Positions 1 to 64,000 of a DNA stretch of 64,000 nucleotides are shown piece after piece; position 1 is the stretch's first letter, and every line of letters begins with the position of its first letter. Under the pieces are notes generated by a model. The model searched no databases and was not told the DNA's origin. It worked only from the letters and a program-made list of their open reading frames with translations. Origin of the DNA: an uncultured Bacteroidales bacterium (GTDB lineage: Bacteria; Bacteroidota; Bacteroidia; Bacteroidales; Bacteroidaceae); contig CADCBO010000007.1 of the NCBI GenBank assembly GCA_902799685.1, forward strand, positions 1 through 64,000, given 5' to 3'. Position numbers and translations under genes: made by a program.

Positions 1-41
1 CCTGCATCGCCATGGAGCAGGATGCGCTTCACAAATCAACA

Positions 42-71
42 CCCCGACAATCCGCTACTGGAATGTCGGGG
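42..71 (-). terminator. Hairpin downstream of the CPBP gene
   Basis: Perfect 8-bp stem (CCCCGACA paired with TGTCGGGG) about 25 bp beyond the stop codon of the minus-strand CPBP gene. There is no T-run, so it may be a 3'-end stabilising hairpin rather than a classical intrinsic terminator. Bases 1-41 hold nothing I can assign. Confidence 0.45.
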
Positions 72-96
72 CGTAATCATTTCGATAAACAAGAAT

Positions 97-984
97 TTAT
101 AAAAGTGATGCAAACACCCTCTCCTTGCTGAAATACCTGTCATACAGATACAGACAAACATCCATCATCAGCAGGACGATGAAACCGGCCAGGCCGGGAC
201 CGCCGTAGAGGAGGTCATTTGCCGGCGTGACAACCACCGCGCTGATGCCCACGACCGCATTGAATGTGCCGTGCATGATGGCCGGGACAATGACAGAACC
301 GCTTTTTTGCCTGAAATACATCAACATGGGGGTAAACAGCAGGCAGAAAGCCACCATCATGAAAACGCCCGCCACCGGATGCTGGGGATAATTATGGCCG
401 TTCAGGATGATGGGCGCATGCCAGAAGCCCCAGATGATCCCGATCCACAGGGCGGCCGTGAGGAACTTCCTCCCCTTGAATTCCTTCATCAGGAAGCCGC
501 GCCAGGCAATCTCTTCACCGAAAGCAAAGACAGCATTGATGGTGATTCCGTTCAGGAGCCCGCTGATCATCGTAACGGCAATGACGCCCCAGATACCGAA
601 TCCTTCCGGCATGGAGGCAATGGCCGATTGCATCATCTCGCTATTCGGCGTCCACTTGGCTCCGGGCATCAGAAGCGTCACTCCCAGGACAGCAAATGCA
701 ATGACGGGCATCAACAGCCAGCCTATCCACCACCAGCGGTTGAGCTTGAAGGATATGCCCAGGTTCTTGAGTACCGGTTCCTTGAAGATCAGTTGCGTAA
801 AGATAACGGCGAGTAGCGGAATGAGCATGGCTCCGAAGCCCTTCATCGCCGCAAGCGGGTCGATGGCGGAAGACTCCTCCGGAAGTCCGACGGCAGAAGC
901 TCCGCTAAAGTGCATCACCAGTCCCACAATCACCATCGGCAGAAATGCCCATAGCAGAAAGACAATCAGCTTTTTCGTATTCAT
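97..984 (-). CDS. CPBP family intramembrane protease-like protein
   Basis: A 295-aa polytopic membrane protein of the CPBP (CAAX protease and bacteriocin-processing, Abi) family. The family signatures are visible in order: EExxxR as E157, E158 and R162 within FGEEIAWRGF, the FxxH-type motif as F187 and H189 within WGFWHAP, and a third histidine at H238 (MHGTFN). Hydrophobic segments occur around residues 5-25, 50-68, 85-107, 130-155, 175-190, 205-225 and 255-280. Family members are integral-membrane glutamic peptidases or non-proteolytic relatives; the substrate cannot be told from sequence. The ATG at 984 is supported by a good promoter at 1014-1042. It appears monocistronic. Confidence 0.85.
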   Translation of the reverse strand: MNTKKLIVFLLWAFLPMVIVGLVMHFSGASAVGLPEESSAIDPLAAMKGFGAMLIPLLAVIFTQLIFKEPVLKNLGISFKLNRWWWIGWLLMPVIAFAVLGVTLLMPGAKWTPNSEMMQSAIASMPEGFGIWGVIAVTMISGLLNGITINAVFAFGEEIAWRGFLMKEFKGRKFLTAALWIGIIWGFWHAPIILNGHNYPQHPVAGVFMMVAFCLLFTPMLMYFRQKSGSVIVPAIMHGTFNAVVGISAVVVTPANDLLYGGPGLAGFIVLLMMDVCLYLYDRYFSKERVFASLL

Positions 985-1013
985 CAGTTTGTCTAAATTC
1001 CGATTTATCGAAC

Positions 1014-1042
1014 CAAATATACTACCTTTTCGGCTAAGTCAA
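1014..1042 (-). promoter_or_regulatory. Promoter of the CPBP gene
   Basis: On the minus strand TATATTTG (1014-1021) matches the Bacteroidota -7 box TAnnTTTG, with TTG at 1040-1042 about 18 nt upstream. It lies 30 bp before the ATG and overlaps the 3' end of the truncated gene at 1034-1210. Confidence 0.6.
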
Positions 1043-1210
1043 TAGTAATCCCTTACGAATTACGCACTTGGCGTTCCGGAAGGGATTATCTTCACTGATT
1101 CCGTAGTTCCGGAGATAGGCGTACCCGACCCCGAGGGCATCCTTGCCCCAGTGGTCACAGAGGGCTTTCAGGTCCCAGTCGTCCTCCTTCTGTATCCTGT
1201 TGTAGTCACT
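1034..1210 (-). pseudogene. 3' fragment of an unrecognised gene
   Basis: Open minus-strand frame of 58 codons ending in TAG at 1034, with no start codon and an in-frame TAA immediately upstream at 1211-1213. The translation (SDYNRIQKEDDWDLK near its start, NPFRNAKCVIRKGLLLT at its end) has ordinary protein composition, in contrast to the structured DNA just upstream. I read it as the C-terminal remnant of a gene whose 5' part was lost when the adjacent mobile element inserted or the region rearranged. I do not recognise the family. The break at about 1211 is my best guess for the left edge of the element. Confidence 0.45.
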
Positions 1211-1304
1211 TTAAGTTTTTATGAGAAGCCAATACAGCGAGGATTGCGCCCCAACAATCCTACGCCTTTAAAAGGGTACAACCCTCCCCAGATACACTGA
1301 GAGC

Positions 1305-1335
1305 AAGAAAAAGGGCAGCCAACTGCCGCCCTTTA
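1305..1335 (-). terminator. Intrinsic terminator of the small serine recombinase
   Basis: On the minus strand a GC-rich hairpin (GGCAG TTGG CTGCC core, flanked by AAAGG/CCTTT pairing) is followed by TTTTTC, 20 bp beyond the recombinase stop codon. The remaining 1211-1304 stretch shows no coding potential. Confidence 0.65.
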
Positions 1336-1355
1336 CTCTTTTTCATGACACACTC

Positions 1356-1988
1356 TTATACGAAGGCGCTCAACCGCCTCAGTGTGTTCACAGATGTCCC
1401 GGTTATAGAATATACGTTTCTGAGGCTAATGCCCTTACGAAGCAAGGATATCTCTCTCGGATATTGTGCTTTGTACTCCTCGTCCGTCTTGCGATATGTT
1501 GACGGCCTGCCCATCTTGATGCCTTCTCTCCTGCATCTCTCTATATACTGCTTACGGCCACTAGTCATGCGCTCGACGATGGTCAAACGTTCCATTTGCG
1601 CAATTTCCAGCAATATGGTGCATATTAGGCTTGCGACAGGGTTGACCTTCCCGTCAGGGTTCAACGTACAAAGGTTATAGTTCTTCACGTATAAGGCTAT
1701 GCCATTGTCATTAAGCACCTGGATAACCTTGAGTGCTTCGAGGGTGTTCCTGCCCAGGCGAGAAATTTCTAGGCAAACAACTTTGTCCACATGATTGCCT
1801 TTTACGTAATCAATCATATCTAGAATCTCCGGTCTCTCCTCGACCGCCTTCACCCCTGATACTTTATTGGCGAATACCTTCTGGATGGTCCAACCAGCCT
1901 GAGTACAAAACTGCGTCAGCTCTGCAACCTGGCGGTGATAGTCCTGCCTGTTGGTCGATACTCGGCACAATAATACAACTTTTTCCAT
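1356..1988 (-). CDS. Small serine recombinase (resolvase/invertase family)
   Basis: A 210-aa protein counted from the ATG at 1988, preferred over a TTG four codons upstream. The N-terminal catalytic domain begins KVVLLCRVSTNRQ with the nucleophile expected at S11, and SRLGRN near residue 77 matches the conserved SRLgR segment. A C-terminal helix-turn-helix (LLRKGISLRNVYSITGTSVN region) completes the resolvase/invertase architecture. The length fits the small resolvase/invertase class rather than large integrases. Within the element it could resolve multimers, invert a segment or assist excision; no inverted-repeat pair typical of an invertible promoter was noticed nearby. It is transcribed outward toward the left edge. 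Confidence 0.85.
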   Translation of the reverse strand: MEKVVLLCRVSTNRQDYHRQVAELTQFCTQAGWTIQKVFANKVSGVKAVEERPEILDMIDYVKGNHVDKVVCLEISRLGRNTLEALKVIQVLNDNGIALYVKNYNLCTLNPDGKVNPVASLICTILLEIAQMERLTIVERMTSGRKQYIERCRREGIKMGRPSTYRKTDEEYKAQYPREISLLRKGISLRNVYSITGTSVNTLRRLSAFV

Positions 1989-2013
1989 AGTTCTTATCAA
2001 TTATAACTCAATA

Positions 2014-2021
2014 CAAATATA
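2014..2021 (-). promoter_or_regulatory. Promoter -7 box of the small recombinase
   Basis: TATATTTG on the minus strand matches TAnnTTTG, 26 bp before the ATG at 1988, with a CTTG about 20 nt further upstream. The segment CCGTTAGT just upstream (near 2025-2032) recurs in the operator-like palindrome at 5371-5390 in front of the FISUMP gene. Confidence 0.5.
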
Positions 2022-2029
2022 CACACTAA

Positions 2030-2338
2030 CGGTCACATACTCAAGGTTTTACACATAAATATATCTGCTTTCCGAGGAGAAATTTTGATGGAAACTATCA
2101 CAATAAATCTTTCCATTTTTACCTAGAAAGAAAACTACCGGAGTTCTACGGCAGCATAAAGGAGTTGCAGACCAAGTGGTCCAACCCCAAGACAAGAGAG
2201 GAACTGGGTACTTCCAAGCTGCCGGACCTGATAGCAATGAAGTACGGTTCTTTGCCAGACGGAATGAAAGCTCTGGGTGGGGTGAATGCAGCCAAGGATG
2301 CTTTCGTCAACTTCCAGAGGTGTCTGTACGCAAGCTGA
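2030..2338 (+). pseudogene. Start-less ORF remnant, unrecognised
   Basis: Plus-strand frame open for 102 codons, ending in TGA at 2336-2338, with no in-frame ATG in its first half. The second half reads like a real protein C-terminus (LERKLPEFYGSIKELQTKW, then KLPDLIAMKYGSLPDGMKA and FVNFQRCLYAS). It sits head-to-head with the small recombinase gene. I interpret it as the tail of a gene cut during assembly of the element. No family recognised. The rest of 1989-2553 contains only promoters. Confidence 0.35.
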
Positions 2339-2476
2339 GACCATCCTTCTCGTCCGTCATAACTTTCTGAATTCAATATTCTTTATGCAGGAGAGGGACC
2401 TAAAAACCTAGGGTCCCCCTCCTCTACCATGTGTATTCGCACATAATATAAAGAAAGTATGCCTGTAGAGCAGATA

Positions 2477-2505
2477 TTTCCCATTTTTTTGTATATAATA
2501 TATAG
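2477..2505 (+). promoter_or_regulatory. Element promoter in front of the rep operon
   Basis: TTTCCCA (2477-2483) and TATAATATATAG (2494-2505) are shared, with nearly the same spacing, with 5456-5483 in front of the integrase operon. A small stem (AGGA/TCCT around 2512-2524) lies in the leader before the ATG at 2554. The repeated arrangement suggests coordinated control of replication and integration genes. Confidence 0.5.
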
Positions 2506-2553
2506 ATCGGCAGGAGTACGTCCTACCAGTCTACAAAATAAATAGCAACAATC

Positions 2554-2814
2554 ATGAAAATTAAAAACAACAACCCAGACCTTGGGCTACGGTCCGGGAG
2601 CAAAACAAGAACCAGGAAGGATGGTGGTTACGGAAGGGATCGACCGTCAAACTTGGGTTCGATGGAGATGGTAGCCGGCACTGACATGCCGACCACCAAT
2701 AGTGTTGTACCTCAGGTGCCGGGAGAGCCTGTAAAGCATGAGCCATCGAAACATGAAAATACTTCCACCAAAAATAACCGTAAACTCCGTGAAAGTACAT
2801 CATATTTATTCTAG
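2554..2814 (+). CDS. Small hydrophilic protein ahead of rep
   Basis: An 86-aa frame with an ATG placed 49 bp after the element promoter and overlapping the start of the replication initiator gene by 77 nt. Composition is polar and disordered, rich in Asn, Lys, Gly and Pro (starts MKIKNNNPDLGLRSGSK); no hydrophobic core or motif is seen. It could be a real leader protein that couples translation of rep, or just an open leader. No function can be assigned. Confidence 0.4.
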   Translation: MKIKNNNPDLGLRSGSKTRTRKDGGYGRDRPSNLGSMEMVAGTDMPTTNSVVPQVPGEPVKHEPSKHENTSTKNNRKLRESTSYLF

Positions 2815-3898
2815 GAAACAGCTATGTGAAAACAGAAAGAAAAAAAGAAAACCGGCTTCTGTGCTCAAACTTTACAATAGTATTGTAAATACCAAGAGCA
2901 CATCGGATACCATAGACGACAATAAGACAGCGACGAAGAGCGAATCAGATAAACGACATGTTGTCATCCCTTACAGAATCTATCGTCAAGAACAACTGGA
3001 TTGCCATCCGTACATCGATGATTACAAACTGAATGTCAACCCGCCTGGCCAGGAAGTCGTAATAGACGAACTACAGTTATGCTTTAATAGGGCAAACTCA
3101 TTATCGGCCTACCACCTTGAGAATGTCAAGAAGGGCGCATCGGTAACAATCGATGGGTACGAGTTTCTTCGTCATTCCAACGATAGATTCAAATACTCCT
3201 TCTCGGTTTATGATACGCAGAAAGAGTGCGTCGCCACCTTGAAGTTTGGTCGATTCGCGGGAGAGAGAGGGGAGTTGGCATACTTCAGAGTGGAGAATCC
3301 AATATTGTACAACCCCAACAAACTTAATGATGTACTGAAAATACCGTTTCATATGCATATGGACTTGCATAATATCACTGCCTTGGACCTTGCCTACGAT
3401 ACACCCTTCAATATATACAAGTTGATAAGAAACAAGATGCGTTCCATGACTGTCGAAACCATTATCAATGACAAACGCATACATGACCGGACCAGCCTTA
3501 TCAAAGGGGTGGATGTATGCTTCTCTGTTACAGAGGAAAGGTTGAAGAACCCAACTATCACTATCAGACAGAAGAATGCCATACACAACAAATACAAAGG
3601 GGTTACCGTACAGGCATACAACAAAAAGGAGGAGATAGAACATGCTTCTCATAAGGACTATATCCTAGAACGGTATGGTTACCCTCGCCATCTTCACCGA
3701 CTTGAGGTCCGGCTACACAATGAACAGGTAAAGGAGTTCCTGGAGAATAAGAATGTGGAACGTGTCGTGTTACTGAACAATTCGGAGCTACTTAAAGAAA
3801 TGTTCCTCCATAACCTTGGGAGAGTAATTAAGTTCAAGAGTAACAACAAGTTAGAAGAGTGGAGTGCTCTCCTGAAGATGCATTGTGAAGGTATATAA
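2738..3898 (+). CDS. Putative replication initiation protein (Rep_trans-like)
   Basis: A 386-aa protein starting at ATG 2738; a second in-frame ATG lies five codons later. The first 90 residues are basic and low-complexity. The central part resembles rolling-circle initiators of the Rep_trans / phage replication initiation class: a VIDELQLCF strand, an acidic LDLAYD motif after HMHMDLHNITA, and an AYNKKEE segment followed by an LHRLEVRLHNEQVKEFL strand-helix. The assignment rests on this pattern and on the mobile context, not on a full domain match. If right, it would nick an origin on the excised circle. It is convergent with the 3921-4799 gene, separated by a perfect hairpin. Confidence 0.5.
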   Translation: MSHRNMKILPPKITVNSVKVHHIYSRKQLCENRKKKRKPASVLKLYNSIVNTKSTSDTIDDNKTATKSESDKRHVVIPYRIYRQEQLDCHPYIDDYKLNVNPPGQEVVIDELQLCFNRANSLSAYHLENVKKGASVTIDGYEFLRHSNDRFKYSFSVYDTQKECVATLKFGRFAGERGELAYFRVENPILYNPNKLNDVLKIPFHMHMDLHNITALDLAYDTPFNIYKLIRNKMRSMTVETIINDKRIHDRTSLIKGVDVCFSVTEERLKNPTITIRQKNAIHNKYKGVTVQAYNKKEEIEHASHKDYILERYGYPRHLHRLEVRLHNEQVKEFLENKNVERVVLLNNSELLKEMFLHNLGRVIKFKSNNKLEEWSALLKMHCEGI

Positions 3899-3910
3899 CA
3901 ATATACCTTC
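3887..3910. terminator. Hairpin between convergent genes
   Basis: Perfect 10-bp palindrome (GAAGGTATAT, loop AACA, ATATACCTTC) spanning the rep stop codon and lying 11 bp before the 3' end of the opposing gene. There is no T-run; it is a candidate two-way terminator or transcript-end hairpin. Confidence 0.45.
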
Positions 3911-3920
3911 CCAAACTGGT

Positions 3921-4799
3921 CTAGGATTTCGATTTGTTAATAGTGAAGTCATCATCGTCTCCTATAAGATGAGCCACCTCCTTTATTATACCATCGGATA
4001 TACTGTAGGTCTCGGGAGTACCCTTAACCATATAGCCAACTTCCACAAGGTAGTCAACTACTTCCTGAATCTTGGATTCGGTTGAGTCTGGTATCACCTT
4101 CCGGATGAACCACATAACCTCGCTCTCGCACACCCTGTTCTCATAGAAAATGGACTTAAAGTTTTTGGCCAATATCATAAGGAGGATAAGGGTACCCAGT
4201 TCAGGTGATGGGGAGGCTACTACCAGGCTTTGGATATAGGCCAGCAGGGTGCATCCGGAATAAGACTCTAGATAGTGGTTAATGGTATCACTAAGGTTTT
4301 CTTTAACCCTGATATACGCGCCAAAGTGTGTAACCTCATATCCTATCCGGCCGAGCATGTGGTTGCTAATAGCTTCCTGAGGGTCTTGGAAAGCCCGGTA
4401 TAGCCGGTTGCCTGCCCAGCCAGCAATCAAGTCTGGCTCGATGATGTATTCGTATAGTTGCTCGCCGTCCTTGAGATATTCAATGTGCCTGAGGAATTCG
4501 ATGTCCCAGTGCTTCGAATGCAGTCGACAAACAGGGCACCCTATATACTCGGCCATGTCTCTTAGTGAGGCGTATCCATTGAACTCCAGGACAACAGCCA
4601 GGATGGTGATTTGACGTGGGGTGAGGTCCATATAGGTACAAAGTGCCTGCATCTGCTCCCACACGCTGCATTGCTCCGTAAAGAAGGCCTCTGGCAGGCC
4701 AGAACCCTTGACAGTCTGCGCGATGTCGGCCATATCCTCGATGATGTTAACATTCTTTCTTCGGGGAATGGGGTCTCCTGTAACCTGATTGTTATTCAT
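3921..4799 (-). CDS. Unknown 292-aa protein of the mobile element
   Basis: Start chosen at the ATG (4799), which overlaps the stop of the upstream FISUMP gene in an ATGAATAA arrangement, implying translational coupling. No signal peptide or membrane segment. Around residue 70-110 the sequence (LTPRQITILAVVLEFNGYASLRDMAEYIGC) resembles a winged-helix segment seen in C-terminal parts of Bacteroidota AAA-type ATPases, followed by a CPVCRLH pair of cysteines. No Walker motif is present, so this would be the non-ATPase portion only. A DNA- or partner-binding role is inference; function unknown. Confidence 0.55.
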   Translation of the reverse strand: MNNNQVTGDPIPRRKNVNIIEDMADIAQTVKGSGLPEAFFTEQCSVWEQMQALCTYMDLTPRQITILAVVLEFNGYASLRDMAEYIGCPVCRLHSKHWDIEFLRHIEYLKDGEQLYEYIIEPDLIAGWAGNRLYRAFQDPQEAISNHMLGRIGYEVTHFGAYIRVKENLSDTINHYLESYSGCTLLAYIQSLVVASPSPELGTLILLMILAKNFKSIFYENRVCESEVMWFIRKVIPDSTESKIQEVVDYLVEVGYMVKGTPETYSISDGIIKEVAHLIGDDDDFTINKSKS

Positions 4800-5316
4800 G
4801 ACTGATTTGATTTCTTTCGAGGACGGGACGAATGCAGTACCCGTATCCAGTGTATTTATACATACACTGCTTATGATGTTCATCAAACCGAAAGGCCCAG
4901 GCGAAGTGGTTATCATACTGGTAGGGTTCACCTGTCCAGTATAGACACTTGTCCTCATCATGGATGATACCATCCAGGTCCCGCCAGCCAGTGGAGGGGA
5001 GGAAGATGTACTTGTTGGGATATACCCTGCTTACGGCGGTCAACCCCGTTACACCAAGATATTCGCCCCAGAACAGGTCACAGCACAGGAACAGTTCCTC
5101 AAACTCTGCTCTGGTGGGTTTCCGCCAGGCCTGCTCTTGTACTTGTTGTTCGCCCAGGTTATCAGATGAAATACTCTTATTGGATAGTTCGCTTGGGAGA
5201 GCCAGGGCATGGTATACTCCACTATCTTGGGGACAGGTCGCTCGCAGGTTTGATGCCGACCATAGCACAGACAGGCCTAGGTCTATGTATCTGTTGTTGC
5301 TTTCGAATATACTCAT
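4792..5316 (-). CDS. FISUMP / DUF1566-like lectin-fold protein
   Basis: A 174-aa protein (ATG 5316; a TTG five codons upstream is possible). The order of motifs matches the FISUMP domain (Fibrobacter succinogenes major paralogous, C-type-lectin-like fold): N-terminal YIDLGLSVLWSASNL, then WRKPTRAEFEELF, FLPSTGWRDLDG, YWTGEPYQ and a final YGYCIRPV. Such domains are usually on secreted or surface proteins, but no signal peptide or lipobox is present, so the product looks cytosolic. It forms a two-gene operon with the following unknown gene. No reverse transcriptase or template repeat is nearby, so there is no sign of a diversity-generating system. Confidence 0.65.
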   Translation of the reverse strand: MSIFESNNRYIDLGLSVLWSASNLRATCPQDSGVYHALALPSELSNKSISSDNLGEQQVQEQAWRKPTRAEFEELFLCCDLFWGEYLGVTGLTAVSRVYPNKYIFLPSTGWRDLDGIIHDEDKCLYWTGEPYQYDNHFAWAFRFDEHHKQCMYKYTGYGYCIRPVLERNQISHE

Positions 5317-5346
5317 CTTGCTGAAGGTCAATCACATATGTCATAG

Positions 5347-5390
5347 CAAAGATACAATAATAGGTTCCGAGTTCCGTGTACTAACGGAAC
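5347..5390 (-). promoter_or_regulatory. Promoter and palindromic operator of the FISUMP operon
   Basis: On the minus strand TATCTTTG (5347-5354) matches TAnnTTTG, 31 bp before the ATG. Just upstream is a palindrome, GTTCCG-8 nt-CGGAAC (5371-5390), with an additional GTTCCG copy at 5364-5369. The placement over the expected -33 region suggests an operator, though a recombination or origin site is also possible. Confidence 0.5.
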
Positions 5391-5455
5391 AGAATTGGTG
5401 CCCCTTAAGATTCTTTAGCTGTAGATATGAAAAATTTTGGGGTAGCAGCAATTTT

Positions 5456-5483
5456 TTTCCCAGAATCACTCTATAATATATAG
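5456..5483 (+). promoter_or_regulatory. Element promoter in front of the integrase operon
   Basis: TTTCCCA (5456-5462) followed by TATAATATATAG (5472-5483), the same pair as at 2477-2505. A CCCA/TGGG hairpin and an ATCC/GGAT hairpin lie in the 66-nt leader before the ATG at 5549. Confidence 0.5.
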
Positions 5484-5548
5484 GAGCCCCACTCGAATGG
5501 GTGTATATCCAGAAGGATGGGGTTACATAAAAATAATAACAATTTGAT

Positions 5549-5641
5549 ATGAATAAATTCAAAGAAGTAACAAACCACAAGAGCATGACAGTTCCGCAGG
5601 CAGCTGTAAAATTGACGCTGTGCGGCTATGGTAACTCTTGA
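5549..5641 (+). CDS. 30-aa leader peptide candidate
   Basis: ATG at 5549 placed like the 2554 ORF relative to the shared promoter; the product starts MNKFKEVTNHKSMTVPQAAV. It overlaps the following 46-aa ORF by 14 nt, an arrangement that favours translational coupling. Too short for recognition; no function assigned. Confidence 0.4.
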   Translation: MNKFKEVTNHKSMTVPQAAVKLTLCGYGNS

Positions 5642-5768
5642 GCGATGTAGGACATTATTAGGAGATTATGGCAAAGATTTGTCGAACGAAGAACTGCGTG
5701 AGTTGCGAGAGTGGCTAGATGTGCTGGCTCATTACTTGATCAAAGCAGATATAGAATACAAACAATAA
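5628..5768 (+). CDS. 46-aa small protein preceding the serine integrase
   Basis: The product (starts MVTLERCRTLLGDYGKDLSN, ends DVLAHYLIKADIEYKQ) has a predicted helical, charged composition. Similar tiny proteins with an LSxEExxxLRxxLxxLA core precede recombinase genes on other bacterial mobile elements, which is recalled family knowledge rather than a search. It ends 6 bp before the integrase ATG, so the two are almost certainly co-translated. Possible integrase accessory factor; this is inference. Confidence 0.6.
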   Translation: MVTLERCRTLLGDYGKDLSNEELRELREWLDVLAHYLIKADIEYKQ

Positions 5769-5774
5769 CAGATT

Positions 5775-7373
5775 ATGGAAGAAAAGAAAGCCGTTTTGTA
5801 TTGTCGCGTTAGCAGCGATGAGCAAGCCAAGGGATGCTCTCTGGATTTCCAGGAAGCAGAAATGAGGAAGTGGTGTATAGAGCATCATGTTGAGATTGTA
5901 AAAGTGTACAGAGAGGATTTCTCGGCAAAAACAATAAACCGTCCGGAGCTGAGTAAGGCGTTATCGGAGTTAAAGAAGAACGAATATAGAGTTGACTATT
6001 TCCTTGTGCTGAGGTGGAATCGATTGTCCAGAGAGACTTTTGATGGCCTCTATCTAATGAAACAGATGGGTAAATATGGCATACAAGTGAATGCAATACA
6101 GGAGTGGTATGATGATGGTATCCCTGAAGCCGAATATATGTTAGGAATGCAGTTGATAAATGCACATGTAGATAACAGGAAACGTGCGACTGCAACCAAG
6201 GATGGAATCCACCAAACCTTAAAGAACGGGAGATGCGCCAATAAGGCACCAAGGGGTTATAAGAACATGAGGAATGGAGACCATGACAAGTGGGTTGAAA
6301 TAGATTCAGAGGTCGGTCCACTAGTACAGGAGGCCTTTACGGAGGTTGCGAAGGGACAGAAGGCCCCAACACTTGTATGGAGGGAGATGAAGAAAAAGGG
6401 CTTGAAATGTGAGAAGCAATCGTTCTTTGATATGCTTAGGAACCGTTTTTATGTTGGCGATGTGTTTGTGCCAGCATACAATAGTGACCCGGACCAGTAT
6501 GTTAAGGGAGTACATGAGCCCTTGGTCAGTGAGGATATATTCGAGAAAGTGCAAGCCGTTCTCAATCCGTCTGCACGTCGTAGACGCGATTACGCATCAC
6601 ATAAAGATAAGATAAGGACAGTTAAGATGCCACAGCCGGATTTCTACCTGCGGGATTTCCTTGTATGCCCTCATTGCGGTAGCAAACTCCGTGCTTCTTT
6701 CAGCACGGGTCGTCATGCCAAATACCCTTATTATCATTGTAACAACTGTCATAAGTTCCGCATAAAGGCGGATGCTCTTAACCATGAATTTGAAACATCC
6801 CTGAACGGCTTAATACCACCAGAGAATTTGGTACGATTGTTTCAGGAGATATACGAGGATGTTGTAGGGGAGAGTAGGAGGTCTCGTGAACAACGTATCA
6901 CAAAACTACGAGAGGAAATAAAGAAAAGAGAGGAGATGTTGGAGGAATCACAGGATTTGCTTGCTAGTCGTCAACTGTCCCTAGGGGACTATTCTGACAT
7001 GGCAGTCAGGTATAAAAAGGAGATAGCAATAATGAAATCTGAGTATAACGAACTTGTGTACCAGCCCTCAGACAAGTCTATTGCCGAGAAAGGCATTGCA
7101 GCATCAAGTATCCTGAATCAGTTAGGAGACCTGTTGTCGCAACTGCCTGTAAATGAGAAGATTGAGTTGCTCGGTTCGACTTTATCTGAAAAAATCGTTT
7201 TGGGTGACAAAAAAAGTCGAACCGTTTACCTGAAACCGGCCCTTGCTCTAATTGCTGGAATATCAAGTGATTGCAAGGATAAAAAAGAAACGGACCGTGA
7301 ATTTTCGTTCACAGCCCGTCTCAGTACCCAGAGCCGGGGTCGAACCGGCACGGGTTGCCCCACTGGTGTTTGA
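5775..7373 (+). CDS. Large serine recombinase (integrase)
   Basis: A 532-aa large serine integrase. Catalytic N-domain: AVLYCRVSSDEQAKGC with nucleophile S13 and LRWNRLSRE at 79-87. Recombinase domain about 155-265. Zinc ribbon with C298, C301, C322 and C325. Coiled-coil-rich segment about 365-445. Such enzymes integrate and excise elements between short att sites. The last roughly 16 codons lie inside the tRNA-Leu gene on the opposite strand, so the present C-terminus (after about residue 516) is supplied by host DNA at the attachment site; the excised circle would encode a different tail. This is strong evidence that the element integrated here under this enzyme. Confidence 0.9.
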   Translation: MEEKKAVLYCRVSSDEQAKGCSLDFQEAEMRKWCIEHHVEIVKVYREDFSAKTINRPELSKALSELKKNEYRVDYFLVLRWNRLSRETFDGLYLMKQMGKYGIQVNAIQEWYDDGIPEAEYMLGMQLINAHVDNRKRATATKDGIHQTLKNGRCANKAPRGYKNMRNGDHDKWVEIDSEVGPLVQEAFTEVAKGQKAPTLVWREMKKKGLKCEKQSFFDMLRNRFYVGDVFVPAYNSDPDQYVKGVHEPLVSEDIFEKVQAVLNPSARRRRDYASHKDKIRTVKMPQPDFYLRDFLVCPHCGSKLRASFSTGRHAKYPYYHCNNCHKFRIKADALNHEFETSLNGLIPPENLVRLFQEIYEDVVGESRRSREQRITKLREEIKKREEMLEESQDLLASRQLSLGDYSDMAVRYKKEIAIMKSEYNELVYQPSDKSIAEKGIAASSILNQLGDLLSQLPVNEKIELLGSTLSEKIVLGDKKSRTVYLKPALALIAGISSDCKDKKETDREFSFTARLSTQSRGRTGTGCPTGV

Positions 7374-7406
7374 GACCAGCGCGTCTACCGATTCCGCCAT
7401 CTGGGC
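7325..7406 (-). tRNA. tRNA-Leu(CAA)
   Basis: Complete 82-nt cloverleaf on the minus strand: acceptor GCCCAGA paired with TCTGGGT (G1-U72 wobble), discriminator A, anticodon stem CTGGT/ACCAG with loop CTCAAAC giving anticodon CAA, a long variable arm, and T-arm GGTTCGACCCC region. CCA is not encoded. The 3' half overlaps the antisense 3' end of the integrase gene, and the 3' end faces the mobile element, the usual orientation for tRNA-targeted integration. Confidence 0.95.
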
Positions 7407-7424
7407 TTGGTGTCAAAACCGCCG

Positions 7425-7432
7425 CGAAGGTA
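7425..7432 (-). promoter_or_regulatory. Promoter -7 box of tRNA-Leu
   Basis: TACCTTCG on the minus strand, 18 bp upstream of the mature tRNA 5' end, matching TAnnTTCG. Confidence 0.5.
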
Positions 7433-7503
7433 CAACATTTTACTGAAACTAAAGGATAGGCCGGGCTTTTTTTTAGAATCCCGCCTTTTTGTGGACTGAA
7501 AGC

Positions 7504-7533
7504 TTGTTTTTCTGAAAAAATGACATATCTTCG
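7504..7533 (+). promoter_or_regulatory. Promoter of manC
   Basis: TTG at 7504-7506 and TATCTTCG at 7526-7533 with a 19-nt gap, 45 bp before the ATG. Confidence 0.55.
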
Positions 7534-7578
7534 TAGCAGACTATCCGTCTAAACGGATCAAACCATATAAAAAGTACT

Positions 7579-8667
7579 ATGTTAGGATCAGATAATTTCT
7601 GCGTTGTGCTGGCAGGCGGTTTCGGCACAAGGTTATGGCCTTTAAGCCGCAAGGGTATGCCCAAACAGTTCCTTGATTTCAACAATAACGGCAATACGCT
7701 GATTAAGGAGACGGTTGCCAGAATGAGGCGCATATTCCCTGAGGAGAACATCATTGTTTCCACTAATCTGGATTTTTACGAGGATGTGTGCACGCAGTTG
7801 CCTGATCTGAATCCGCTTCAGGTCTTGCGCGAGCCTGTCATGAAAGGCACTGCACCCAGCGCAACGCTTGCATCGTACCATATCCGCGACATCAATCCCA
7901 ATGCAAACATACTGATAGTACCGTCGGACCTAGTAATAAAGGATGAGCAACCCTATCTGGATGTGATTGAGAAGGGTATGGCTTTTGTAAATGACAACAA
8001 ATGCATACTGACCGTGGGCATAAGGCCTACCCGACCTGAGACACGTTTCGGTTATATCCAGATCAATGAGAAGATGGCCGAGGGTATTTACAGCGTGCGT
8101 ACGTTTACCGAGAAACCAGAGGAGTCATTCGCCAAGGTGTTTGTGGATAGCGGTGAGTTCTACTGGAACTCCGGCATTCTGATGTGGAACGTGAACTCTT
8201 TCATAGAGATTGCCAAGGTTTGCCTGCCGGAGATGGTGTCGCAGTTTAACCGTATCTATGATACCAAGCACAACCGTGACGAGCGGCGGAGTCTGCTCTA
8301 TTCGGTCTATGAAGCGTTCCCGCATATCTCGATAGACTATGGCATACTGGAAAAGACCGACAACGTATGTATGGCCATAGGTGATTTCCGATGGAATGAC
8401 ATTGAGACTTGGGATTTGCTCTATGACTATTGTGCCAAGGATGCCGAAGGCAATGTACTGGGTATGTATAACTATCAGGTGTATAACTGCCGTGACAGTA
8501 TGTTCCTGTGCAACAAGGAAAAGAAACTTGTGGTGATAGATGACCTGAGCGATTTTCTGGTGGTGGATACCGATGATGTGCTTGTTATATGCCGCAGGAA
8601 CAACGAGACCGACTTTAAGAAGTATATAAATGACGCCATGCTAAAGTATGGCGAGAAATACTCTTAA
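7579..8667 (+). CDS. manC: Mannose-1-phosphate guanylyltransferase
   Basis: A 362-aa nucleotidyltransferase that makes GDP-mannose from mannose-1-phosphate and GTP for glycan and GDP-sugar synthesis. The GTP-binding signature is clear at residues 11-31: LAGGFGTRLWPLS followed by KGMPKQF. FTEKPE near residue 177 and the NSGILMW segment near residue 197 also fit the family. The protein has the short, monofunctional form without the C-terminal cupin (phosphomannose isomerase) domain found in bifunctional ManC/AlgA. It is preceded by its own promoter and followed by a terminator before the antiporter gene. Confidence 0.93.
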   Translation: MLGSDNFCVVLAGGFGTRLWPLSRKGMPKQFLDFNNNGNTLIKETVARMRRIFPEENIIVSTNLDFYEDVCTQLPDLNPLQVLREPVMKGTAPSATLASYHIRDINPNANILIVPSDLVIKDEQPYLDVIEKGMAFVNDNKCILTVGIRPTRPETRFGYIQINEKMAEGIYSVRTFTEKPEESFAKVFVDSGEFYWNSGILMWNVNSFIEIAKVCLPEMVSQFNRIYDTKHNRDERRSLLYSVYEAFPHISIDYGILEKTDNVCMAIGDFRWNDIETWDLLYDYCAKDAEGNVLGMYNYQVYNCRDSMFLCNKEKKLVVIDDLSDFLVVDTDDVLVICRRNNETDFKKYINDAMLKYGEKYS

Positions 8668-8674
8668 CTTTGCA

Positions 8675-8701
8675 GGGCCGCCCGGTAAAGGCGGTCCTTT
8701 T
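8675..8701 (+). terminator. Intrinsic terminator after manC
   Basis: 8-bp stem GGGCCGCC/GGCGGTCC (one G-U pair) with a 7-nt loop followed by TTTT. It lies only 6 bp before the next ATG, so the antiporter gene probably depends on readthrough or a promoter inside manC. Confidence 0.7.
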
Positions 8702-8706
8702 ATATT

Positions 8707-9999
8707 ATGAAAGAGAATAAGGTTAAGATGCCGGGGTTCCTGGCTTTGAGCCCCATAGTGGTTTTTCTGGTTGTTTATCTGGTGTCGTCACTGCTGGCAG
8801 GTGATTTCTATAAGGTGCCGGTGTCATCGGCATTCCTTCTGGCATCGGTCTATGCGGTGGCCATCACTCCGGGTAAGCTGAACTATCGTATCAATGTGTT
8901 CTCTGAGAGCGCCGGACACTGGAACATCATGCTCATGGTGTGGATATTCATGCTGGCCGGCGCATTTGCGGGGTCGGCAAAGGAGATTGGCTCCATAGAG
9001 GCAACCGTGAACTTTACGCTCAATATCATACCTGCACGGTTCCTGCTGGCAGGGTTGTTCTTGACGGCTTGTTTTGTGTCTCTTGCCATTGGCACCAGTG
9101 TAGGCACCATTGTGGCTCTGGTTCCCATTGCAAGCGGAATAGCCCAGGAGACTGGCGTGAGTCAGGCCATGATGACGGCGCTGGTAGTGGGAGGATCTTT
9201 CTTTGGCGACAACCTTTCATTCATTTCGGATACCACCATTGCAGCCACGCGGGCCGTGGGGTGCGCCATGAGTGACAAGTTCCGCGCAAACTTCATGATT
9301 GTATTGCCGGCAGTGCTGGTTGTGGCGGGATATTACGTGTTCAAAGGCTTGAGTATCCAGACCGCATCCGATGTCCATCCCATAGAGTGGCTCAAGCTGC
9401 TGCCGTACCTTTCAGTGATTTTGCTGGCTCTCTTTGGAGTGGATGTGACACTGGTGCTGGTTATTGGAATACTGCTCAATGCCGTGGTGGGATTCGGAAC
9501 GGATACGCTGGATTGGTTTTCGTTGCTGGGTTCTGTAGGTAACGGTATAGCAGGTATGGGTGACCTGATAATAGTCACGTTGCTGGCTGGCGGAATGCTG
9601 GGTATAATACGGTATAACGGCGGACTGGAATACATAACCAGAGGCATTGCCAACCATGTTCACGGACGCAGGGGGGCGGAGCTTGGCATTGGTCTCCTTA
9701 CTGTTCTTGCCAACCTTTGTACCGCCAACAACACCATTGCCATAATAACGGTGGGCGGAATAGTGAATGACATATCTGATAAGTTTGACATTCCCAAGCG
9801 ACGTGCCGCCAGCCTGATGGATATTTTCAGCTGTTTTGTCCAGGGCGTGATACCATACGGTGCGCAGTTGCTCATGGCTGCCGGCCTTACGGGTCTGGCT
9901 ACCACGCAGATAATCCCTTATCTTTACTATCCTTTTGCTGCAGGAATCTGTGTAATACTGTCTATCCTTTTCCGTAATAATCTGAAACGCTCCAAATGA
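8707..9999 (+). CDS. NhaC-family Na+/H+ antiporter
   Basis: A 430-aa inner-membrane protein with about 11-12 hydrophobic segments. Segments such as GTSVGTIVALVPIASGIA, FFGDNLSFISDTTIAATRAVG and NNTIAIITVGGIVNDI correspond to conserved regions of the NhaC / ion transporter superfamily. Expected role: sodium export coupled to proton entry. A substrate other than sodium (NhaC paralogues can exchange malate and lactate) cannot be excluded. It overlaps the next gene by 4 nt (ATGA), indicating a two-gene operon. Confidence 0.85.
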   Translation: MKENKVKMPGFLALSPIVVFLVVYLVSSLLAGDFYKVPVSSAFLLASVYAVAITPGKLNYRINVFSESAGHWNIMLMVWIFMLAGAFAGSAKEIGSIEATVNFTLNIIPARFLLAGLFLTACFVSLAIGTSVGTIVALVPIASGIAQETGVSQAMMTALVVGGSFFGDNLSFISDTTIAATRAVGCAMSDKFRANFMIVLPAVLVVAGYYVFKGLSIQTASDVHPIEWLKLLPYLSVILLALFGVDVTLVLVIGILLNAVVGFGTDTLDWFSLLGSVGNGIAGMGDLIIVTLLAGGMLGIIRYNGGLEYITRGIANHVHGRRGAELGIGLLTVLANLCTANNTIAIITVGGIVNDISDKFDIPKRRAASLMDIFSCFVQGVIPYGAQLLMAAGLTGLATTQIIPYLYYPFAAGICVILSILFRNNLKRSK

Positions 10000-10634
10000 A
10001 ATATATGGAAAAACTCAAGAAAGATGCTTTGAGGCTTGCCTTATGGTATATAGTGGTAATCATAATCAGTTTTGCAGGCGGATATATTGTAGGTCCCGAT
10101 TATCCTGTCCGTACGATGGCCATTGTAGCAATCATAAGTAATATTGCCTTTGTGGTTTATTACAGCTTCTGGGCCATGTTCCTGAAAGATTTCAAGGAAC
10201 GGTATGAGAGCAATGAATCAATGCCTAAGGGGATAAGGTCAGGGTTCATAAGGAAGGGATTGCTGGCGGCACTCTTCATTACCGTAGTCATTGCAATATT
10301 GTATCTGTCCATATTATCGGATAATAATGCTGTCAGCGATGTGTCAAAATTGCGTATAATAGAACGCGTTGATAAGTCTGTGACAGCTCTTGCTATTGTT
10401 CTTACGGCTTGTGCATATTTCATGTTCAATAAGATGACTGATAAGAACAGCTTTATGCATACTATCACGGTAATACTGGGTATATTGACTATCATGTATG
10501 TTGTTTATGCTGTTTTTTCTACAAGTATGGATGATATTTTCAGCTTCATACTGATAGTGGTTGAATATGTCATGCAGTTTGTCTTTTTCCGTAAGATCCA
10601 TAAGGGATATGAGTTTACCGACCCACACAAATGA
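9996..10634 (+). CDS. Conserved membrane protein of unknown function
   Basis: A 212-aa protein with about six predicted membrane segments (around residues 13-32, 42-62, 90-108, 130-148, 155-175 and 178-198) separated by short charged loops. The first ATG overlaps the stop codon of the antiporter gene; a second ATG three codons later would also work. No catalytic motif recognised. Translational coupling suggests a role connected with the antiporter, but that is only context. Confidence 0.65.
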   Translation: MKYMEKLKKDALRLALWYIVVIIISFAGGYIVGPDYPVRTMAIVAIISNIAFVVYYSFWAMFLKDFKERYESNESMPKGIRSGFIRKGLLAALFITVVIAILYLSILSDNNAVSDVSKLRIIERVDKSVTALAIVLTACAYFMFNKMTDKNSFMHTITVILGILTIMYVVYAVFSTSMDDIFSFILIVVEYVMQFVFFRKIHKGYEFTDPHK

Positions 10635-10645
10635 AAATAAAAAAA

Positions 10646-10669
10646 GGGTGTCAGACGACACCCTTTTTT
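10646..10669. terminator. Bidirectional intrinsic terminator
   Basis: GGGTGTC, loop AGAC, GACACCC with TTTTTT on the right and AAAAAA on the left, between convergent genes ending at 10634 and 10685. Confidence 0.9.
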
Positions 10670-10684
10670 GTTGTTGACAGTTGA

Positions 10685-11095
10685 TTAATAGGTAATCTTG
10701 GTGGGCTCCATTGCCTTGGCCTGGGCAATCATCTTCTCCAGTTCGGCAACTGAAGGAACGCGGTTGCAGAGGTTCTTCTCATTGTTTACTGCAACAAGCT
10801 TGGGCTGCAGGTTAGCGGGAACCCTGTGACGGAACTCCTTGATGGTGTCAACACCGGCGGCCTCAAGCAGCTCGGCAAACTGGCCGGCTATTCCGTTTAC
10901 GCGGAACAGGTCTGCATGGTTGGTCCACTTAAGAATAAGCTTGGGTGAAATACCTGTGGCATCGGCAATCTTTACACGGCCACTCTTGGTTGCGCACTTT
11001 TTAAGCAGATCATCGGTGGTCTTGATGCCTGCGGTTGCCAACTTTGCTGCATAAGCAGCTCCAATTCCCTCAATCTGTTCAATCTTGTAACTCAT
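10685..11095 (-). CDS. DUF4332 helix-hairpin-helix protein
   Basis: A 136-aa small cytosolic protein with two helix-hairpin-helix-like repeats: IEGIGAAYAAKLATAGIKTTDDLL near the N-terminus and VNGIAGQFAELLEAAGVDTIKEF in the middle. The glycine-centred turns (EGIG, NGIA) followed by a helix and a T-x-x-D/E-L/F segment are typical of DUF4332, which resembles the DNA-binding HhH modules of ribosomal S13 and polymerases. A DNA- or nucleic-acid-binding role is inferred from the fold. Single-gene unit. Confidence 0.85.
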   Translation of the reverse strand: MSYKIEQIEGIGAAYAAKLATAGIKTTDDLLKKCATKSGRVKIADATGISPKLILKWTNHADLFRVNGIAGQFAELLEAAGVDTIKEFRHRVPANLQPKLVAVNNEKNLCNRVPSVAELEKMIAQAKAMEPTKITY

Positions 11096-11215
11096 ATCTG
11101 TCCTTTTAGGTTAATAAATAGTTTAGTTAGCGTGGCATAAAGTTATTACAATTATTTCAAAATATTGGTCAAGTCTATAAAAAAAATTGAGTCCGGAATT
11201 TCCGGACTCATGTTG

Positions 11216-11289
11216 CGCTCCTTCTAGGACTTGAACCTAGGACCCCCTGATTAACAGTCAGATGCTCTAACCAACTGAGCTAAAGAAGC
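11216..11289 (-). tRNA. tRNA-Asn(GTT)
   Basis: 74-nt cloverleaf on the minus strand: acceptor GCTTCTT/AAGGAGC, D-arm AGCTCAGTTGGTTAGAGC, anticodon loop CTGTTAA (anticodon GTT), T-arm CTAGG-TTCAAGT-CCTAG, discriminator G, no encoded CCA. Confidence 0.95.
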
Positions 11290-11329
11290 TTTTTGCCACA
11301 TTTGGGGCGTTCTGCCCTCAAACGCGGTG

Positions 11330-11337
11330 CAAATTTA
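11330..11337 (-). promoter_or_regulatory. Promoter -7 box of tRNA-Asn
   Basis: TAAATTTG on the minus strand, 40 bp upstream of the tRNA 5' end; matches TAnnTTTG. Confidence 0.5.
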
Positions 11338-11401
11338 CCGCCTTTTTTGGAATATCCAACACCTGCGGCCAAAAAAATCGGCGGGAAAGCCAAATTTTAT
11401 A

Positions 11402-11409
11402 TATCTTCG
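11402..11409 (+). promoter_or_regulatory. Promoter -7 box of the S41 peptidase gene
   Basis: TATCTTCG 28 bp before the ATG at 11438; matches TAnnTTCG. No clear -33 element. Confidence 0.45.
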
Positions 11410-11437
11410 CGCAGATGTATCACAGAATTCAATTGCT

Positions 11438-13108
11438 ATGAAGAGTTTTTTAAGGGTATTAGCCCTGTTTATCATATTGGTACCGGCTTCTGCGCCTGTT
11501 TTTTCACAGAACCCCGAGGACCACAATTTTGAACTTGCCAGGAATCTGGAGGTGTTTCACCAGATTGTAACTGAACTGGACCGATACTATGTGGATACCA
11601 TTAATCCCGCCAAGACAGTGGAAACGGGCATATCGGCCATGCTCAAAGGTATAGACCCATATACCGAGTACTATCCGGAGAAGGATATCAATGACCTTAA
11701 GATGATTACCACGGGTAAATATGCCGGAATTGGTGCCATGATACGTCAATATACCGGTAGGGACTATATTTACATAGATGAGCCTTATGAGGGTATGCCT
11801 GCGGCTCGGGCCGGGCTCAGAGGCGGTGATGAGATACTGAGCATAGACGGTGAGAGCATGAAGGGAAAGCCGTCATCTTACGTGAGCGACCATCTTCGCG
11901 GTGAGGCTGACACCAAGCTGACTGTAACGGTGCGTCGTCCTGGGGTAAAGGATTCCATAAGCATTGATGTTATCCGCAGTGTCATATCATTGCCGGCCGT
12001 ACCATATTACGGTATGTGGCAGGGTTACGGGTATATACTGTTGGAGCAGTTTACCGAGAACTGTTCCCGTAGTGTCATGAAGGCTCTGGTGGAGCTTAAG
12101 GAGCAGGGTGCCAAGGGCATTATACTGGATCTGCGCGGCAACGGCGGAGGACTGCTGAATGAGGCGGTTGAGATTGTGGGCCTTTTTGTTCCCAAGGGTA
12201 CCAAACTTGTAGAGACACGCGGCAAGATTCCGCAGGCGGCATCAACGTATGTCACGCAGCGTAATCCTATTGATGAGAATATCCCGTTGGTGGTACTGAC
12301 CGATGAACAGTCGGCATCGGCATCGGAGATAGTGGCCGGTAGCCTTCAGGACCTGGACCGTGCGGTGATTGTGGGTACCCGTACATTCGGCAAGGGACTG
12401 GTACAGAGTACCCGTATGCTGCCGTTCAACGGAACGCTTAAGGTTACTATAGCCAAGTATTACATTCCCAGTGGCCGGTGCATACAGGAGATAGACTATT
12501 CACGCAGGAACGAGAACGGCCAGGCGCAGCACATTCCTGACAGCCTGACCAATGTCTTTTATACCGCAGCAGGCCGTCCGGTGCGTGATGGCGGCGGAAT
12601 ACGTCCGGATGTGGAATGCAAGCAGGACACCATGCCCGATATCCTTTACTACCTGTCACAGAACGTAGTGCTGTTTGATTTTATCAATGATTGGTGCTCA
12701 AGGCATGAAAGCATTTCTCCGGCACAGGATTTCAGACTGACGGACCAGGATTACGCCGATTTTAAGGATTTTGTATGCAATTCGGACTTCAAGTATGAGA
12801 GCAATAGCGGCAAGGCACTCAAGTCACTTATAAAGATTGCCCAGCGTGAGGGCTTGGCCGACAAGGCAAAGGAGGAGTTCGATGCCCTGGAAAGCAAGCT
12901 CCAGTATGACCTTAAGAATGACCTGGATGTATTCCGTAAGGACCTGGAGAGCGTGATTGCCTTGGAGATAGTGATCCGCTACTATTATCAGCGTGGAGCT
13001 GTGATGCAGAACATCAAGTCCGACAAGTTCCTTGCCGAGGCGGTAAAGGTCCTGAATGACCGTAAGAGCTATGATTCCATTCTGGCAGGTCCCGCTGGCA
13101 GGAAGTGA
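11438..13108 (+). CDS. S41 family C-terminal processing peptidase
   Basis: A 556-aa exported protease (ATG 11438; an upstream in-frame extension would add a non-signal sequence through the promoter). Signal peptide: MKSFLRVLALFIILVPASA with cleavage near VFSQ. A PDZ domain (YAGIGAMIRQY to GDEILSIDGESM) is followed by the S41 core. The catalytic Ser-Lys dyad is expected at S294 (in SASASEIVAG) and K319 (in TFGKGLVQ); the 25-residue spacing matches the family. CtpA/Prc-type enzymes trim C-termini of periplasmic or cell-wall-linked proteins. The C-terminal 150 residues form a helical domain. Its stop is 1 bp from the 3' end of the convergent gene. Confidence 0.93.
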   Translation: MKSFLRVLALFIILVPASAPVFSQNPEDHNFELARNLEVFHQIVTELDRYYVDTINPAKTVETGISAMLKGIDPYTEYYPEKDINDLKMITTGKYAGIGAMIRQYTGRDYIYIDEPYEGMPAARAGLRGGDEILSIDGESMKGKPSSYVSDHLRGEADTKLTVTVRRPGVKDSISIDVIRSVISLPAVPYYGMWQGYGYILLEQFTENCSRSVMKALVELKEQGAKGIILDLRGNGGGLLNEAVEIVGLFVPKGTKLVETRGKIPQAASTYVTQRNPIDENIPLVVLTDEQSASASEIVAGSLQDLDRAVIVGTRTFGKGLVQSTRMLPFNGTLKVTIAKYYIPSGRCIQEIDYSRRNENGQAQHIPDSLTNVFYTAAGRPVRDGGGIRPDVECKQDTMPDILYYLSQNVVLFDFINDWCSRHESISPAQDFRLTDQDYADFKDFVCNSDFKYESNSGKALKSLIKIAQREGLADKAKEEFDALESKLQYDLKNDLDVFRKDLESVIALEIVIRYYYQRGAVMQNIKSDKFLAEAVKVLNDRKSYDSILAGPAGRK

Positions 13109-13109
13109 C

Positions 13110-13502
13110 TTATTCCAGTTTTTTCCGGTAGGAACCGTTTTTATCCTTGATTACGGTGACTGTCTCCGAGTGGTTGGACAGTGCTATGGTGGATACTATA
13201 TCGGTATTGTTATCGACGATAAGCAGACTGCTTTCCTGAGCGAACCGTCCCACGGAGAGTTTCAGGTCAGGCCGGGGGGTACCGCTGTAAAGCAGACTGT
13301 CATTCAAATATATGCTTAGAGGAGTGTCCAGAGCGGACTGGTCAAGCACTATCTCATAACGTTCCGTATATTGGACATTCTTGTTGTCAAACAACCTTAG
13401 CGAGAGGAACAGGAACAGCACTACGACAACCAGTACCAGCACAATCAAAACGAGTGATCCCAGCAGGAAAGAGTTGTTGGCTCTTGTAGTTCTTCTCTTC
13501 AT
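13110..13502 (-). CDS. Single-pass membrane protein, unknown function
   Basis: A 130-aa protein with a basic N-terminus (MKRRTTRANN), one long hydrophobic segment at about residues 11-37 and a polar, beta-rich remainder likely exposed in the periplasm. Nothing in the soluble part is recognised. Convergent with the S41 peptidase gene. Codon use resembles the host genes. Confidence 0.65.
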   Translation of the reverse strand: MKRRTTRANNSFLLGSLVLIVLVLVVVVLFLFLSLRLFDNKNVQYTERYEIVLDQSALDTPLSIYLNDSLLYSGTPRPDLKLSVGRFAQESSLLIVDNNTDIVSTIALSNHSETVTVIKDKNGSYRKKLE

Positions 13503-13588
13503 TTCATCTTAATTTGGGCACAAAGCTATCGGTTTTTCTTGTGCAAGTCAATAATTATTCCGAAAATTGCACCATCTAATCAGTTTAA

Positions 13589-14429
<841 letters not shown>

Positions 14430-14431
<2 letters not shown>

Positions 14432-14548
14432 TTGAGAATTGAGAATTGAGAATTGAAAAAATCCTCGCGGAAAACCGCGGGGATTTTTTATATCGCGGGC
14501 TTTTAACTCAGGTTCTAAGTATTAATTCTCAATTCTCAATTCTCAATT
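14430..14548. repeat. 25-bp inverted repeat made of GAGAATT-type units flanking a terminator
   Basis: Left arm 14430-14454 and right arm 14524-14548 are perfect inverted copies, each built from three tandem copies of a 7-bp unit (TTGAGAA on the left, TTCTCAA on the right). The left arm starts inside the stop codon of the preceding gene. The terminator at 14456-14489 lies between the arms. Confidence 0.85.
14456..14489 (+). terminator. Intrinsic terminator after the esterase gene
   Basis: 10-bp stem ATCCTCGCGG/CCGCGGGGAT (one T-G pair), loop AAAA, then TTTTT. An A-run precedes it, so it may work in both directions. Confidence 0.88.
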
Positions 14549-14559
14549 TTCAATTATTA

Positions 14560-14591
14560 TTTGGCCGTTAGGACAAAAAACTTTATCTTTG
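14560..14591 (+). promoter_or_regulatory. Promoter of the rimP-nusA-infB-suf operon
   Basis: TTTG at 14560-14563 and TATCTTTG at 14584-14591 with a 20-nt gap, an excellent match to the Bacteroidota consensus. The next gene start is 77 bp downstream. Confidence 0.75.
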
Positions 14592-14613
14592 CACCCGATA
14601 AGATGATGTGTGG

Positions 14614-14636
14614 AGAGGCTGTGAGGCCTCTTTTTT
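14614..14636 (+). terminator. Terminator-like hairpin in the rimP operon leader
   Basis: AGAGGC, loop TGTGAG, GCCTCT followed by TTTTT, located between the promoter and the rimP ATG (14668). In this position it can act as an attenuator for the whole operon, which includes the transcription elongation/termination factor NusA. Confidence 0.55.
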
Positions 14637-14667
14637 GTATCCATACATTACATATTGGTTTATTTAT

Positions 14668-15138
14668 ATGATTGACAAACAACAAGTTATCACTATTGCA
14701 GAAAAGTGGCTGGACACTAAGGAGGGTTATTTCCTGGTGGATGTTGACGTTACCCCTGATAACCGTATCGTGGTGGAGATTGACCAGGCGGAGGGCGTTT
14801 GGATTGATGATTGTGTGGACCTGAGCCGTTTCATTGAGTCTGAACTGGACCGTGACGTTGAGGATTATGAGCTTGAGGTAGGATCGGCCGGTATAGGTCA
14901 GCCTTTCAAGGTGTTGCAGCAGTATATCAATCATATAGGCCAGGAGGTTGAGGTCTTGCCCAAGAGCGGCGCAAAGATCAAGGGCATCCTGACTGAGGCC
15001 GATGAGAAAGGCTTTAAGATCAAGACCACCCGCAAGGAGAAGGTTGAGGGTTCAAAGCGCCCCAAGACCGTAGAGGTGGAGATGCCTTTCGGCCACGATG
15101 AAGTGAAATATGTAAAATACGTAATAAGTTTAAAGTAA
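14668..15138 (+). CDS. rimP: Ribosome maturation factor RimP
   Basis: A 156-aa protein that helps mature the 30S ribosomal subunit. Family features: N-terminal alpha-beta domain with VDVDVTPDNRIVVEID and a CVDLSRFIESELDRD segment, then the YELEVGSAGIGQPFK block and a C-terminal SH3-like barrel (GQEVEVLPKSGAKIKGILTEA). The ATG at 14668 gives the usual family length and excludes a leader-encoded extension. It ends 1 bp before the nusA ATG. First gene of the operon. Confidence 0.93.
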   Translation: MIDKQQVITIAEKWLDTKEGYFLVDVDVTPDNRIVVEIDQAEGVWIDDCVDLSRFIESELDRDVEDYELEVGSAGIGQPFKVLQQYINHIGQEVEVLPKSGAKIKGILTEADEKGFKIKTTRKEKVEGSKRPKTVEVEMPFGHDEVKYVKYVISLK

Positions 15139-15139
15139 A

Positions 15140-15220
15140 ATGGCTACTAAGAAAGAAGAGACGATCTCATTGATCGATACCTTTCAGGAGTGTTATCTCC
15201 AAGATGTTCGGAACAGATGA
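15140..15220 (+). pseudogene. nusA: Out-of-frame original 5' end of nusA
   Basis: ATG at 15140, 1 bp after the rimP stop, opens MATKKEETISLIDTFQE, the normal NusA N-terminus of Bacteroidota, but then runs into CYLQDVRNR and TGA at 15218. Relative to the family, about 65 nt are missing between codon 17 and the VISK codons at 15192-15203. The loss removes about 22 residues and shifts the frame by one. Confidence 0.65.
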
Positions 15221-16361
15221 GAACTATTCTGTAATCGTTAACCCCGATAAGGGTGACTGCGAGATACAGCGTTCCCGCGTGGTTGTGGATGACAAGGACC
15301 TGGAGGATTCAAACACACAGATTTCACTTTCCGAGGCCCGTCAGATAGACGAGGACTTTGAGGTAGGTGAGGAGGTTTCGGAACAGGTGGATTTCTCCAA
15401 GTTCGGACGCCGCGCCATCCTTAACCTGCGTCAGACCCTGGCTTCAAAGATTCTGGAGCTTGAGAAGGACAGCCTCTACAACAAGTATGTTGAGAAGATA
15501 GGCACAATCGTAACAGGTGAGGTCTATCAGATATGGAAGAAGGAGATACTGCTTCTGGATGAAGAGGGTAATGAACTGCTTCTGGCCAAGACCGACCAGA
15601 TTCCCAGCGATTTCTTCCGCAAGGGTGAGACCGTACGCGCCGTTGTTGACCGTGTGGATAACGTGAACAACCCCAAGATCATGCTGAGCCGTACATCACC
15701 CATATTCCTGCAGCGTCTGCTGGAGCAGGAGGTTCCGGAGATTGCCGACGGCCTGATTACCATCAAGAAGATTGTGCGCATTCCTGGCGAGCGTGCCAAG
15801 ATTGCCGTTGAGTCTTATGATGACCGTATAGATCCCGTAGGTGCCTGCGTAGGTGTGAAGGGTTCACGCATACACGGCATTGTACGCGAGCTGCGCAATG
15901 AAAACATTGACGTAATCAACTATACTACCAACATAGAGCTGTTCATCAAGCGTGCCTTGAGCCCCGCCAAGATATCGGAACTGAATCTGGATACCGAGGC
16001 CCGCAGAGCCGAGGTTTACTTAAAGCAGGATCAGGTATCTCTTGCCATAGGTAAGAGCGGTTTGAACATCAAGCTGGCCAGCATGCTCACCGAATATACC
16101 ATTGATGTATATCGTGAACTGGAGCAGGAGCAGTCCGAGGAGGATATCTATCTGGATGATTTCCGTGGCGATATTGAGGACTGGGTGGTAGATGCTCTGC
16201 ATGATGCAGGCTTTGAGACCGCGAAGGCTGTTCTGCGTGCCGACCGCGAGATTCTGACTGAGTCCGTTGACCTTGAGGAAGAGCAGGTTGATGAAATCCT
16301 GGATATCCTGGCACGTGAGTTTGCCGATGAGGAGGAGTTCCAGAAATATATCAGGAATTAA
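15204..16361 (+). CDS. nusA: Transcription termination/antitermination factor NusA (damaged N-terminus)
   Basis: A 386-aa frame from the first usable ATG (MFGTDENYSV). It contains the N-terminal domain remainder, the S1 domain (about residues 100-170), KH1 and KH2 (IPGERAKIAVESY, DPVGACVGVKGSRIHGI and SLAIGKSGLNIKLAS) and an acidic C-terminal HhH-like repeat. NusA binds RNA polymerase and controls pausing, termination and antitermination. The first about 43 residues of the family are not in this frame: they are partly present upstream in another frame and partly deleted (15140-15220). Either the truncated start is used, or the window carries an assembly or sequencing error. Downstream infB follows after 38 bp. 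Confidence 0.85.
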   Translation: MFGTDENYSVIVNPDKGDCEIQRSRVVVDDKDLEDSNTQISLSEARQIDEDFEVGEEVSEQVDFSKFGRRAILNLRQTLASKILELEKDSLYNKYVEKIGTIVTGEVYQIWKKEILLLDEEGNELLLAKTDQIPSDFFRKGETVRAVVDRVDNVNNPKIMLSRTSPIFLQRLLEQEVPEIADGLITIKKIVRIPGERAKIAVESYDDRIDPVGACVGVKGSRIHGIVRELRNENIDVINYTTNIELFIKRALSPAKISELNLDTEARRAEVYLKQDQVSLAIGKSGLNIKLASMLTEYTIDVYRELEQEQSEEDIYLDDFRGDIEDWVVDALHDAGFETAKAVLRADREILTESVDLEEEQVDEILDILAREFADEEEFQKYIRN

Positions 16362-16399
16362 AACAATCCGGGCAGTGCCCTGGCAAGATATTTTTATAG

Positions 16400-19357
16400 A
16401 TGGCAATAAGAATAAGTAAAGCAACGAGAGAGTTGAATGTAGGAGTCTCCACATTGGTGGAATTCCTGCACAAGAAGGGTTTTGCCGATGTGACCGAAGA
16501 CCTGAACCAGAAACTGACCGATGAGCAGTACAACCTGCTTGTGGCCGAGTACAGTCAGGACAAGTCCATACGCGAGGAGGCTACCCGCTTCCTTCAGGAC
16601 CGTATGAGCAGGAAATCTGCTTCGGAAGAGCCTGTACAGGAAGAGAAACCGGTCAGGAAGGAACCGGAGATGATCAAGACTGTCATCCCCGAGGAGCCTG
16701 TAATAAAGTTCAAGACCGTGGGCAAGATAGATTTGGGCACCTCAAAGCCGGAATCTAAACCGGAGCCTGCCAAGGAACAAGCCAAGCCGGCAGCTAAGCC
16801 TAAAGCGAAACCTGCCGAGCCCAAGAAACAGCCGGCTGAGAAGCCTTCCAAGCCCGTCAAACCTGCGGAGCCTGCCAGTGTCAAGGCTAGCGAGGAGCCT
16901 AAACCGGAGCCTGTAAAGGTGGAAGTACCCCAACCGGAACCTGCCAAGGCCGAGCCTGTAAAGCCGGAACCTATCAAGGAAGAACCGGCTCCCATGCAGG
17001 TTGCAGAACCTGCGCCTGAACTGGAAGAAGAGAATCCCTCTCCCATGGATGAGGAGGTGTTCAAACTCTCCACTCCTCAGAACGGAGGACTTAACCTCAA
17101 GACCGTAGGAAAGATTGACTTGTCTGCCATCAACCAGTCAACCCGTCCCAAGAAGAAGTCAAAGGAGGAGAAGAGAAAGGAGCGTGAGGCCAAGGAGCAG
17201 CAGCGCCAGCAGCAGCGTCAGCAGTTCAAGGAATCTCTCATGAAAGAGATCAAGCCGGGCGATAAAACCCAGCAGGGCGGCGGTGATGCGCCGCGTAAGA
17301 AGAACCGCGTACGCATAGGCGGCGAGAAGGTTGACCTGTCCAAGGCCGACAGCTACGGTCAGGCACAGAACGGCGGTGACAGCCATGGCAAGGATGCCCA
17401 GAAGGGAGGAGGCCGCAATGGTAAGGACCGTCGTCATAACAAGAATGACAAGGCCGATTTCTCCAATGAGGATGTGAATCGTCAGATAAGGGATACATTC
17501 TCATCGTTCCAGAAGGGTAAGACCAAGTCTTCAAAGTACCGCAAGGACAAGCGTGAGCAGGTTCAGCAGCGTCAGATGGAGGCTCTGGAGCAGGAGATGG
17601 CCGAGAGCAAGGTTCTTAAGCTGACCGAGTTCGTGACCGCCAATGAGTTGGCAACAATGATGAACATACCCGTTACCCAGGTTATAGCAACCTGTATGAA
17701 CGTGGGTATGATGGTGTCAATCAACCAGCGTCTGGACGCCGAGACCATCAACATTGTGGCCGATGAGTACGGATTCACGACTGACTTTGTGAGTGCCGAG
17801 GTTGCCCAGCAGATAACCGAGGAGGCCGACAAGGAGGAAGATCTGGTACCGCGTGCACCTATCGTGACCGTTATGGGTCATGTGGATCATGGTAAGACCT
17901 CTCTGCTTGACTACATCCGCAAATCGAACGTGATTGCCGGTGAGGCCGGCGGTATCACGCAGCACATAGGTGCCTATAACGTGAAGCTGGAGGACGGACG
18001 TCACATTACGTTCCTGGATACTCCGGGTCATGAGGCATTTACCGCCATGCGTGCCCGTGGTGCCCAGGTTACCGATATCGCAATCATCATAGTTGCTGCC
18101 GATGACAACGTGATGCCCCAGACCAAGGAGGCTATCGCTCACGCCACAGCAGCAGGTGTTCCTATAGTATTCGCAATCAACAAGGTTGATAAGCCCGCAG
18201 CCGATCCCGAGCGCATTAAACAGGAGCTGGCACAGATGAACTTCCTGGTAGAGGACTGGGGAGGCAAGTACCAGAGCCAGGACATTTCTGCCAAGAAGGG
18301 AATAGGCGTGAACGAACTTATGGAGAAGGTGCTGCTTGAGGCCGAGATGCTTGACCTGAAGGCTAACCCCAACCGTAAGGCTACCGGTACAATAATTGAG
18401 TCATCGCTTGACAAGGGCCGCGGTTACGTGGCTACCGTGCTGGTATCGAACGGTACACTCAAGATGGGCGATATCGTGATTGCCGGAACATCATGGGGTA
18501 AGGTCAAGGCTATGTTCAACGAGCGTAACCAGAAGATGAAATCGGCCGCTCCCGCAGAGCCTGTGCTGATTCTGGGTTTGAACGGTGCTCCGCAGGCCGG
18601 TGTAAGCTTCCATGTGGTGGAGACTGAGCGTGAGGCGCGTGAGATTACCAGCAAGCGCGAGCAGTTGCAGCGTGAGCAGGGTGTACGTACAGCACAGACT
18701 CTTACACTTGATGAGCTGGGCCGTCGTATCAAGATGGGCGATTTCCACGAGCTGAACCTTATTGTGAAGGCCGATGTGGACGGATCTGTCGAGGCTTTGA
18801 GTGACTCACTCATCAAGCTTTCCACTCCTAACATCCAGGTTAACGTGATACACAAGGCCGTGGGTGCCATATCCGAGAGCGATGTCAGCCTGGCTGCCGC
18901 ATCCAACGCCATCATCATAGGCTTTGATGTACGTCCTTCGGGTGCCGCCAAGCGTCTGGCCGAGCAGAATGATGTAGATATCCGCATCTATTCAATCATA
19001 TATGATGCCATTGATGAGGTCAAGTCGGCCATGGAAGGTCTGCTTGCTCCCAAGGTCAAGGAGGAGGTTACATCGACAGTGGAGGTTATGGAGGTGTTCC
19101 ATATTTCGAAGGTGGGCATGGTAGCCGGTTGCCGTGTGCGTGAGGGTAAGGTGTCACGCAGTGACAAGGCCCGCGTGATACGTGACGGCATTGTGATCCA
19201 TACCGGTGATATCCAGGCCCTGAAGCGTTTCAAGGATGATGTCAAGGAGGTGCAGGCCGGAATGGAGTGCGGTATCAGTCTGGTATCCTACAATGACATA
19301 AAGGAGGGTGACATTATCGAGACATTCACCCAGATTGAAGTTAAACAGACTCTGTAA
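16400..19357 (+). CDS. infB: Translation initiation factor IF-2
   Basis: A 985-aa GTPase that places initiator tRNA on the ribosome. The N-terminal small domain (starts [19 protein letters not shown]) is followed by a long Lys/Pro/Glu-rich linker (about residues 70-240), a basic Gln/Arg/Lys-rich region, a second IF2-N module ([17 protein letters not shown]) and the G domain with [20 protein letters not shown] and NKVD. Domains II, III and IV follow to the C-terminus. The long N-terminal linker makes it longer than the E. coli protein but normal for Bacteroidales. Confidence 0.97.
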
Positions 19358-19363
19358 CCGCCT

Positions 19364-19933
19364 ATGAATGCATTGGATTGGGTTATTGTGTCCATCCTGG
19401 GCATTGGTTTTGTGATAGGGTTCATAAAGGGAGTCATAAAACAGGCGTTCAGCCTGGGCGGACTGATTCTGGGAATAATCTGCGGCACCCTGCTTTACAG
19501 ACCATTTGCGGATTTTCTGCAGAATATACTCAAAATGTCTGACCAGACGGCACGCATAGTGGCTTTCGTGATTATTCTCCTGGTTATACCCATCGTATGC
19601 GGGCTGTTGGGAAAACTCCTTTCAAAACTGGTACATGCGGCTAGTCTGGGGTTTGTTGACAGGCTTATAGGTGCTGTTTTCGGGCTGATAAAGTTCGTGC
19701 TTTTCATGGGGTTGGTAATACTGCTTCTGGAAATTACAGGGTTGGAAGAAAGGATTGTCAACAATGAGGAGAAGAAGCAGTCGCAGTTGTATGTCCCGGT
19801 GCGCGATTTCAGTTCATTCTGTCTTAGATGGACCTGGAACAAGGTACAGGAGAATGCCGATGACCTGATTCCTGATTTCAATGACAATCAGGACCGGAAG
19901 AGTAATGATAAAACTGACCAGAAAAAGGTTTGA
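19364..19933 (+). CDS. cvpA: CvpA family membrane protein
   Basis: A 189-aa protein with four hydrophobic segments in the first 125 residues, starting [20 protein letters not shown], and a polar C-terminal tail ending in a lysine-rich stretch. The LDWVIV opening and GFIKGVIKQ loop match the CvpA (colicin V production) family; members are linked to envelope homeostasis but have no agreed biochemical activity. It sits 6 bp after infB and overlaps sufB by 4 nt. Confidence 0.85.
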
Positions 19934-21399
19934 CAGATTTGGATACCGCCAGCCAGGACAATAGTCTGATAAGGGAAATCAGTGCCGAGAAGTACCGGTA
20001 CGGATTCACTACCGATGTACATACGGAAATCATAGACCGTGGCCTTACGGAGGATACGGTGCGTCTTATCTCGGAGCGCAAGGGCGAGCCTGAGTGGATG
20101 CTTGAGTTCCGCCTTAAGGCTTATCGTCACTGGCTTACGATGGAGATGCCTCATTGGGCACATCTGGACATTCCTGAGATAGATTATCAGAACATTTCAT
20201 ACTACGCTGACCCCACGGTAAAGAAACAGGGTCCCAAGAACCTGGATGAGATAGACCCTCAGGTGATGAAGACCTTCGATAAACTGGGCATTCCCCTTGA
20301 GGAGCGTCTTGCGCTTAGCGGCGGTGTGGCCGTGGATGCCGTTATGGACTCGGTATCGGTCAAGACCACCTTCAAGCAGACTCTGGCCGAGAAGGGTATA
20401 ATCTTCTGCTCCATGGGTGAGGCCGTAAGAAATCACCCTGATCTGGTGCGCCAGTATCTGGGCAGCGTGGTGAACTATCGTGACAACTTTTTTGCCGCTC
20501 TGAACAGCGCTGTGTTCAGTGACGGGTCATTCGTATATATTCCCAAGGGAGTACGCTGCCCTATGGAGCTGTCCACCTATTTCCGCATCAATGCGGCCGG
20601 TACGGGTCAGTTTGAGCGCACGCTGATTGTGGCCGATGATGACAGCTACGTATCCTATCTGGAGGGTTGCACTGCACCTATGCGCGATGAGAATCAGCTT
20701 CATGCCGCTATCGTTGAGATTGTGGTGCTGGACCGTGCCGAAGTCAAGTACAGCACTGTGCAGAACTGGTATCCCGGTGATGAGAACGGCCGCGGCGGTG
20801 TATATAACTTTGTTACCAAGCGCGGATTGGTAAAAGGTGTGGATGCCAAACTCTCCTGGACTCAGGTGGAGACCGGATCGGCCATTACCTGGAAGTACCC
20901 CAGCTGTGTTCTGCAGGGTGACGGTGCACAGGGCGAGTTCTATTCCGTGGCCCTGACCAATAACTGGCAGCAGGCCGATACCGGAACCAAGATGATACAT
21001 CTGGGGCGCAATACCAGGAGTACCGTTATCAGCAAGGGTATATCGGCCGGACACAGCCAGAACTCTTATAGAGGTTTAATCAAGGTGGGTGAACATGCTG
21101 ACGGGGCACGTAACTACAGCCAGTGTGACTCACTGCTGCTGGGCAGCGAATGCGGCGCACACACCTTCCCCTATATGGACGTGAAGAACGAGACTGCCAT
21201 TGTGGAGCATGAGGCTACCACATCCAAGATATCAGAGGACCAGCTTTTCTACTGCAATCAGCGTGGCATACCGATGGAACAGGCTATAGGCCTGATTGTG
21301 AACGGTTATGCCAAGGAGGTGCTCAACAAACTGCCTATGGAGTTTGCAGTGGAGGCCCAGAGGCTTCTGTCAGTTTCATTAGAGAACACAGTAGGATGA
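19930..21399 (+). CDS. sufB: Fe-S cluster assembly protein SufB
   Basis: A 489-aa scaffold component of the SufBCD complex. The start is a TTG overlapping the cvpA stop (TTGA); no in-frame ATG occurs before the conserved [11 protein letters not shown] segment, so the TTG start is forced. Conserved regions include [36 protein letters not shown] and the C-terminal [19 protein letters not shown] block with cysteines and a glutamate used in cluster assembly. First of four suf genes, probably co-transcribed from the rimP promoter. Confidence 0.95.
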
Positions 21400-22169
21400 G
21401 TAATATGATGCTTAAGATAGAAAACCTTCATGCCGGAATAGACGGCAAAGAGATACTTAAAGGAATAAACCTTGAGGTAAATGCCGGCCAGGTTCATGCC
21501 ATCATGGGCCCCAACGGATCGGGCAAGAGTACCATGAGCAACGTGCTTGTGGGACACCCCGCATATCAGGTCACAGAAGGAAAGGTGACATTCCAGGGCC
21601 GTGACCTGCTGGCCATGAGTGCCGAGGAGCGCAGTCATCAGGGACTCTTTATGTCATTCCAGTATCCGGTTGAGATTCCGGGCGTGAGCATGACCAACTT
21701 TATGCGCACCGCCATCAACGAGAAGCGCAAGGCTTTGGGACAGCAGCCGCTTGCTCCTACTGAGTTCCTTAAACTGATAAAGGAAAAGCGTGACCTTGTA
21801 AAGCTGGACGCCAAGTTCATGAACCGCTCGGTCAACGAGGGTTTCAGCGGCGGTGAGAAGAAACGCAACGAGATATTCCAGATGGCCATGCTTGAGCCGT
21901 CACTGAGCATTCTTGACGAGACTGATTCAGGTCTTGACATAGATGCCCTGCGTATTGTGGCCGACGGCGTGAACCGTCTTAGGAGCCCTGAGACATCGGT
22001 AATAGTGATTACCCACTACCAGCGTCTGCTGGATTACATAAAGCCCGATGTGGTTCATGTGCTCTATCAGGGCCGTATCATCAAGACCGCGGGTCCGGAG
22101 TTGGCTCTGGAGCTTGAGCAGTGTGGTTATGACTGGGTTATAAAGGAGTTTGAGGATTCCGGGAAATGA
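21396..22169 (+). CDS. sufC: Fe-S cluster assembly ATPase SufC
   Basis: A 257-aa ABC-type ATPase. Walker A is GPNGSGKST, the signature region is [14 protein letters not shown], and Walker B is [17 protein letters not shown]. SufC drives conformational change of the SufB-SufD scaffold and has no membrane partner. The ATG overlaps the sufB stop (ATGA), and the 3' end overlaps sufD by 4 nt, so translation is coupled across the three genes. Confidence 0.96.
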
Positions 22170-23515
22170 AGTTTGAGCAGAACTACATAGATATATTCAA
22201 TCAGAACCGGGCTCTAATTGACCAGGGATCTGCGGGTGCGCTGAACGCTTTGCGTGACAAGGCTTTGGACTGCCTTGAGCGCAACGGTCTGCCTCACAAA
22301 GGTCTTGAAGAGTATTTGCATACCGATGTGGCCCATTGGTTCGAGCCCGACTGGGGTATGAACCTGAGTCGCCTGGACATGCATGTGGATCTGGCTCAGG
22401 CATTCAGGTGCAACGTACCCAACCTGAGCACTTTGCTTTACTTCCTGGCCAATGATGAGTTTGCTCTGTCCGATACCGCAGCAAAGGCATCGCTACCTGA
22501 TGGCGTGTTTGTGGGCAGTCTGCGCCGCGCCGCAAAGGAGTTGCCCGCCATTGTGGAGTCTCATTACGGTACTCTGGCAGATATGGACCGTCCCGGAATA
22601 GCAGCCGTCAATACAATGTTCGCCCAGGACGGACTGATGATATATGTTCCGGACGGTGTGATATTGGATAAACCGTTGCAGCTTGTAACGCTCCTGCACT
22701 CTCCGGTTGACCTGATGGTGAACCGTAGGATACTGATTGTGCTGGGACGCGGCGCACAGCTCAGACTATTGCTTTGTGACCACGCGCTTGCCGCGAATAA
22801 CTTTCTTACAACTCAGATTGTCGAGGCGTTCGCGGGGGCCGGGTCCAGCCTTGAGCTTTATGACCTTGAGGAGACTCACAATGCAAACCTGCGCGTATCA
22901 GAATTTTACATAAACCAGGAGGCCGATAGCAATGTTGAGGCCGACTTTGTGACACTCCACAACGGCCAGACACGCAACAGCGTGTTCTCAACCTTTGTGG
23001 GCAGGGGCTCAAACCTCTCTCTGAACGGAATAGCAACCATAGACAGGGAGCAGCATGTGGATAACATGACATTTGTTGACCACAGGGTATCCGATTGTAC
23101 CAGCAACGAGCTGTTTAAATACGTTCTGGACGATAACGCAAGCGGAGCATTCGCAGGCAAGGTCCTGGTCCGCCATGGAGCCCAACATACTGAGTCCCAG
23201 CAGACTAACCGCAACATATGCCTTACGCGACAGGCCCGCATGTTCACCCAGCCTCAGCTGGAGATTTATGCCGATGACGTAAAATGCAGTCACGGTGCAA
23301 CGGTGGGTCAGCTGGACGAGAAGGCTATGTTCTACATGCGTCAGCGCGGAATACCTGAAAAGGAGGCCCGCATGATGCTCATGCAGGCGTTTGTGGGCGA
23401 GGTTATAGGCCATATAGCTCTTGAACCGTTGCATGACAGGCTTAACAGATTGGTAGAGAAACGTTTCCGTGGTGAGCTGTCACAGTGTGAAGGCTGCCGC
23501 GCTTGTAGAGAATAG
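22166..23515 (+). CDS. sufD: Fe-S cluster assembly protein SufD
   Basis: A 449-aa paralogue of SufB that pairs with it. The C-terminal beta-helix core shows the shared family blocks: VDHRVSDCTSNELFKYVLDD, FAGKVLVRHGAQHTES and KCSHGATVGQLDEKAMFYMRQR, with the histidine in KCSHGATVG expected at the cluster interface. The N-terminal region (FEQNYIDIFNQNR onward, then a NGLPHKGLEEY block) fits SufD of this phylum. Cysteines cluster at the very end (SQCEGCRACRE), possibly only lineage-specific. Confidence 0.93.
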   Translation: MKFEQNYIDIFNQNRALIDQGSAGALNALRDKALDCLERNGLPHKGLEEYLHTDVAHWFEPDWGMNLSRLDMHVDLAQAFRCNVPNLSTLLYFLANDEFALSDTAAKASLPDGVFVGSLRRAAKELPAIVESHYGTLADMDRPGIAAVNTMFAQDGLMIYVPDGVILDKPLQLVTLLHSPVDLMVNRRILIVLGRGAQLRLLLCDHALAANNFLTTQIVEAFAGAGSSLELYDLEETHNANLRVSEFYINQEADSNVEADFVTLHNGQTRNSVFSTFVGRGSNLSLNGIATIDREQHVDNMTFVDHRVSDCTSNELFKYVLDDNASGAFAGKVLVRHGAQHTESQQTNRNICLTRQARMFTQPQLEIYADDVKCSHGATVGQLDEKAMFYMRQRGIPEKEARMMLMQAFVGEVIGHIALEPLHDRLNRLVEKRFRGELSQCEGCRACRE

Positions 23516-23525
23516 GCATACAGAA

Positions 23526-24740
23526 ATGATAGACGTTGAGAGTATTCGCAGGGATTTCCCCATTCTGGGACGTGAGGTGTATGGCAAACCATTGGTTTAT
23601 CTTGACAATGCCGCCACTACACAGAAGCCGCAGTGTGTCATTGACTGCATCAGTGACGCATACCGTAATGTGAATGCCAACGTGCATCGCGGCATACATT
23701 TCCTGTCACAGGAGGCTACAGACATGATGGAGTCTGCCAGGGAGAATGTGCGCCGTTTCATAGGTGCAGGCAGCACGGAGGAGATAATCTTTACCCGTGG
23801 TACCACTGAGAGCATCAATCTCCTGGCCAGCTCGTTTGCGCAGGCATTCCTTAAGGAAGGCGATGAGGTGCTCATATCGGGTATGGAGCATCACAGCAAC
23901 ATCGTGCCTTGGCAGATCCAGGCCCAAAGGTATGGTTTCAAGATAAAAGTGATACCTGTAACAGACCTTGGAGAGCTGGATACGGATGTGTTCCGCACTT
24001 TATTCACTTCAAGAACCAAGCTTGTAAGCATAACGCACGTTTCCAATGTGTTAGGCACTGTGAATCCTGTTTCCGGAATTATAAACGAAGCCCATTCGCA
24101 CGGTGTTCCGGTAGCAATTGACGGTGCCCAGTCCGTTCCGCACATCAGGGTGAACGTTCAGGAGCTGGGAGCTGATTTCTATGCTTTCAGCGGACACAAG
24201 ATTTATGGTCCTACAGGCATAGGCGTGCTGTACGGACGCAAGGCACTCTTGGAAAAGATGCCTCCGTATCAGGGTGGCGGCGAGATGATAAAACGCGTAA
24301 CCTTTGATAAGACCACTTATAACGAACTACCCTATAAGTTTGAGGCCGGTACCCCCGATTATATAGGTTCCATAGCTCTGGCCACGGCACTTGACTATGT
24401 GAACGGCATAGGGATGGAAAGGATTGCGGAATACGAGTCTGAACTCTGCTCATACGCAATAGACCGTCTGAGTGAGATTCCGGACATGCGCATTATCGGA
24501 ACGGCTCCGCATCGCAGCGCGGTTGTCTCATTCCTGGTTGGCGGTATCCATCCGTCGGATATGGGCACGCTTCTGGACCGTCTGGGCATTGCGGTACGCA
24601 CCGGCCACCATTGCGCCGAACCGCTTATGGACCGTTACGGTATCCCCGGTACTGTCCGTGCATCGTTCTCCTTATATAATACAAAGGCTGAGGTAGATTC
24701 CCTTGTGGCAGGGATAGAGCGTGTCAGAAAGATGTTCTGA
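23526..24740 (+). CDS. sufS: Cysteine desulfurase SufS
   Basis: A 404-aa PLP enzyme (class V aminotransferase fold) that takes sulfur from L-cysteine for Fe-S cluster building. PLP lysine expected at K225 in SGHKIYGPTGIGVLYG; catalytic persulfide cysteine C363 in RTGHHCAEPLMDRYG. The RTGHHCAxP form with the short loop is the group II (SufS) type. ATG at 23526 is chosen because it directly precedes the family N-terminus (IDVESIRRDFPIL); the frame upstream is sufD antiphase sequence. No sufE or sufU gene follows in this window. Confidence 0.96.
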   Translation: MIDVESIRRDFPILGREVYGKPLVYLDNAATTQKPQCVIDCISDAYRNVNANVHRGIHFLSQEATDMMESARENVRRFIGAGSTEEIIFTRGTTESINLLASSFAQAFLKEGDEVLISGMEHHSNIVPWQIQAQRYGFKIKVIPVTDLGELDTDVFRTLFTSRTKLVSITHVSNVLGTVNPVSGIINEAHSHGVPVAIDGAQSVPHIRVNVQELGADFYAFSGHKIYGPTGIGVLYGRKALLEKMPPYQGGGEMIKRVTFDKTTYNELPYKFEAGTPDYIGSIALATALDYVNGIGMERIAEYESELCSYAIDRLSEIPDMRIIGTAPHRSAVVSFLVGGIHPSDMGTLLDRLGIAVRTGHHCAEPLMDRYGIPGTVRASFSLYNTKAEVDSLVAGIERVRKMF

Positions 24741-24783
24741 ACAGGTTTTTTCAAGGCGTTGAACACTTTATGTGTTTTTTATG

Positions 24784-24791
24784 TACCTTTG
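24784..24791 (+). promoter_or_regulatory. Promoter -7 box of the 24.8-kb lipoprotein gene
   Basis: TACCTTTG, 28 bp before the ATG, with TTG at 24759-24761 about 22 nt upstream. Confidence 0.55.
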
Positions 24792-24819
24792 CGGCCAGAC
24801 AATTCATTTTACAACAATT

Positions 24820-26367
24820 ATGAAAAAACTGTTTTTTAGCGTAATGGCACTTGCAATGGGTGCTTTTGCATTCGTTTCATGTAACAAGGACGATGACAAG
24901 AATGAGAAGAATGGAGGTCAGGATAAGTTCCTGCCTTATGAGCAGCAGCAGAAAATAATTGAGCAGTCTGTAGAAGGACTTGCCCAGAACATTGATTTTA
25001 ATAGTCTGGCAGGTTCTGTCACAACTCTTATAAACAGCCTTTACAAAGCCGAGGGATATGTCATTGACTGGAGGGCAGGTATAGAGATTGCGGCAGCAGA
25101 GGATTCCATATTTGCCGGAAAGATAAGCGCCATAAAGGAGTTGTTTAATTCAAGTGATATCAACCTCAATCTGGAACCCCTGTATTTTGAGGCTGACATT
25201 GAGTTTGATTCTGTTCCGGCTACCTATTATTATAATTCTGTTGATGATTCTATTAATGCATATCCGCATTATCCTCGCCATGGTGGTAGCGAATATATGG
25301 GGGGTGTACTTATACCTGTAATCAAGAATATTAAACATGATACAGACCGCTTTTTGCTGAACTTCAAGACCATTGACGATCATAACGTAAATGTCAGTCT
25401 TAAGGGAAGTTGTGACAAGGAGGCCAGGTTTGCTTGGGTTACCGGAAAGGAGACAAAGAATGTGAACCTGCCCAATTTCATTGATTTCTCATTGACTCTG
25501 GACAACAAGAATGTGTTGACTTTTGGAGGCGGACTTGATACTGATTTCAATGTGGTGGTAAAGGGTGACAGGAATGGTGAAGAAAATTCATCCTTTAAAG
25601 TATCTGAGGTGACTGCTTACGGTCAGAATCTGGCTTTTATGGCTAATGCTACAATTGACAGTTATACTGTGTCTGCCAATGCAGTATATGGAGCAAGAAG
25701 CGGACTTAACGTTGATGCCAGGGTTTTGATGTATGGAAAGGAGGCTCTCTCTGTGAATGCCACTGTAGATGCAACCCTTGATGAGCACATTAACTGGTGC
25801 GAGGTTCCCTCAATCCTGAGTTGGCTTATGAATTACGAACTGGTAAGAGGTTTGAATGTGAGCGCTGCCTTAGGTGGTGACCAGATCAAAGTGGTGGCCG
25901 GTCTCAAGGAGAATCCTGTTAAGTATCAGGAGGTACTGAATGCTGTTGCTATGATTGTCGGCGGTTCAACTCCTGATCCTGAAGCTGTAAAGGCAATGGT
26001 TGACAAGATCAATGAGATACTTGTAGGTGAGATTTATTTCAAGGGATATGACAAACCGCAGGCTAAGCTGAGACTTGTCTATGAGGCTCCGGCTCCTGAA
26101 GGAACCAAGGGAGAAGTCAGTTCTATGCTTTCATCAATTACTGAAGCTATAGCACAATCAGGTCTCAGGATTCTGGTTGACACATACGATGCCGAGGGCA
26201 ATGAGGTTACAATCACGGTAAGTGAATATTTCGGCAAGATTAACCTGCAGGGTGCTCTTTCAACCGTGGTTTCAAACTTCAAGCAGGCTTTTGGTCCTCT
26301 GATGTCGATGATTGATCGCCATGATGAAGAGCTGGATGGTAAAATCAGGGATAAGGAAGTTCTTTGA
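24820..26367 (+). CDS. Predicted surface lipoprotein, unknown function
   Basis: A 515-aa lipoprotein: signal MKKLFFSVMALAMGAFAFVSC with the lipidated cysteine at 21, followed by an acidic NKDDDKNEKN linker. An acidic stretch right after the cysteine resembles the lipoprotein export signal of Bacteroidota, suggesting display on the outer face of the outer membrane. The remainder is rich in beta-prone repeats (LNLEPLYFEADIEFDS, NVNVSLKGS, VDARVLMYGKEALSVNATV). I do not recognise a domain. Own promoter and terminator; single gene. Confidence 0.7.
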   Translation: MKKLFFSVMALAMGAFAFVSCNKDDDKNEKNGGQDKFLPYEQQQKIIEQSVEGLAQNIDFNSLAGSVTTLINSLYKAEGYVIDWRAGIEIAAAEDSIFAGKISAIKELFNSSDINLNLEPLYFEADIEFDSVPATYYYNSVDDSINAYPHYPRHGGSEYMGGVLIPVIKNIKHDTDRFLLNFKTIDDHNVNVSLKGSCDKEARFAWVTGKETKNVNLPNFIDFSLTLDNKNVLTFGGGLDTDFNVVVKGDRNGEENSSFKVSEVTAYGQNLAFMANATIDSYTVSANAVYGARSGLNVDARVLMYGKEALSVNATVDATLDEHINWCEVPSILSWLMNYELVRGLNVSAALGGDQIKVVAGLKENPVKYQEVLNAVAMIVGGSTPDPEAVKAMVDKINEILVGEIYFKGYDKPQAKLRLVYEAPAPEGTKGEVSSMLSSITEAIAQSGLRILVDTYDAEGNEVTITVSEYFGKINLQGALSTVVSNFKQAFGPLMSMIDRHDEELDGKIRDKEVL

Positions 26368-26410
26368 GGGAGAGATTTAATTTCCGGAAGGAATTTTACC
26401 GATAAGTTTA

Positions 26411-26448
26411 AGAGGGGACGGCACATAAGTGACCGTCCTCTCTTTTTT
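26411..26448 (+). terminator. Intrinsic terminator after the lipoprotein gene
   Basis: 11-bp stem AGAGGGGACGG/CCGTCCTCTCT (one G-U) followed by TTTTT. Confidence 0.9.
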
Positions 26449-26485
26449 ACACATTTTTAATGAGTAACAAGTGCCGAAAAAATTG

Positions 26486-26493
26486 TAATTTTG
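26486..26493 (+). promoter_or_regulatory. Promoter -7 box of gpmI
   Basis: TAATTTTG, 37 bp before the ATG; matches TAnnTTTG. Confidence 0.55.
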
Positions 26494-26530
26494 CAGGTCA
26501 AAAAAATTGAAGGTCAAAATTATACGATAT

Positions 26531-28033
26531 ATGAAACAGAAAGCACTCCTTATGATTCTTGACGGCTGGGGCATAGGTAACCGTTCCAAGGCCGATGTGA
26601 TCTACAACACTCCCACTCCTTATATGGATTATCTGAACGCCAACTATCCTCACGCACAGCTGCTGGCCAGTGGTGAGAACGTTGGTCTTCCTGATGGTCA
26701 GATGGGTAACTCCGAGGTAGGTCACCTCAATATCGGTGCAGGCCGCGTGGTCTATCAGGACCTGGTAAAGGTTAACCGCGCCATTGCCGATGGCAGCATC
26801 CGTCAGAACAAGGAGATTGTATCGGCATACAGCTATGCCAAGCAGAGCGGCAAGAAGCTGCATTTTATGGGTCTGGTATCGGACGGCGGTGTTCACAGTT
26901 CACTGGAGCATCTGTTCTGCCTTACCGACATAGCCCGTGAGTATGGCATTGAAAACGCTTACGTACACTGCTTCATGGACGGTCGTGATACCGATCCCAA
27001 GAGCGGCAAGGGTTTTATAGACCAGCTTGTTAAGCGCGGTGATAAGGTTGCCACAATCATTGGCCGTTATTATGCAATGGACCGTGACAAGCGTTGGGAG
27101 CGTGTAAAGATTGCTTATGACCAGCTGGTATCAGGTGAGGGCCGTAAGGTCAGCGATATGGTTCAGGCTGTTGAGGAGTCATATGCAGAGGGCGTTACCG
27201 ATGAGTTCATGAAGCCTATCGTAAACGAGGCATATGACAGCCGTATTGAGGAAGGCGATGCAATCATCTTCTTCAACTTCCGCAACGACCGCGCCAAGGA
27301 GCTCACTATAGTCCTTACACAGAAGGATATGGACGCAGAGGGTATGCATATCATTCCCGGTTTGCAGTACTACTGCCTCACTCCGTATGATGCATCGTTC
27401 ACCGGAGTCCACATCCTGTTTGACAAGGAGAACGTTACCAATACCCTGGGTGAGTACATTTCATCACAGAACCTCAAGCAGCTGCATATAGCCGAGACCG
27501 AGAAGTATGCTCACGTTACATTCTTCCTGAACGGTGGCCGCGAGCTTCCGTTTGAGAATGAGGACCGTATCCTGGTTCCGTCACCCAAGGTTGCCACATA
27601 TGACCTGCAGCCCGAGATGAGCGCATACATAGTACGTGACAAGCTGGTCGAGGCCATAGGCACAGACAAGTATGACTTTATCGTGGTCAACTTTGCCAAC
27701 GGTGACATGGTTGGTCATACCGGCGTTTATGAGGCTATAGAGAAGGCTGTTGTGGCTGTCGATGCCTGCGTACACGATGTCATTGAAGCTGCCAAGGCTC
27801 ACGGCTACGAGGCAATCATAATTGCTGACCACGGCAATGCCGACAACGCAGTGAACGCTGACGGCACTCCTAACACCGCTCACTCGCTGAATCCCGTTCC
27901 GATAATCTACGTTACCCCGCGCAAGGATGCAAAGGTTGAGAACGGAATCCTGGCCGATGTGGCTCCGTCCATCCTCACCATCATGGGTCTGCCCATTCCC
28001 GCCGAGATGAGCGGCAAGGTTCTTATCAAGTAA
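26531..28033 (+). CDS. gpmI: 2,3-bisphosphoglycerate-independent phosphoglycerate mutase
   Basis: A 500-aa glycolytic enzyme interconverting 3- and 2-phosphoglycerate with two Mn ions. MILDGWGIG near the N-terminus holds the first metal Asp; the phosphorylated serine is in [30 protein letters not shown], the FFNFRNDRA block and the late [13 protein letters not shown] metal motif are all present. Full family length. Start at the ATG 26531 rather than an earlier in-frame GTG/ATT region inside the leader. Own promoter and terminator. Confidence 0.97.
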
Positions 28034-28055
28034 ACAACTGACTGTTAATTCATAG

Positions 28056-28092
28056 CCGATGGCCTGTAATAAGGCCGTCGGTTGTCCTTTTT
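28056..28092 (+). terminator. Intrinsic terminator after gpmI
   Basis: 10-bp stem CCGATGGCCT/AGGCCGTCGG with one T-G pair, followed by a T-rich tract; only 12 bp remain before the nhaA ATG. Confidence 0.7.
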
Positions 28093-28103
28093 GTATTATT
28101 GAG

Positions 28104-29510
28104 ATGAAACTGATTCCTATCTATACCTGGAACAGGAGCGTTCTGGAGTTTAACCGTAAGAGAGACCGTATTACACGTCAGCCTTGGTTCCAAGGAGTAT
28201 TGTTGCTGCTCTGCGTTATCATTGCAATGCTGTTGGCTAATCTGCCTGTAACCAGATTCTATTACCATGCTTTTCTTGAGACCAGCATCCAGATTCACAT
28301 GAAGAGCCCAGACGGCAGGGTTGACTGGCTCTTTCCGCACGGTATGACCATAGAGAAGCTCATCAACGATGTGCTGATGGTGGTGTTCTTCTTTACGGTA
28401 GGACTGGAGATAAAGCGTGAAGTGGCTCATGGCGAGCTCTCATCGGTCAAGAAGGCACTGTTGCCGGTGATTGCCGCTTTTGGCGGCGTGATAATGCCCG
28501 CTGTAATCTACACGCTGGTAAACCGCGGTACTGCGGCTGCATCGGGCTGGGGTATTCCTACTGCTACAGATATAGCGTTTGCGGTCTGCATCCTGTCAGT
28601 CCTGGGTGACAGGGTTCCGGTATCGCTCAAGGTATTCCTTACGGCGCTGGCAATTGCCGATGATCTGATAGCAATACTTGTTGTGGCATTTTTCTACGGC
28701 GGACATATCAATCTGATTCTGCTGGCCATATCGGTTATTGTCATATTTGTGGCCTGGCTGTTCAAGCATTTCGGTCAGAAGCATGTATGGGTATATCTGA
28801 TGCTGGCGGTAATGGTATGGATACTGTTCTACTATTCAGGTATCCACGCCACAATGTCCGGTGTGGTGATGGCGTTCATAATTCCATCCAAGGCACGTTA
28901 TGACAGGCCTTATGTGCTCCATAAGATCAGGTTCTTTTCACAGAAACTGCTGGCTTTTGACAAGATTGATGACGAGACCATGTTCCCTAACGGTCCGCAA
29001 CGCCATTTCCTGCGTCGCATACACAAGACGGCATATGGATCTTTGGATATGAGTTATCGCGTGGAGCACGCACTCTCACCTTGGGTTAACTTTGTGATAA
29101 TGCCCATATTCGCTCTGGCCAATGCCGGCGTGGAGATACCGGATATGTCATATTTCAACATATTCAGTACAACCGGAGTGACCGGAGGAGTAGGTCTGGG
29201 TATATTCCTGGGCCTGGTTCTGGGCAAGCCGCTGGGCATCACGCTGTTCAGCCTTGCCGCCATAAAGTCACGCCTCTGTGAGATGCCGGAGAAAGCTGGC
29301 TGGGCTATGTTCTTTGCGGTTGCCTGCCTGGGCGGTATAGGATTCACGATGTCAATATTTGTGGATACACTCTCGTTCCAGGATGTGGCTGTGGTAGAGC
29401 AGATGCAGAACGCAGGTAAGATAGCCATCCTTGTGGGGTCACTTGCGGCCGGTATCCTGGGTTCCCTGCTCATAATTGTAGTTTCAAAATCAGGCAGACC
29501 GCGTGATTAA
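28104..29510 (+). CDS. nhaA: Na+/H+ antiporter NhaA
   Basis: A 468-aa inner-membrane antiporter that exports Na+ in exchange for H+. The family hallmarks are there: PTATDIAFAVCILSVLGDRVP and ALAIADDLIAILVVA with the double aspartate used for ion binding, FTVGLEIKREVAHGEL, and a C-terminal CLGGIGFTMSIFVDTLSF block. About 12 hydrophobic segments. A loop insertion near residues 265-310 (PSKARYDRPYVLH...) lengthens it relative to E. coli NhaA, as in other Bacteroidota. ATG at 28104 is set by the MKLIPIY start following the terminator. Confidence 0.95.
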   Translation: MKLIPIYTWNRSVLEFNRKRDRITRQPWFQGVLLLLCVIIAMLLANLPVTRFYYHAFLETSIQIHMKSPDGRVDWLFPHGMTIEKLINDVLMVVFFFTVGLEIKREVAHGELSSVKKALLPVIAAFGGVIMPAVIYTLVNRGTAAASGWGIPTATDIAFAVCILSVLGDRVPVSLKVFLTALAIADDLIAILVVAFFYGGHINLILLAISVIVIFVAWLFKHFGQKHVWVYLMLAVMVWILFYYSGIHATMSGVVMAFIIPSKARYDRPYVLHKIRFFSQKLLAFDKIDDETMFPNGPQRHFLRRIHKTAYGSLDMSYRVEHALSPWVNFVIMPIFALANAGVEIPDMSYFNIFSTTGVTGGVGLGIFLGLVLGKPLGITLFSLAAIKSRLCEMPEKAGWAMFFAVACLGGIGFTMSIFVDTLSFQDVAVVEQMQNAGKIAILVGSLAAGILGSLLIIVVSKSGRPRD

Positions 29511-29523
29511 TCAAAGTTTTGGT

Positions 29524-29531
29524 TATTTTTG
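29524..29531 (+). promoter_or_regulatory. Promoter -7 box of fprA
   Basis: TATTTTTG, 18 bp before the ATG; matches TAnnTTTG. Confidence 0.5.
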
Positions 29532-29549
29532 TAACCCTAATCTATAAGT

Positions 29550-30731
29550 ATGGTTAAGAATCTGAATGACAAGGTCAGGTACATCGGATGTGATGACCTG
29601 GAGCTGGACCTTTTTGAGAGTCAGTACATAGTTCCGGAAGGAATGGCCTACAACTCATACCTTATCCTGGATGATAAGGTGGCCATCATGGATACTGCCG
29701 ATGCCCGCAAGTCCGATGAGTGGAAAGCCAACCTCAGGGAGGCGCTTGCCGGTCGTAAGCCTGATTATCTTGTAGTACACCACATGGAGCCGGACCATTC
29801 GGCACTTATAGAATGGGTGCTGAAGGAGTATCCTTCGCTCACTCTTGTGGCCAGTGCCAAGGCTATCCAGATGCTTGGTCAGTTCTTTGAAGGTATCCAG
29901 ATTGAGGGGCGCACCCTTGCCGTCAAGGAGGGTTCGGAACTTGAGCTTGGTGAGCACAAACTGCGCTTTATAGGTGCTCCTATGGTTCATTGGCCCGAGG
30001 TTATGGTATCTTTTGATGAGGCCGACGGCGCATTGTACAGTGCCGATGCGTTCGGTAAGTTCGGTGCTCTGGGCAAATGCGGTTTCTATGGCCGCGATGA
30101 TGATGACTGGGCTTGTGAGGCCCGGCGCTACTATTTCAATATCGTGGGTAAATACGGTGGCCCGGTACGCACACTGCTGGACAAGACAGGTAAACTGGCC
30201 ATCAGGACCATACGCCCGCTTCATGGTCCTATCCTTGAGGATAATCTTTCCGAGTATATTGACCTATATAATATATGGAGCAGCTACGCTGTTGAGACCG
30301 AAGGCATTTTCATTGCCTGTGCGTCAATACATGGCGGTACTATGGCTGCAGCCCAAAAACTGGCGGAGATACTGCGTGCCAAGGGTGCGCGTCGTGTTGA
30401 GGTAAGTGATCTGTGCCGCTCTGATTTTGCCGAGAATGTTGAGGATGCATTCCGTCATTCCAAGCTGGTGGTGGCTGCTTCTTCTTATGATGCCGGGGTA
30501 TTCACTCCCATGTATGAGTTCTTGCATCGGCTCCAGATCAAGGGCTTCTGCAACCGTAAGGTGGGAATCATAGAGAACGGATCGTGGGCTCCTTCGGCAG
30601 GCCGCGTCATGAAGGAGATGCTCTCAACAATGAGCAATATCGAGATTGTTGAGCCTATGGTTACCATCCGCAGCCGTATGAAGGCGGCCGATATTCCAGC
30701 CCTGGATTCTTTAGCTTCAGCTCTTCTTTAA
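29550..30731 (+). CDS. fprA: FprA family A-type flavoprotein
   Basis: A 393-aa cytosolic di-iron flavoprotein. The N-terminal metallo-beta-lactamase-type domain has HHMEPDHSALIEW (iron ligands) and later GAPMVHWPEVMV and LHGP blocks; the C-terminal flavodoxin domain starts near residue 253 with IACASIHGGTMAAAQKLAEIL. Such proteins reduce oxygen or nitric oxide in anaerobes. No rubredoxin domain is attached, so electrons would come from a separate rubredoxin. Role in oxidative or nitrosative defence is from family knowledge. Confidence 0.93.
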   Translation: MVKNLNDKVRYIGCDDLELDLFESQYIVPEGMAYNSYLILDDKVAIMDTADARKSDEWKANLREALAGRKPDYLVVHHMEPDHSALIEWVLKEYPSLTLVASAKAIQMLGQFFEGIQIEGRTLAVKEGSELELGEHKLRFIGAPMVHWPEVMVSFDEADGALYSADAFGKFGALGKCGFYGRDDDDWACEARRYYFNIVGKYGGPVRTLLDKTGKLAIRTIRPLHGPILEDNLSEYIDLYNIWSSYAVETEGIFIACASIHGGTMAAAQKLAEILRAKGARRVEVSDLCRSDFAENVEDAFRHSKLVVAASSYDAGVFTPMYEFLHRLQIKGFCNRKVGIIENGSWAPSAGRVMKEMLSTMSNIEIVEPMVTIRSRMKAADIPALDSLASALL

Positions 30732-30734
30732 GGG

Positions 30735-30939
30735 GGAACTTAAGGATATACCCTTCTGAAACACAACGTTCCGTGGCTACTCCGCACCCCTACGGGCCCT
30801 AAACGGCAAACTTACCCCTTTTAATCGCCTACGGCGCTTAACGGGGCGCGGACAAGTGCCGTTCTTAACGGGATCCTCCAGGGTGCTACGCTTTACGCCA
30901 CTTCACTGATGGTTTCAGAAGGGTATATCCTTAAGTTCC
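30735..30939. repeat. 205-bp palindromic unit with 28-bp perfect terminal inverted repeats
   Basis: Arms 30735-30762 and 30912-30939 are exact inverted copies (begin GGAACTTAAGG, end in TTAAGTTCC on the right). Internal nested complementarity exists: ACGGCA...TGCCGT and CCCCTTTTAA-x-CGC...GCG-x-TTAACGGGG. No coding potential and no recognised transposase. It resembles a MITE- or BIME-like element or a structured RNA; no clear target-site duplication is visible. Confidence 0.8.
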
Positions 30940-30965
30940 GCTCGCAGGGTAGTTTTTTCGTACCC

Positions 30966-31009
30966 AAAATGATACAATTGGGGCCTGACCCCTTTTGTAT
31001 CATTTTTTT
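30966..31009 (+). terminator. Strong intrinsic terminator after the palindromic unit
   Basis: Arms AAATGATACAA and TTGTATCATTT enclose a second GGGG/CCCC stem, followed by a T-run. It can stop transcription from fprA or from within the palindromic unit, ahead of the BlaI promoter. Confidence 0.85.
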
Positions 31010-31053
31010 GTGTTGACTAAAAAACATAGTTAATTTTTGACGAATTTTGATCG

Positions 31054-31117
31054 ACTATAAAAAATAGTTGTATATTTGCAGCATCAGTTACGATTATAAG
31101 TGTTCAAACTATAGTTT
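31054..31117 (+). promoter_or_regulatory. Promoter and BlaI-type operators of the regulator/sensor pair
   Basis: TATATTTG (31071-31078) matches the -7 consensus. Two dyads with the same half-site flank it: ACTAT-5 nt-ATAGT (31054-31068) over the expected upstream element, and AAACTATAGTTT (31106-31117), a perfect 12-bp palindrome 4 bp before the ATG. BlaI/MecI repressors bind dyads of this general type, so self-repression is likely. Confidence 0.6.
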
Positions 31118-31121
31118 TAAA

Positions 31122-31481
31122 ATGAAGAGATTAAGTAAGAAAGAAGAAGAGATCATGGAGCTGTTCTGGCAAAACGGAGCCATGACCGTTGGTGAGCTTA
31201 GGGAACTCTTGCCAGAGCCCAAGCCTCATCAGAACACCATTTCCACTCAGGTCCGTCTGCTGGAATCAAACGGTTTTTTGGGTCACGAGAAAGAGGGAAT
31301 GGGTTACCGTTATCACGCCACCATAAGCCGTGATGAGTACAGCAACACGTCTATAGGACGTATAGTGTCACACTGCTTTGAGAACTCTTACATCGATGCG
31401 GTATCGGCCCTGGTCAAGGACGATAAGATTTCGGTCGATGAGCTGGAGGAGCTGATAAACCGCATCAAGAACGAAAACTGA
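31122..31481 (+). CDS. BlaI/MecI family transcriptional repressor
   Basis: A 119-aa winged-helix repressor (ATG 31122). The N-terminal DNA-binding domain reads LSKKEEEIMELFWQNGAMTV then VGELRELLPEPKPHQNTISTQ, the typical BlaI pattern, and the C-terminal helix (SALVKDDKISVDELEELINRI) matches the dimerisation part that is cleaved or released on signal. It precedes the M56 sensor gene in the same direction, as in bla/mec systems. No beta-lactamase is nearby, so the regulated target is unknown. Confidence 0.92.
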   Translation: MKRLSKKEEEIMELFWQNGAMTVGELRELLPEPKPHQNTISTQVRLLESNGFLGHEKEGMGYRYHATISRDEYSNTSIGRIVSHCFENSYIDAVSALVKDDKISVDELEELINRIKNEN

Positions 31482-31545
31482 TTCTTATCAGAATTCTCAA
31501 TAACCTTTGTTTTTAATTCTCAATAACCTTTTATAAATAAGAATA

Positions 31546-34422
31546 ATGGAGGCATTGTTGATATATCAGGTCAAAGTGGCAGTTCTGGTGGCCGTGCTGT
31601 TTGGCGGTTACCGTCTGCTGCTGGGACGTGAGACGTTCCACCGCTTTAACCGGTCGGTACTGATAACCATTGCTCTTCTCTCCTTTGTTTTGCCTCTCTT
31701 CCATATTACAAGACATCCTATAGCAGCCGATAACGTAGGCGCAGTGGAAGAGAATACCCAGTTGGTTGCATCGGATTTGGATGCAGCAGCCGCACAGACG
31801 TCTGCTCCCGTAAACATGTTTGCTGTACTGCTCGTGTTGTACGGGGCAGGTGTTCTGTTCGTGCTCGTTAAAAAAGGTATTTCAGTATGGACTATGTCAC
31901 GCATCATCCGTAAGGGTCGTTATGCCGACCGTTCCGAGGGTGTTGACGTGATTGAGTCCGACCAGATTCCCGGACCGCTTAACTGGATGCGGTACGTGGT
32001 TATGCCGCATGAGTGGCTGGAATCAGAGAATGCATCGGTCTGGAAGCATGAGAACCTTCATGCCCACCGATGGCATTCGCTGGATCTTCTGATGGCCGAT
32101 GTTATGACGGCGTTCCAATGGTTCAATCCCGTAATGATCCTGCTGCGCAAGGAGTTTGAGCTCATACACGAGTATGAGGCAGACCAGGCTGTGATTGAGA
32201 GCGGAGCCAATGCAAAGGAGTACAAACTGATGCTGGTCAACGCAGTAGCCGCAAGCCGCGGACTGGCCATGACCAGCTGGCTTAAGCAATCCAACCTTAA
32301 AAAACGTATAGATATGATGGACAAGAAACAATCAAACGGATGGAGCAGGCTTAGAGTCCTGTTCATCCCCGCAATCGCGTATCTCTTCCTGTTTGCGACT
32401 GCAAATGTGGCTGTGGCCGAGGATAATACTTTCCGCTGGCCGGTATTTGAAGACGGTAAGACCTGGATATACCGGGACGGAACCTGTAAGGTAAGGACTT
32501 TCAACGGCGTAGAGGCCAGCATGAAGGTAAGTGAATTGGCCGATTATCTTGCCAACTACAAGGATTTCAAGACCACCCGCATGACCCTCATGTACACCTA
32601 TCCCATTGAAGGCCTGGCCGAGGTTCAGCCTCTTGCCGAGCAACTTGTAGCAAAAGGCATCCGTATAAGCGTTGCCAACAACGATGAGATCCTTACCCAG
32701 ATGACCATGCCGGAGTATCGTGCCGCACGCATATTCGACTTGGGTGGCGGGCAGTACAGATTTGAGTTGAACTGCAACCTTAAGTCAAATAATCGCCTGG
32801 CTGCAATGATGGGTGACAGCTCATACATCAAGTATCCCACACCTTCAATTACCGGTGATATCAACCTGATGAAGAAGTGGATAAACCTGTTCGACGGACA
32901 CGGAGTATCCATTTATCCTGATAAGATGAGTGCGAGGGATGCAGACATCCTGTCCCAAGCCACTTTTGGCCGTGGTATTGATCAGTTCTCAATTGTAACC
33001 GATATTGAAGGCGAAGAAATCAGAGCTGTGCCAGTAGGAAATGGTATATCAATTAATCCCAGAAGTGGTTTTGATCATAATATCACCATCATTCCCAAGA
33101 ACTTCAACATTGAAAGCCATTATCCGGGTATGGACGCAAAGACAGCGGCAAAGCAGATGCTGTATGACCTGACAAACAAGTATTATGGCAAGGGATTGCA
33201 TATCCATGACCCCAAGGTTTTCTTTAATCCCGAGGATGACTGGATTTACATGAATCTGGTCAATGCCGATGATGAATTTATTATGGTGTTCACCACCCAT
33301 CAGTACAGGGATCAGTGGGTGACTGGATTGAGCGAGTGTGAGATTGAGGTTAACGGCCAATGGATTAAAGAGATAAAGAATGAAGGAATGGACGGTTTCC
33401 TGAATCACTATTTCTGGAATCCCACATACGGATTCGTTTATCAGACCATACACTTCCCTGCTCTGCCCAAGGATGTCAAGACCATCAATTTCAGAGAGAA
33501 GACCCTGAACATAAACATGAAGAAGATCCAGGTGACAGAGGATGTCAGCATGTTTGATAATGTACGCAGTATTGAAGTTAATGGACATACCTTCCTCAAG
33601 ACTACACATCTCAATGATGATGTCAAGGATGAGTTTGCCGCCGACAGGGTTGACTTTGACGAGAATGAGACAACCATCTACTGCCTTATGTACATCAGGG
33701 CAAACCACTCGTTCCCCGGACATATAGGCAACGACTACAAACTGACTCTTGCCAACGGAAAGGTTCTGGATGCCATAAGGATTGAAGGACTTCCGGTAAA
33801 TGAAGACTTTGACCGTCACGGTGACTGGGTATCATCTCCGTATCAGGTAATATTCCCCGCCATTTCCGAGGAGGAGTGGAATGAAGGCGCTCCTACGCTT
33901 TCCGGATCGGTATGCCATGAGCCGGTAAGCATCAAACTGTGGCAACCGGGAATGCCTGCAGGAATATCGATAGAGACGGTTAGTGAGATTGCCCAGGGAA
34001 CCTATAGAGGCCAAGTTCATACAGCTGTTGTAGAGGATGATGGGGCATTAGGTTTCAAACCATATCAGATAGTAAAAGTTACTGTAGATGAAAAAGGAAA
34101 GATCTCTTTTTCCGGTGACGAATCAGGTTTGTTTACCAATGGCAAATATGGTATGGTCTGGAAACATCCGTCAGAAATTAAAGAATTGGCGGGAACCGAT
34201 ATTGCAAATGATCCTGATGCTTCTGATCTTTTGATTCTTAAGATCAAGAGAACTCAGCTGGTATTTAGAGTCAATGAGCAGATAATAGATAAGGATTCTC
34301 CATATTACGAAAACTACGGAGGAATGGATCATTTCTATATATTATCTCCAGTAAGGTTCGGAAATAGAGAAATAATAAAAGGTGAGATCTTGCAGATGAC
34401 TCTGGATCCGATAGTGGAATAA
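31546..34422 (+). CDS. BlaR1-like M56 family sensor peptidase with long C-terminal region
   Basis: A 958-aa protein. N-terminal membrane segments about residues 5-25, 37-55, 88-108 and, after the catalytic part, 270-290. The M56 zinc protease motif is HENLH (H168, E169, H172) in the cytosolic loop, with EYEADQAV as the third-ligand region. Residues from about 295 onward (over 650 aa) form a large extracytoplasmic part that is not a penicillin-binding sensor domain; no SxxK-containing transpeptidase motif was spotted. It should cleave or inactivate the upstream BlaI-type repressor on sensing an envelope signal. The size of the C-terminal part is unusual compared with BlaR1 (about 600 aa). Confidence 0.85.
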   Translation: MEALLIYQVKVAVLVAVLFGGYRLLLGRETFHRFNRSVLITIALLSFVLPLFHITRHPIAADNVGAVEENTQLVASDLDAAAAQTSAPVNMFAVLLVLYGAGVLFVLVKKGISVWTMSRIIRKGRYADRSEGVDVIESDQIPGPLNWMRYVVMPHEWLESENASVWKHENLHAHRWHSLDLLMADVMTAFQWFNPVMILLRKEFELIHEYEADQAVIESGANAKEYKLMLVNAVAASRGLAMTSWLKQSNLKKRIDMMDKKQSNGWSRLRVLFIPAIAYLFLFATANVAVAEDNTFRWPVFEDGKTWIYRDGTCKVRTFNGVEASMKVSELADYLANYKDFKTTRMTLMYTYPIEGLAEVQPLAEQLVAKGIRISVANNDEILTQMTMPEYRAARIFDLGGGQYRFELNCNLKSNNRLAAMMGDSSYIKYPTPSITGDINLMKKWINLFDGHGVSIYPDKMSARDADILSQATFGRGIDQFSIVTDIEGEEIRAVPVGNGISINPRSGFDHNITIIPKNFNIESHYPGMDAKTAAKQMLYDLTNKYYGKGLHIHDPKVFFNPEDDWIYMNLVNADDEFIMVFTTHQYRDQWVTGLSECEIEVNGQWIKEIKNEGMDGFLNHYFWNPTYGFVYQTIHFPALPKDVKTINFREKTLNINMKKIQVTEDVSMFDNVRSIEVNGHTFLKTTHLNDDVKDEFAADRVDFDENETTIYCLMYIRANHSFPGHIGNDYKLTLANGKVLDAIRIEGLPVNEDFDRHGDWVSSPYQVIFPAISEEEWNEGAPTLSGSVCHEPVSIKLWQPGMPAGISIETVSEIAQGTYRGQVHTAVVEDDGALGFKPYQIVKVTVDEKGKISFSGDESGLFTNGKYGMVWKHPSEIKELAGTDIANDPDASDLLILKIKRTQLVFRVNEQIIDKDSPYYENYGGMDHFYILSPVRFGNREIIKGEILQMTLDPIVE

Positions 34423-34423
34423 A

Positions 34424-34467
34424 AAAGAGAAACGCGGGACATCAGGTCCCGCGTTTCTCTTTTTTAT
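34424..34467. terminator. Strong bidirectional terminator
   Basis: Near-perfect long stem GAGAAACGCGGGAC/GTCCCGCGTTTCTC, with T-run on the right and A-run on the left, between convergent genes. Confidence 0.95.
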
Positions 34468-34476
34468 CAGTTCAGA

Positions 34477-35529
34477 TTATTTCTTCTTTGATACCTTGGC
34501 GCGCTGGGCGTTCAGGAAGTCAACCATCTTCTTGAGGTTCTCCTCGGTGTACATGGCTGCGCCACCGTGGCTGCCCTCGGGAACGCGTACGATGTAGCTC
34601 TCAACGCCTGCCTTCTGCATCTCGTCATAGAGGTACTGGCTTACGCATGATGCTACAATGGGATCTGAATCACCGTGGAACATGTAACCGGCCACATCGT
34701 TCTTATCCAGGAAGCCGGTGGCACTCAGCAGCATGAACTTATCCTCGTTGCCCTCCTTGGGAGCGCCGATAAGCTGCTCCTCGGGGGTGTTACCGGGACC
34801 ACCGAATATCATGGCGTTGCCGCAGTCCATGTGCAGAAGCTCTGTGGGGCCGGACCAGTCGCAGAATGCGTTGACCATGCTAGACTCCTTGGTATAGGGG
34901 CCTACGTTACCTTCGATGTCATACTCGGCTGTGCCGCGCTTGGCAACCTTCACGCCGTTTGACAGAGCGGTAACTGCACTCAGATGACCGCCTGATGAGA
35001 AACCTGAAGTTGCTATGAATGATGTGTCAAATTTGTACTTATCAGCATTGGCGCGGATAAAGCGGATAACGGCCTTGATGTCGTTAACCTGAGCGGGCCA
35101 CTTGCCGTCGGCAATTGAACGGTGGTTGGGGCAAACCACTGCATAACCGGCATTGAGAAGTGCCTGACCTATTGTGTTTACATCGGCCATACCCTTTGAA
35201 CTGTTGCTGCCCCATGCGCTGCCGTAAATGTGAACGACTACGGGATACTTATCCTTAACCTCCTTGGGCAGATAGATGTCGAGCATGTGATATACCTGAC
35301 CGTCATCGCCGGCATAGTTGATGTCTGTGAATTTCTCGGAGCACTCAACCTGGGCACCGCCCTGAGGACCACCGAATCCGCCGAAACCGCCGAATCCGCC
35401 GCCACCACCCATAGGAGGCATACCGCCACCGGGGAAACCGCCACCAGGAAAACCACCACCGCCCGGGAACTGGGCGAAACATGTGAGCGACATCATGACA
35501 GCCGCTGCAAGAAGAATCTGTTTTTTCAT
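34477..35529 (-). CDS. Secreted alpha/beta hydrolase (esterase) with Gly/Phe-rich N-terminus
   Basis: A 350-aa protein. The signal peptide (MKKQILLAAAVMMSLTCFA) is followed by about 35 residues of GGG/FPGGG/FGGFGG low-complexity sequence, then a carboxylesterase fold: HIYGSAWG oxyanion region, the nucleophile in GFSSGGHLSA, an acid in HGDSDPIV and a histidine in GSHGGAAMY. Relatives include bacterial acetyl- and feruloyl-type esterases of the BD-FAE kind. Substrate unknown. The glycine-rich linker may be a flexible tether or aggregation-prone segment. No gene overlaps; terminator shared with the convergent sensor gene. Confidence 0.85.
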   Translation of the reverse strand: MKKQILLAAAVMMSLTCFAQFPGGGGFPGGGFPGGGMPPMGGGGGFGGFGGFGGPQGGAQVECSEKFTDINYAGDDGQVYHMLDIYLPKEVKDKYPVVVHIYGSAWGSNSSKGMADVNTIGQALLNAGYAVVCPNHRSIADGKWPAQVNDIKAVIRFIRANADKYKFDTSFIATSGFSSGGHLSAVTALSNGVKVAKRGTAEYDIEGNVGPYTKESSMVNAFCDWSGPTELLHMDCGNAMIFGGPGNTPEEQLIGAPKEGNEDKFMLLSATGFLDKNDVAGYMFHGDSDPIVASCVSQYLYDEMQKAGVESYIVRVPEGSHGGAAMYTEENLKKMVDFLNAQRAKVSKKK

Positions 35530-35634
35530 TTGTTTTATAATTATAGGTTTAAAAATCTGTCTTGATATAATACCTTATTTATTGGAGAAAGTTAAAAGTA
35601 ACTGCAAAGAAAAGGATGTCCGGATGTCAAAATT

Positions 35635-36117
35635 TCAGAAAATGATATATAACATCATTGTGACGGTAGTGATGAGTTTGATTCCGGTACCGGCCATCAC
35701 TCCCGCAAATGCTCCCAATGCTGATTTGAATGAAGGACCAGGTTCTTTCTTTCCAAAAACCAGCTCACCTATGAGCGCTCCCAGGAAACAGCCGGCTATC
35801 ATACCTACAGCCTGAAATATAATTCCCACCAGCATACCTATCATTGCACCCCAGCTGCCGGCTTTTGAACCGCCTACCATGCGTGTGAATTTAGCCGGAA
35901 TCACGTAATCAAGAATGGTTACTACAATAGTAATGGCCAGCCATACCAACAGACAGGTAACTGAAATCTCATTACCGCTCTCTGCCACTCTACGTCCGAA
36001 AAAAGCCAGCAGCAGACCGGCCCAGCTAATGGGCGGACCGGGTAATCCGGGGACAATGCTTCCTACTATCCCCACAATTCCCAGAATAACGGCAAACACA
36101 ATCAGTGCGGTTGACAT
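35635..36117 (-). CDS. DUF456 domain membrane protein
   Basis: A 160-aa protein made largely of four to five hydrophobic segments. The opening GIVGSIVPGLPGPPISWAGLL and the central GGSKAGSWGAMIGMLVG block are characteristic of DUF456, where glycine-rich repeats resemble glycine zippers. No biochemical role known for the family. Divergent from the DUF3109 gene. Confidence 0.85.
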   Translation of the reverse strand: MSTALIVFAVILGIVGIVGSIVPGLPGPPISWAGLLLAFFGRRVAESGNEISVTCLLVWLAITIVVTILDYVIPAKFTRMVGGSKAGSWGAMIGMLVGIIFQAVGMIAGCFLGALIGELVFGKKEPGPSFKSALGAFAGVMAGTGIKLITTVTMMLYIIF

Positions 36118-36168
36118 AGATGATTTGTTTTAGCTCCGCTAAGATAGACAAAAATGATTATTTTTGCA

Positions 36169-36176
36169 CACTGTAA
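36169..36176 (+). promoter_or_regulatory. Promoter -7 box of the DUF3109 gene
   Basis: TATTTTTG, 19 bp before the ATG; matches TAnnTTTG. Confidence 0.5.
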
Positions 36177-36195
36177 AGAGTCTTGATTACAGTCA

Positions 36196-36777
36196 ATGGT
36201 TCAAATTCAGGATACTATAGTGTCACTAGACGTGATTACCAAGGAGTTCTGCTGTGACCTCAAGAAATGTCACGGTGCCTGTTGTGTGGAAGGTGATGCC
36301 GGCGCTCCCGTAACTGTGGATGAGATTGCACAGATAGAGCAGTTGCTCCCGGCTATCAGGAACATGCTCTCTGAACAGGCTCTCAAGGCCATAGATGAAA
36401 AAGGAATAGCCTATCCGGATCCTGAAGGTGAACTTGTCACTCAGATTGTTAACGGTAAAGACTGCGTATTTACCTGCTATGATGAGAACGGATGCTGCTA
36501 CTGTGCCATAGAAAAGGCATATCGGGAGGGCAGGGTGAGTTTTATGAAGCCGGTTTCGTGTCATCTCTATCCCATACGTGTAAAAAGAATAGGTCCGTAC
36601 TGGGGGCTTAACTATGACCGTTGGGACGTGTGCCAGACAGCTGTCATAAAGGGACACAGGGAACATATCCCTGTCTATAAGTGTCTAAAGGAACCGCTCA
36701 TACGCCGTTTTGGCCAGGATTGGTATGATGAGCTGGAACTTACGGTAAATGAAATGAAAAAACAGAACATAATATAA
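36196..36777 (+). CDS. DUF3109 family cysteine-rich protein
   Basis: A 193-aa cytosolic protein with eight or more cysteines: FCCDLKKCHGACCVEGD near the N-terminus, then CVFTCYDENGCCYCAIE and PVSCHLYPIRV, and a late DVCQTA. This layout is the DUF3109 pattern, related to the YkgJ-like zinc/iron-chelating proteins. Metal binding is likely; the role is unknown. Followed after 5 bp by the lipoprotein gene, so probably co-transcribed. Confidence 0.9.
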   Translation: MVQIQDTIVSLDVITKEFCCDLKKCHGACCVEGDAGAPVTVDEIAQIEQLLPAIRNMLSEQALKAIDEKGIAYPDPEGELVTQIVNGKDCVFTCYDENGCCYCAIEKAYREGRVSFMKPVSCHLYPIRVKRIGPYWGLNYDRWDVCQTAVIKGHREHIPVYKCLKEPLIRRFGQDWYDELELTVNEMKKQNII

Positions 36778-36782
36778 TCATA

Positions 36783-37559
36783 ATGGAAAGGAAAGCAACT
36801 GAACGCATAGCAATAACCCTGATTGTCTTTTGCACCACCCTCTTGGTTTCATGCGGAGGTGACAGCTATAAGGACCTTCCGTTTGGCGGACTGAACGGAC
36901 GTGTACAGAAAGTCACTGTATGGCACCTTATGCCCGAAATGTGGTATGCAGGCAACCGGGGAACCGACATCATGTACACCAATGTATCCATCTATGACGT
37001 TGAGGGCAATGAGATATGCTCAGCCGTAATGGACAGCGCCGGACATATAATGTCCCAGACCGAGAGCCTGTTTGAGAACGGCGTGTGCATACGCAGCGTA
37101 CAGAAAGCCGGGAACCGCACCGTTGCACGCCTTAACCTCAAGTCAAACAGGAAAAACGTTCTTGAGTACAATGAGGAGAGGAACGGGCAGATGATAAACA
37201 TGACAGTAAAGAAAAGTTCCTTTGGTAACCGGCACAAATCAGTTGTGACGGAAGACGGTAAGGTTACAACCATAAGCGTCATAAAGACAGACCGGCAGGG
37301 CTATCCCGTAAAAATCACCATTACCGAACCTCTGACAGGCAACAAGACCGTAGAGACAAACAAGTTTGATGAAAACCATAACGTAATAGAGAAACATATA
37401 TTTACCCACAACGGCAAGAACGGCAAGGATGAGGAGAGAATCACATACACGGACTACAGTGGACCCGATGACCACGGAAACTGGAAGGATGCCCGCACAT
37501 ACGATGAGTTCCGCTTGCCGTCCGAAGTCCTGGTACGCGAATTTGAGTATTGGCAGTAA
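36783..37559 (+). CDS. Predicted lipoprotein with YD/RHS-like strand repeats
   Basis: A 258-aa protein. N-terminal signal ending in the lipobox LLVSC (Cys at 24). The mature part shows repeated beta-strand units reminiscent of YD-repeat sheets: YTNVSIYDVEGNEICSA, MDSAGHIMSQTESLFENG, KTDRQGYPVKITITEP and NKFDENHNVIEKHIF. Family not recognised; such proteins in Bacteroidales are usually annotated hypothetical. Likely in an operon with the DUF3109 gene. Confidence 0.65.
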   Translation: MERKATERIAITLIVFCTTLLVSCGGDSYKDLPFGGLNGRVQKVTVWHLMPEMWYAGNRGTDIMYTNVSIYDVEGNEICSAVMDSAGHIMSQTESLFENGVCIRSVQKAGNRTVARLNLKSNRKNVLEYNEERNGQMINMTVKKSSFGNRHKSVVTEDGKVTTISVIKTDRQGYPVKITITEPLTGNKTVETNKFDENHNVIEKHIFTHNGKNGKDEERITYTDYSGPDDHGNWKDARTYDEFRLPSEVLVREFEYWQ

Positions 37560-37598
37560 ATTAACCATCCCTTTTGGGCGGATATTGCAAAAAAGACG

Positions 37599-37606
37599 TA
37601 TCTTTG
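37599..37606 (+). promoter_or_regulatory. Promoter -7 box of tRNA-Val(CAC)
   Basis: TATCTTTG, 29 bp upstream of the tRNA; TTTG at 37573-37576 could be the -33 element (22-nt gap). Confidence 0.55.
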
Positions 37607-37635
37607 CCGCGCTTTTACAGCATATCATAAACATC

Positions 37636-37710
37636 GTTTCGTTAGCTCAGCCGGTTCAGAGCGCTTGCTTCACACGCAAGAGGTCGGCGGTTCGAATCCG
37701 CCACGAAACA
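37636..37710 (+). tRNA. tRNA-Val(CAC)
   Basis: 75-nt cloverleaf: acceptor GTTTCGT/ACGAAAC, anticodon stem CTTGC/GCAAG with loop TTCACAC (anticodon CAC), T-arm GGCGG-TTCGAAT-CCGCC, discriminator A, no encoded CCA. Confidence 0.95.
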
Positions 37711-37712
37711 CA

Positions 37713-37834
37713 AATAAAATAACCACCCGTCAGGGTGGTTGTTTTATTAGCAGACGGCCATAAGGCAAGCTTGCTTGCATTAGGGCTGGCTGCTAATAAA
37801 ACCCATCCGGAAGCATTCCGGATGAGATTTTATT
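37713..37834 (+). repeat. Chain of three overlapping hairpins downstream of tRNA-Val(CAC)
   Basis: Hairpin 1 (37713-37748) has a 16-bp stem, one T-G pair, loop GTCA. Hairpin 2 (37742-37801) has 12-bp perfect arms TTTTATTAGCAG/CTGCTAATAAAA enclosing a GCAAGC/GCTTGC stem. Hairpin 3 (37795-37834) has CATCCGGAA/TTCCGGATG inside AATAAAA/TTTTATT. Neighbours share the 7-bp TTTTATT or AATAAAA arm, so adjacent hairpins cannot fully form at once. Hairpin 1 likely terminates the tRNA transcript. The remaining 37835-37860 shows nothing further. Confidence 0.75.
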
Positions 37835-37860
37835 TGTCCAGCTAGCCCCCCGCAGGGGAT

Positions 37861-37921
37861 TGCGGATGCGCGTAAGCGAATTCGCCCAGTGATATGCGGA
37901 TGCGCGTAAGCGAATTCGCCC
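37861..37921. repeat. Two direct copies of a 27-bp sequence (period 34)
   Basis: TGCGGATGCGCGTAAGCG plus AATTCGCCC occurs at 37861-37887 and 37895-37921, separated by 7 bp, just beyond the 3' end of the 37.9-kb lipoprotein gene. The unit contains the palindrome GCGAATTCGC. Only two copies, so not a CRISPR array. Confidence 0.85.
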
Positions 37922-37932
37922 CCAAGCTTTTA

Positions 37933-39009
37933 TCAGAAAGTATATACAAGCTGAGCACAAATACCCAAATGTACCAGCCCCTCATAGTTTTCCTTATCAA
38001 GATCAACTGTCGCTCTCTTATCGCCATCTGAGTACGTAGCTTTCCTTAGCACCCCCGATGTATATGATATATCAGCACCTAAGGTCAAACGGTCACTCAG
38101 GGAATATGAGTAACTGACGTCAAACGTAAATCCCAAAGTCCTTCCGGTTACAGTCATTTTCTCATCTTCAAACTTAGCTGCATCATTATAAAACAGCACT
38201 CCCAAACCAACATTATCCATAATGAGATGCTTTCTGTTCCTGGAAATGAACCTGCCGGAGTATATCGGACCCAGAAAACTGATATTCACAGTCTCATTAA
38301 GCACGCCCTCCTTAGTGGTACCGTTTTCATACAGCGCTGTTGCCGCATCTGCCGATGAAGAATGGTAAATCTGATACCTGATTCCCAGTCCGCTGTTTAT
38401 GGCACGGTTGAAATACTGGATGAATTCAGCACCAAACATAGCACCATTCATTAGTCTCTTTACATGTTCTCTTTCATATACAGACAGCCCCGGAGCAATT
38501 TTGTTCAATCTGCGTCCGTATCCCACATAAGCCCTGAAAAGGTTAATGGGCACATCAACAGTAGGAGTCTGTAATATATTGTCTGCCGATGTAACTGGGG
38601 AAGTTCCGTTGGCATAAACGCCTGCCGTACCGGCCTCATTAATTGACAGTACCCTATCCGGTGATACCTTTGCAGTATCTGCATGGTAAACATCAGAATT
38701 CATTACATGAATATCTGACCGCACACCATCCACGCCGTAGTTCTTTATCTTTATATACTTAGCGCCCTTCTCCCAAGCACGGAAACGGGCCATCTCGGCC
38801 ATCTTCTCATAGCTGCCCTTACCCTTCACATCAACGGTACCTATCCATTCAGCATCGGACGGAAGAGGATCAGATTCCTTAAGAACAACCACATCCTCAA
38901 GCCACTCCTCAGGCTGGTAAGTACGTAGAGTGCTTGATGTAACCTTTGGCGAGCAGGACGTAAGCACCCACGCCGCTCCGAAAACGATTACTAATAACGC
39001 TTTTTTCAT
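37933..39009 (-). CDS. Predicted outer-membrane-associated lipoprotein / beta-barrel-like protein
   Basis: A 358-aa protein counted from ATG 39009 (another ATG two codons upstream at 39015). Signal with lipobox WVLTSC. Residues 30-105 form a small alpha-beta domain (DAEWIGTVDVKGKGSYEKMA, then GAKYIKIKNYGVDG), while the second half has alternating strands ending in aromatic residues (FTFDVSYSYSLSDRLTLGAD, HLGICAQLVYTF), with the final Phe typical of outer-membrane barrels. Function unknown; the two-part design (periplasmic domain plus barrel-like domain) is inferred from pattern only. Confidence 0.65.
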   Translation of the reverse strand: MKKALLVIVFGAAWVLTSCSPKVTSSTLRTYQPEEWLEDVVVLKESDPLPSDAEWIGTVDVKGKGSYEKMAEMARFRAWEKGAKYIKIKNYGVDGVRSDIHVMNSDVYHADTAKVSPDRVLSINEAGTAGVYANGTSPVTSADNILQTPTVDVPINLFRAYVGYGRRLNKIAPGLSVYEREHVKRLMNGAMFGAEFIQYFNRAINSGLGIRYQIYHSSSADAATALYENGTTKEGVLNETVNISFLGPIYSGRFISRNRKHLIMDNVGLGVLFYNDAAKFEDEKMTVTGRTLGFTFDVSYSYSLSDRLTLGADISYTSGVLRKATYSDGDKRATVDLDKENYEGLVHLGICAQLVYTF

Positions 39010-39187
39010 AATCATATTATTGATGTTTGTTCAACATAAGAATATCCCGTTGTAAAATTAGGCTTTTTATTATGCAATTCAGTATGCTATTTTGTGCTAT
39101 TTCTATCATTTACTCATTTGGAGGGTATATCAATATCCAGCTATCATTTGCTAATGGTCACTTGAATAATAACTCAAATCATATCCA

Positions 39188-39655
39188 TCAATTAAAGAAC
39201 TTGTTCGTACTATCCGGCTTGGCATCGGTCTGACGGAAACGATACAAATAATCTATGGCTTCGTATTCGGATTCGTCTGAGCATTTACCTCTTGTCATAT
39301 GAAAAGTAGTATCATTTAGAATTGTTCCTCTCATAGTCACCACCTTCTCCTCATAATCATCCCAGTAGAACTTTTTATAGAGTTCCTGGTATGTACGGTG
39401 CATCTCGCTGGTCACCCTCCTTAGGTCCGGGCCATAGTTTAAGCTGTAGCTGTAGAAATCATGCTCGTCATAGGCCCAGACAGAGCTCATCTTGTTCCAG
39501 TCATTGAACCCCACGTCCTGCACCTGCAGTGTGATGCAGCCGTCCGTGTTGTCCACCTCTGTCACCGCATGCGGCCGTGACGATGAGCCGTAGGTATAAC
39601 TGCCCATACCAGTCTTGGAGAGTAGTGTCACAGGGAAACAATCCTTTTGTGTCAT
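39188..39655 (-). pseudogene. RHS-repeat protein remnant
   Basis: 155-codon frame from ATG 39655. The translation contains recognisable RHS/YD-repeat wreckage: TGMGSYTYGSSSRPHAVTEV followed by LNYGPDLRRVTSEMHRTYQE and FYWDDYEEKVV, which correspond to the PHAV, YGPDxxR and YxGDYE signatures of RHS toxin-delivery proteins. A complete RHS protein is over 1000 aa; here only a short internal piece remains, with no DPxGx-L toxin junction. I judge it a decayed or orphan fragment. Confidence 0.6.
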
Positions 39656-39660
39656 TATTG

Positions 39661-40002
39661 TCAATTTTTCTTTCTCTTTAGAACAACAGTAACAATATCT
39701 TTTCTATAATATGACTTAAACTTTTTTGTTTTCTTTTTATATCCTTCTTTATCGAAAGAGAGAGAGGATTTAGGGCAGAAACCACCTACCATTGAATTAT
39801 ACTCAAAAAAACCAAGACTATCAGTATAAATGACTTCTCTTTCGGAACAATCGCAAGACACATTCTCTTTTACCAATACGCTATCAATTGGTAATCGGGT
39901 TTTGGAATCAATCACTACGCCTTGTATGTGTACAAGGCAATCACATGAAATAAATAGCGTACCAACAAACAATATAATAATTATTATTTTTATCTTTTTC
40001 AT
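39661..40002 (-). CDS. Small lipoprotein with carboxypeptidase-regulatory-like domain
   Basis: A 113-aa protein: signal MKKIKIIIIILFVGTLFISC (lipidated Cys 20), then a compact beta-rich domain opening HIQGVVIDSKTRLPIDSVLV, the typical start of the CarboxypepD_reg-like fold (GxVxDxxTxxPIxxA/SxV). Four further cysteines may form disulfides. A+T-rich compared with neighbours, and it lies directly upstream of the RHS fragment on the same strand, so both may have arrived together. Role unknown; an immunity or accessory function is only speculation. Confidence 0.65.
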   Translation of the reverse strand: MKKIKIIIIILFVGTLFISCDCLVHIQGVVIDSKTRLPIDSVLVKENVSCDCSEREVIYTDSLGFFEYNSMVGGFCPKSSLSFDKEGYKKKTKKFKSYYRKDIVTVVLKRKKN

Positions 40003-40076
40003 TTTAGGTTCATTTTAGGGGAAAGTTGTTCTTTTTATTCCTAATATAACGGCCTCGGCGCTGTCCATAAGCGCAA

Positions 40077-40187
40077 CTACAGCGCGCGGCGTCCGTGCGC
40101 CTTGACGTTAACCGCACGGTTGCAACCCGTAGCCAAACAGACGATGGCTATGAGCAGCAACGCTATTTTTAGAAACCCCAATCTCAT
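40077..40187 (-). CDS. Tiny lipoprotein candidate
   Basis: 36-aa frame from ATG 40187: MRLGFLKIALLLIAIVCLATGC then NRAVNVKAHGRRAL. The lipobox LATGC is convincing, but the short tail and lack of a clear promoter make it uncertain. Bacteroidales genomes contain similar very small lipoprotein-like genes. Confidence 0.3.
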   Translation of the reverse strand: MRLGFLKIALLLIAIVCLATGCNRAVNVKAHGRRAL

Positions 40188-40258
40188 GGATTTTTTGTTA
40201 CCATACGCTAATATACAACTAAATCCAATTAACCGCTCCGCAGTCCCGAAAAGGCTCA

Positions 40259-40283
40259 CAAAAAAAAGCGGTCCTAAGACCGC
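40259..40283 (-). terminator. Intrinsic terminator of tRNA-Val(GAC)
   Basis: On the minus strand GCGGTC, loop TTAG, GACCGC followed by TTTTTTT, 10 bp after the tRNA 3' end. Confidence 0.9.
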
Positions 40284-40292
40284 CCCATTTTG

Positions 40293-40367
40293 TGATCCTT
40301 AGCAGATTTGAACTGCTGACCTCTTGCCTGTCAAGCAAGCGCTCTAAACCAACTGAGCTAAAGGATC
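40293..40367 (-). tRNA. tRNA-Val(GAC)
   Basis: 75-nt cloverleaf on the minus strand: acceptor GATCCTT/AAGGATC, anticodon stem CTTGC/GCAAG with loop TTGACAG, giving anticodon GAC, T-arm CAGCAG-TTCAAAT-CTGCT region, discriminator A. The loop reads GAC, not the GTC of tRNA-Asp. Confidence 0.85.
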
Positions 40368-40398
40368 AGTTTTGCTTTCCCTTATCCGGAAAGCGTTG

Positions 40399-40406
40399 CA
40401 AAGGTA
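40399..40406 (-). promoter_or_regulatory. Promoter -7 box of tRNA-Val(GAC)
   Basis: TACCTTTG on the minus strand, 31 bp upstream of the tRNA; matches TAnnTTTG. Confidence 0.55.
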
Positions 40407-40542
40407 CATTATTTTACGTAATCTGCAATGGTTGGTCTGTTTTTGTTACTTTCAGATGGCAAACCGGGTTAAAAATGTATAATTGCCGTACCAATAACAG
40501 ATTCAAAGAGTAGTAAAGATTACAATTAGCCAGGGAAAAGTG

Positions 40543-40550
40543 TAATTTCG
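40543..40550 (+). promoter_or_regulatory. Promoter -7 box of the SulP gene
   Basis: TAATTTCG, 63 bp before the ATG; matches TAnnTTCG. The leader 40551-40613 has no obvious structure. Confidence 0.45.
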
Positions 40551-40613
40551 CGGCCGAAAAATAAAAGTATTAAAAATTTGCCGGCAAAGGGCTGGCGCTA
40601 TTGATGTAACATT

Positions 40614-42290
40614 ATGAATCTTAAGGGATTTCAACCCAAACTGTTCTCAACTCTGAAGAACGGTTATGACAAACAGACTCTTGTTCAGGACCTGCTTGCA
40701 GGTGTAATTGTAGGCATAGTGGCTCTGCCGCTTGCCATCGCGTTCGGTATCGCATCAGGGGCTACTCCTGAGGCGGGCATTCTCACTGCTATAGTGGCAG
40801 GTTTCATCATCTCTTTCTTTGGCGGCAGTAAGGTGCAGATAGGCGGACCTACCGGTGCTTTTATTGTGATCGTATATGGTATCATACAGGATTACGGTAT
40901 GAGCGGACTGTGCATTGCCACTTTCATGGCGGGCGCGTTCCTTATACTTATGGGTGTGCTGCACCTGGGTACTATCATAAAGTATATTCCTTATCCCATT
41001 GTGGTGGGCTTTACCAGCGGTATTGCGCTTACAATCTTTGCAACGCAGATAAAGGATCTGTTCGGACTTCAAATTGAGAGTGTTCCGGCCGGTTTCATAG
41101 ATAAGTGGGTGGTCTATTTCCGGCACTTTGATACCGTGAGCTGGTGGTCACTGCTTATAGGCGTGGGCAGCATACTGCTTATTGTTTTCACTCCCAAGAT
41201 AAGCCGCAAGATCCCGGGATCACTGGTGGCAATCATCATAATGACAGTTGTATGCCTTATTCTGCGCGGTGTGGGCGTTGAGGGCATAGAGACTATCGGT
41301 GACCGTTTCTCTATCTCAACCGAACTGCCGCAGGCCGAGGTCCCCAAGATAAACTGGGACAGCATTACCCGTCTGGCTCAACCCGCTATGGTGATTGCTA
41401 TGCTGGGCGCAATTGAGTCACTGCTCTCTGCAGCTGTAGCTGACGGTGTGATTGGTGACCGTCATGACAGCAACCAGGAGCTTGTGGCTCAGGGTATTGC
41501 CAATATGGTATCGCCTCTTATAGGCGGCATACCTGCCACTGGAGCAATAGCAAGAACCATGACCAACATAAACAACGGCGGGCGTACACCTGTGGCAGGA
41601 ATCGCCCACGCCGTTGTACTGGCTTTAATCTACCTCTTCCTTATGCCGCTTGTCAAGTTCATTCCCATGGCTTGCCTGGCCGGTATTTTGGTGGTGGTAT
41701 CATATAATATGAGTGAATGGCGCAGTTTCAAGGCCATTCTCCGTAACCCCAAGTCCGATATCATAGTGTTGCTGGTCACATTCTTCCTGACCGTGATATT
41801 TGACCTGACCGTTGCAATTGAGGTTGGCGTGCTGATTGCCTGCCTGCTCTGCATGAAGCGTATGGCTGAGACCACAAACGTCTCTGTGCTGAGCGATGAG
41901 ATCGATCCCAATGCCGATAGCGACGTGATGGGCAATCTGGACCACCTGACCATCCCCGAGGGTGTGAAGGTGTACGAGATTAACGGTCCCTATTTCTTTG
42001 GAATAGGTAACAAGTTCGAGGAGATGATGGGCGATATGGGAGGCCGTGCCAAGGTGCGTATCATCCGCATGCGTAAGGTTCCGTTCATTGATTCCACCGG
42101 AGTACACAACCTGCAGAATATGTGCCGCATGTGCTCACAGATGGGCGTCAAGGTAGTCCTGAGCGGGGTAAATCCCAAGGTAATGAAGGTGATTGAGGAT
42201 GCCGGAATGGATGATGTAGTTGGTAAGGAAAACATCTGCAGCCACATCAACATCGCCCTCAAACGCGCCGAAGAAATTCTTTCTGAATAA
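40614..42290 (+). CDS. SulP family inorganic anion transporter with STAS domain
   Basis: A 558-aa inner-membrane protein. The transporter core has 12-14 hydrophobic segments with the signature GVIVGIVALPLAIAFGIASG and a GGIPATGAIARTMTNINNGG block, and the C-terminal STAS domain (about 430-555) contains FIDSTGVHNLQNM where the conserved serine sits. SulP proteins move sulfate, bicarbonate or related anions, usually with Na+ or H+; the substrate is not clear. Single-gene transcript, separated from the dcw cluster by about 190 bp. Confidence 0.93.
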   Translation: MNLKGFQPKLFSTLKNGYDKQTLVQDLLAGVIVGIVALPLAIAFGIASGATPEAGILTAIVAGFIISFFGGSKVQIGGPTGAFIVIVYGIIQDYGMSGLCIATFMAGAFLILMGVLHLGTIIKYIPYPIVVGFTSGIALTIFATQIKDLFGLQIESVPAGFIDKWVVYFRHFDTVSWWSLLIGVGSILLIVFTPKISRKIPGSLVAIIIMTVVCLILRGVGVEGIETIGDRFSISTELPQAEVPKINWDSITRLAQPAMVIAMLGAIESLLSAAVADGVIGDRHDSNQELVAQGIANMVSPLIGGIPATGAIARTMTNINNGGRTPVAGIAHAVVLALIYLFLMPLVKFIPMACLAGILVVVSYNMSEWRSFKAILRNPKSDIIVLLVTFFLTVIFDLTVAIEVGVLIACLLCMKRMAETTNVSVLSDEIDPNADSDVMGNLDHLTIPEGVKVYEINGPYFFGIGNKFEEMMGDMGGRAKVRIIRMRKVPFIDSTGVHNLQNMCRMCSQMGVKVVLSGVNPKVMKVIEDAGMDDVVGKENICSHINIALKRAEEILSE

Positions 42291-42410
42291 ATCATAGTTT
42301 TCAACAGATTAGATTGTTGGCCTGAACCGGTGCTTTAACTGGTTCAGGCCAATTATTTGATTAATAGCCTATAGAGTTATTAACAGGCGGTTAAAAACTT
42401 TTTTATATAA

Positions 42411-42458
42411 AAAGTGGGGCAAAGTGGGTGAAAGTGGAGTGAAAAAGTTATAACTTTG
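42411..42458 (+). promoter_or_regulatory. MraZ operator repeats and dcw promoter
   Basis: Three 10-bp direct repeats of AAAGTGGxxx (42411-42420, 42421-42430, 42431-42440) match the GTGGG-type boxes bound by MraZ, followed by the -7 box TAACTTTG (42451-42458), 27 bp before mraZ. MraZ is known to repress its own operon through such repeats, so feedback control of the division cluster is expected. Confidence 0.8.
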
Positions 42459-42484
42459 AAACCGAATATCGATTATAGGCAAAA

Positions 42485-42940
42485 ATGAGTTTCATTGGAC
42501 AGTTCCCGGTGCGTCTGGACGCCAAGAACAGGGCGTTCATGCCGGCAGGATTCCGCCGCCTGTTGCAACAGGCCGGCCAACAGACACTGGTGGTCCGCAA
42601 GGACTACTTCGAGAACTGTCTGGTGGTCTATCCTGCTACGCAATGGCGGGAAGAGATTGCCGGCGTCCGTGCCCGTCTTAACCGTTTTGATGGAAATCAG
42701 CAGATGGTCTATAGGAAACTGGTATCTGAAGCTCAGGAGGTGCAGCTGGACAGCAATGGCCGTCTGTTGTTGCCTCAGATGTTGCTTGACAAGGTGGGGA
42801 TTAAGCAGGACGCCCTTTTTGTGGGCATGGAGCAGACCATAGAGATATGGAATCCACAGCTGGCTGCAGGTTCAGGACAGCAGCCTTTCATGAGTGACAG
42901 CGAGTTTGCCGATAGTCTAAGAAAGTTCATGACTGAGTGA
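42485..42940 (+). CDS. mraZ: Transcriptional regulator MraZ
   Basis: A 151-aa AbrB-like DNA-binding protein with two tandem swapped-hairpin motifs: FPVRLDAKNRAFMPAGFRRL near the start and EVQLDSNGRLLLPQMLLDKV in the second half. It is the first gene of the dcw cluster and represses it. The operator repeats lie just upstream. Downstream rsmH starts after 25 bp. Confidence 0.95.
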   Translation: MSFIGQFPVRLDAKNRAFMPAGFRRLLQQAGQQTLVVRKDYFENCLVVYPATQWREEIAGVRARLNRFDGNQQMVYRKLVSEAQEVQLDSNGRLLLPQMLLDKVGIKQDALFVGMEQTIEIWNPQLAAGSGQQPFMSDSEFADSLRKFMTE

Positions 42941-42965
42941 TACACATTACATACATAACGGGCAA

Positions 42966-43874
42966 TTGGACACAAACGGGACATATCATGTGCCGGTCCT
43001 TCTGCAGCAAAGCGTAGAAGGGCTTGTGACAGACCCCAGCGGGGTCTATGTGGATGCCACCTTCGGTGGTGGTGGCCACTCGCGCGAAATAGTGTCCCGT
43101 CTCAGTTCCAAAGGCCATCTGTATGGTTTTGACCAGGATGCTGATGCCATGAAAAATGTGATTGATGACAAACGTTTCACGTTCATATATTCCAATTTCC
43201 GTTACATGCGCAACTTCATGCGTTGGTACGGTTGCGATAAGGTAAACGGCATACTTGCAGACCTTGGAGTGTCTTGGCATCATTTTGATGACAGCACACG
43301 CGGATTCTCGTTCCGTTTTGAGGGGCCTATAGACATGCGCATGAACCAGAAGGAGGGTATTAAGGCATCGGATGTGCTCAATGACTATCCTGAAGAACGT
43401 CTGGCTCAGCTGTTCTGGCTATACGGAGAATTGCAGAACGGAAGACAACTGGCTCAGGCCATAGCGCGTGCCCGCAGGAATGGTCGCCTGGAGACAGTTA
43501 CACAGTTGCTCGATGCGGTGCGCGGGGTGATAGGCCGCGAACGCGAGAAGAAGGATACCGCAAAACTGTTCCAGGCTCTGCGTATGGAGGTGAACCATGA
43601 GGTGGATGCGTTGCGTGAGATGCTGGAGTCAAGTGTCGAGTTGCTTGACAGGGGCGGCCGTCTGGTGGTGATAACATATCACTCCATCGAGGACCGTATG
43701 GTCAAGAACCTGATGAAGAGCGGAAACATAGAGGGTGTTATCAAGACAGATTTCTACGGAAACCGTCAGGTGCCGTTCAAGGCTATAGGCAAACCTGCCC
43801 AGCCCGATGCTGCCGAGCAGGCTGCCAACCCGCGTTCCCGTAGTGCCAAACTTAGGATTGCAGAGAAGGTCTGA
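42966..43874 (+). CDS. rsmH: 16S rRNA (cytosine-1402-N4)-methyltransferase
   Basis: A 302-aa SAM-dependent methyltransferase that modifies the decoding centre of 16S rRNA. Motifs: YHVPVLLQQSVEGL, VDATFGGGGHSREIV (SAM site), GILADLGVSWHHFDD and RGFSFRFEGPIDMRMN. The start is a TTG (LDTNGTYHVPV when read literally); no in-frame ATG precedes the conserved motif, so a TTG start is inferred. Second gene of the cluster. Confidence 0.95.
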   Translation: MDTNGTYHVPVLLQQSVEGLVTDPSGVYVDATFGGGGHSREIVSRLSSKGHLYGFDQDADAMKNVIDDKRFTFIYSNFRYMRNFMRWYGCDKVNGILADLGVSWHHFDDSTRGFSFRFEGPIDMRMNQKEGIKASDVLNDYPEERLAQLFWLYGELQNGRQLAQAIARARRNGRLETVTQLLDAVRGVIGREREKKDTAKLFQALRMEVNHEVDALREMLESSVELLDRGGRLVVITYHSIEDRMVKNLMKSGNIEGVIKTDFYGNRQVPFKAIGKPAQPDAAEQAANPRSRSAKLRIAEKV

Positions 43875-43875
43875 T

Positions 43876-44196
43876 ATGGAGGAGAATGTCAGGAACAATG
43901 TCAGGAGGAAGGGACTGATACAGTCGGTGCCCGACTTTATCCACCGCAACATCTGGCTGCTGGTGGAGATACTGGCATGCATAATCTTCTACATCGGTAA
44001 CCGATATGCTTATCAACGTGACCAGGCTTATGCCGAGAGGCTCAGGCGTGAACTTGTAGATATGGAGTACCAGACCCTGAATACTACGAGCGACGTATCG
44101 GCCAAGAGCAAGCCGTCATACATAGAGGGTGTAGCTACCAGAAACGGCTCTGGGCTGCAGCCTGTTACAGAACCGCCGTACAAATTGCCTGAATGA
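43876..44196 (+). CDS. ftsL: FtsL-like division protein
   Basis: A 106-aa bitopic membrane protein: charged cytosolic N-terminus (MEENVRNNVRRKGLIQ), one hydrophobic segment (IWLLVEILACIIFYIGN), then a periplasmic coiled-coil-like helix (YAYQRDQAYAERLRRELVDM). Size, topology and position between rsmH and ftsI match FtsL, which recruits later division proteins. It begins 1 bp after rsmH and overlaps ftsI by 4 nt (ATGA). Confidence 0.85.
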   Translation: MEENVRNNVRRKGLIQSVPDFIHRNIWLLVEILACIIFYIGNRYAYQRDQAYAERLRRELVDMEYQTLNTTSDVSAKSKPSYIEGVATRNGSGLQPVTEPPYKLPE

Positions 44197-46388
44197 GTGA
44201 TATGACCGACAGTAATGATGCACGCAAGCAGGAGAAGAAGAGGGTGTCGCGCAAATACGTCTCCCTGTTCCTGCTCATGCTGTTATGGGGCGCACTCATC
44301 ATAATCAAGATGGGCATTGTGATGTTTGCGGAGCGTCAGTACTGGAATGACGTGGCCAAGAACATGGTTCCGGTGAACAAGGTCATAGAGGCCAGGCGCG
44401 GTAACATATTGAGCGATGACGGCCTGTTGCTGGCAAGCAGCATGATGCAGTATCGCGTTTTTCTGGATTTCAAGACTGCCGAAAAATCACCTGAACGGGC
44501 CAAGAGGGACCAGATGCGCAAGGATACGCTATATTCAGGACATTTGGATGAGTTTGCACGTCAGATGCATGAAATCTTCCCGCAATATTCCGTTCAGGAA
44601 CTGATCAGTCATTACAATAAGGGTTATCAGTCCAAGTCCCGTTCCTGGTTCCTGCTTCCGGGTGTCTCACGTAACTCATTTCCCATATCATACAATCAGT
44701 TCAAATCATTGGCCAAGACCGTATGGCTCAAACCCAAGTATGAAGGTTGGTTCTTCAGCGCCGAATCCAAGATATCACGTCAGAAACCGTTCGGCACTCT
44801 GGCTGCCCGTACGATAGGTAGTATGTTCGAGGCCAAGGACTCTGCCCGAAACGGTTTGGAACTCTCTTTCGATTCATTGTTGCGCGGAGTACCAGGGCGC
44901 GGTCACATAGAGAAGGTGCAGAACGTGTCACGAATTGTGACCGAGATTCCTCAGATAGACGGATGTGACGTACACACCACCATAAACGTGGATATGCAGG
45001 ACATTGCCGAGGTGGCGCTGCGTAAGCAGCTGGAGTTCCGTAATGCGGCATCGGGGATAGTGGTGCTTATGGAGGTGCCTACCGGTGATATAAAGGCTAT
45101 TGCAAGTCTTACCAAGACGGAGTCAGGGCAGTTCAGTGAGATACAGAACAATGCGGTGAAGGAGCTGTTTGAGCCTGGTTCAACGTTCAAGCCGGTTTCC
45201 ATGATGGTGGCTCTTGATGACGGCAGGATAAAACTGACTGACAGTGTCTATTGCGAATACGGCCGATACACCGGATTCGGAGGTGGTGCGGTCATGACTG
45301 ATGCAGGCAACGGGTACGGATGGCTGGATGTGCCGGGTATAATAAAGAATTCGTGCAACATAGGAACATCCAAACTTATAAATGCTGCATACAAGAGTGA
45401 CCCAAAGGCGTTTGTGGACGGCATTTACCGTACAGGCATAAACACACATTTTGACCTTCAGCTTACGGGAACTGCGGCTCCTGTCATAAGGCGTGAAGGA
45501 AACTGGGATGCCACGCGTCTGCCTTGGATGTCCATAGGCTATAACACCCAGTTGCCGGTAATAAATACGCTGGCGTTCTATAACGGTGTGGCCAACGGAG
45601 GCTGCATGGTCGCTCCCAGACTGGTTACTTCGGTCACACGGGACGGTGAGGTTATAAAGGAGTTCCCGGTTGAGGTAGTGCGCCGTCATATGTGTAAGGA
45701 TGAGACCTTGAAGCAGGTTCAGTTCCTGCTTGAGAATGTGGTGCAGAACGGAACGGGCAGGAATGCGCAGTCCAAGTATTTCAGTGTGGCCGGTAAAACG
45801 GGTACGGCACAGCTGTCACAAGGTGCTGCCGGTTACAAGAACGGTCCACGCAGGCACATGGTGTCATTCTGCGGGTATTTCCCGGCCGACAACCCGCAGT
45901 ATTCCTGCATAGTGTCCATACGCACGGACGGTGGTGCTGCCGGCGGTGCCACATGGGCCGCGCCGGTATTTCATGAAGTGTCGGAAAAGGTTATGGCAAG
46001 CCGTAACCTGCGTGACATAAAGGAGGCGTATGACTCTACGCACCAGTTTATACCTAAAGTTCTTCCGGGAGACCTGGCCAAGGCAGGTACCGTGCTCAAG
46101 GGGTTGGGCAAGAAGGAGTTGATGAGCCGTGAGGACAGGAACGTGGCCGACACAGTGTGGGGCACGGTAAGATCCGATTCCGGACGCTATGTGATGAACC
46201 ATGTGGAGTATGCCCAGGGGGTGGTTCCCGATGTACGTGGCATGGGCGCTACCGATGCCCTTTATCTTCTGGAAAAGATGGGACTCCGCGTAGAGCTCAA
46301 GGGCGTGGGCCATGTGAGGAGTCAGAGCCTGCAACGGAACACTCATTTCCGCAAGGGTGACAGGATACAGTTGACGTTATCAATGTGA
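44193..46388 (+). CDS. ftsI: Division-specific transpeptidase (penicillin-binding protein 3 / FtsI)
   Basis: A 731-aa septal peptidoglycan transpeptidase. One N-terminal membrane segment (about 24-44), a dimerisation domain, then the transpeptidase domain with S330-TFK (SxxK in EPGSTFKP), S387-CN (SxN) and K535-TG in VAGKTGTAQ. A C-terminal PASTA-like domain (VVPDVRGMGATDALYLLEKM) follows, a common feature in Bacteroidota FtsI. Target of beta-lactams. Follows ftsL with overlap. Confidence 0.95.
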   Translation: MSDMTDSNDARKQEKKRVSRKYVSLFLLMLLWGALIIIKMGIVMFAERQYWNDVAKNMVPVNKVIEARRGNILSDDGLLLASSMMQYRVFLDFKTAEKSPERAKRDQMRKDTLYSGHLDEFARQMHEIFPQYSVQELISHYNKGYQSKSRSWFLLPGVSRNSFPISYNQFKSLAKTVWLKPKYEGWFFSAESKISRQKPFGTLAARTIGSMFEAKDSARNGLELSFDSLLRGVPGRGHIEKVQNVSRIVTEIPQIDGCDVHTTINVDMQDIAEVALRKQLEFRNAASGIVVLMEVPTGDIKAIASLTKTESGQFSEIQNNAVKELFEPGSTFKPVSMMVALDDGRIKLTDSVYCEYGRYTGFGGGAVMTDAGNGYGWLDVPGIIKNSCNIGTSKLINAAYKSDPKAFVDGIYRTGINTHFDLQLTGTAAPVIRREGNWDATRLPWMSIGYNTQLPVINTLAFYNGVANGGCMVAPRLVTSVTRDGEVIKEFPVEVVRRHMCKDETLKQVQFLLENVVQNGTGRNAQSKYFSVAGKTGTAQLSQGAAGYKNGPRRHMVSFCGYFPADNPQYSCIVSIRTDGGAAGGATWAAPVFHEVSEKVMASRNLRDIKEAYDSTHQFIPKVLPGDLAKAGTVLKGLGKKELMSREDRNVADTVWGTVRSDSGRYVMNHVEYAQGVVPDVRGMGATDALYLLEKMGLRVELKGVGHVRSQSLQRNTHFRKGDRIQLTLSM

Positions 46389-46394
46389 CAATAT

Positions 46395-47843
46395 ATGGTG
46401 ACAATAGGAGAACTTATATCAGGTCTTAAGACACTTAAAACGGTTGGAGATACCGGAGTAGAGGTGACTGACATCCAGCTTGATTCCCGTAAGGCGGGCA
46501 AGGGATGTCTGTTTGTGGCTATGCGCGGTACTACGGTAGATGGACATCAGTTCATATCAAAGGCCATAGAGTTGGGTGCTGCATCTGTATTGTGCGAGGT
46601 GATGCCGGAGCAGACAGTTCAAGGTGTAACATATATACAGGTACCTGATTGTGAGGATATTGTGGGCACGGTAGCTACACGTTTCTTTGGCAACCCCACC
46701 GATAAGGTCAAGCTGGTGGGTGTGACCGGAACAAACGGTAAGACCACTATTGCAACCTTGTTGTATAATATGTTCCGTAAGTTCGGATACAAGGCCGGTC
46801 TGCTCTCGACAGTGTGCAACTATATTGACGGTGAGCCTATACCTGCCGATCATACCACCCCCGATGCCGTTACCTTGAACCGTCTGTTAGGTCGTATGGC
46901 CGATGAGGGTTGCAAGTACGTATTCATGGAGTGCAGCTCACATGCCATAGTACAGAAACGCATAGGCGGACTCAAGTATGCAGGAGGAATATTCACTAAC
47001 CTTACCCGTGACCACCTGGATTACCATAAGACAGTGGAGAACTATCTCAAGGCCAAGAAGATGTTCTTTGACGGACTTGGCAAGGATGCATTCATGGTTA
47101 CGAATCTGGATGACAGGAACGGCCTGGTGATGGCACAGAACACCAAGGCCAAGGTAATGACATACTCTCTGCGCAGCATGAGTGACTTCAAGGGGCGTCT
47201 GCTGGAATCCGGGTTTGACGGCATGCTGTTGGAGATAAACGGACGTGAGGCGTTCCTGCGCTTTATAGGCAAGTTCAATGCCAGCAATCTGCTTGCGGTA
47301 TATGGCACAGCCGTGATGCTGGGCCGTGACCCCGTGGAAGTGCTTACGGTAATGAGTACGCTCACTCCGGTAAACGGACGTTTTGACGCCATCCGTTCAC
47401 CAAAGGGATTCACAGCCATAGTTGATTATGCCCATACTCCCGATGCACTGACCAATGTGCTCACAACCATTGTCGATGTGCTGGACGGAAAGGGTCAGAT
47501 AATAACAGTGGTTGGAGCCGGAGGAAACCGCGACAAAGGTAAACGTCCGCTCATGGCGCAGGAAAGCGTAAAGTACAGCGACAGGGTTATAATAACATCG
47601 GACAACCCGCGCTTTGAGGAACCGCAGGATATAATCAATGATATGCTGGCCGGTCTCACCAAAGAGGATATGCAGAAGGTGATATCCATTGCAGACCGCC
47701 GTGAAGCCATACGTACCGCCTGCATGATGGCGCAGGCTGGCGATGTAATCCTGGTGGCTGGCAAGGGTCATGAGGATTATCAGGAGATAAAGGGAGTCAA
47801 GCACCATTTTGACGACCATGAGGTTATTAGGGAATCATTTTAA
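46395..47843 (+). CDS. murE: UDP-MurNAc-L-Ala-D-Glu:meso-diaminopimelate ligase
   Basis: A 482-aa cytosolic Mur ligase adding the third amino acid of the peptidoglycan stem. ATP-binding loop [10 protein letters not shown], the carbamylated-lysine region [13 protein letters not shown], and [11 protein letters not shown] containing the DNPR motif that marks meso-diaminopimelate (not lysine) specificity. Full family length. Starts 6 bp after ftsI. Confidence 0.96.
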
Positions 47844-47853
47844 CGGGAAATAG

Positions 47854-49140
47854 ATGCTATACTGGCTGTTTGAATACTTCAAGAGAGTGGGGATAGACAT
47901 TCCAGGCGGCGGAATGTTCAGTTATGTCACATTCAGGGCCATATTCGCTCTGGTGGCATCGATCGTGATATCGTGCTGGTTCGGAAGCCATTTCATTGAT
48001 ATGCTCAAGCGCAGGAACATATCGGAAACGCAGCGCGACGCCAAACTTGATCCGTTCGGCGTGACCAAGAAAGGCGTGCCCACCATGGGAGGCGTGATTA
48101 TCATTGTAGCCATACTTGTACCATGCCTGCTTATAGGTGACTTGGGCAATGTCTATATGTGGCTCATGCTGATCACCACCATTATACTTGGAGTGATAGG
48201 TTTTGCCGATGATTACATAAAGACGTTCCGCAAGAACAAGGAGGGCCTGAACGGCTGGCTCAAGGTGTCGGGGCAGCTTCTGCTTGGCCTGATTGTGGCG
48301 CTTACGCTACGTTACAGCCCACAGGTGGTAATAAACGAGAAGGTGGAGACCCGCATTGAGAACAATACTGAGATCGTGGTCAAAACCCCCGATGTAAAAT
48401 CCACACGTACCACAATACCTTTCTTCAAGAACCATAACCTGAATTATGCAGACGCTTTCGGGTGGTTGGGCGAGAAGACCAAGTATCAGGCAGGCTGGAT
48501 TTTCTTTGTATTGCTGACGCTATTCATAGTGACAGCCGTATCAAACGGTTCAAATCTCAATGACGGCATGGACGGCATGGCGGCAGGCAATTCGGCCATT
48601 ATAGGACTGACTCTGGGTATTCTGGCATACGTGTCCAGTAACGTGGTCACTGCCAGCCATTTTGACCTTATGTATATTCCCGGCAGTCAGGAGGTGGTGG
48701 TCTATCTGTGCGCGTTCGTGGGATCGCTTATAGGTTTCCTGTGGTTCAACTCATATCCGGCACAGATTTTCATGGGCGATACAGGCAGCCTTACCATAGG
48801 CGGCATTATTGCCGTGTGCGCGCTGTGCATACACAAGGAACTGCTCTTGCCTATGCTCTGCGGCGTATTCCTGGTGGAGAGCCTCTCTGTGATCTGCCAG
48901 CGTTTCTACTATAAGTTGGGCAAGCGCAAAGGGGTTCACCAGCGTATATGGAAGCGTACGCCTATACATGACCATTACCGAACAAGCATGGAGCAGGTTC
49001 TTAAAACAGATCCCGGGAGCACGGTAAAGTTCCAGGGAAATGACAACAAGCTTCAGTTTGAGACCAAGATAACGCTCAGGACCTGGATCATAAGCATAGG
49101 TCTTGCGGCACTTACAATATTGACCTTGAAGATAAGATAA
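47854..49140 (+). CDS. mraY: Phospho-N-acetylmuramoyl-pentapeptide-transferase
   Basis: A 428-aa inner-membrane enzyme making lipid I. Conserved cytosolic loops: KKGVPTMGGVIII, GFADDYIKTFRKNKEG (catalytic aspartates), NGSNLNDGMDGMAAGNSA and a late RKGVHQRIWKRTPIHDHY with the three histidines. About ten hydrophobic segments. The protein is longer than E. coli MraY because of an inserted soluble loop near residues 155-200 (VVINEKVETRIENNTEI), as in other Bacteroidales. Confidence 0.96.
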   Translation: MLYWLFEYFKRVGIDIPGGGMFSYVTFRAIFALVASIVISCWFGSHFIDMLKRRNISETQRDAKLDPFGVTKKGVPTMGGVIIIVAILVPCLLIGDLGNVYMWLMLITTIILGVIGFADDYIKTFRKNKEGLNGWLKVSGQLLLGLIVALTLRYSPQVVINEKVETRIENNTEIVVKTPDVKSTRTTIPFFKNHNLNYADAFGWLGEKTKYQAGWIFFVLLTLFIVTAVSNGSNLNDGMDGMAAGNSAIIGLTLGILAYVSSNVVTASHFDLMYIPGSQEVVVYLCAFVGSLIGFLWFNSYPAQIFMGDTGSLTIGGIIAVCALCIHKELLLPMLCGVFLVESLSVICQRFYYKLGKRKGVHQRIWKRTPIHDHYRTSMEQVLKTDPGSTVKFQGNDNKLQFETKITLRTWIISIGLAALTILTLKIR

Positions 49141-49146
49141 CCAAAA

Positions 49147-50481
49147 ATGGCAAAGAAGATCGTAGTTTTAGGAGCAGGCGAGAGCGGCACGGGAGCTGCC
49201 ATACTGGCTAAGACCAAAGGCTTTGAAGTGTTTGTCTCTGACCTGTCGGAGATAAAGGATTATTACCGTTCAGAGCTGGAAAGACGCGGCATAGAATGGG
49301 AACAGAAACAGCATACGGAGGAACGTATCCTGGCTGCTGACGAGGTAATAAAGAGTCCGGGCATTCCCAAGGAGGCTCCCATCATACAGAAACTCATGGC
49401 ACAGGGCACTCCCATAATATCGGAGATAGAGTTTGCAGGCCGTTATACCAATGCCAAGATGATTTGCATTACAGGATCCAACGGCAAGACAACCACCACG
49501 TCTCTCATATACCATATATTCAGGATGGCAGGCATGAACGTGGGTCTGGCCGGCAATATAGGCAGCAGTCTGGCCTGGCAGGTGGCCGAGAAAAGCTTTG
49601 ACTACTATGTGATAGAACTGAGCAGTTTTCAGTTGGACAACATGTATGACTTCAAGGCCGATATTGCCATACTCATGAACATAACCCCGGATCATCTGGA
49701 CCGTTATGACCATGAGATGCAGAACTATGTGGATGCCAAGATGAGGGTTATCCGCAACCAGACCAAGGATGATGCGTTTGTCTATTGGAGCGATGATCCC
49801 ATCATAACCCGCGAACTCAAGAGGTACGGACTCAAGGCTACTCTATATCCTTTTGCCGAAGCCAAGAGGGAAGATCTGGCGGCATACGTTGAGGACGGTA
49901 CACTATACTTCAATAAACCGTATGCCTTCAATATGGAACAGGAGTCTCTGGCACTTACTGGTAAGCATAACCTGTACAACTCAATGGCTGCCGGTATATC
50001 GGCCAATATAGCCGGTATCAAGTCTGATACCATCCGTAAGGCGCTGCAGACATTCCAGGGGGTGGAGCATCGTCTGGAACGCGTGACCAGAGTGAACGGG
50101 ATAGACTTTATAAACGACTCCAAGGCTACTAACGTGAACAGTTGCTGGTATGCTTTGCAGAGCATGCCTGTAAAGTGCGTCCTGATACTTGGCGGCAAGG
50201 ATAAGGGTAATGACTACAACGAGATAGCCGACTTGGTACGCGAGAAATGCTGCGGTCTGGTATATATGGGCCTGCATAATGAGAAACTGCATGGCTTCTT
50301 TGACGGGTTCGGTCTTCCGGTGGCCGACGTCCAGTCTATGAAGGATGCCGTGGATGCCGCTTACAGGATGGCTCATAAAGGTGAGATAGTCTTGCTGAGT
50401 CCATGTTGCGCCAGTTTTGACCTGTTCAAAAGCTACGAGGACCGTGGCGACCAGTTCAAGGCTTGCGTAAGAGCTTTATAA
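49147..50481 (+). CDS. murD: UDP-N-acetylmuramoylalanine--D-glutamate ligase
   Basis: A 444-aa Mur ligase adding D-glutamate. N-terminal Rossmann-like VLGAGESGTGAAIL, ATP loop CITGSNGKTTTTSL, ELSSFQLDNM and NITPDHLDRYDHEMQNY blocks, and NDSKATNVNSCWYAL near the C-terminal domain. Order in the cluster (after mraY, before ftsW) is standard. Confidence 0.96.
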   Translation: MAKKIVVLGAGESGTGAAILAKTKGFEVFVSDLSEIKDYYRSELERRGIEWEQKQHTEERILAADEVIKSPGIPKEAPIIQKLMAQGTPIISEIEFAGRYTNAKMICITGSNGKTTTTSLIYHIFRMAGMNVGLAGNIGSSLAWQVAEKSFDYYVIELSSFQLDNMYDFKADIAILMNITPDHLDRYDHEMQNYVDAKMRVIRNQTKDDAFVYWSDDPIITRELKRYGLKATLYPFAEAKREDLAAYVEDGTLYFNKPYAFNMEQESLALTGKHNLYNSMAAGISANIAGIKSDTIRKALQTFQGVEHRLERVTRVNGIDFINDSKATNVNSCWYALQSMPVKCVLILGGKDKGNDYNEIADLVREKCCGLVYMGLHNEKLHGFFDGFGLPVADVQSMKDAVDAAYRMAHKGEIVLLSPCCASFDLFKSYEDRGDQFKACVRAL

Positions 50482-50490
50482 TAGAGGATT

Positions 50491-51774
50491 ATGGAGAGTA
50501 CCGAGGACAAACCCAAACGCAGGCAACTGCTTAACGGAGACCGAACCATATGGGCAATGGTGTTCGTTCTGTGCGCCATATCATTGGTAGAGGTGTTCAG
50601 TGCGAGCAGTCGTCTCACTTTCGGCAAGGAGAGTTTCCTGACACCTATCATATCTCATTCCGTGCATCTTGGCATAGGTTTGGTGGGTATGTACCTGGTG
50701 CACCTGCTCCATTATAAGTGGTATAAGCTGTTCCCGGTATTGCTGGTTCCGCTGTCTGTCATATTGTTGGCTTACCTTTCAGTACAAAGTGCAAGCTCTT
50801 CGGGGGCTGAACGCTGGATTAACATGGGCTTTTTCCAGTTGCAGCCGTCGGAACTGGGCAAGATAGGCGTGATCATGTCGGTAGCTTACTGGCTCTCCAA
50901 ACTGAAACAGGACGATCCGCTGAGCCAGTCCAACACTTTCTGGAAGATAATGGCTCTGACCGGACTGGTGTGTCTGCTTATTGTGGGTGAGAACCTTTCA
51001 ACTGCAGTGTTGCTGGCCGGGGTGATATTCGTTATGATGATATTGGGCGGCATAGCATGGAGACGAATGCTGGCCTTGACCGGAGTGGTGGTAGCGGTAG
51101 GAGTGGTGGCCGTGGTAATACTCCTGTTTGTTCCGGCTCAGACCATACGCGATTCCAGGATAATACCGTCACGTGCCACCACATGGCAGGCCAGATTGCA
51201 GGATTTCTTCCAGCCGGGCAGCGAAGGTGATCCCACCGCATATGATTATGCCAGGACCGTGGCACCTGAGAAACCTCAGGAGACACATGCCAATATTGCG
51301 ATAGCCACAAGCAACATACTGGGTAAGGGACCCGGCAACTCCGATGAACGCGACTATCTGCAGGAGGCCAGTTGTGACTTCATATACGCTATCATAATAG
51401 AGGAACTTGGCATGGTGGGCGGCATATTTGTGATGTTGGTATATATAGTCTTGCTGTTCAGGGTGGGACGTATAGCCACCAGGTGCAAGGAGAAATATCC
51501 GGCCTATCTGGCGATGGGATTGGGTATGCTATTAGGGTTGCAGGCATTCATAAACATGTCGGTGGCGGTGGGGCTGTTCCCAGTGACCGGTCAGCCGCTG
51601 CCGCTTATAAGCAAAGGAGGTACGTCAGTCCTTATGACCAGCGGCTGTATTGGCATGCTTCTGGGTATCAGCAATACATTGGACAGGGAGGCTAACGGTG
51701 ATCATGTATTGGGGATGGAGACTGAGGTGCCTGCACCGATAGACGGCAACGAATCATTTGACGAAAACAACTGA
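50491..51774 (+). CDS. ftsW: Septal peptidoglycan polymerase FtsW (SEDS family)
   Basis: A 427-aa polytopic membrane glycosyltransferase of the SEDS family that works with FtsI at the septum. About ten membrane segments; conserved blocks include GAERWINMGFFQLQPSELGK, LLIVGENLSTAVLLAG (the catalytic Asp region shows E in this motif), EASCDFIYAIIIEELG and GLFPVTGQPLPLISKGGTS. The cytosolic N- and C-terminal tails are polar. Confidence 0.94.
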   Translation: MESTEDKPKRRQLLNGDRTIWAMVFVLCAISLVEVFSASSRLTFGKESFLTPIISHSVHLGIGLVGMYLVHLLHYKWYKLFPVLLVPLSVILLAYLSVQSASSSGAERWINMGFFQLQPSELGKIGVIMSVAYWLSKLKQDDPLSQSNTFWKIMALTGLVCLLIVGENLSTAVLLAGVIFVMMILGGIAWRRMLALTGVVVAVGVVAVVILLFVPAQTIRDSRIIPSRATTWQARLQDFFQPGSEGDPTAYDYARTVAPEKPQETHANIAIATSNILGKGPGNSDERDYLQEASCDFIYAIIIEELGMVGGIFVMLVYIVLLFRVGRIATRCKEKYPAYLAMGLGMLLGLQAFINMSVAVGLFPVTGQPLPLISKGGTSVLMTSGCIGMLLGISNTLDREANGDHVLGMETEVPAPIDGNESFDENN

Positions 51775-51782
51775 CTTTTCAT

Positions 51783-54287
51783 ATGGAGGCAAAACCAAGA
51801 ATCATCATCAGTGGAGGCGGTACAGGAGGACATATCTTCCCCGCCATTTCAATTGCCCATGCCATAAAGGCTATTAACCCCGATGCGGAGATACTGTTTG
51901 TTGGGGCTCAGGGGCGTATGGAGATGCAGCGTGTACCGCAGGCGGGATTCGAGATAAAGGGACTTCCTATCTGTGGGTTTGACCGTAAGAATCCCTTCAA
52001 GAACATTGCGGTGTTGTTCAAAATCATGCGTAGCCAGATTATGGCACGTCGCATAATACGTCAGTTCAAGCCTATGGTAGCTGTTGGTGTGGGCGGTTAC
52101 GCCAGCGGGCCTACATTGAGGATTGCAGGCAAGATGGGTATTCCCACGCTGCTTCAGGAGCAGAACTCATATGCGGGTGTGACCAACAAGATTCTGGCCA
52201 AAAAAGCCGATAAGATATGTGTGGCATACGACGGGATGGAGCGTTTCTTCCCCGCCGACAAGATTATCAAGACAGGTAACCCTGTACGCCCCACCCTGAC
52301 TAAAGGTGGCATAACCCGTAAGGAGGCTGCAAAGAAGATGGGGCTTGATCCTTCCAAACGCATTGTACTCATTGTAGGCGGCAGTCTGGGCGCACGCACA
52401 CTGAATGAAAGCGTGATGGCAAACCTGGACCTGATGCGTATGTCGGATGATGTCCAGTTTGTATGGCAGACAGGAAAGTTCTACTTTGAGGAGATGAAAC
52501 AGCGTCTGGCCGGGCAGCAACCGGTAGAGAACCTGTTCCCTACGGAGTTTGTTCAGGATATGGATCTGGCATACGCTGCCGCCGACCTTGTGATTTCACG
52601 TGCCGGTGCGGGCACAATCTCGGAGCTGTGTCTGCTTGGCAAGCCTGTGATCCTGGTTCCGTCACCCAATGTGGCCGAGGACCATCAGACAAAGAATGCC
52701 TTGGCGCTGGCCGACAAGGACGCGGCAGTCCATATCCGTGATGTGGATGCACGCAGGGAGCTTATACCTGCCGCAGTGGACCTGGTAAAGGATACGGCTC
52801 GTCTGGAGCAGCTGCAAGGAAACATTCTTAAGCTGGCATATCATGATTCGGCCGAGATTATTGCGCATGAGGTTCTCAAACTGGCAGGATACGGAGGCAC
52901 GGCACTTAAGCTTGATGATATAACGTCAGTCTATTTCGTTGGCGCAGGAGGCATAGGGATGAGTGCCCTGGTGCGCTATTTCCTTGCACGCGGATGCAAG
53001 GTGGGCGGTTATGACAGGACATCTACAGAACTTACATCGGCATTGATAAAAGAGGGTGCAGTGATAGGTTTTGAGGATGATGTTGACAAGATTGATGAAT
53101 GCTTCAGGGATCCTGATTCGACGCTTGTGGTATATACCCCGGCCATTCCTGCCGACAACCGTATTTTGCGGTGGTTCAACATCCACTGTTTTGACGTGCA
53201 GAAACGTGCGCAGGTGCTGGGTACACTGACCCGCTCTCTGGATGGCCTGTGTGTGGCCGGTACACATGGCAAGACCACCACATCGTCTATGATTGCGTAT
53301 ATACTTGACGGAACCGAGGAGGGCTGTAACGCATTCCTGGGCGGAATACTGAAGAACATCGGAAGTAATCTCATGATAAGCAGGGATAGCCGGCGTGTGG
53401 TTATTGAGGCTGATGAGTTTGACCGCTCGTTCCATCATCTTACTCCGTTGCGTTCAGTGATAACTGCCGTCGATGCCGACCATCTTGACATATACGGCAC
53501 GTACGATGCTTATGTGGAGAGTTTCCGCAAATATACGTCGCTAATTAAGCCGGGCGGAGACCTGATACTGCACGTAGGGCTGGCCGACAAGATCATGCCA
53601 CAGCTGCAGAAAGGCGTGAACCTGTACACTTACGGCCTGGATGAGGGTTATTTCCATGCAACCAATATCAGGATAGGTAACGGTGAACTTAAGTTTGACT
53701 ATGTGTCACCATTGGGAAGTATTGCCGATGTGGAACTGGGCGTACCCATTCCGATAAATGTGGAGAATGCGGTGGCGGCTATGGCAATGGCTCAACTGAG
53801 CGGAGCACAGGATGAGGTGATACGTGACCGCATGGCCAGTTTCCGCGGATGCGACCGCCGTTTTGACTTTCATGTAAAGAATGATGAAAAGGTATATTTG
53901 AGCGATTACGCCCACCATCCGGAAGAGATACGTCAGTGTGCCCTCTCATTGCGCAAGCTCTATGCGGACCGTAAGATAACCTGCATATTCCAGCCACATC
54001 TCTATACCCGCACAAGGGATTTCTACAATGAGTTTGCCGACAGTCTCTCGTTGTTTGATGAGGTTTGGCTGCTGGAGATTTATCCCGCACGTGAACAGCC
54101 TATCCCAGGCGTGACAAGCAGTCTGCTGGCTGACAATATGAAACCTGGCGTGTGCAAGGGTATAATATCACGCAGCCAGGTGCTTGATACGGTCAGGTCC
54201 ATCAAGGATGATGTACAGGTTCTGGTAACACTGGGTGCAGGCGATCTGGAAGATTATGTTGATTCTATAACAGAGATATTAAAGTAA
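51783..54287 (+). CDS. murG-murC: MurG-MurC fusion: lipid II GlcNAc transferase plus UDP-MurNAc:L-alanine ligase
   Basis: One uninterrupted 834-aa frame. Residues 1 to about 368 are MurG, starting with the G-loop IIISGGGTGGHIFPA, then VGVGGYASGP, LLQEQNSYAG and SRAGAGTISELCLLGKPVI. Residues about 378-834 are MurC: SVYFVGAGGIGMSALVRYFL, ATP loop GTHGKTTTSSM, EADEFDRSF, DADHLDIYGTYDAY and DYAHHPEEIR. The junction (GYGGTALKLDDITS) has no in-frame ATG, GTG or TTG before M393, which lies inside the glycine loop, so MurC cannot start separately here. In related bacteria these are adjacent genes. The fusion would link the last and first steps of precursor synthesis. A lost stop through sequencing error is possible, but the linker is open and of protein-like composition. 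Confidence 0.92.
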   Translation: MEAKPRIIISGGGTGGHIFPAISIAHAIKAINPDAEILFVGAQGRMEMQRVPQAGFEIKGLPICGFDRKNPFKNIAVLFKIMRSQIMARRIIRQFKPMVAVGVGGYASGPTLRIAGKMGIPTLLQEQNSYAGVTNKILAKKADKICVAYDGMERFFPADKIIKTGNPVRPTLTKGGITRKEAAKKMGLDPSKRIVLIVGGSLGARTLNESVMANLDLMRMSDDVQFVWQTGKFYFEEMKQRLAGQQPVENLFPTEFVQDMDLAYAAADLVISRAGAGTISELCLLGKPVILVPSPNVAEDHQTKNALALADKDAAVHIRDVDARRELIPAAVDLVKDTARLEQLQGNILKLAYHDSAEIIAHEVLKLAGYGGTALKLDDITSVYFVGAGGIGMSALVRYFLARGCKVGGYDRTSTELTSALIKEGAVIGFEDDVDKIDECFRDPDSTLVVYTPAIPADNRILRWFNIHCFDVQKRAQVLGTLTRSLDGLCVAGTHGKTTTSSMIAYILDGTEEGCNAFLGGILKNIGSNLMISRDSRRVVIEADEFDRSFHHLTPLRSVITAVDADHLDIYGTYDAYVESFRKYTSLIKPGGDLILHVGLADKIMPQLQKGVNLYTYGLDEGYFHATNIRIGNGELKFDYVSPLGSIADVELGVPIPINVENAVAAMAMAQLSGAQDEVIRDRMASFRGCDRRFDFHVKNDEKVYLSDYAHHPEEIRQCALSLRKLYADRKITCIFQPHLYTRTRDFYNEFADSLSLFDEVWLLEIYPAREQPIPGVTSSLLADNMKPGVCKGIISRSQVLDTVRSIKDDVQVLVTLGAGDLEDYVDSITEILK

Positions 54288-54292
54288 GACAG

Positions 54293-55027
54293 GTGTTCAA
54301 GAAGATTCTTTCCATATTATCAGTTGTTCTCATAGCCGGATATCTGGCATTCTCCCTGATGGGTATGACCGACAGGCATGAGGATATCCGTATATGCAAG
54401 GGGGTGGACCTGCATATAACGGACAGCCTGCATTCTGACATGATAGATGAGGAGATGATCCTGGATTTGCTTAAGGAAAAAATGCTGGATCCTGTAGGTA
54501 AGCCTCTTGACAGGGTTGATGTCATCTCCATTGAGTCCGCTCTTGCCCAGCATCCGCTTGTGGGATCGGCGCAATGTTACAAGACCGGTGGTGACAAGGT
54601 CAGGATAAACCTGTCAAGCAAGATACCTATGGTCAGGGTACTCAACAGCTACGGGCAGGATTTCTATGTGGACAGTCGTGGCGAGATACTGACACAGCAT
54701 TCACTCGCGGTGCAACTGCCTGTTGCTACCGGATACATAGACAGGCGTTTTGCATCGGAAGACCTTCTGAAAGTGGTTCGTGCCATAGATGAATCTGAAT
54801 TCTGGAAAGCCCAGGTGGAGCAGATAGACGTGACTAAAGAAGGACAGATACAGCTTGTACCAAGGGTAGGAGACCATCTGCTTGTACTTGGCACTGCCGA
54901 TGATGTGGAGAACAAGCTGGACCGTCTTATGAATTTCTATGAGAAAGGTCTGGACAACGTGGGTTGGAACAAATATCGTACCATTAGCGTGGCGTACGAT
55001 AATCAGGTTGTTTGTAAAAAACGATAA
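54293..55027 (+). CDS. ftsQ: Cell division protein FtsQ
   Basis: A 244-aa bitopic membrane protein. Starts with GTG (54293), chosen because the hydrophobic segment KKILSILSVVLIAGYLAFSLM follows directly. The periplasmic part includes a POTRA-like region (ITDSLHSDMIDEEMILDLL, SIESALAQHPLVGSAQCYK) and the beta domain. It links early and late divisome parts. Nothing else of note; ftsA follows after 8 bp. Confidence 0.92.
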   Translation: MFKKILSILSVVLIAGYLAFSLMGMTDRHEDIRICKGVDLHITDSLHSDMIDEEMILDLLKEKMLDPVGKPLDRVDVISIESALAQHPLVGSAQCYKTGGDKVRINLSSKIPMVRVLNSYGQDFYVDSRGEILTQHSLAVQLPVATGYIDRRFASEDLLKVVRAIDESEFWKAQVEQIDVTKEGQIQLVPRVGDHLLVLGTADDVENKLDRLMNFYEKGLDNVGWNKYRTISVAYDNQVVCKKR

Positions 55028-55035
55028 AGGGATAA

Positions 55036-56544
55036 ATGGAAAACGACAAAGTGATTGTTGCTATTGAGCTTGGTTCATCCAAGATCTCAGGTGTGGCCGG
55101 CCAGATCAAGGCCGACGGTTCACTCAAGGTCCTGGCATACGCCTGGACTCCCTCGTCTTCATGCATAAGGCATGGAGCTGTTTATAATCTGGACAAGACA
55201 GCCAACGCCATTGCCGAGGTGGTTGGCAGACTGGACACCATTCTTTCCACACGGATAGAGAAGGTTTATGTGGGATATAACGCAAAAGGACTCAGGTCTG
55301 TGATAAGCAGGGTTGAGCATAAGTTTGATGAAGAGACTGTGGTAAGTCAGGAGGTTATAGACGACATGTTCCAGCAGTGCAGCGAGATAGAGTATGACGG
55401 ATATGTCAACCTGTTCCAGGAGTCTCAGGAATATGTCGTTGACAACAAGCGCGGTACAGAGACCGATCCCATGGGTGTGGCCTGCCGTTCACTTGAAGGC
55501 AATTACCTGAACATACTGCTTAAGAAACAGGTTGCAGACTATATTGGACAATGCTTCCGTACGGCTCAGGTCCAGATTCTGGACGGATACGTGGCTCCGA
55601 TGGTCCAGGCCGACGCCGTGCTAACCGATGATGACCGCCAGCAGGGATGCGCACTGGTAGATTATGGTGCCGATACCACTACGGTATCAGTTTATAAGAA
55701 TGGCCTGATGCGTTTCTTGCGTGTCATACCGCTGGGTAGTTCTCTTATAACACGCGACCTGTCATCCGTTCTTAAGATAGAGATAGAGCAGGCGGAGCAG
55801 CTCAAGTGCACCTACGGACTATGTAACCTGATAGGCAGTCAGGATGCTGATGAGACAATAACGCTTAATGACCGTAAGGTAATTCTCAAGGAGATAGGTG
55901 ACATAATTGAAGCACGTAATGAGGAGATTATACGCAATGTATGTGCACAGATAAAGGCATCGGGCTACAGCGAAGTGCTCTATGCTGGTATAGTGCTTAC
56001 GGGTGGCGGCTCCCAGTTGCGTCAGCTGGACCAGGTGTTTGCCAAGCTCATGCCTTCCATGCGCAAACCCCGTTTGGCCATTGAGCCGGCCTGCGGCGTA
56101 ATATGGAATGAACAGAGCTGGAAACGCGGTGACGGTTCACAGCTGGCACTGTTGTCTGTAATGGCCAAGGGCGATGAAAACTGCTGCGATCTCAAGCCGA
56201 TGGATGAGATAGACAAGTTGACTCCTGAGGATCAGGACAAGGTGGTTCAGCAGAGCCTGTTTACTGAAGAAGGCGAGAGCGCTCAGGAGGAAAAGGACCG
56301 CAAGGAAGAGGAAGAGCGGAAGCAGGCCATGATAGCGGCTGCCGAACAGGAGAAGGAGAAAGAGCAGAAAGAAAAAGAAGGATCAGGGTATATCGGCGGC
56401 AAGAAGAAAAAGAACATGTTCCAGCGTTTCTATGAAAGTCTGATGAATGCCGGCGAGGATTTCTTTGACGGCGAGAAGGAGGAGAAGGAGCGTAAGGCAC
56501 AGGAAGAACAGGAGAAACAGGAAACACAGGATTCCGCGCAATAA
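55036..56544 (+). CDS. ftsA: Cell division protein FtsA
   Basis: A 502-aa actin-like ATPase that ties FtsZ to the membrane. Actin-fold motifs: VIVAIELGSSKISGVAGQI (phosphate 1), ALVDYGADTTTVSVYKNG (phosphate 2) and GIVLTGGGSQLRQLDQVF (adenosine). After about residue 395 there is a highly charged Glu/Lys/Gln tail of about 100 residues that includes a candidate membrane-binding amphipathic helix (KKKKNMFQRFYESLMNAGED). The helix is followed by a further acidic-basic segment rather than ending the protein, unlike E. coli FtsA. Confidence 0.95.
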   Translation: MENDKVIVAIELGSSKISGVAGQIKADGSLKVLAYAWTPSSSCIRHGAVYNLDKTANAIAEVVGRLDTILSTRIEKVYVGYNAKGLRSVISRVEHKFDEETVVSQEVIDDMFQQCSEIEYDGYVNLFQESQEYVVDNKRGTETDPMGVACRSLEGNYLNILLKKQVADYIGQCFRTAQVQILDGYVAPMVQADAVLTDDDRQQGCALVDYGADTTTVSVYKNGLMRFLRVIPLGSSLITRDLSSVLKIEIEQAEQLKCTYGLCNLIGSQDADETITLNDRKVILKEIGDIIEARNEEIIRNVCAQIKASGYSEVLYAGIVLTGGGSQLRQLDQVFAKLMPSMRKPRLAIEPACGVIWNEQSWKRGDGSQLALLSVMAKGDENCCDLKPMDEIDKLTPEDQDKVVQQSLFTEEGESAQEEKDRKEEEERKQAMIAAAEQEKEKEQKEKEGSGYIGGKKKKNMFQRFYESLMNAGEDFFDGEKEEKERKAQEEQEKQETQDSAQ

Positions 56545-56557
56545 CCTTTAAAAGTGA

Positions 56558-57784
56558 ATGATTATGAACCAGGATATTAAAGATTTTGAGGAGAAGGAAA
56601 TACTGCCGTTTGATTTTCCTACCGAGGCACGTAAGATAATAAAGGTGATAGGCGTGGGAGGCGGTGGCGGCAATGCCGTCAAGAACATGTATCGCGAGGG
56701 CATACATGACGTTGTATTTGTGATTGCCAATACTGACCAGCAGGCACTGGCGGATTCTGATATACCTATTAAGCTCCAGCTGGGTCGCCAGACTACCAAC
56801 GGACTTGGTGCCGGCAATGACCCTGAAGTGGCGCGCAAGGCCGCGGAGGAGAGCATAGAGGATATAAAGGCACAGTTCAAGGATGACACCCAGATGGTAT
56901 TCATAACCGCCGGAATGGGTGGCGGTACAGGTACCGGTGCCGCTCCCGTCATTGCACGATGTGCCAAGGAGTGCGGAATGCTTACAGTGGGTATTGTCAC
57001 CATCCCGTTCAAGTTTGAGATGAGACCCAAGATAAAGCAGGCGCTCAAGGGTGTGAAAGCCATGTCACAGTATGTGGATGCCTTGTTGGTCATAAGCAAC
57101 GAGAAACTGCTTGAAATATATCCTGACAAGAGTGTGGCTACAGGTTTCAAGCATGCCGACGAGACATTGACTACCGCAACCAAGAGCATAGCCGAACTCA
57201 TTACCATCAGAGGTATCATAAACCTTGACTTCCGTGACGTGAAGAAGATTCTCAGTAACGGAGGCGTAGCCATAATGAGTACCGGTGTGGCCAGTGGAGA
57301 GAACCGCGTGAACCAGGCATTTGATGCAGCCATGAAATCTCCGCTTCTATATAACAATGACATTCACAAGTCCAAGAAGATTCTGTTCAACATCTACCAG
57401 AGTAATCAGGCTGAGCATCAGCTGATGCTTGACGAGATGAATGAGGTGCGTCACTTCATGGATAAGTTCGAGGACAAGAATATTGAGGTTATCTGGGGCC
57501 TTGCCAATGACGACAGCCTTACTGATGAGGTCAAGATTACCGTTCTTGCCACCGGATTCGGGATGGAGAGCATTCCTATGATGGAAGAGGAGTCGGAAGA
57601 GGAGATTGATACCGAGATAGAGAGGATTTACGGAGACCGCGTTGACAAGAAACAGCTCTATCTTTATGAGTTCTCCGATGCGGATCTGGACAATGACACG
57701 CTGATAGATGCGATTGAGTCATCGCCTTCCTATCTGCGCAATCTGACCGGACTTAACGAGATAAAAGCATTGCGTGCCAGTTAA
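56558..57784 (+). CDS. ftsZ: Cell division GTPase FtsZ
   Basis: A 408-aa tubulin-like GTPase that forms the division ring. Two ATGs six bases apart (56558 and 56564) are both plausible starts. The GTP signature GGGTGTG is at 121-127 and KVIGVGGGGGNAVKN at about 29-43; the T7-type NLDFRDVK segment is at about 225. After the core a short linker leads to the C-terminal SPSYLRN peptide, which resembles the conserved FtsA-binding tail, followed by an additional LTGLNEIKALRAS. The linker is shorter than in many relatives. The stop overlaps recO by 4 nt, convergently. Confidence 0.97.
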   Translation: MIMNQDIKDFEEKEILPFDFPTEARKIIKVIGVGGGGGNAVKNMYREGIHDVVFVIANTDQQALADSDIPIKLQLGRQTTNGLGAGNDPEVARKAAEESIEDIKAQFKDDTQMVFITAGMGGGTGTGAAPVIARCAKECGMLTVGIVTIPFKFEMRPKIKQALKGVKAMSQYVDALLVISNEKLLEIYPDKSVATGFKHADETLTTATKSIAELITIRGIINLDFRDVKKILSNGGVAIMSTGVASGENRVNQAFDAAMKSPLLYNNDIHKSKKILFNIYQSNQAEHQLMLDEMNEVRHFMDKFEDKNIEVIWGLANDDSLTDEVKITVLATGFGMESIPMMEEESEEEIDTEIERIYGDRVDKKQLYLYEFSDADLDNDTLIDAIESSPSYLRNLTGLNEIKALRAS

Positions 57785-58509
57785 CTGAAGACTGTTTCCA
57801 GTATCTCAATCGATTTGAGTACCGGAAACATGGGTATGTGCAGGCGAAAATAGTTGTTGAGTGCATTTAGCATCATGACGCGTTCCTGACCGGTCAGGGG
57901 CGCGTCGTTCATCTGGTCATAGCTTTTGCACATAATCATGTACAACTTATAGGATAGTTCTGCAGGAATAAATTCCGGGTGTTTGGGTAACAGGGGGCTG
58001 AAACATCCGTCACGCATGTCAAGCACGCATCCGGGAGTATATTCATCCACATTGGGGCAGATTCCTATGTGACGTGCCGTTCCTATCATGAACGCCATGT
58101 GATAGTTTGCGTAAGTGCCTTCCTTTGCACTGTCAAACCATTGGAGTGATTCGCTAAGGAAACGGTACAGCCCGGGATTGTTCTGTTCGTCAATCAGGGC
58201 ATGAGTCAGGAATTCCGAAAGGAACAATGCTATGGCACTTTTGCGGGGATTGAACGGTATGTCCCTGTATGGCAAGGCATTCTTTGTCTCCTTGAGATGA
58301 TGAAGATTGTCCGTAGGTATATATTCAGCCTGGAAATCCAGATGGGTGAGAGGCTGCAGCAGAGTGTTGCGGGCTGCGTTCTTTCCGCTTTTTGACAGGA
58401 ACCACACGAACGGAACCATACCATGTGTCCGTGTGAATATCCGTGCGACGCATGTCCGGTCATTATGCCGCACAGCTCCTATCAGAATACCTTGCTCCTG
58501 TTGCCACAT
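57781..58509 (-). CDS. recO: DNA repair protein RecO
   Basis: A 242-aa recombination mediator. The N-terminal OB-fold (GILIGAVRHNDRTCVARIFTR) and the helical region (IALFLSEFLTHALIDEQNNP, then GICPNVDEY) fit RecO of Bacteroidota, which lacks the full four-cysteine zinc finger. It helps load RecA on SSB-covered DNA together with RecR. Convergent with ftsZ, sharing 4 bp; no room for an intrinsic terminator between them. Confidence 0.93.
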   Translation of the reverse strand: MWQQEQGILIGAVRHNDRTCVARIFTRTHGMVPFVWFLSKSGKNAARNTLLQPLTHLDFQAEYIPTDNLHHLKETKNALPYRDIPFNPRKSAIALFLSEFLTHALIDEQNNPGLYRFLSESLQWFDSAKEGTYANYHMAFMIGTARHIGICPNVDEYTPGCVLDMRDGCFSPLLPKHPEFIPAELSYKLYMIMCKSYDQMNDAPLTGQERVMMLNALNNYFRLHIPMFPVLKSIEILETVFS

Positions 58510-58571
58510 TTTTCAAATTGCCTACTGCAGTTAATCTGAGAACAAAATTAGGCAAAATTTTGTGGAGATTG

Positions 58572-58602
58572 TTTGCGGTTTGGAAAAATGTAACTACTTT
58601 TG
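58572..58602 (+). promoter_or_regulatory. Promoter of tRNA-Glu and probably rpsT
   Basis: TTTG (58572-58575) and TACTTTTG (58595-58602) with a 19-nt gap, an excellent match. The tRNA starts 45 bp downstream, and no terminator separates it from rpsT. Confidence 0.7.
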
Positions 58603-58646
58603 CATCCGCTTTATAGGGTGGCCTCTATAGGCTTACCGGAAAGGAT

Positions 58647-58718
58647 GGCGCGTTCGTATATCGGCTAGTACTCAAGATTTTCATTCTTGCAAGATGAGTT
58701 CGACTCTCATACGCGCTA
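58647..58718 (+). tRNA. tRNA-Glu(TTC)
   Basis: 72-nt cloverleaf: acceptor GGCGCGT/ACGCGCT (G1-U72), D-arm GTATATCGGCTAGTAC, anticodon stem CAAGA/TCTTG with loop TTTTCAT (anticodon TTC), T-arm ATGAG-TTCGACT-CTCAT, discriminator A, no encoded CCA. It lies 35 bp before rpsT. Confidence 0.93.
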
Positions 58719-58753
58719 CAAAATAGTAAAATTCAAAATAAAAAGTTGTTATA

Positions 58754-59008
58754 ATGGCAAACCACAAATCAGCCTTGAAGGCTATCAGAAAGAGCGAGAA
58801 GAGAAGACTTCACAACCGTTATTATGCAAAGACCATGCGTAATGCAGTTCGTCAGCTTCGCGCCATGACCAACAAGGAGGAGGCTGCTGCAACCTATCCT
58901 AAGGTTCAGAAGATGCTGGACAAGCTTGCTAAGACCAAGCTCATCCACAAGAACAAGGCCGCTAACCTCAAGTCAAAGCTCTGCGCTCACATCGCTAAGC
59001 TCGCTTGA
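58754..59008 (+). CDS. rpsT: 30S ribosomal protein S20
   Basis: An 84-aa basic helical ribosomal protein (starts [20 protein letters not shown]), full family length, with the typical [19 protein letters not shown] helix. It sits just after tRNA-Glu with no terminator or obvious new promoter in between, so a joint transcript processed by tRNA-end nucleases is likely. Followed by a clear terminator. Confidence 0.97.
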
Positions 59009-59040
59009 TCTAAACCTCTTTGTCGGTTTGAATCGGTTAC

Positions 59041-59066
59041 AGGTTGGATTTTTTCCAACCTTTTTT
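59041..59066 (+). terminator. Intrinsic terminator after rpsT
   Basis: AGGTTGGA, loop of Ts, TCCAACCT followed by TTTTT. Confidence 0.93.
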
Positions 59067-59105
59067 GTTTCCTTTTTCAATACCATCGCACCTGCGTGTC
59101 TACGT

Positions 59106-59370
59106 GCGTGATTCTAATCTGCAGATAGATTTCCTTGAGCGTGGTTCTAATCTGTAGGAAGGTTTCCAGCTGCACCCAGTAAAACCAAAAGGTTTTAGCA
59201 AAGCGTAAACATTTTGGTTTTACCCGGCCGGAGGCCGGCAGAGTGGAATGGAACGTAGTGAAATGAAACGGGTTTGGGGCGTCGCCGCCCCAAACTAAAA
59301 TAAGGTTGTATCTAATACGCAGATATGTTTCCAGGTAGCGACTTTTTAGGCCCTTTAGGGCCATAAAAGT
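59106..59370. repeat. Intergenic repeat cluster with several hairpins
   Basis: Three imperfect copies of a roughly 29-bp sequence: 59106-59134 and 59139-59167 (33-bp period) and 59305-59332; common core TTCTAATCTG or TATCTAATACG, then ATxxxTTTCC. Between them are a GTTTGGGGC/GCCCCAAAC stem (59272-59295), a CCGGCC/GGCCGG palindrome (near 59224-59238) and an ACTTTT...GGCCC-TAAA-GGGCC...AAAAGT dyad at 59341-59370 that could end gyrB transcripts. No gene is supported in 59067-59419. Confidence 0.65.
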
Positions 59371-59419
59371 CAAAAAATACCGAGCTGCAAAGCAGCGAGC
59401 AATCCGCCGGATGGCCTAC

Positions 59420-61465
<2,046 letters not shown>

Positions 61466-61501
61466 TTATGCTCTTTCCTACATATTTATTGGCCTTTTTT
61501 G

Positions 61502-61509
61502 TATTTTTG
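61502..61509 (+). promoter_or_regulatory. Promoter -7 box of the XRE-cupin / ligase operon
   Basis: TATTTTTG, 40 bp before the ATG at 61550; matches TAnnTTTG. It is divergent from the gyrB promoter across about 100 bp of A+T-rich DNA. Confidence 0.55.
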
Positions 61510-61549
61510 CCGGACAAAACGGGATATTTCGTATTTTAATACAAAAAGC

Positions 61550-62125
61550 ATGAATACTAAAGTACCAGTCGGAAAGAAAATCCGCTCCCTAAGGGAGTCA
61601 AAACAGATGGAGATTGAAGTGCTGGCCGAACGTGCCCAGCTCTCGGTGGAACAAGTCAAGGCAATTGAGGATGACGGCCCGCTGCCGGGCCTGGCACCTC
61701 TTATCAAGATTGCACGTGTACTGGGTGTCCGTCTGGGTACTTTCCTGGATGACCAGCAGAGCGTAGGTGCGGTGGTAAGCCGTGCTCAGGATGAGCGTGA
61801 AAGCGTGCGATTCTCAAACCATGCAGCTGCAGGACATGAGAACATGATCTATCATTCCCTCTCGGAGGGCAAGGATAACCGTCATCTGGAGCCGTTCGTT
61901 ATTGATATACTTCCCGAGCAGGATCCTAAGTACGATCTCTCAACCCATGAGGGCGAAGAGTTCATCTATGTACTGGACGGCCAGGTTGAGATCAACTACG
62001 GCAAGAACACTTACGTTCTTGAGAAAGGTGACAGCATATACTACGATTCAATAGTCAAACACCACGTACACGGTTACAAAGGCCAGAAGGCCCGCATTCT
62101 CGCTGTGGTTTATACTCCAATCTAA
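61550..62125 (+). CDS. XRE-type regulator with C-terminal cupin domain
   Basis: A 191-aa two-domain protein: an N-terminal helix-turn-helix ([20 protein letters not shown], then [13 protein letters not shown]) and a C-terminal cupin_2 barrel ([19 protein letters not shown], then [20 protein letters not shown]). Such regulators sense small molecules through the cupin. The stop codon overlaps the ATG of the acyl-CoA ligase by 1 nt (TAATG), so the two are co-translated and the regulator probably controls the ligase. Confidence 0.9.
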
Positions 62126-63777
62126 TGTATCAGTTATCGGAAAGAACACTGGGAGACTGGCTTGAGCATTGGGCTCAGGTATCTCCTGACCGCGAATATA
62201 TAGTCTATTCGGACCGTGACCTTCGTTTTACCTGGAAACAGTTCAACGAAAGGGTCGATGACATGGCGCGTGGACTGATTGCCATAGGTGTGACCAAAGG
62301 CACGCATGTGGGTCTCTGGGCCCAGAATGTGCCGGATTGGCTTACATTCCTGTATGCATGCGCCAAGATAGGTGCCGTGTGCATAACAGTTAACACCAAC
62401 TATAAGCAGAACGAGTTGGAGTACCTGTGCAAGGATTCCGACATGCACACCCTGTGCCTTACCGACGGCACATGGGAGAGCAATTACGTGGATATGGCTT
62501 ACGCTATGCTGCCGGAACTGCGCGAGTGTCAGCGCGGACATCTGGAGAGTAAACGGTTCCCCAAGCTTAAGAATGTGGTATATATAGGCCAGGAGAAGTA
62601 TCGCGGCATGTACAATACCGCCGAAATCCTTCTGCTTGGAGAGAATACCGATGATGAAGAGTTTCTGCGTCTGCGCAAGTCAGTGAACTGCCACGATGTG
62701 GTGAACATGCAATATACTTCGGGTACCACAGGATTCCCCAAGGGCGTCATGCTTACCCATTACAACATAGCCAATGACGGATTCCTTACAGGTGAGCACA
62801 TGAAGTTCACGCAGGATGACAAACTCTGTGTGTGCGTGCCTCTGTTCCACTGCTTCGGCGTGGTTCTGGCAACCATGAACTGCCTTACCCACGGCTGTAC
62901 CGAGGTTGTTGTGGAGCGTTTTGACCCGTTGGTGACTCTGGCATCGGTCCATAAGGAACGTTGTACGGCGCTTTACGGCGTGCCCACCATGTTTATCGCT
63001 GAGTTGAACCATCCAATGTTCAATATGTTTGACCTCTCTTGCCTGCGTACAGGTATCATGGCAGGATCTCTCTGCCCCATTGAGCTGATGCGCAAGGTGG
63101 AGGAGAAGATGTATCTGCATGTAACCAGCGTGTATGGACTTACTGAATCATCACCCGGCATGAGTCAGACCCGCATAGACGATCCCGATGAGGTTCGTTA
63201 TACCACTGTGGGCCGTGACTATGAATTCGTTGATGTCAAGGTTCTTGATCCTGAAACCAATAAGGAGGTTCCGGTAGGTGTTCAGGGTGAGATGTGCTGT
63301 AAGGGATTCAACGTGATGAAGGGTTACTATAAGAATCCTCAGGCAACCGCCGAGGTGATTGACGAGAACGGTTATCTGCACTCCGGTGACCTGGGTGTGA
63401 TGGATGAGAACGGAAATTATCGTATAACAGGACGTATCAAGGATATGATAATACGCGGCGGTGAAAACATATATCCGCGAGAGATAGAGGAGTTCCTCTA
63501 TCACCTGCCCGGCGTACGTGACGTACAGGTTGCAGGCGTGCCCTCAAAGAAATACGGCGAGGAGGTGGGTGCATTCATCATCCTGGATGAGGGCGCAAGC
63601 CTTACTGAGGAGGAGGTGCGTGACTGGTGCCGCGGCAAGATAGCCCGCTACAAGATACCCAAATATGTGTTCTTTGTAAAGGAATATCCTCTTACGGGTA
63701 GCGGCAAGATACAGAAATTCAAACTGCGCGAGCTTAGCCTTAAGCTATGCGAGGAACAGGGAATAGAGGTGGTGTGA
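62125..63777 (+). CDS. AMP-dependent acyl-CoA synthetase/ligase
   Basis: A 550-aa adenylate-forming enzyme activating a carboxylic acid (probably a fatty or aromatic acid) to its CoA thioester. Core motifs: [18 protein letters not shown] (ATP loop), [36 protein letters not shown] and [16 protein letters not shown], plus the final lysine in [11 protein letters not shown]. The family typically covers medium- to long-chain acyl-CoA ligases; exact substrate unclear. Flanked by two XRE-type regulators. Confidence 0.94.
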
Positions 63778-63778
63778 T

Positions 63779-64000
63779 ATGGAAATAAACGAACAAATCA
63801 AACAGATGGCCATGCGTCTGCGCGGACTCCGCGAGGACCTTGAGATGACCGTTGAGGAGGTTGCGCAGAAGTGCGGAATAACTCCCGAAGAGTTGAAAAG
63901 ATATGAGTCGGGTGAATCGGATATTCCGATGAATTTCCTGTGCAACGCCGCAAACGTGCTTGGCGTTGAGCCGTTGGAGCTGTTTGCAGGTGATGCGCCT
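63779..64000 (+). CDS. XRE-type regulator (partial, runs off the window)
   Basis: 74 codons are visible from ATG 63779, 1 bp after the ligase stop, and the frame is still open at the window end. The helix-turn-helix is clear: RLRGLREDLEMTVEEVAQKC, then GITPEELKRYESGESDIP. By comparison with the gene at 61550 a cupin domain may follow outside the window. Confidence 0.88.
   Translation, partial: MEINEQIKQMAMRLRGLREDLEMTVEEVAQKCGITPEELKRYESGESDIPMNFLCNAANVLGVEPLELFAGDAP

Follow-up and report, generated by a model that had tools for sequence, protein, structure and literature searches.

Comparative evidence for an old murG-murC gene fusion in one genus of Bacteroidales

Sequence comparison across one genus of Bacteroidales indicates that murG and murC are joined there in a real and old gene fusion, and that the join is not a sequence error. 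In the window, by which we mean the whole analysed stretch of 64,000 nucleotides (contig CADCBO010000007.1, positions 1 to 64,000, of the uncultured Bacteroidales assembly GCA_902799685.1), translation gives a single unbroken frame on the forward strand at 51783-54287, with 834 codons and one terminal stop and a computed protein mass of 91.7 kDa. The gene most probably encodes one bifunctional polypeptide in which an N-terminal MurG is tethered to a C-terminal MurC, a reading to which we assign a probability of roughly 0.83. The one-frame MurG-MurC fusion of the original prediction is thus borne out, with a single 834-residue frame that matches both families and is found in 31/37 genomes of the genus.

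One frame and two enzyme families

The fused gene and its immediate neighbours are laid out as follows, with the coordinates of the window.

50491..51774, + strand: ftsW-like upstream neighbour, separate (ORF; same order in 37/37 genus loci)
51783..52886, + strand: MurG part, lipid II synthase of the GT28 family, residues 1-368 (TIGR01133, PF03033, PF04101, motifs)
52887..52919, + strand: linker, residues 369-379, about 11 residues, without a stop and without ATG, GTG or TTG
52920..54284, + strand: MurC part, UDP-MurNAc:L-alanine ligase, residues 380-834 (TIGR01082, PF01225, PF08245, PF02875, alignment with solved MurC, motifs)
54285..54287, + strand: sole stop codon of the fused gene
54293..55027, + strand: ftsQ-like downstream neighbour, separate (ORF; matched in 37/37 genus loci)

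Profile searches recover both families. The NCBIfam murG model (TIGR01133) matches residues 5-362 at full length and above its cut-off (282.4 bits vs. 250.25), while the murC model (TIGR01082) matches residues 383-825 over profile positions 2-444 of 449 and reaches 321.7 bits against a cut-off of 335.1. This shortfall is probably no sign of decay, because three of four separate MurC proteins from the same family also fall below the cut-off (306.7-333.9 bits, with one above it at 347.3); two other fused proteins score 325.2 and 346.3 bits and a more distant Bacteroidetes MurC scores 384.2 bits. Both glycosyltransferase-28 domains (PF03033, PF04101) and all three Mur ligase domains (PF01225, PF08245, PF02875) exceed their Pfam cut-offs. 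The MurC part aligns nearly end to end with solved MurC chains, for example 1gqq and 9ir5, and solved MurG chains match the MurG part over residues 6-319.

Fused and split genomes in the genus and the order

A search of all 37 genomes of the genus, with ORFs checked, found an unbroken murG-murC in 31 genomes and two adjacent genes in the other six (G001, G018, G024, G027, G030, and G032). In these split genomes the two genes lie in different frames, separated by or sharing just a few bases, and murC has an ATG start. Close relatives with separate genes were not found: every one of the 19 genomes nearest to the window's own (87-91% protein identity) has the fusion, and the six split members are more distant. 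Fused genomes include MAGs from horse faeces (G016, JAKSIU010000010.1) and from water buffalo caecum (G035, JAFYMP010000044.1), both labelled Bacteroidaceae.

A single fusion event inside the genus is the most likely origin, and two origins are unlikely, because a tree of flanking genes groups all 31 fused genomes. This tree, built from seven flanking dcw proteins of 40 genomes (2908 columns, LG+G4 without a mixture model), places the fused genomes in one clade (support 94/93; recovered in 96% of 200 bootstrap trees) and the six split genomes outside it in two groups; it carries a long-branch warning for two outgroups and an odd letter make-up in one split genome. A quick tree of MurG plus MurC did not place the pair G003/G035 and required two changes. 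These two genomes have the most divergent linkers among the fused ones. When the fused rows were constrained together, the MurG plus MurC likelihood rose 16.7 log units above that of the free quick tree, and this topology was not rejected (p-AU 0.854).

The two genes are usually separate in relatives, as the original prediction stated, and this holds for nearly all other genomes among the matches listed for our family, order, and phylum samples. An even family sample of 201 genomes included 12 of this genus, nine of them fused, and the 189 genomes outside the genus (two of them without any match) gave no unbroken match among the matches listed. In an even phylum sample of 395 genomes, only the window's own genome was unbroken among the matches listed. 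An even order sample of 393 genomes, read at E <= 1e-160, where long-linker fusions with a split match are missed, yielded six unbroken cases, namely G000 (the window's genome), G805 in family f145, G809 in f150, G665 in f105, and both G700 and G800 in f140. Searches of these families found fusions in 12/45 genomes of f145 (10 by search and G1006 and G1022 by ORF check, with 2/45 lacking a match at threshold), 1/3 of f150, 2/2 of f140, and 1/1 of f105. With the fused ORFs outside the genus verified, the total comes to 47 fused genomes in five Bacteroidales families. Matches of 838-1007 residues in other genera resembled further fusions, but at all 16 checked loci (L060-L067, L160-L167) the genes are separate, with a stop between them that the frame listing reads through.

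The loci L214, L215, L250, L251, and L252 are MurG-MurC fusions in four other families, and the linkers of the fusions beyond the genus differ widely. A quick, single-locus tree of MurG plus MurC that extends beyond the genus (92 rows, with 16/31 fused genus members and 32/89 inner branches unsupported) implies at least 14 changes between fused and separate states, in either direction (gain or loss), 10 of which are required by strongly supported branches. Within f145, fused loci (L216-L225, L231, L232) are interleaved with separate ones (L230, L234-L249), which suggests that the fusion has often been gained or lost in that family, and MAG errors could inflate its change count. One f145 bin, G1022, contains both a fused gene (L232, G1022:C139) and a separate pair (L235, G1022:C79) at a listed contamination of 6 and may be a mixed bin. 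The simplest reading of these sequences is that the fusions beyond the genus arose independently and by different changes. The L231 locus is an 889-codon fused ORF on the reverse strand whose linker consists of a short peptide repeated in tandem, which looks like the expansion of a repeat in a former intergenic region.

Proposed tether, neighbourhood, and junction

We propose that the fusion began with a minor mutation where murG and murC lay side by side or overlapped, which abolished the stop of murG and brought both genes into one frame, and that loss of the murC start codon then locked the fusion in, because from then on a stop anywhere in the linker would cost the cell its MurC. Both halves would remain active and work independently on a tether of about 11 residues; in physical terms, the cell would make MurG and MurC in equal amounts and keep MurC beside MurG at the membrane. 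The fused gene most likely encodes no more than this, two enzymes that act independently while tethered together, in an arrangement made permanent once the start of murC was lost.

The original prediction also suggested that the fused enzyme might channel or co-localise the synthesis of wall precursors. MurC carries out the first amino-acid ligation, which forms UDP-MurNAc-L-Ala in the cytosol at an early stage, whereas MurG makes lipid II in the last step and at the membrane. No intermediate could pass directly from MurC to MurG, since one step is early and the other final. Among the 20 closest genomes, the linker (residues 368-379) has a pN/pS of 0.27 and 193/204 12-codon windows are more constrained, values that are rough because dS exceeds 1 among the genomes compared. 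Channelling is therefore unsupported, both because most of the protein is under tighter constraint than the linker and because the reactions are non-consecutive, as a passage of PMC6420597 also states for MurG/MurC fusions. Co-localisation of MurC with the membrane-associated MurG would be an expected consequence of the fusion.

The neighbourhood of the gene bears on why this particular pair was joined. Gene order at the locus is murE-mraY-murD-ftsW-murG-murC-ftsQ-ftsA-ftsZ, where names other than murG and murC are our assumption from family knowledge and position, and it is the same in 37/37 genus loci (ftsZ is out of reach in one). A stop or a different frame separates ftsW from murG and murC from ftsQ at all 37 loci. 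All 31 fused genomes join murG to murC, and at none of these loci is any of the other seven dcw neighbour pairs fused (one ftsA-ftsZ pair is unscorable); in the six split genomes none of the eight neighbouring pairs is fused. Across 80 named Bacteroidota loci and five other fused loci, murG-murC is again the only pair fused where scorable; the named loci were chosen by similarity to the fused protein, which biases them toward same-frame murG-murC, and many of their murE-mraY pairs are out of reach. Two of these 80 loci belong to the genus, and these are the two fused ones. Within the dcw order, murG and murC are the chief example of adjacent genes that both encode soluble enzymes, as the other pairs except ftsA-ftsZ include membrane proteins. 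This status may explain the specificity for murG-murC without any gain from channelling. A membrane-protein partner is no absolute bar to fusion, since ftsW/murG and MraY/MurG fusions in other bacteria are reported in passages of PMC6420597 and PMC4929429.

Selection could instead keep the fusion for membrane co-localisation of MurC with MurG and for fixed stoichiometry. Recurrence of the same fused pair in five Bacteroidales families fits this idea, as do the lack of any other fused dcw pair where scorable (37 genus loci, 80 named, and five other fused loci) and the proposal, in a passage of PMC6420597, that MurG serves as a scaffold for Mur enzymes. We nevertheless regard it as rather unlikely, given that the choice of pair may stem from the soluble-neighbour status just described, that the linker is weakly constrained, and that the interleaving of fused and split loci in f145 suits easy neutral gain and loss. 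Somewhat more doubtful still is the stronger form of the idea, that the fusions are convergent because they are useful, with MurC tied to membrane-bound MurG in a mini precursor assembly that keeps its output in step with the demand for lipid II.

Another possibility is that a separate MurC is still made, through a rare internal start or cleavage of the linker, in which case the two enzymes would be fused in name only. In the window, neither a stop nor ATG, GTG, or TTG occurs in the 36 codons that lead up to the glycine loop of MurC, and the first possible start is Met393 (ATG, 52959-52961), which lies inside that loop; our codon scan thus confirms the earlier statement that no in-frame ATG, GTG, or TTG precedes residue 393 near the junction. 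Some start codon occurs within residues 364-382 in 20/31 fused genomes, but sporadically: 14 of the 20 have GTG at Val364 of a MurG helix, where other genomes use different codons. Among relatives the linker differs in sequence and, to a small extent, in length. An ATG falls within the linker in 3/31 fused genomes, and among the fusions elsewhere an ATG stands shortly before MurC in L215, L216, L251, and L252, with none near in L231 and L250. From their sequences, L215, L251, and L252 may have arisen by stop loss and may still allow MurC to be started on its own. A hidden start is likewise favoured by the six codons that begin at residue 367, immediately before MurC, where the synonymous rate, counted per synonymous site, is low (rank 27 of 826, lowest first), whereas from residue 373 it is high (the 12-codon window ranks 791 of 820). 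This test is weak, because the rate is low just upstream of MurC and the true gene start is itself just slightly depressed (rank 79 of 826 with six-codon windows and 235 of 820 with twelve). We consider a separate MurC improbable overall, and its production from a linker start unlikely, mainly because no start codon is conserved at any linker position among the 31 fused genus genomes. Two further features of synonymous change among the 20 closest genomes lie outside the linker, a low stretch at 52839-52862 (residues 353-360) and the lowest 12-codon window at 53397-53432 (residues 539-550), for which we found no cause.

It is very improbable that one half is inactive and the other does all the work. 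The motifs GGTGGH, QEQN, RAGA..SE, and DHQ..NA, which we take to be the conserved MurG motifs with roles as generally understood, are present in the window and throughout the 31 fused genomes, with conservative variants in L006, L016, L023, L024, and L025. The presumed MurC motifs, namely the glycine loop, GTHGKT, EADE, DADH, DYAHHP, and FQPH, whose roles we likewise assume, are found in 31/31. Apparent missing motif residues in fused genomes were mostly the product of overly strict patterns, judging from the stretches that were read. The only observation that could be set in favour of a dead half is in L006, where Asn replaces the Asp of the MurG DHQ motif and HQ..NA is kept. Against it, pN/pS among the 20 closest genomes is similarly low in MurG (0.12) and MurC (0.11), as rough values at these distances, and the search of the window's own genome (2.81 Mb, 37 contigs, 85.8% complete) recovered neither gene a second time, the sole other match lying within a murD-like ORF at 49345-50094. 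Nor was a second full murG or murC found in any of the 31 fused genus genomes, although most of them are incomplete (85.8% for G000), which leaves a small chance of a missed copy.

A sequencing or assembly error, such as a missing base or a missed stop that merged two genes in this fragmented assembly of 37 contigs, is refuted because 30 other genomes of the genus carry the same unbroken junction at 69-91% protein identity, and the linker differences are whole codons, with the linker pN/pS given above.

Relation to known fusions and meaning

The arrangement of murG first and murC second in one open frame agrees with the fusion of the actinomycete C. gilvus, which is written murG/murC in a figure legend of a 2016 review (PMC4929429). 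The fused architecture is therefore real in the window but not new. The C. gilvus case involves the same two enzymes in the same written order, from adjacent dcw genes, but it belongs to another phylum and is known here from that legend, whereas the Bacteroidales fusion is common to 31 genomes of one genus with tree support for one origin. Other fusions pair different enzymes. MurE-MurF fusions occur in some proteobacteria and bacteroidetes according to a passage of the same review (PMC4929429), and the MurE-MurF protein of Bordetella pertussis, as described in part of PMC6420597, likewise joins two peptidoglycan precursor enzymes from adjacent dcw genes in one polypeptide, but its enzymes are others, catalyse consecutive steps, and have been studied biochemically. 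In passages of PMC4803751, Verrucomicrobium spinosum MurB/MurC similarly unites MurC with a wall-precursor enzyme in some lineages only, with MurC instead at the N terminus, MurB as partner, and a linker of about 100 residues; Chlamydia trachomatis MurC/Ddl is also a two-enzyme MurC fusion, with Ddl as the partner. We found no description of Bacteroidales MurG-MurC fusions or of their recurrence among the matches listed from the open-licence PubMed Central literature, nor any mention in passages of PMC8092295 and PMC8871954.

The architecture was thus already known, and it is the Bacteroidales cases and their recurrence for which the listed papers yielded no account. These cases provide a naturally occurring fusion of non-consecutive wall enzymes that has persisted for a long time, in a genus where fused genomes stand beside split ones, and with more examples elsewhere in the order. 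The old idea of a cytoplasmic Mur complex scaffolded by MurG could accordingly be put to a comparative and experimental test on near-identical fused and split enzymes. The fusion also matters for annotation, as MurG and MurC are essential drug targets that are usually taken to be separate proteins.
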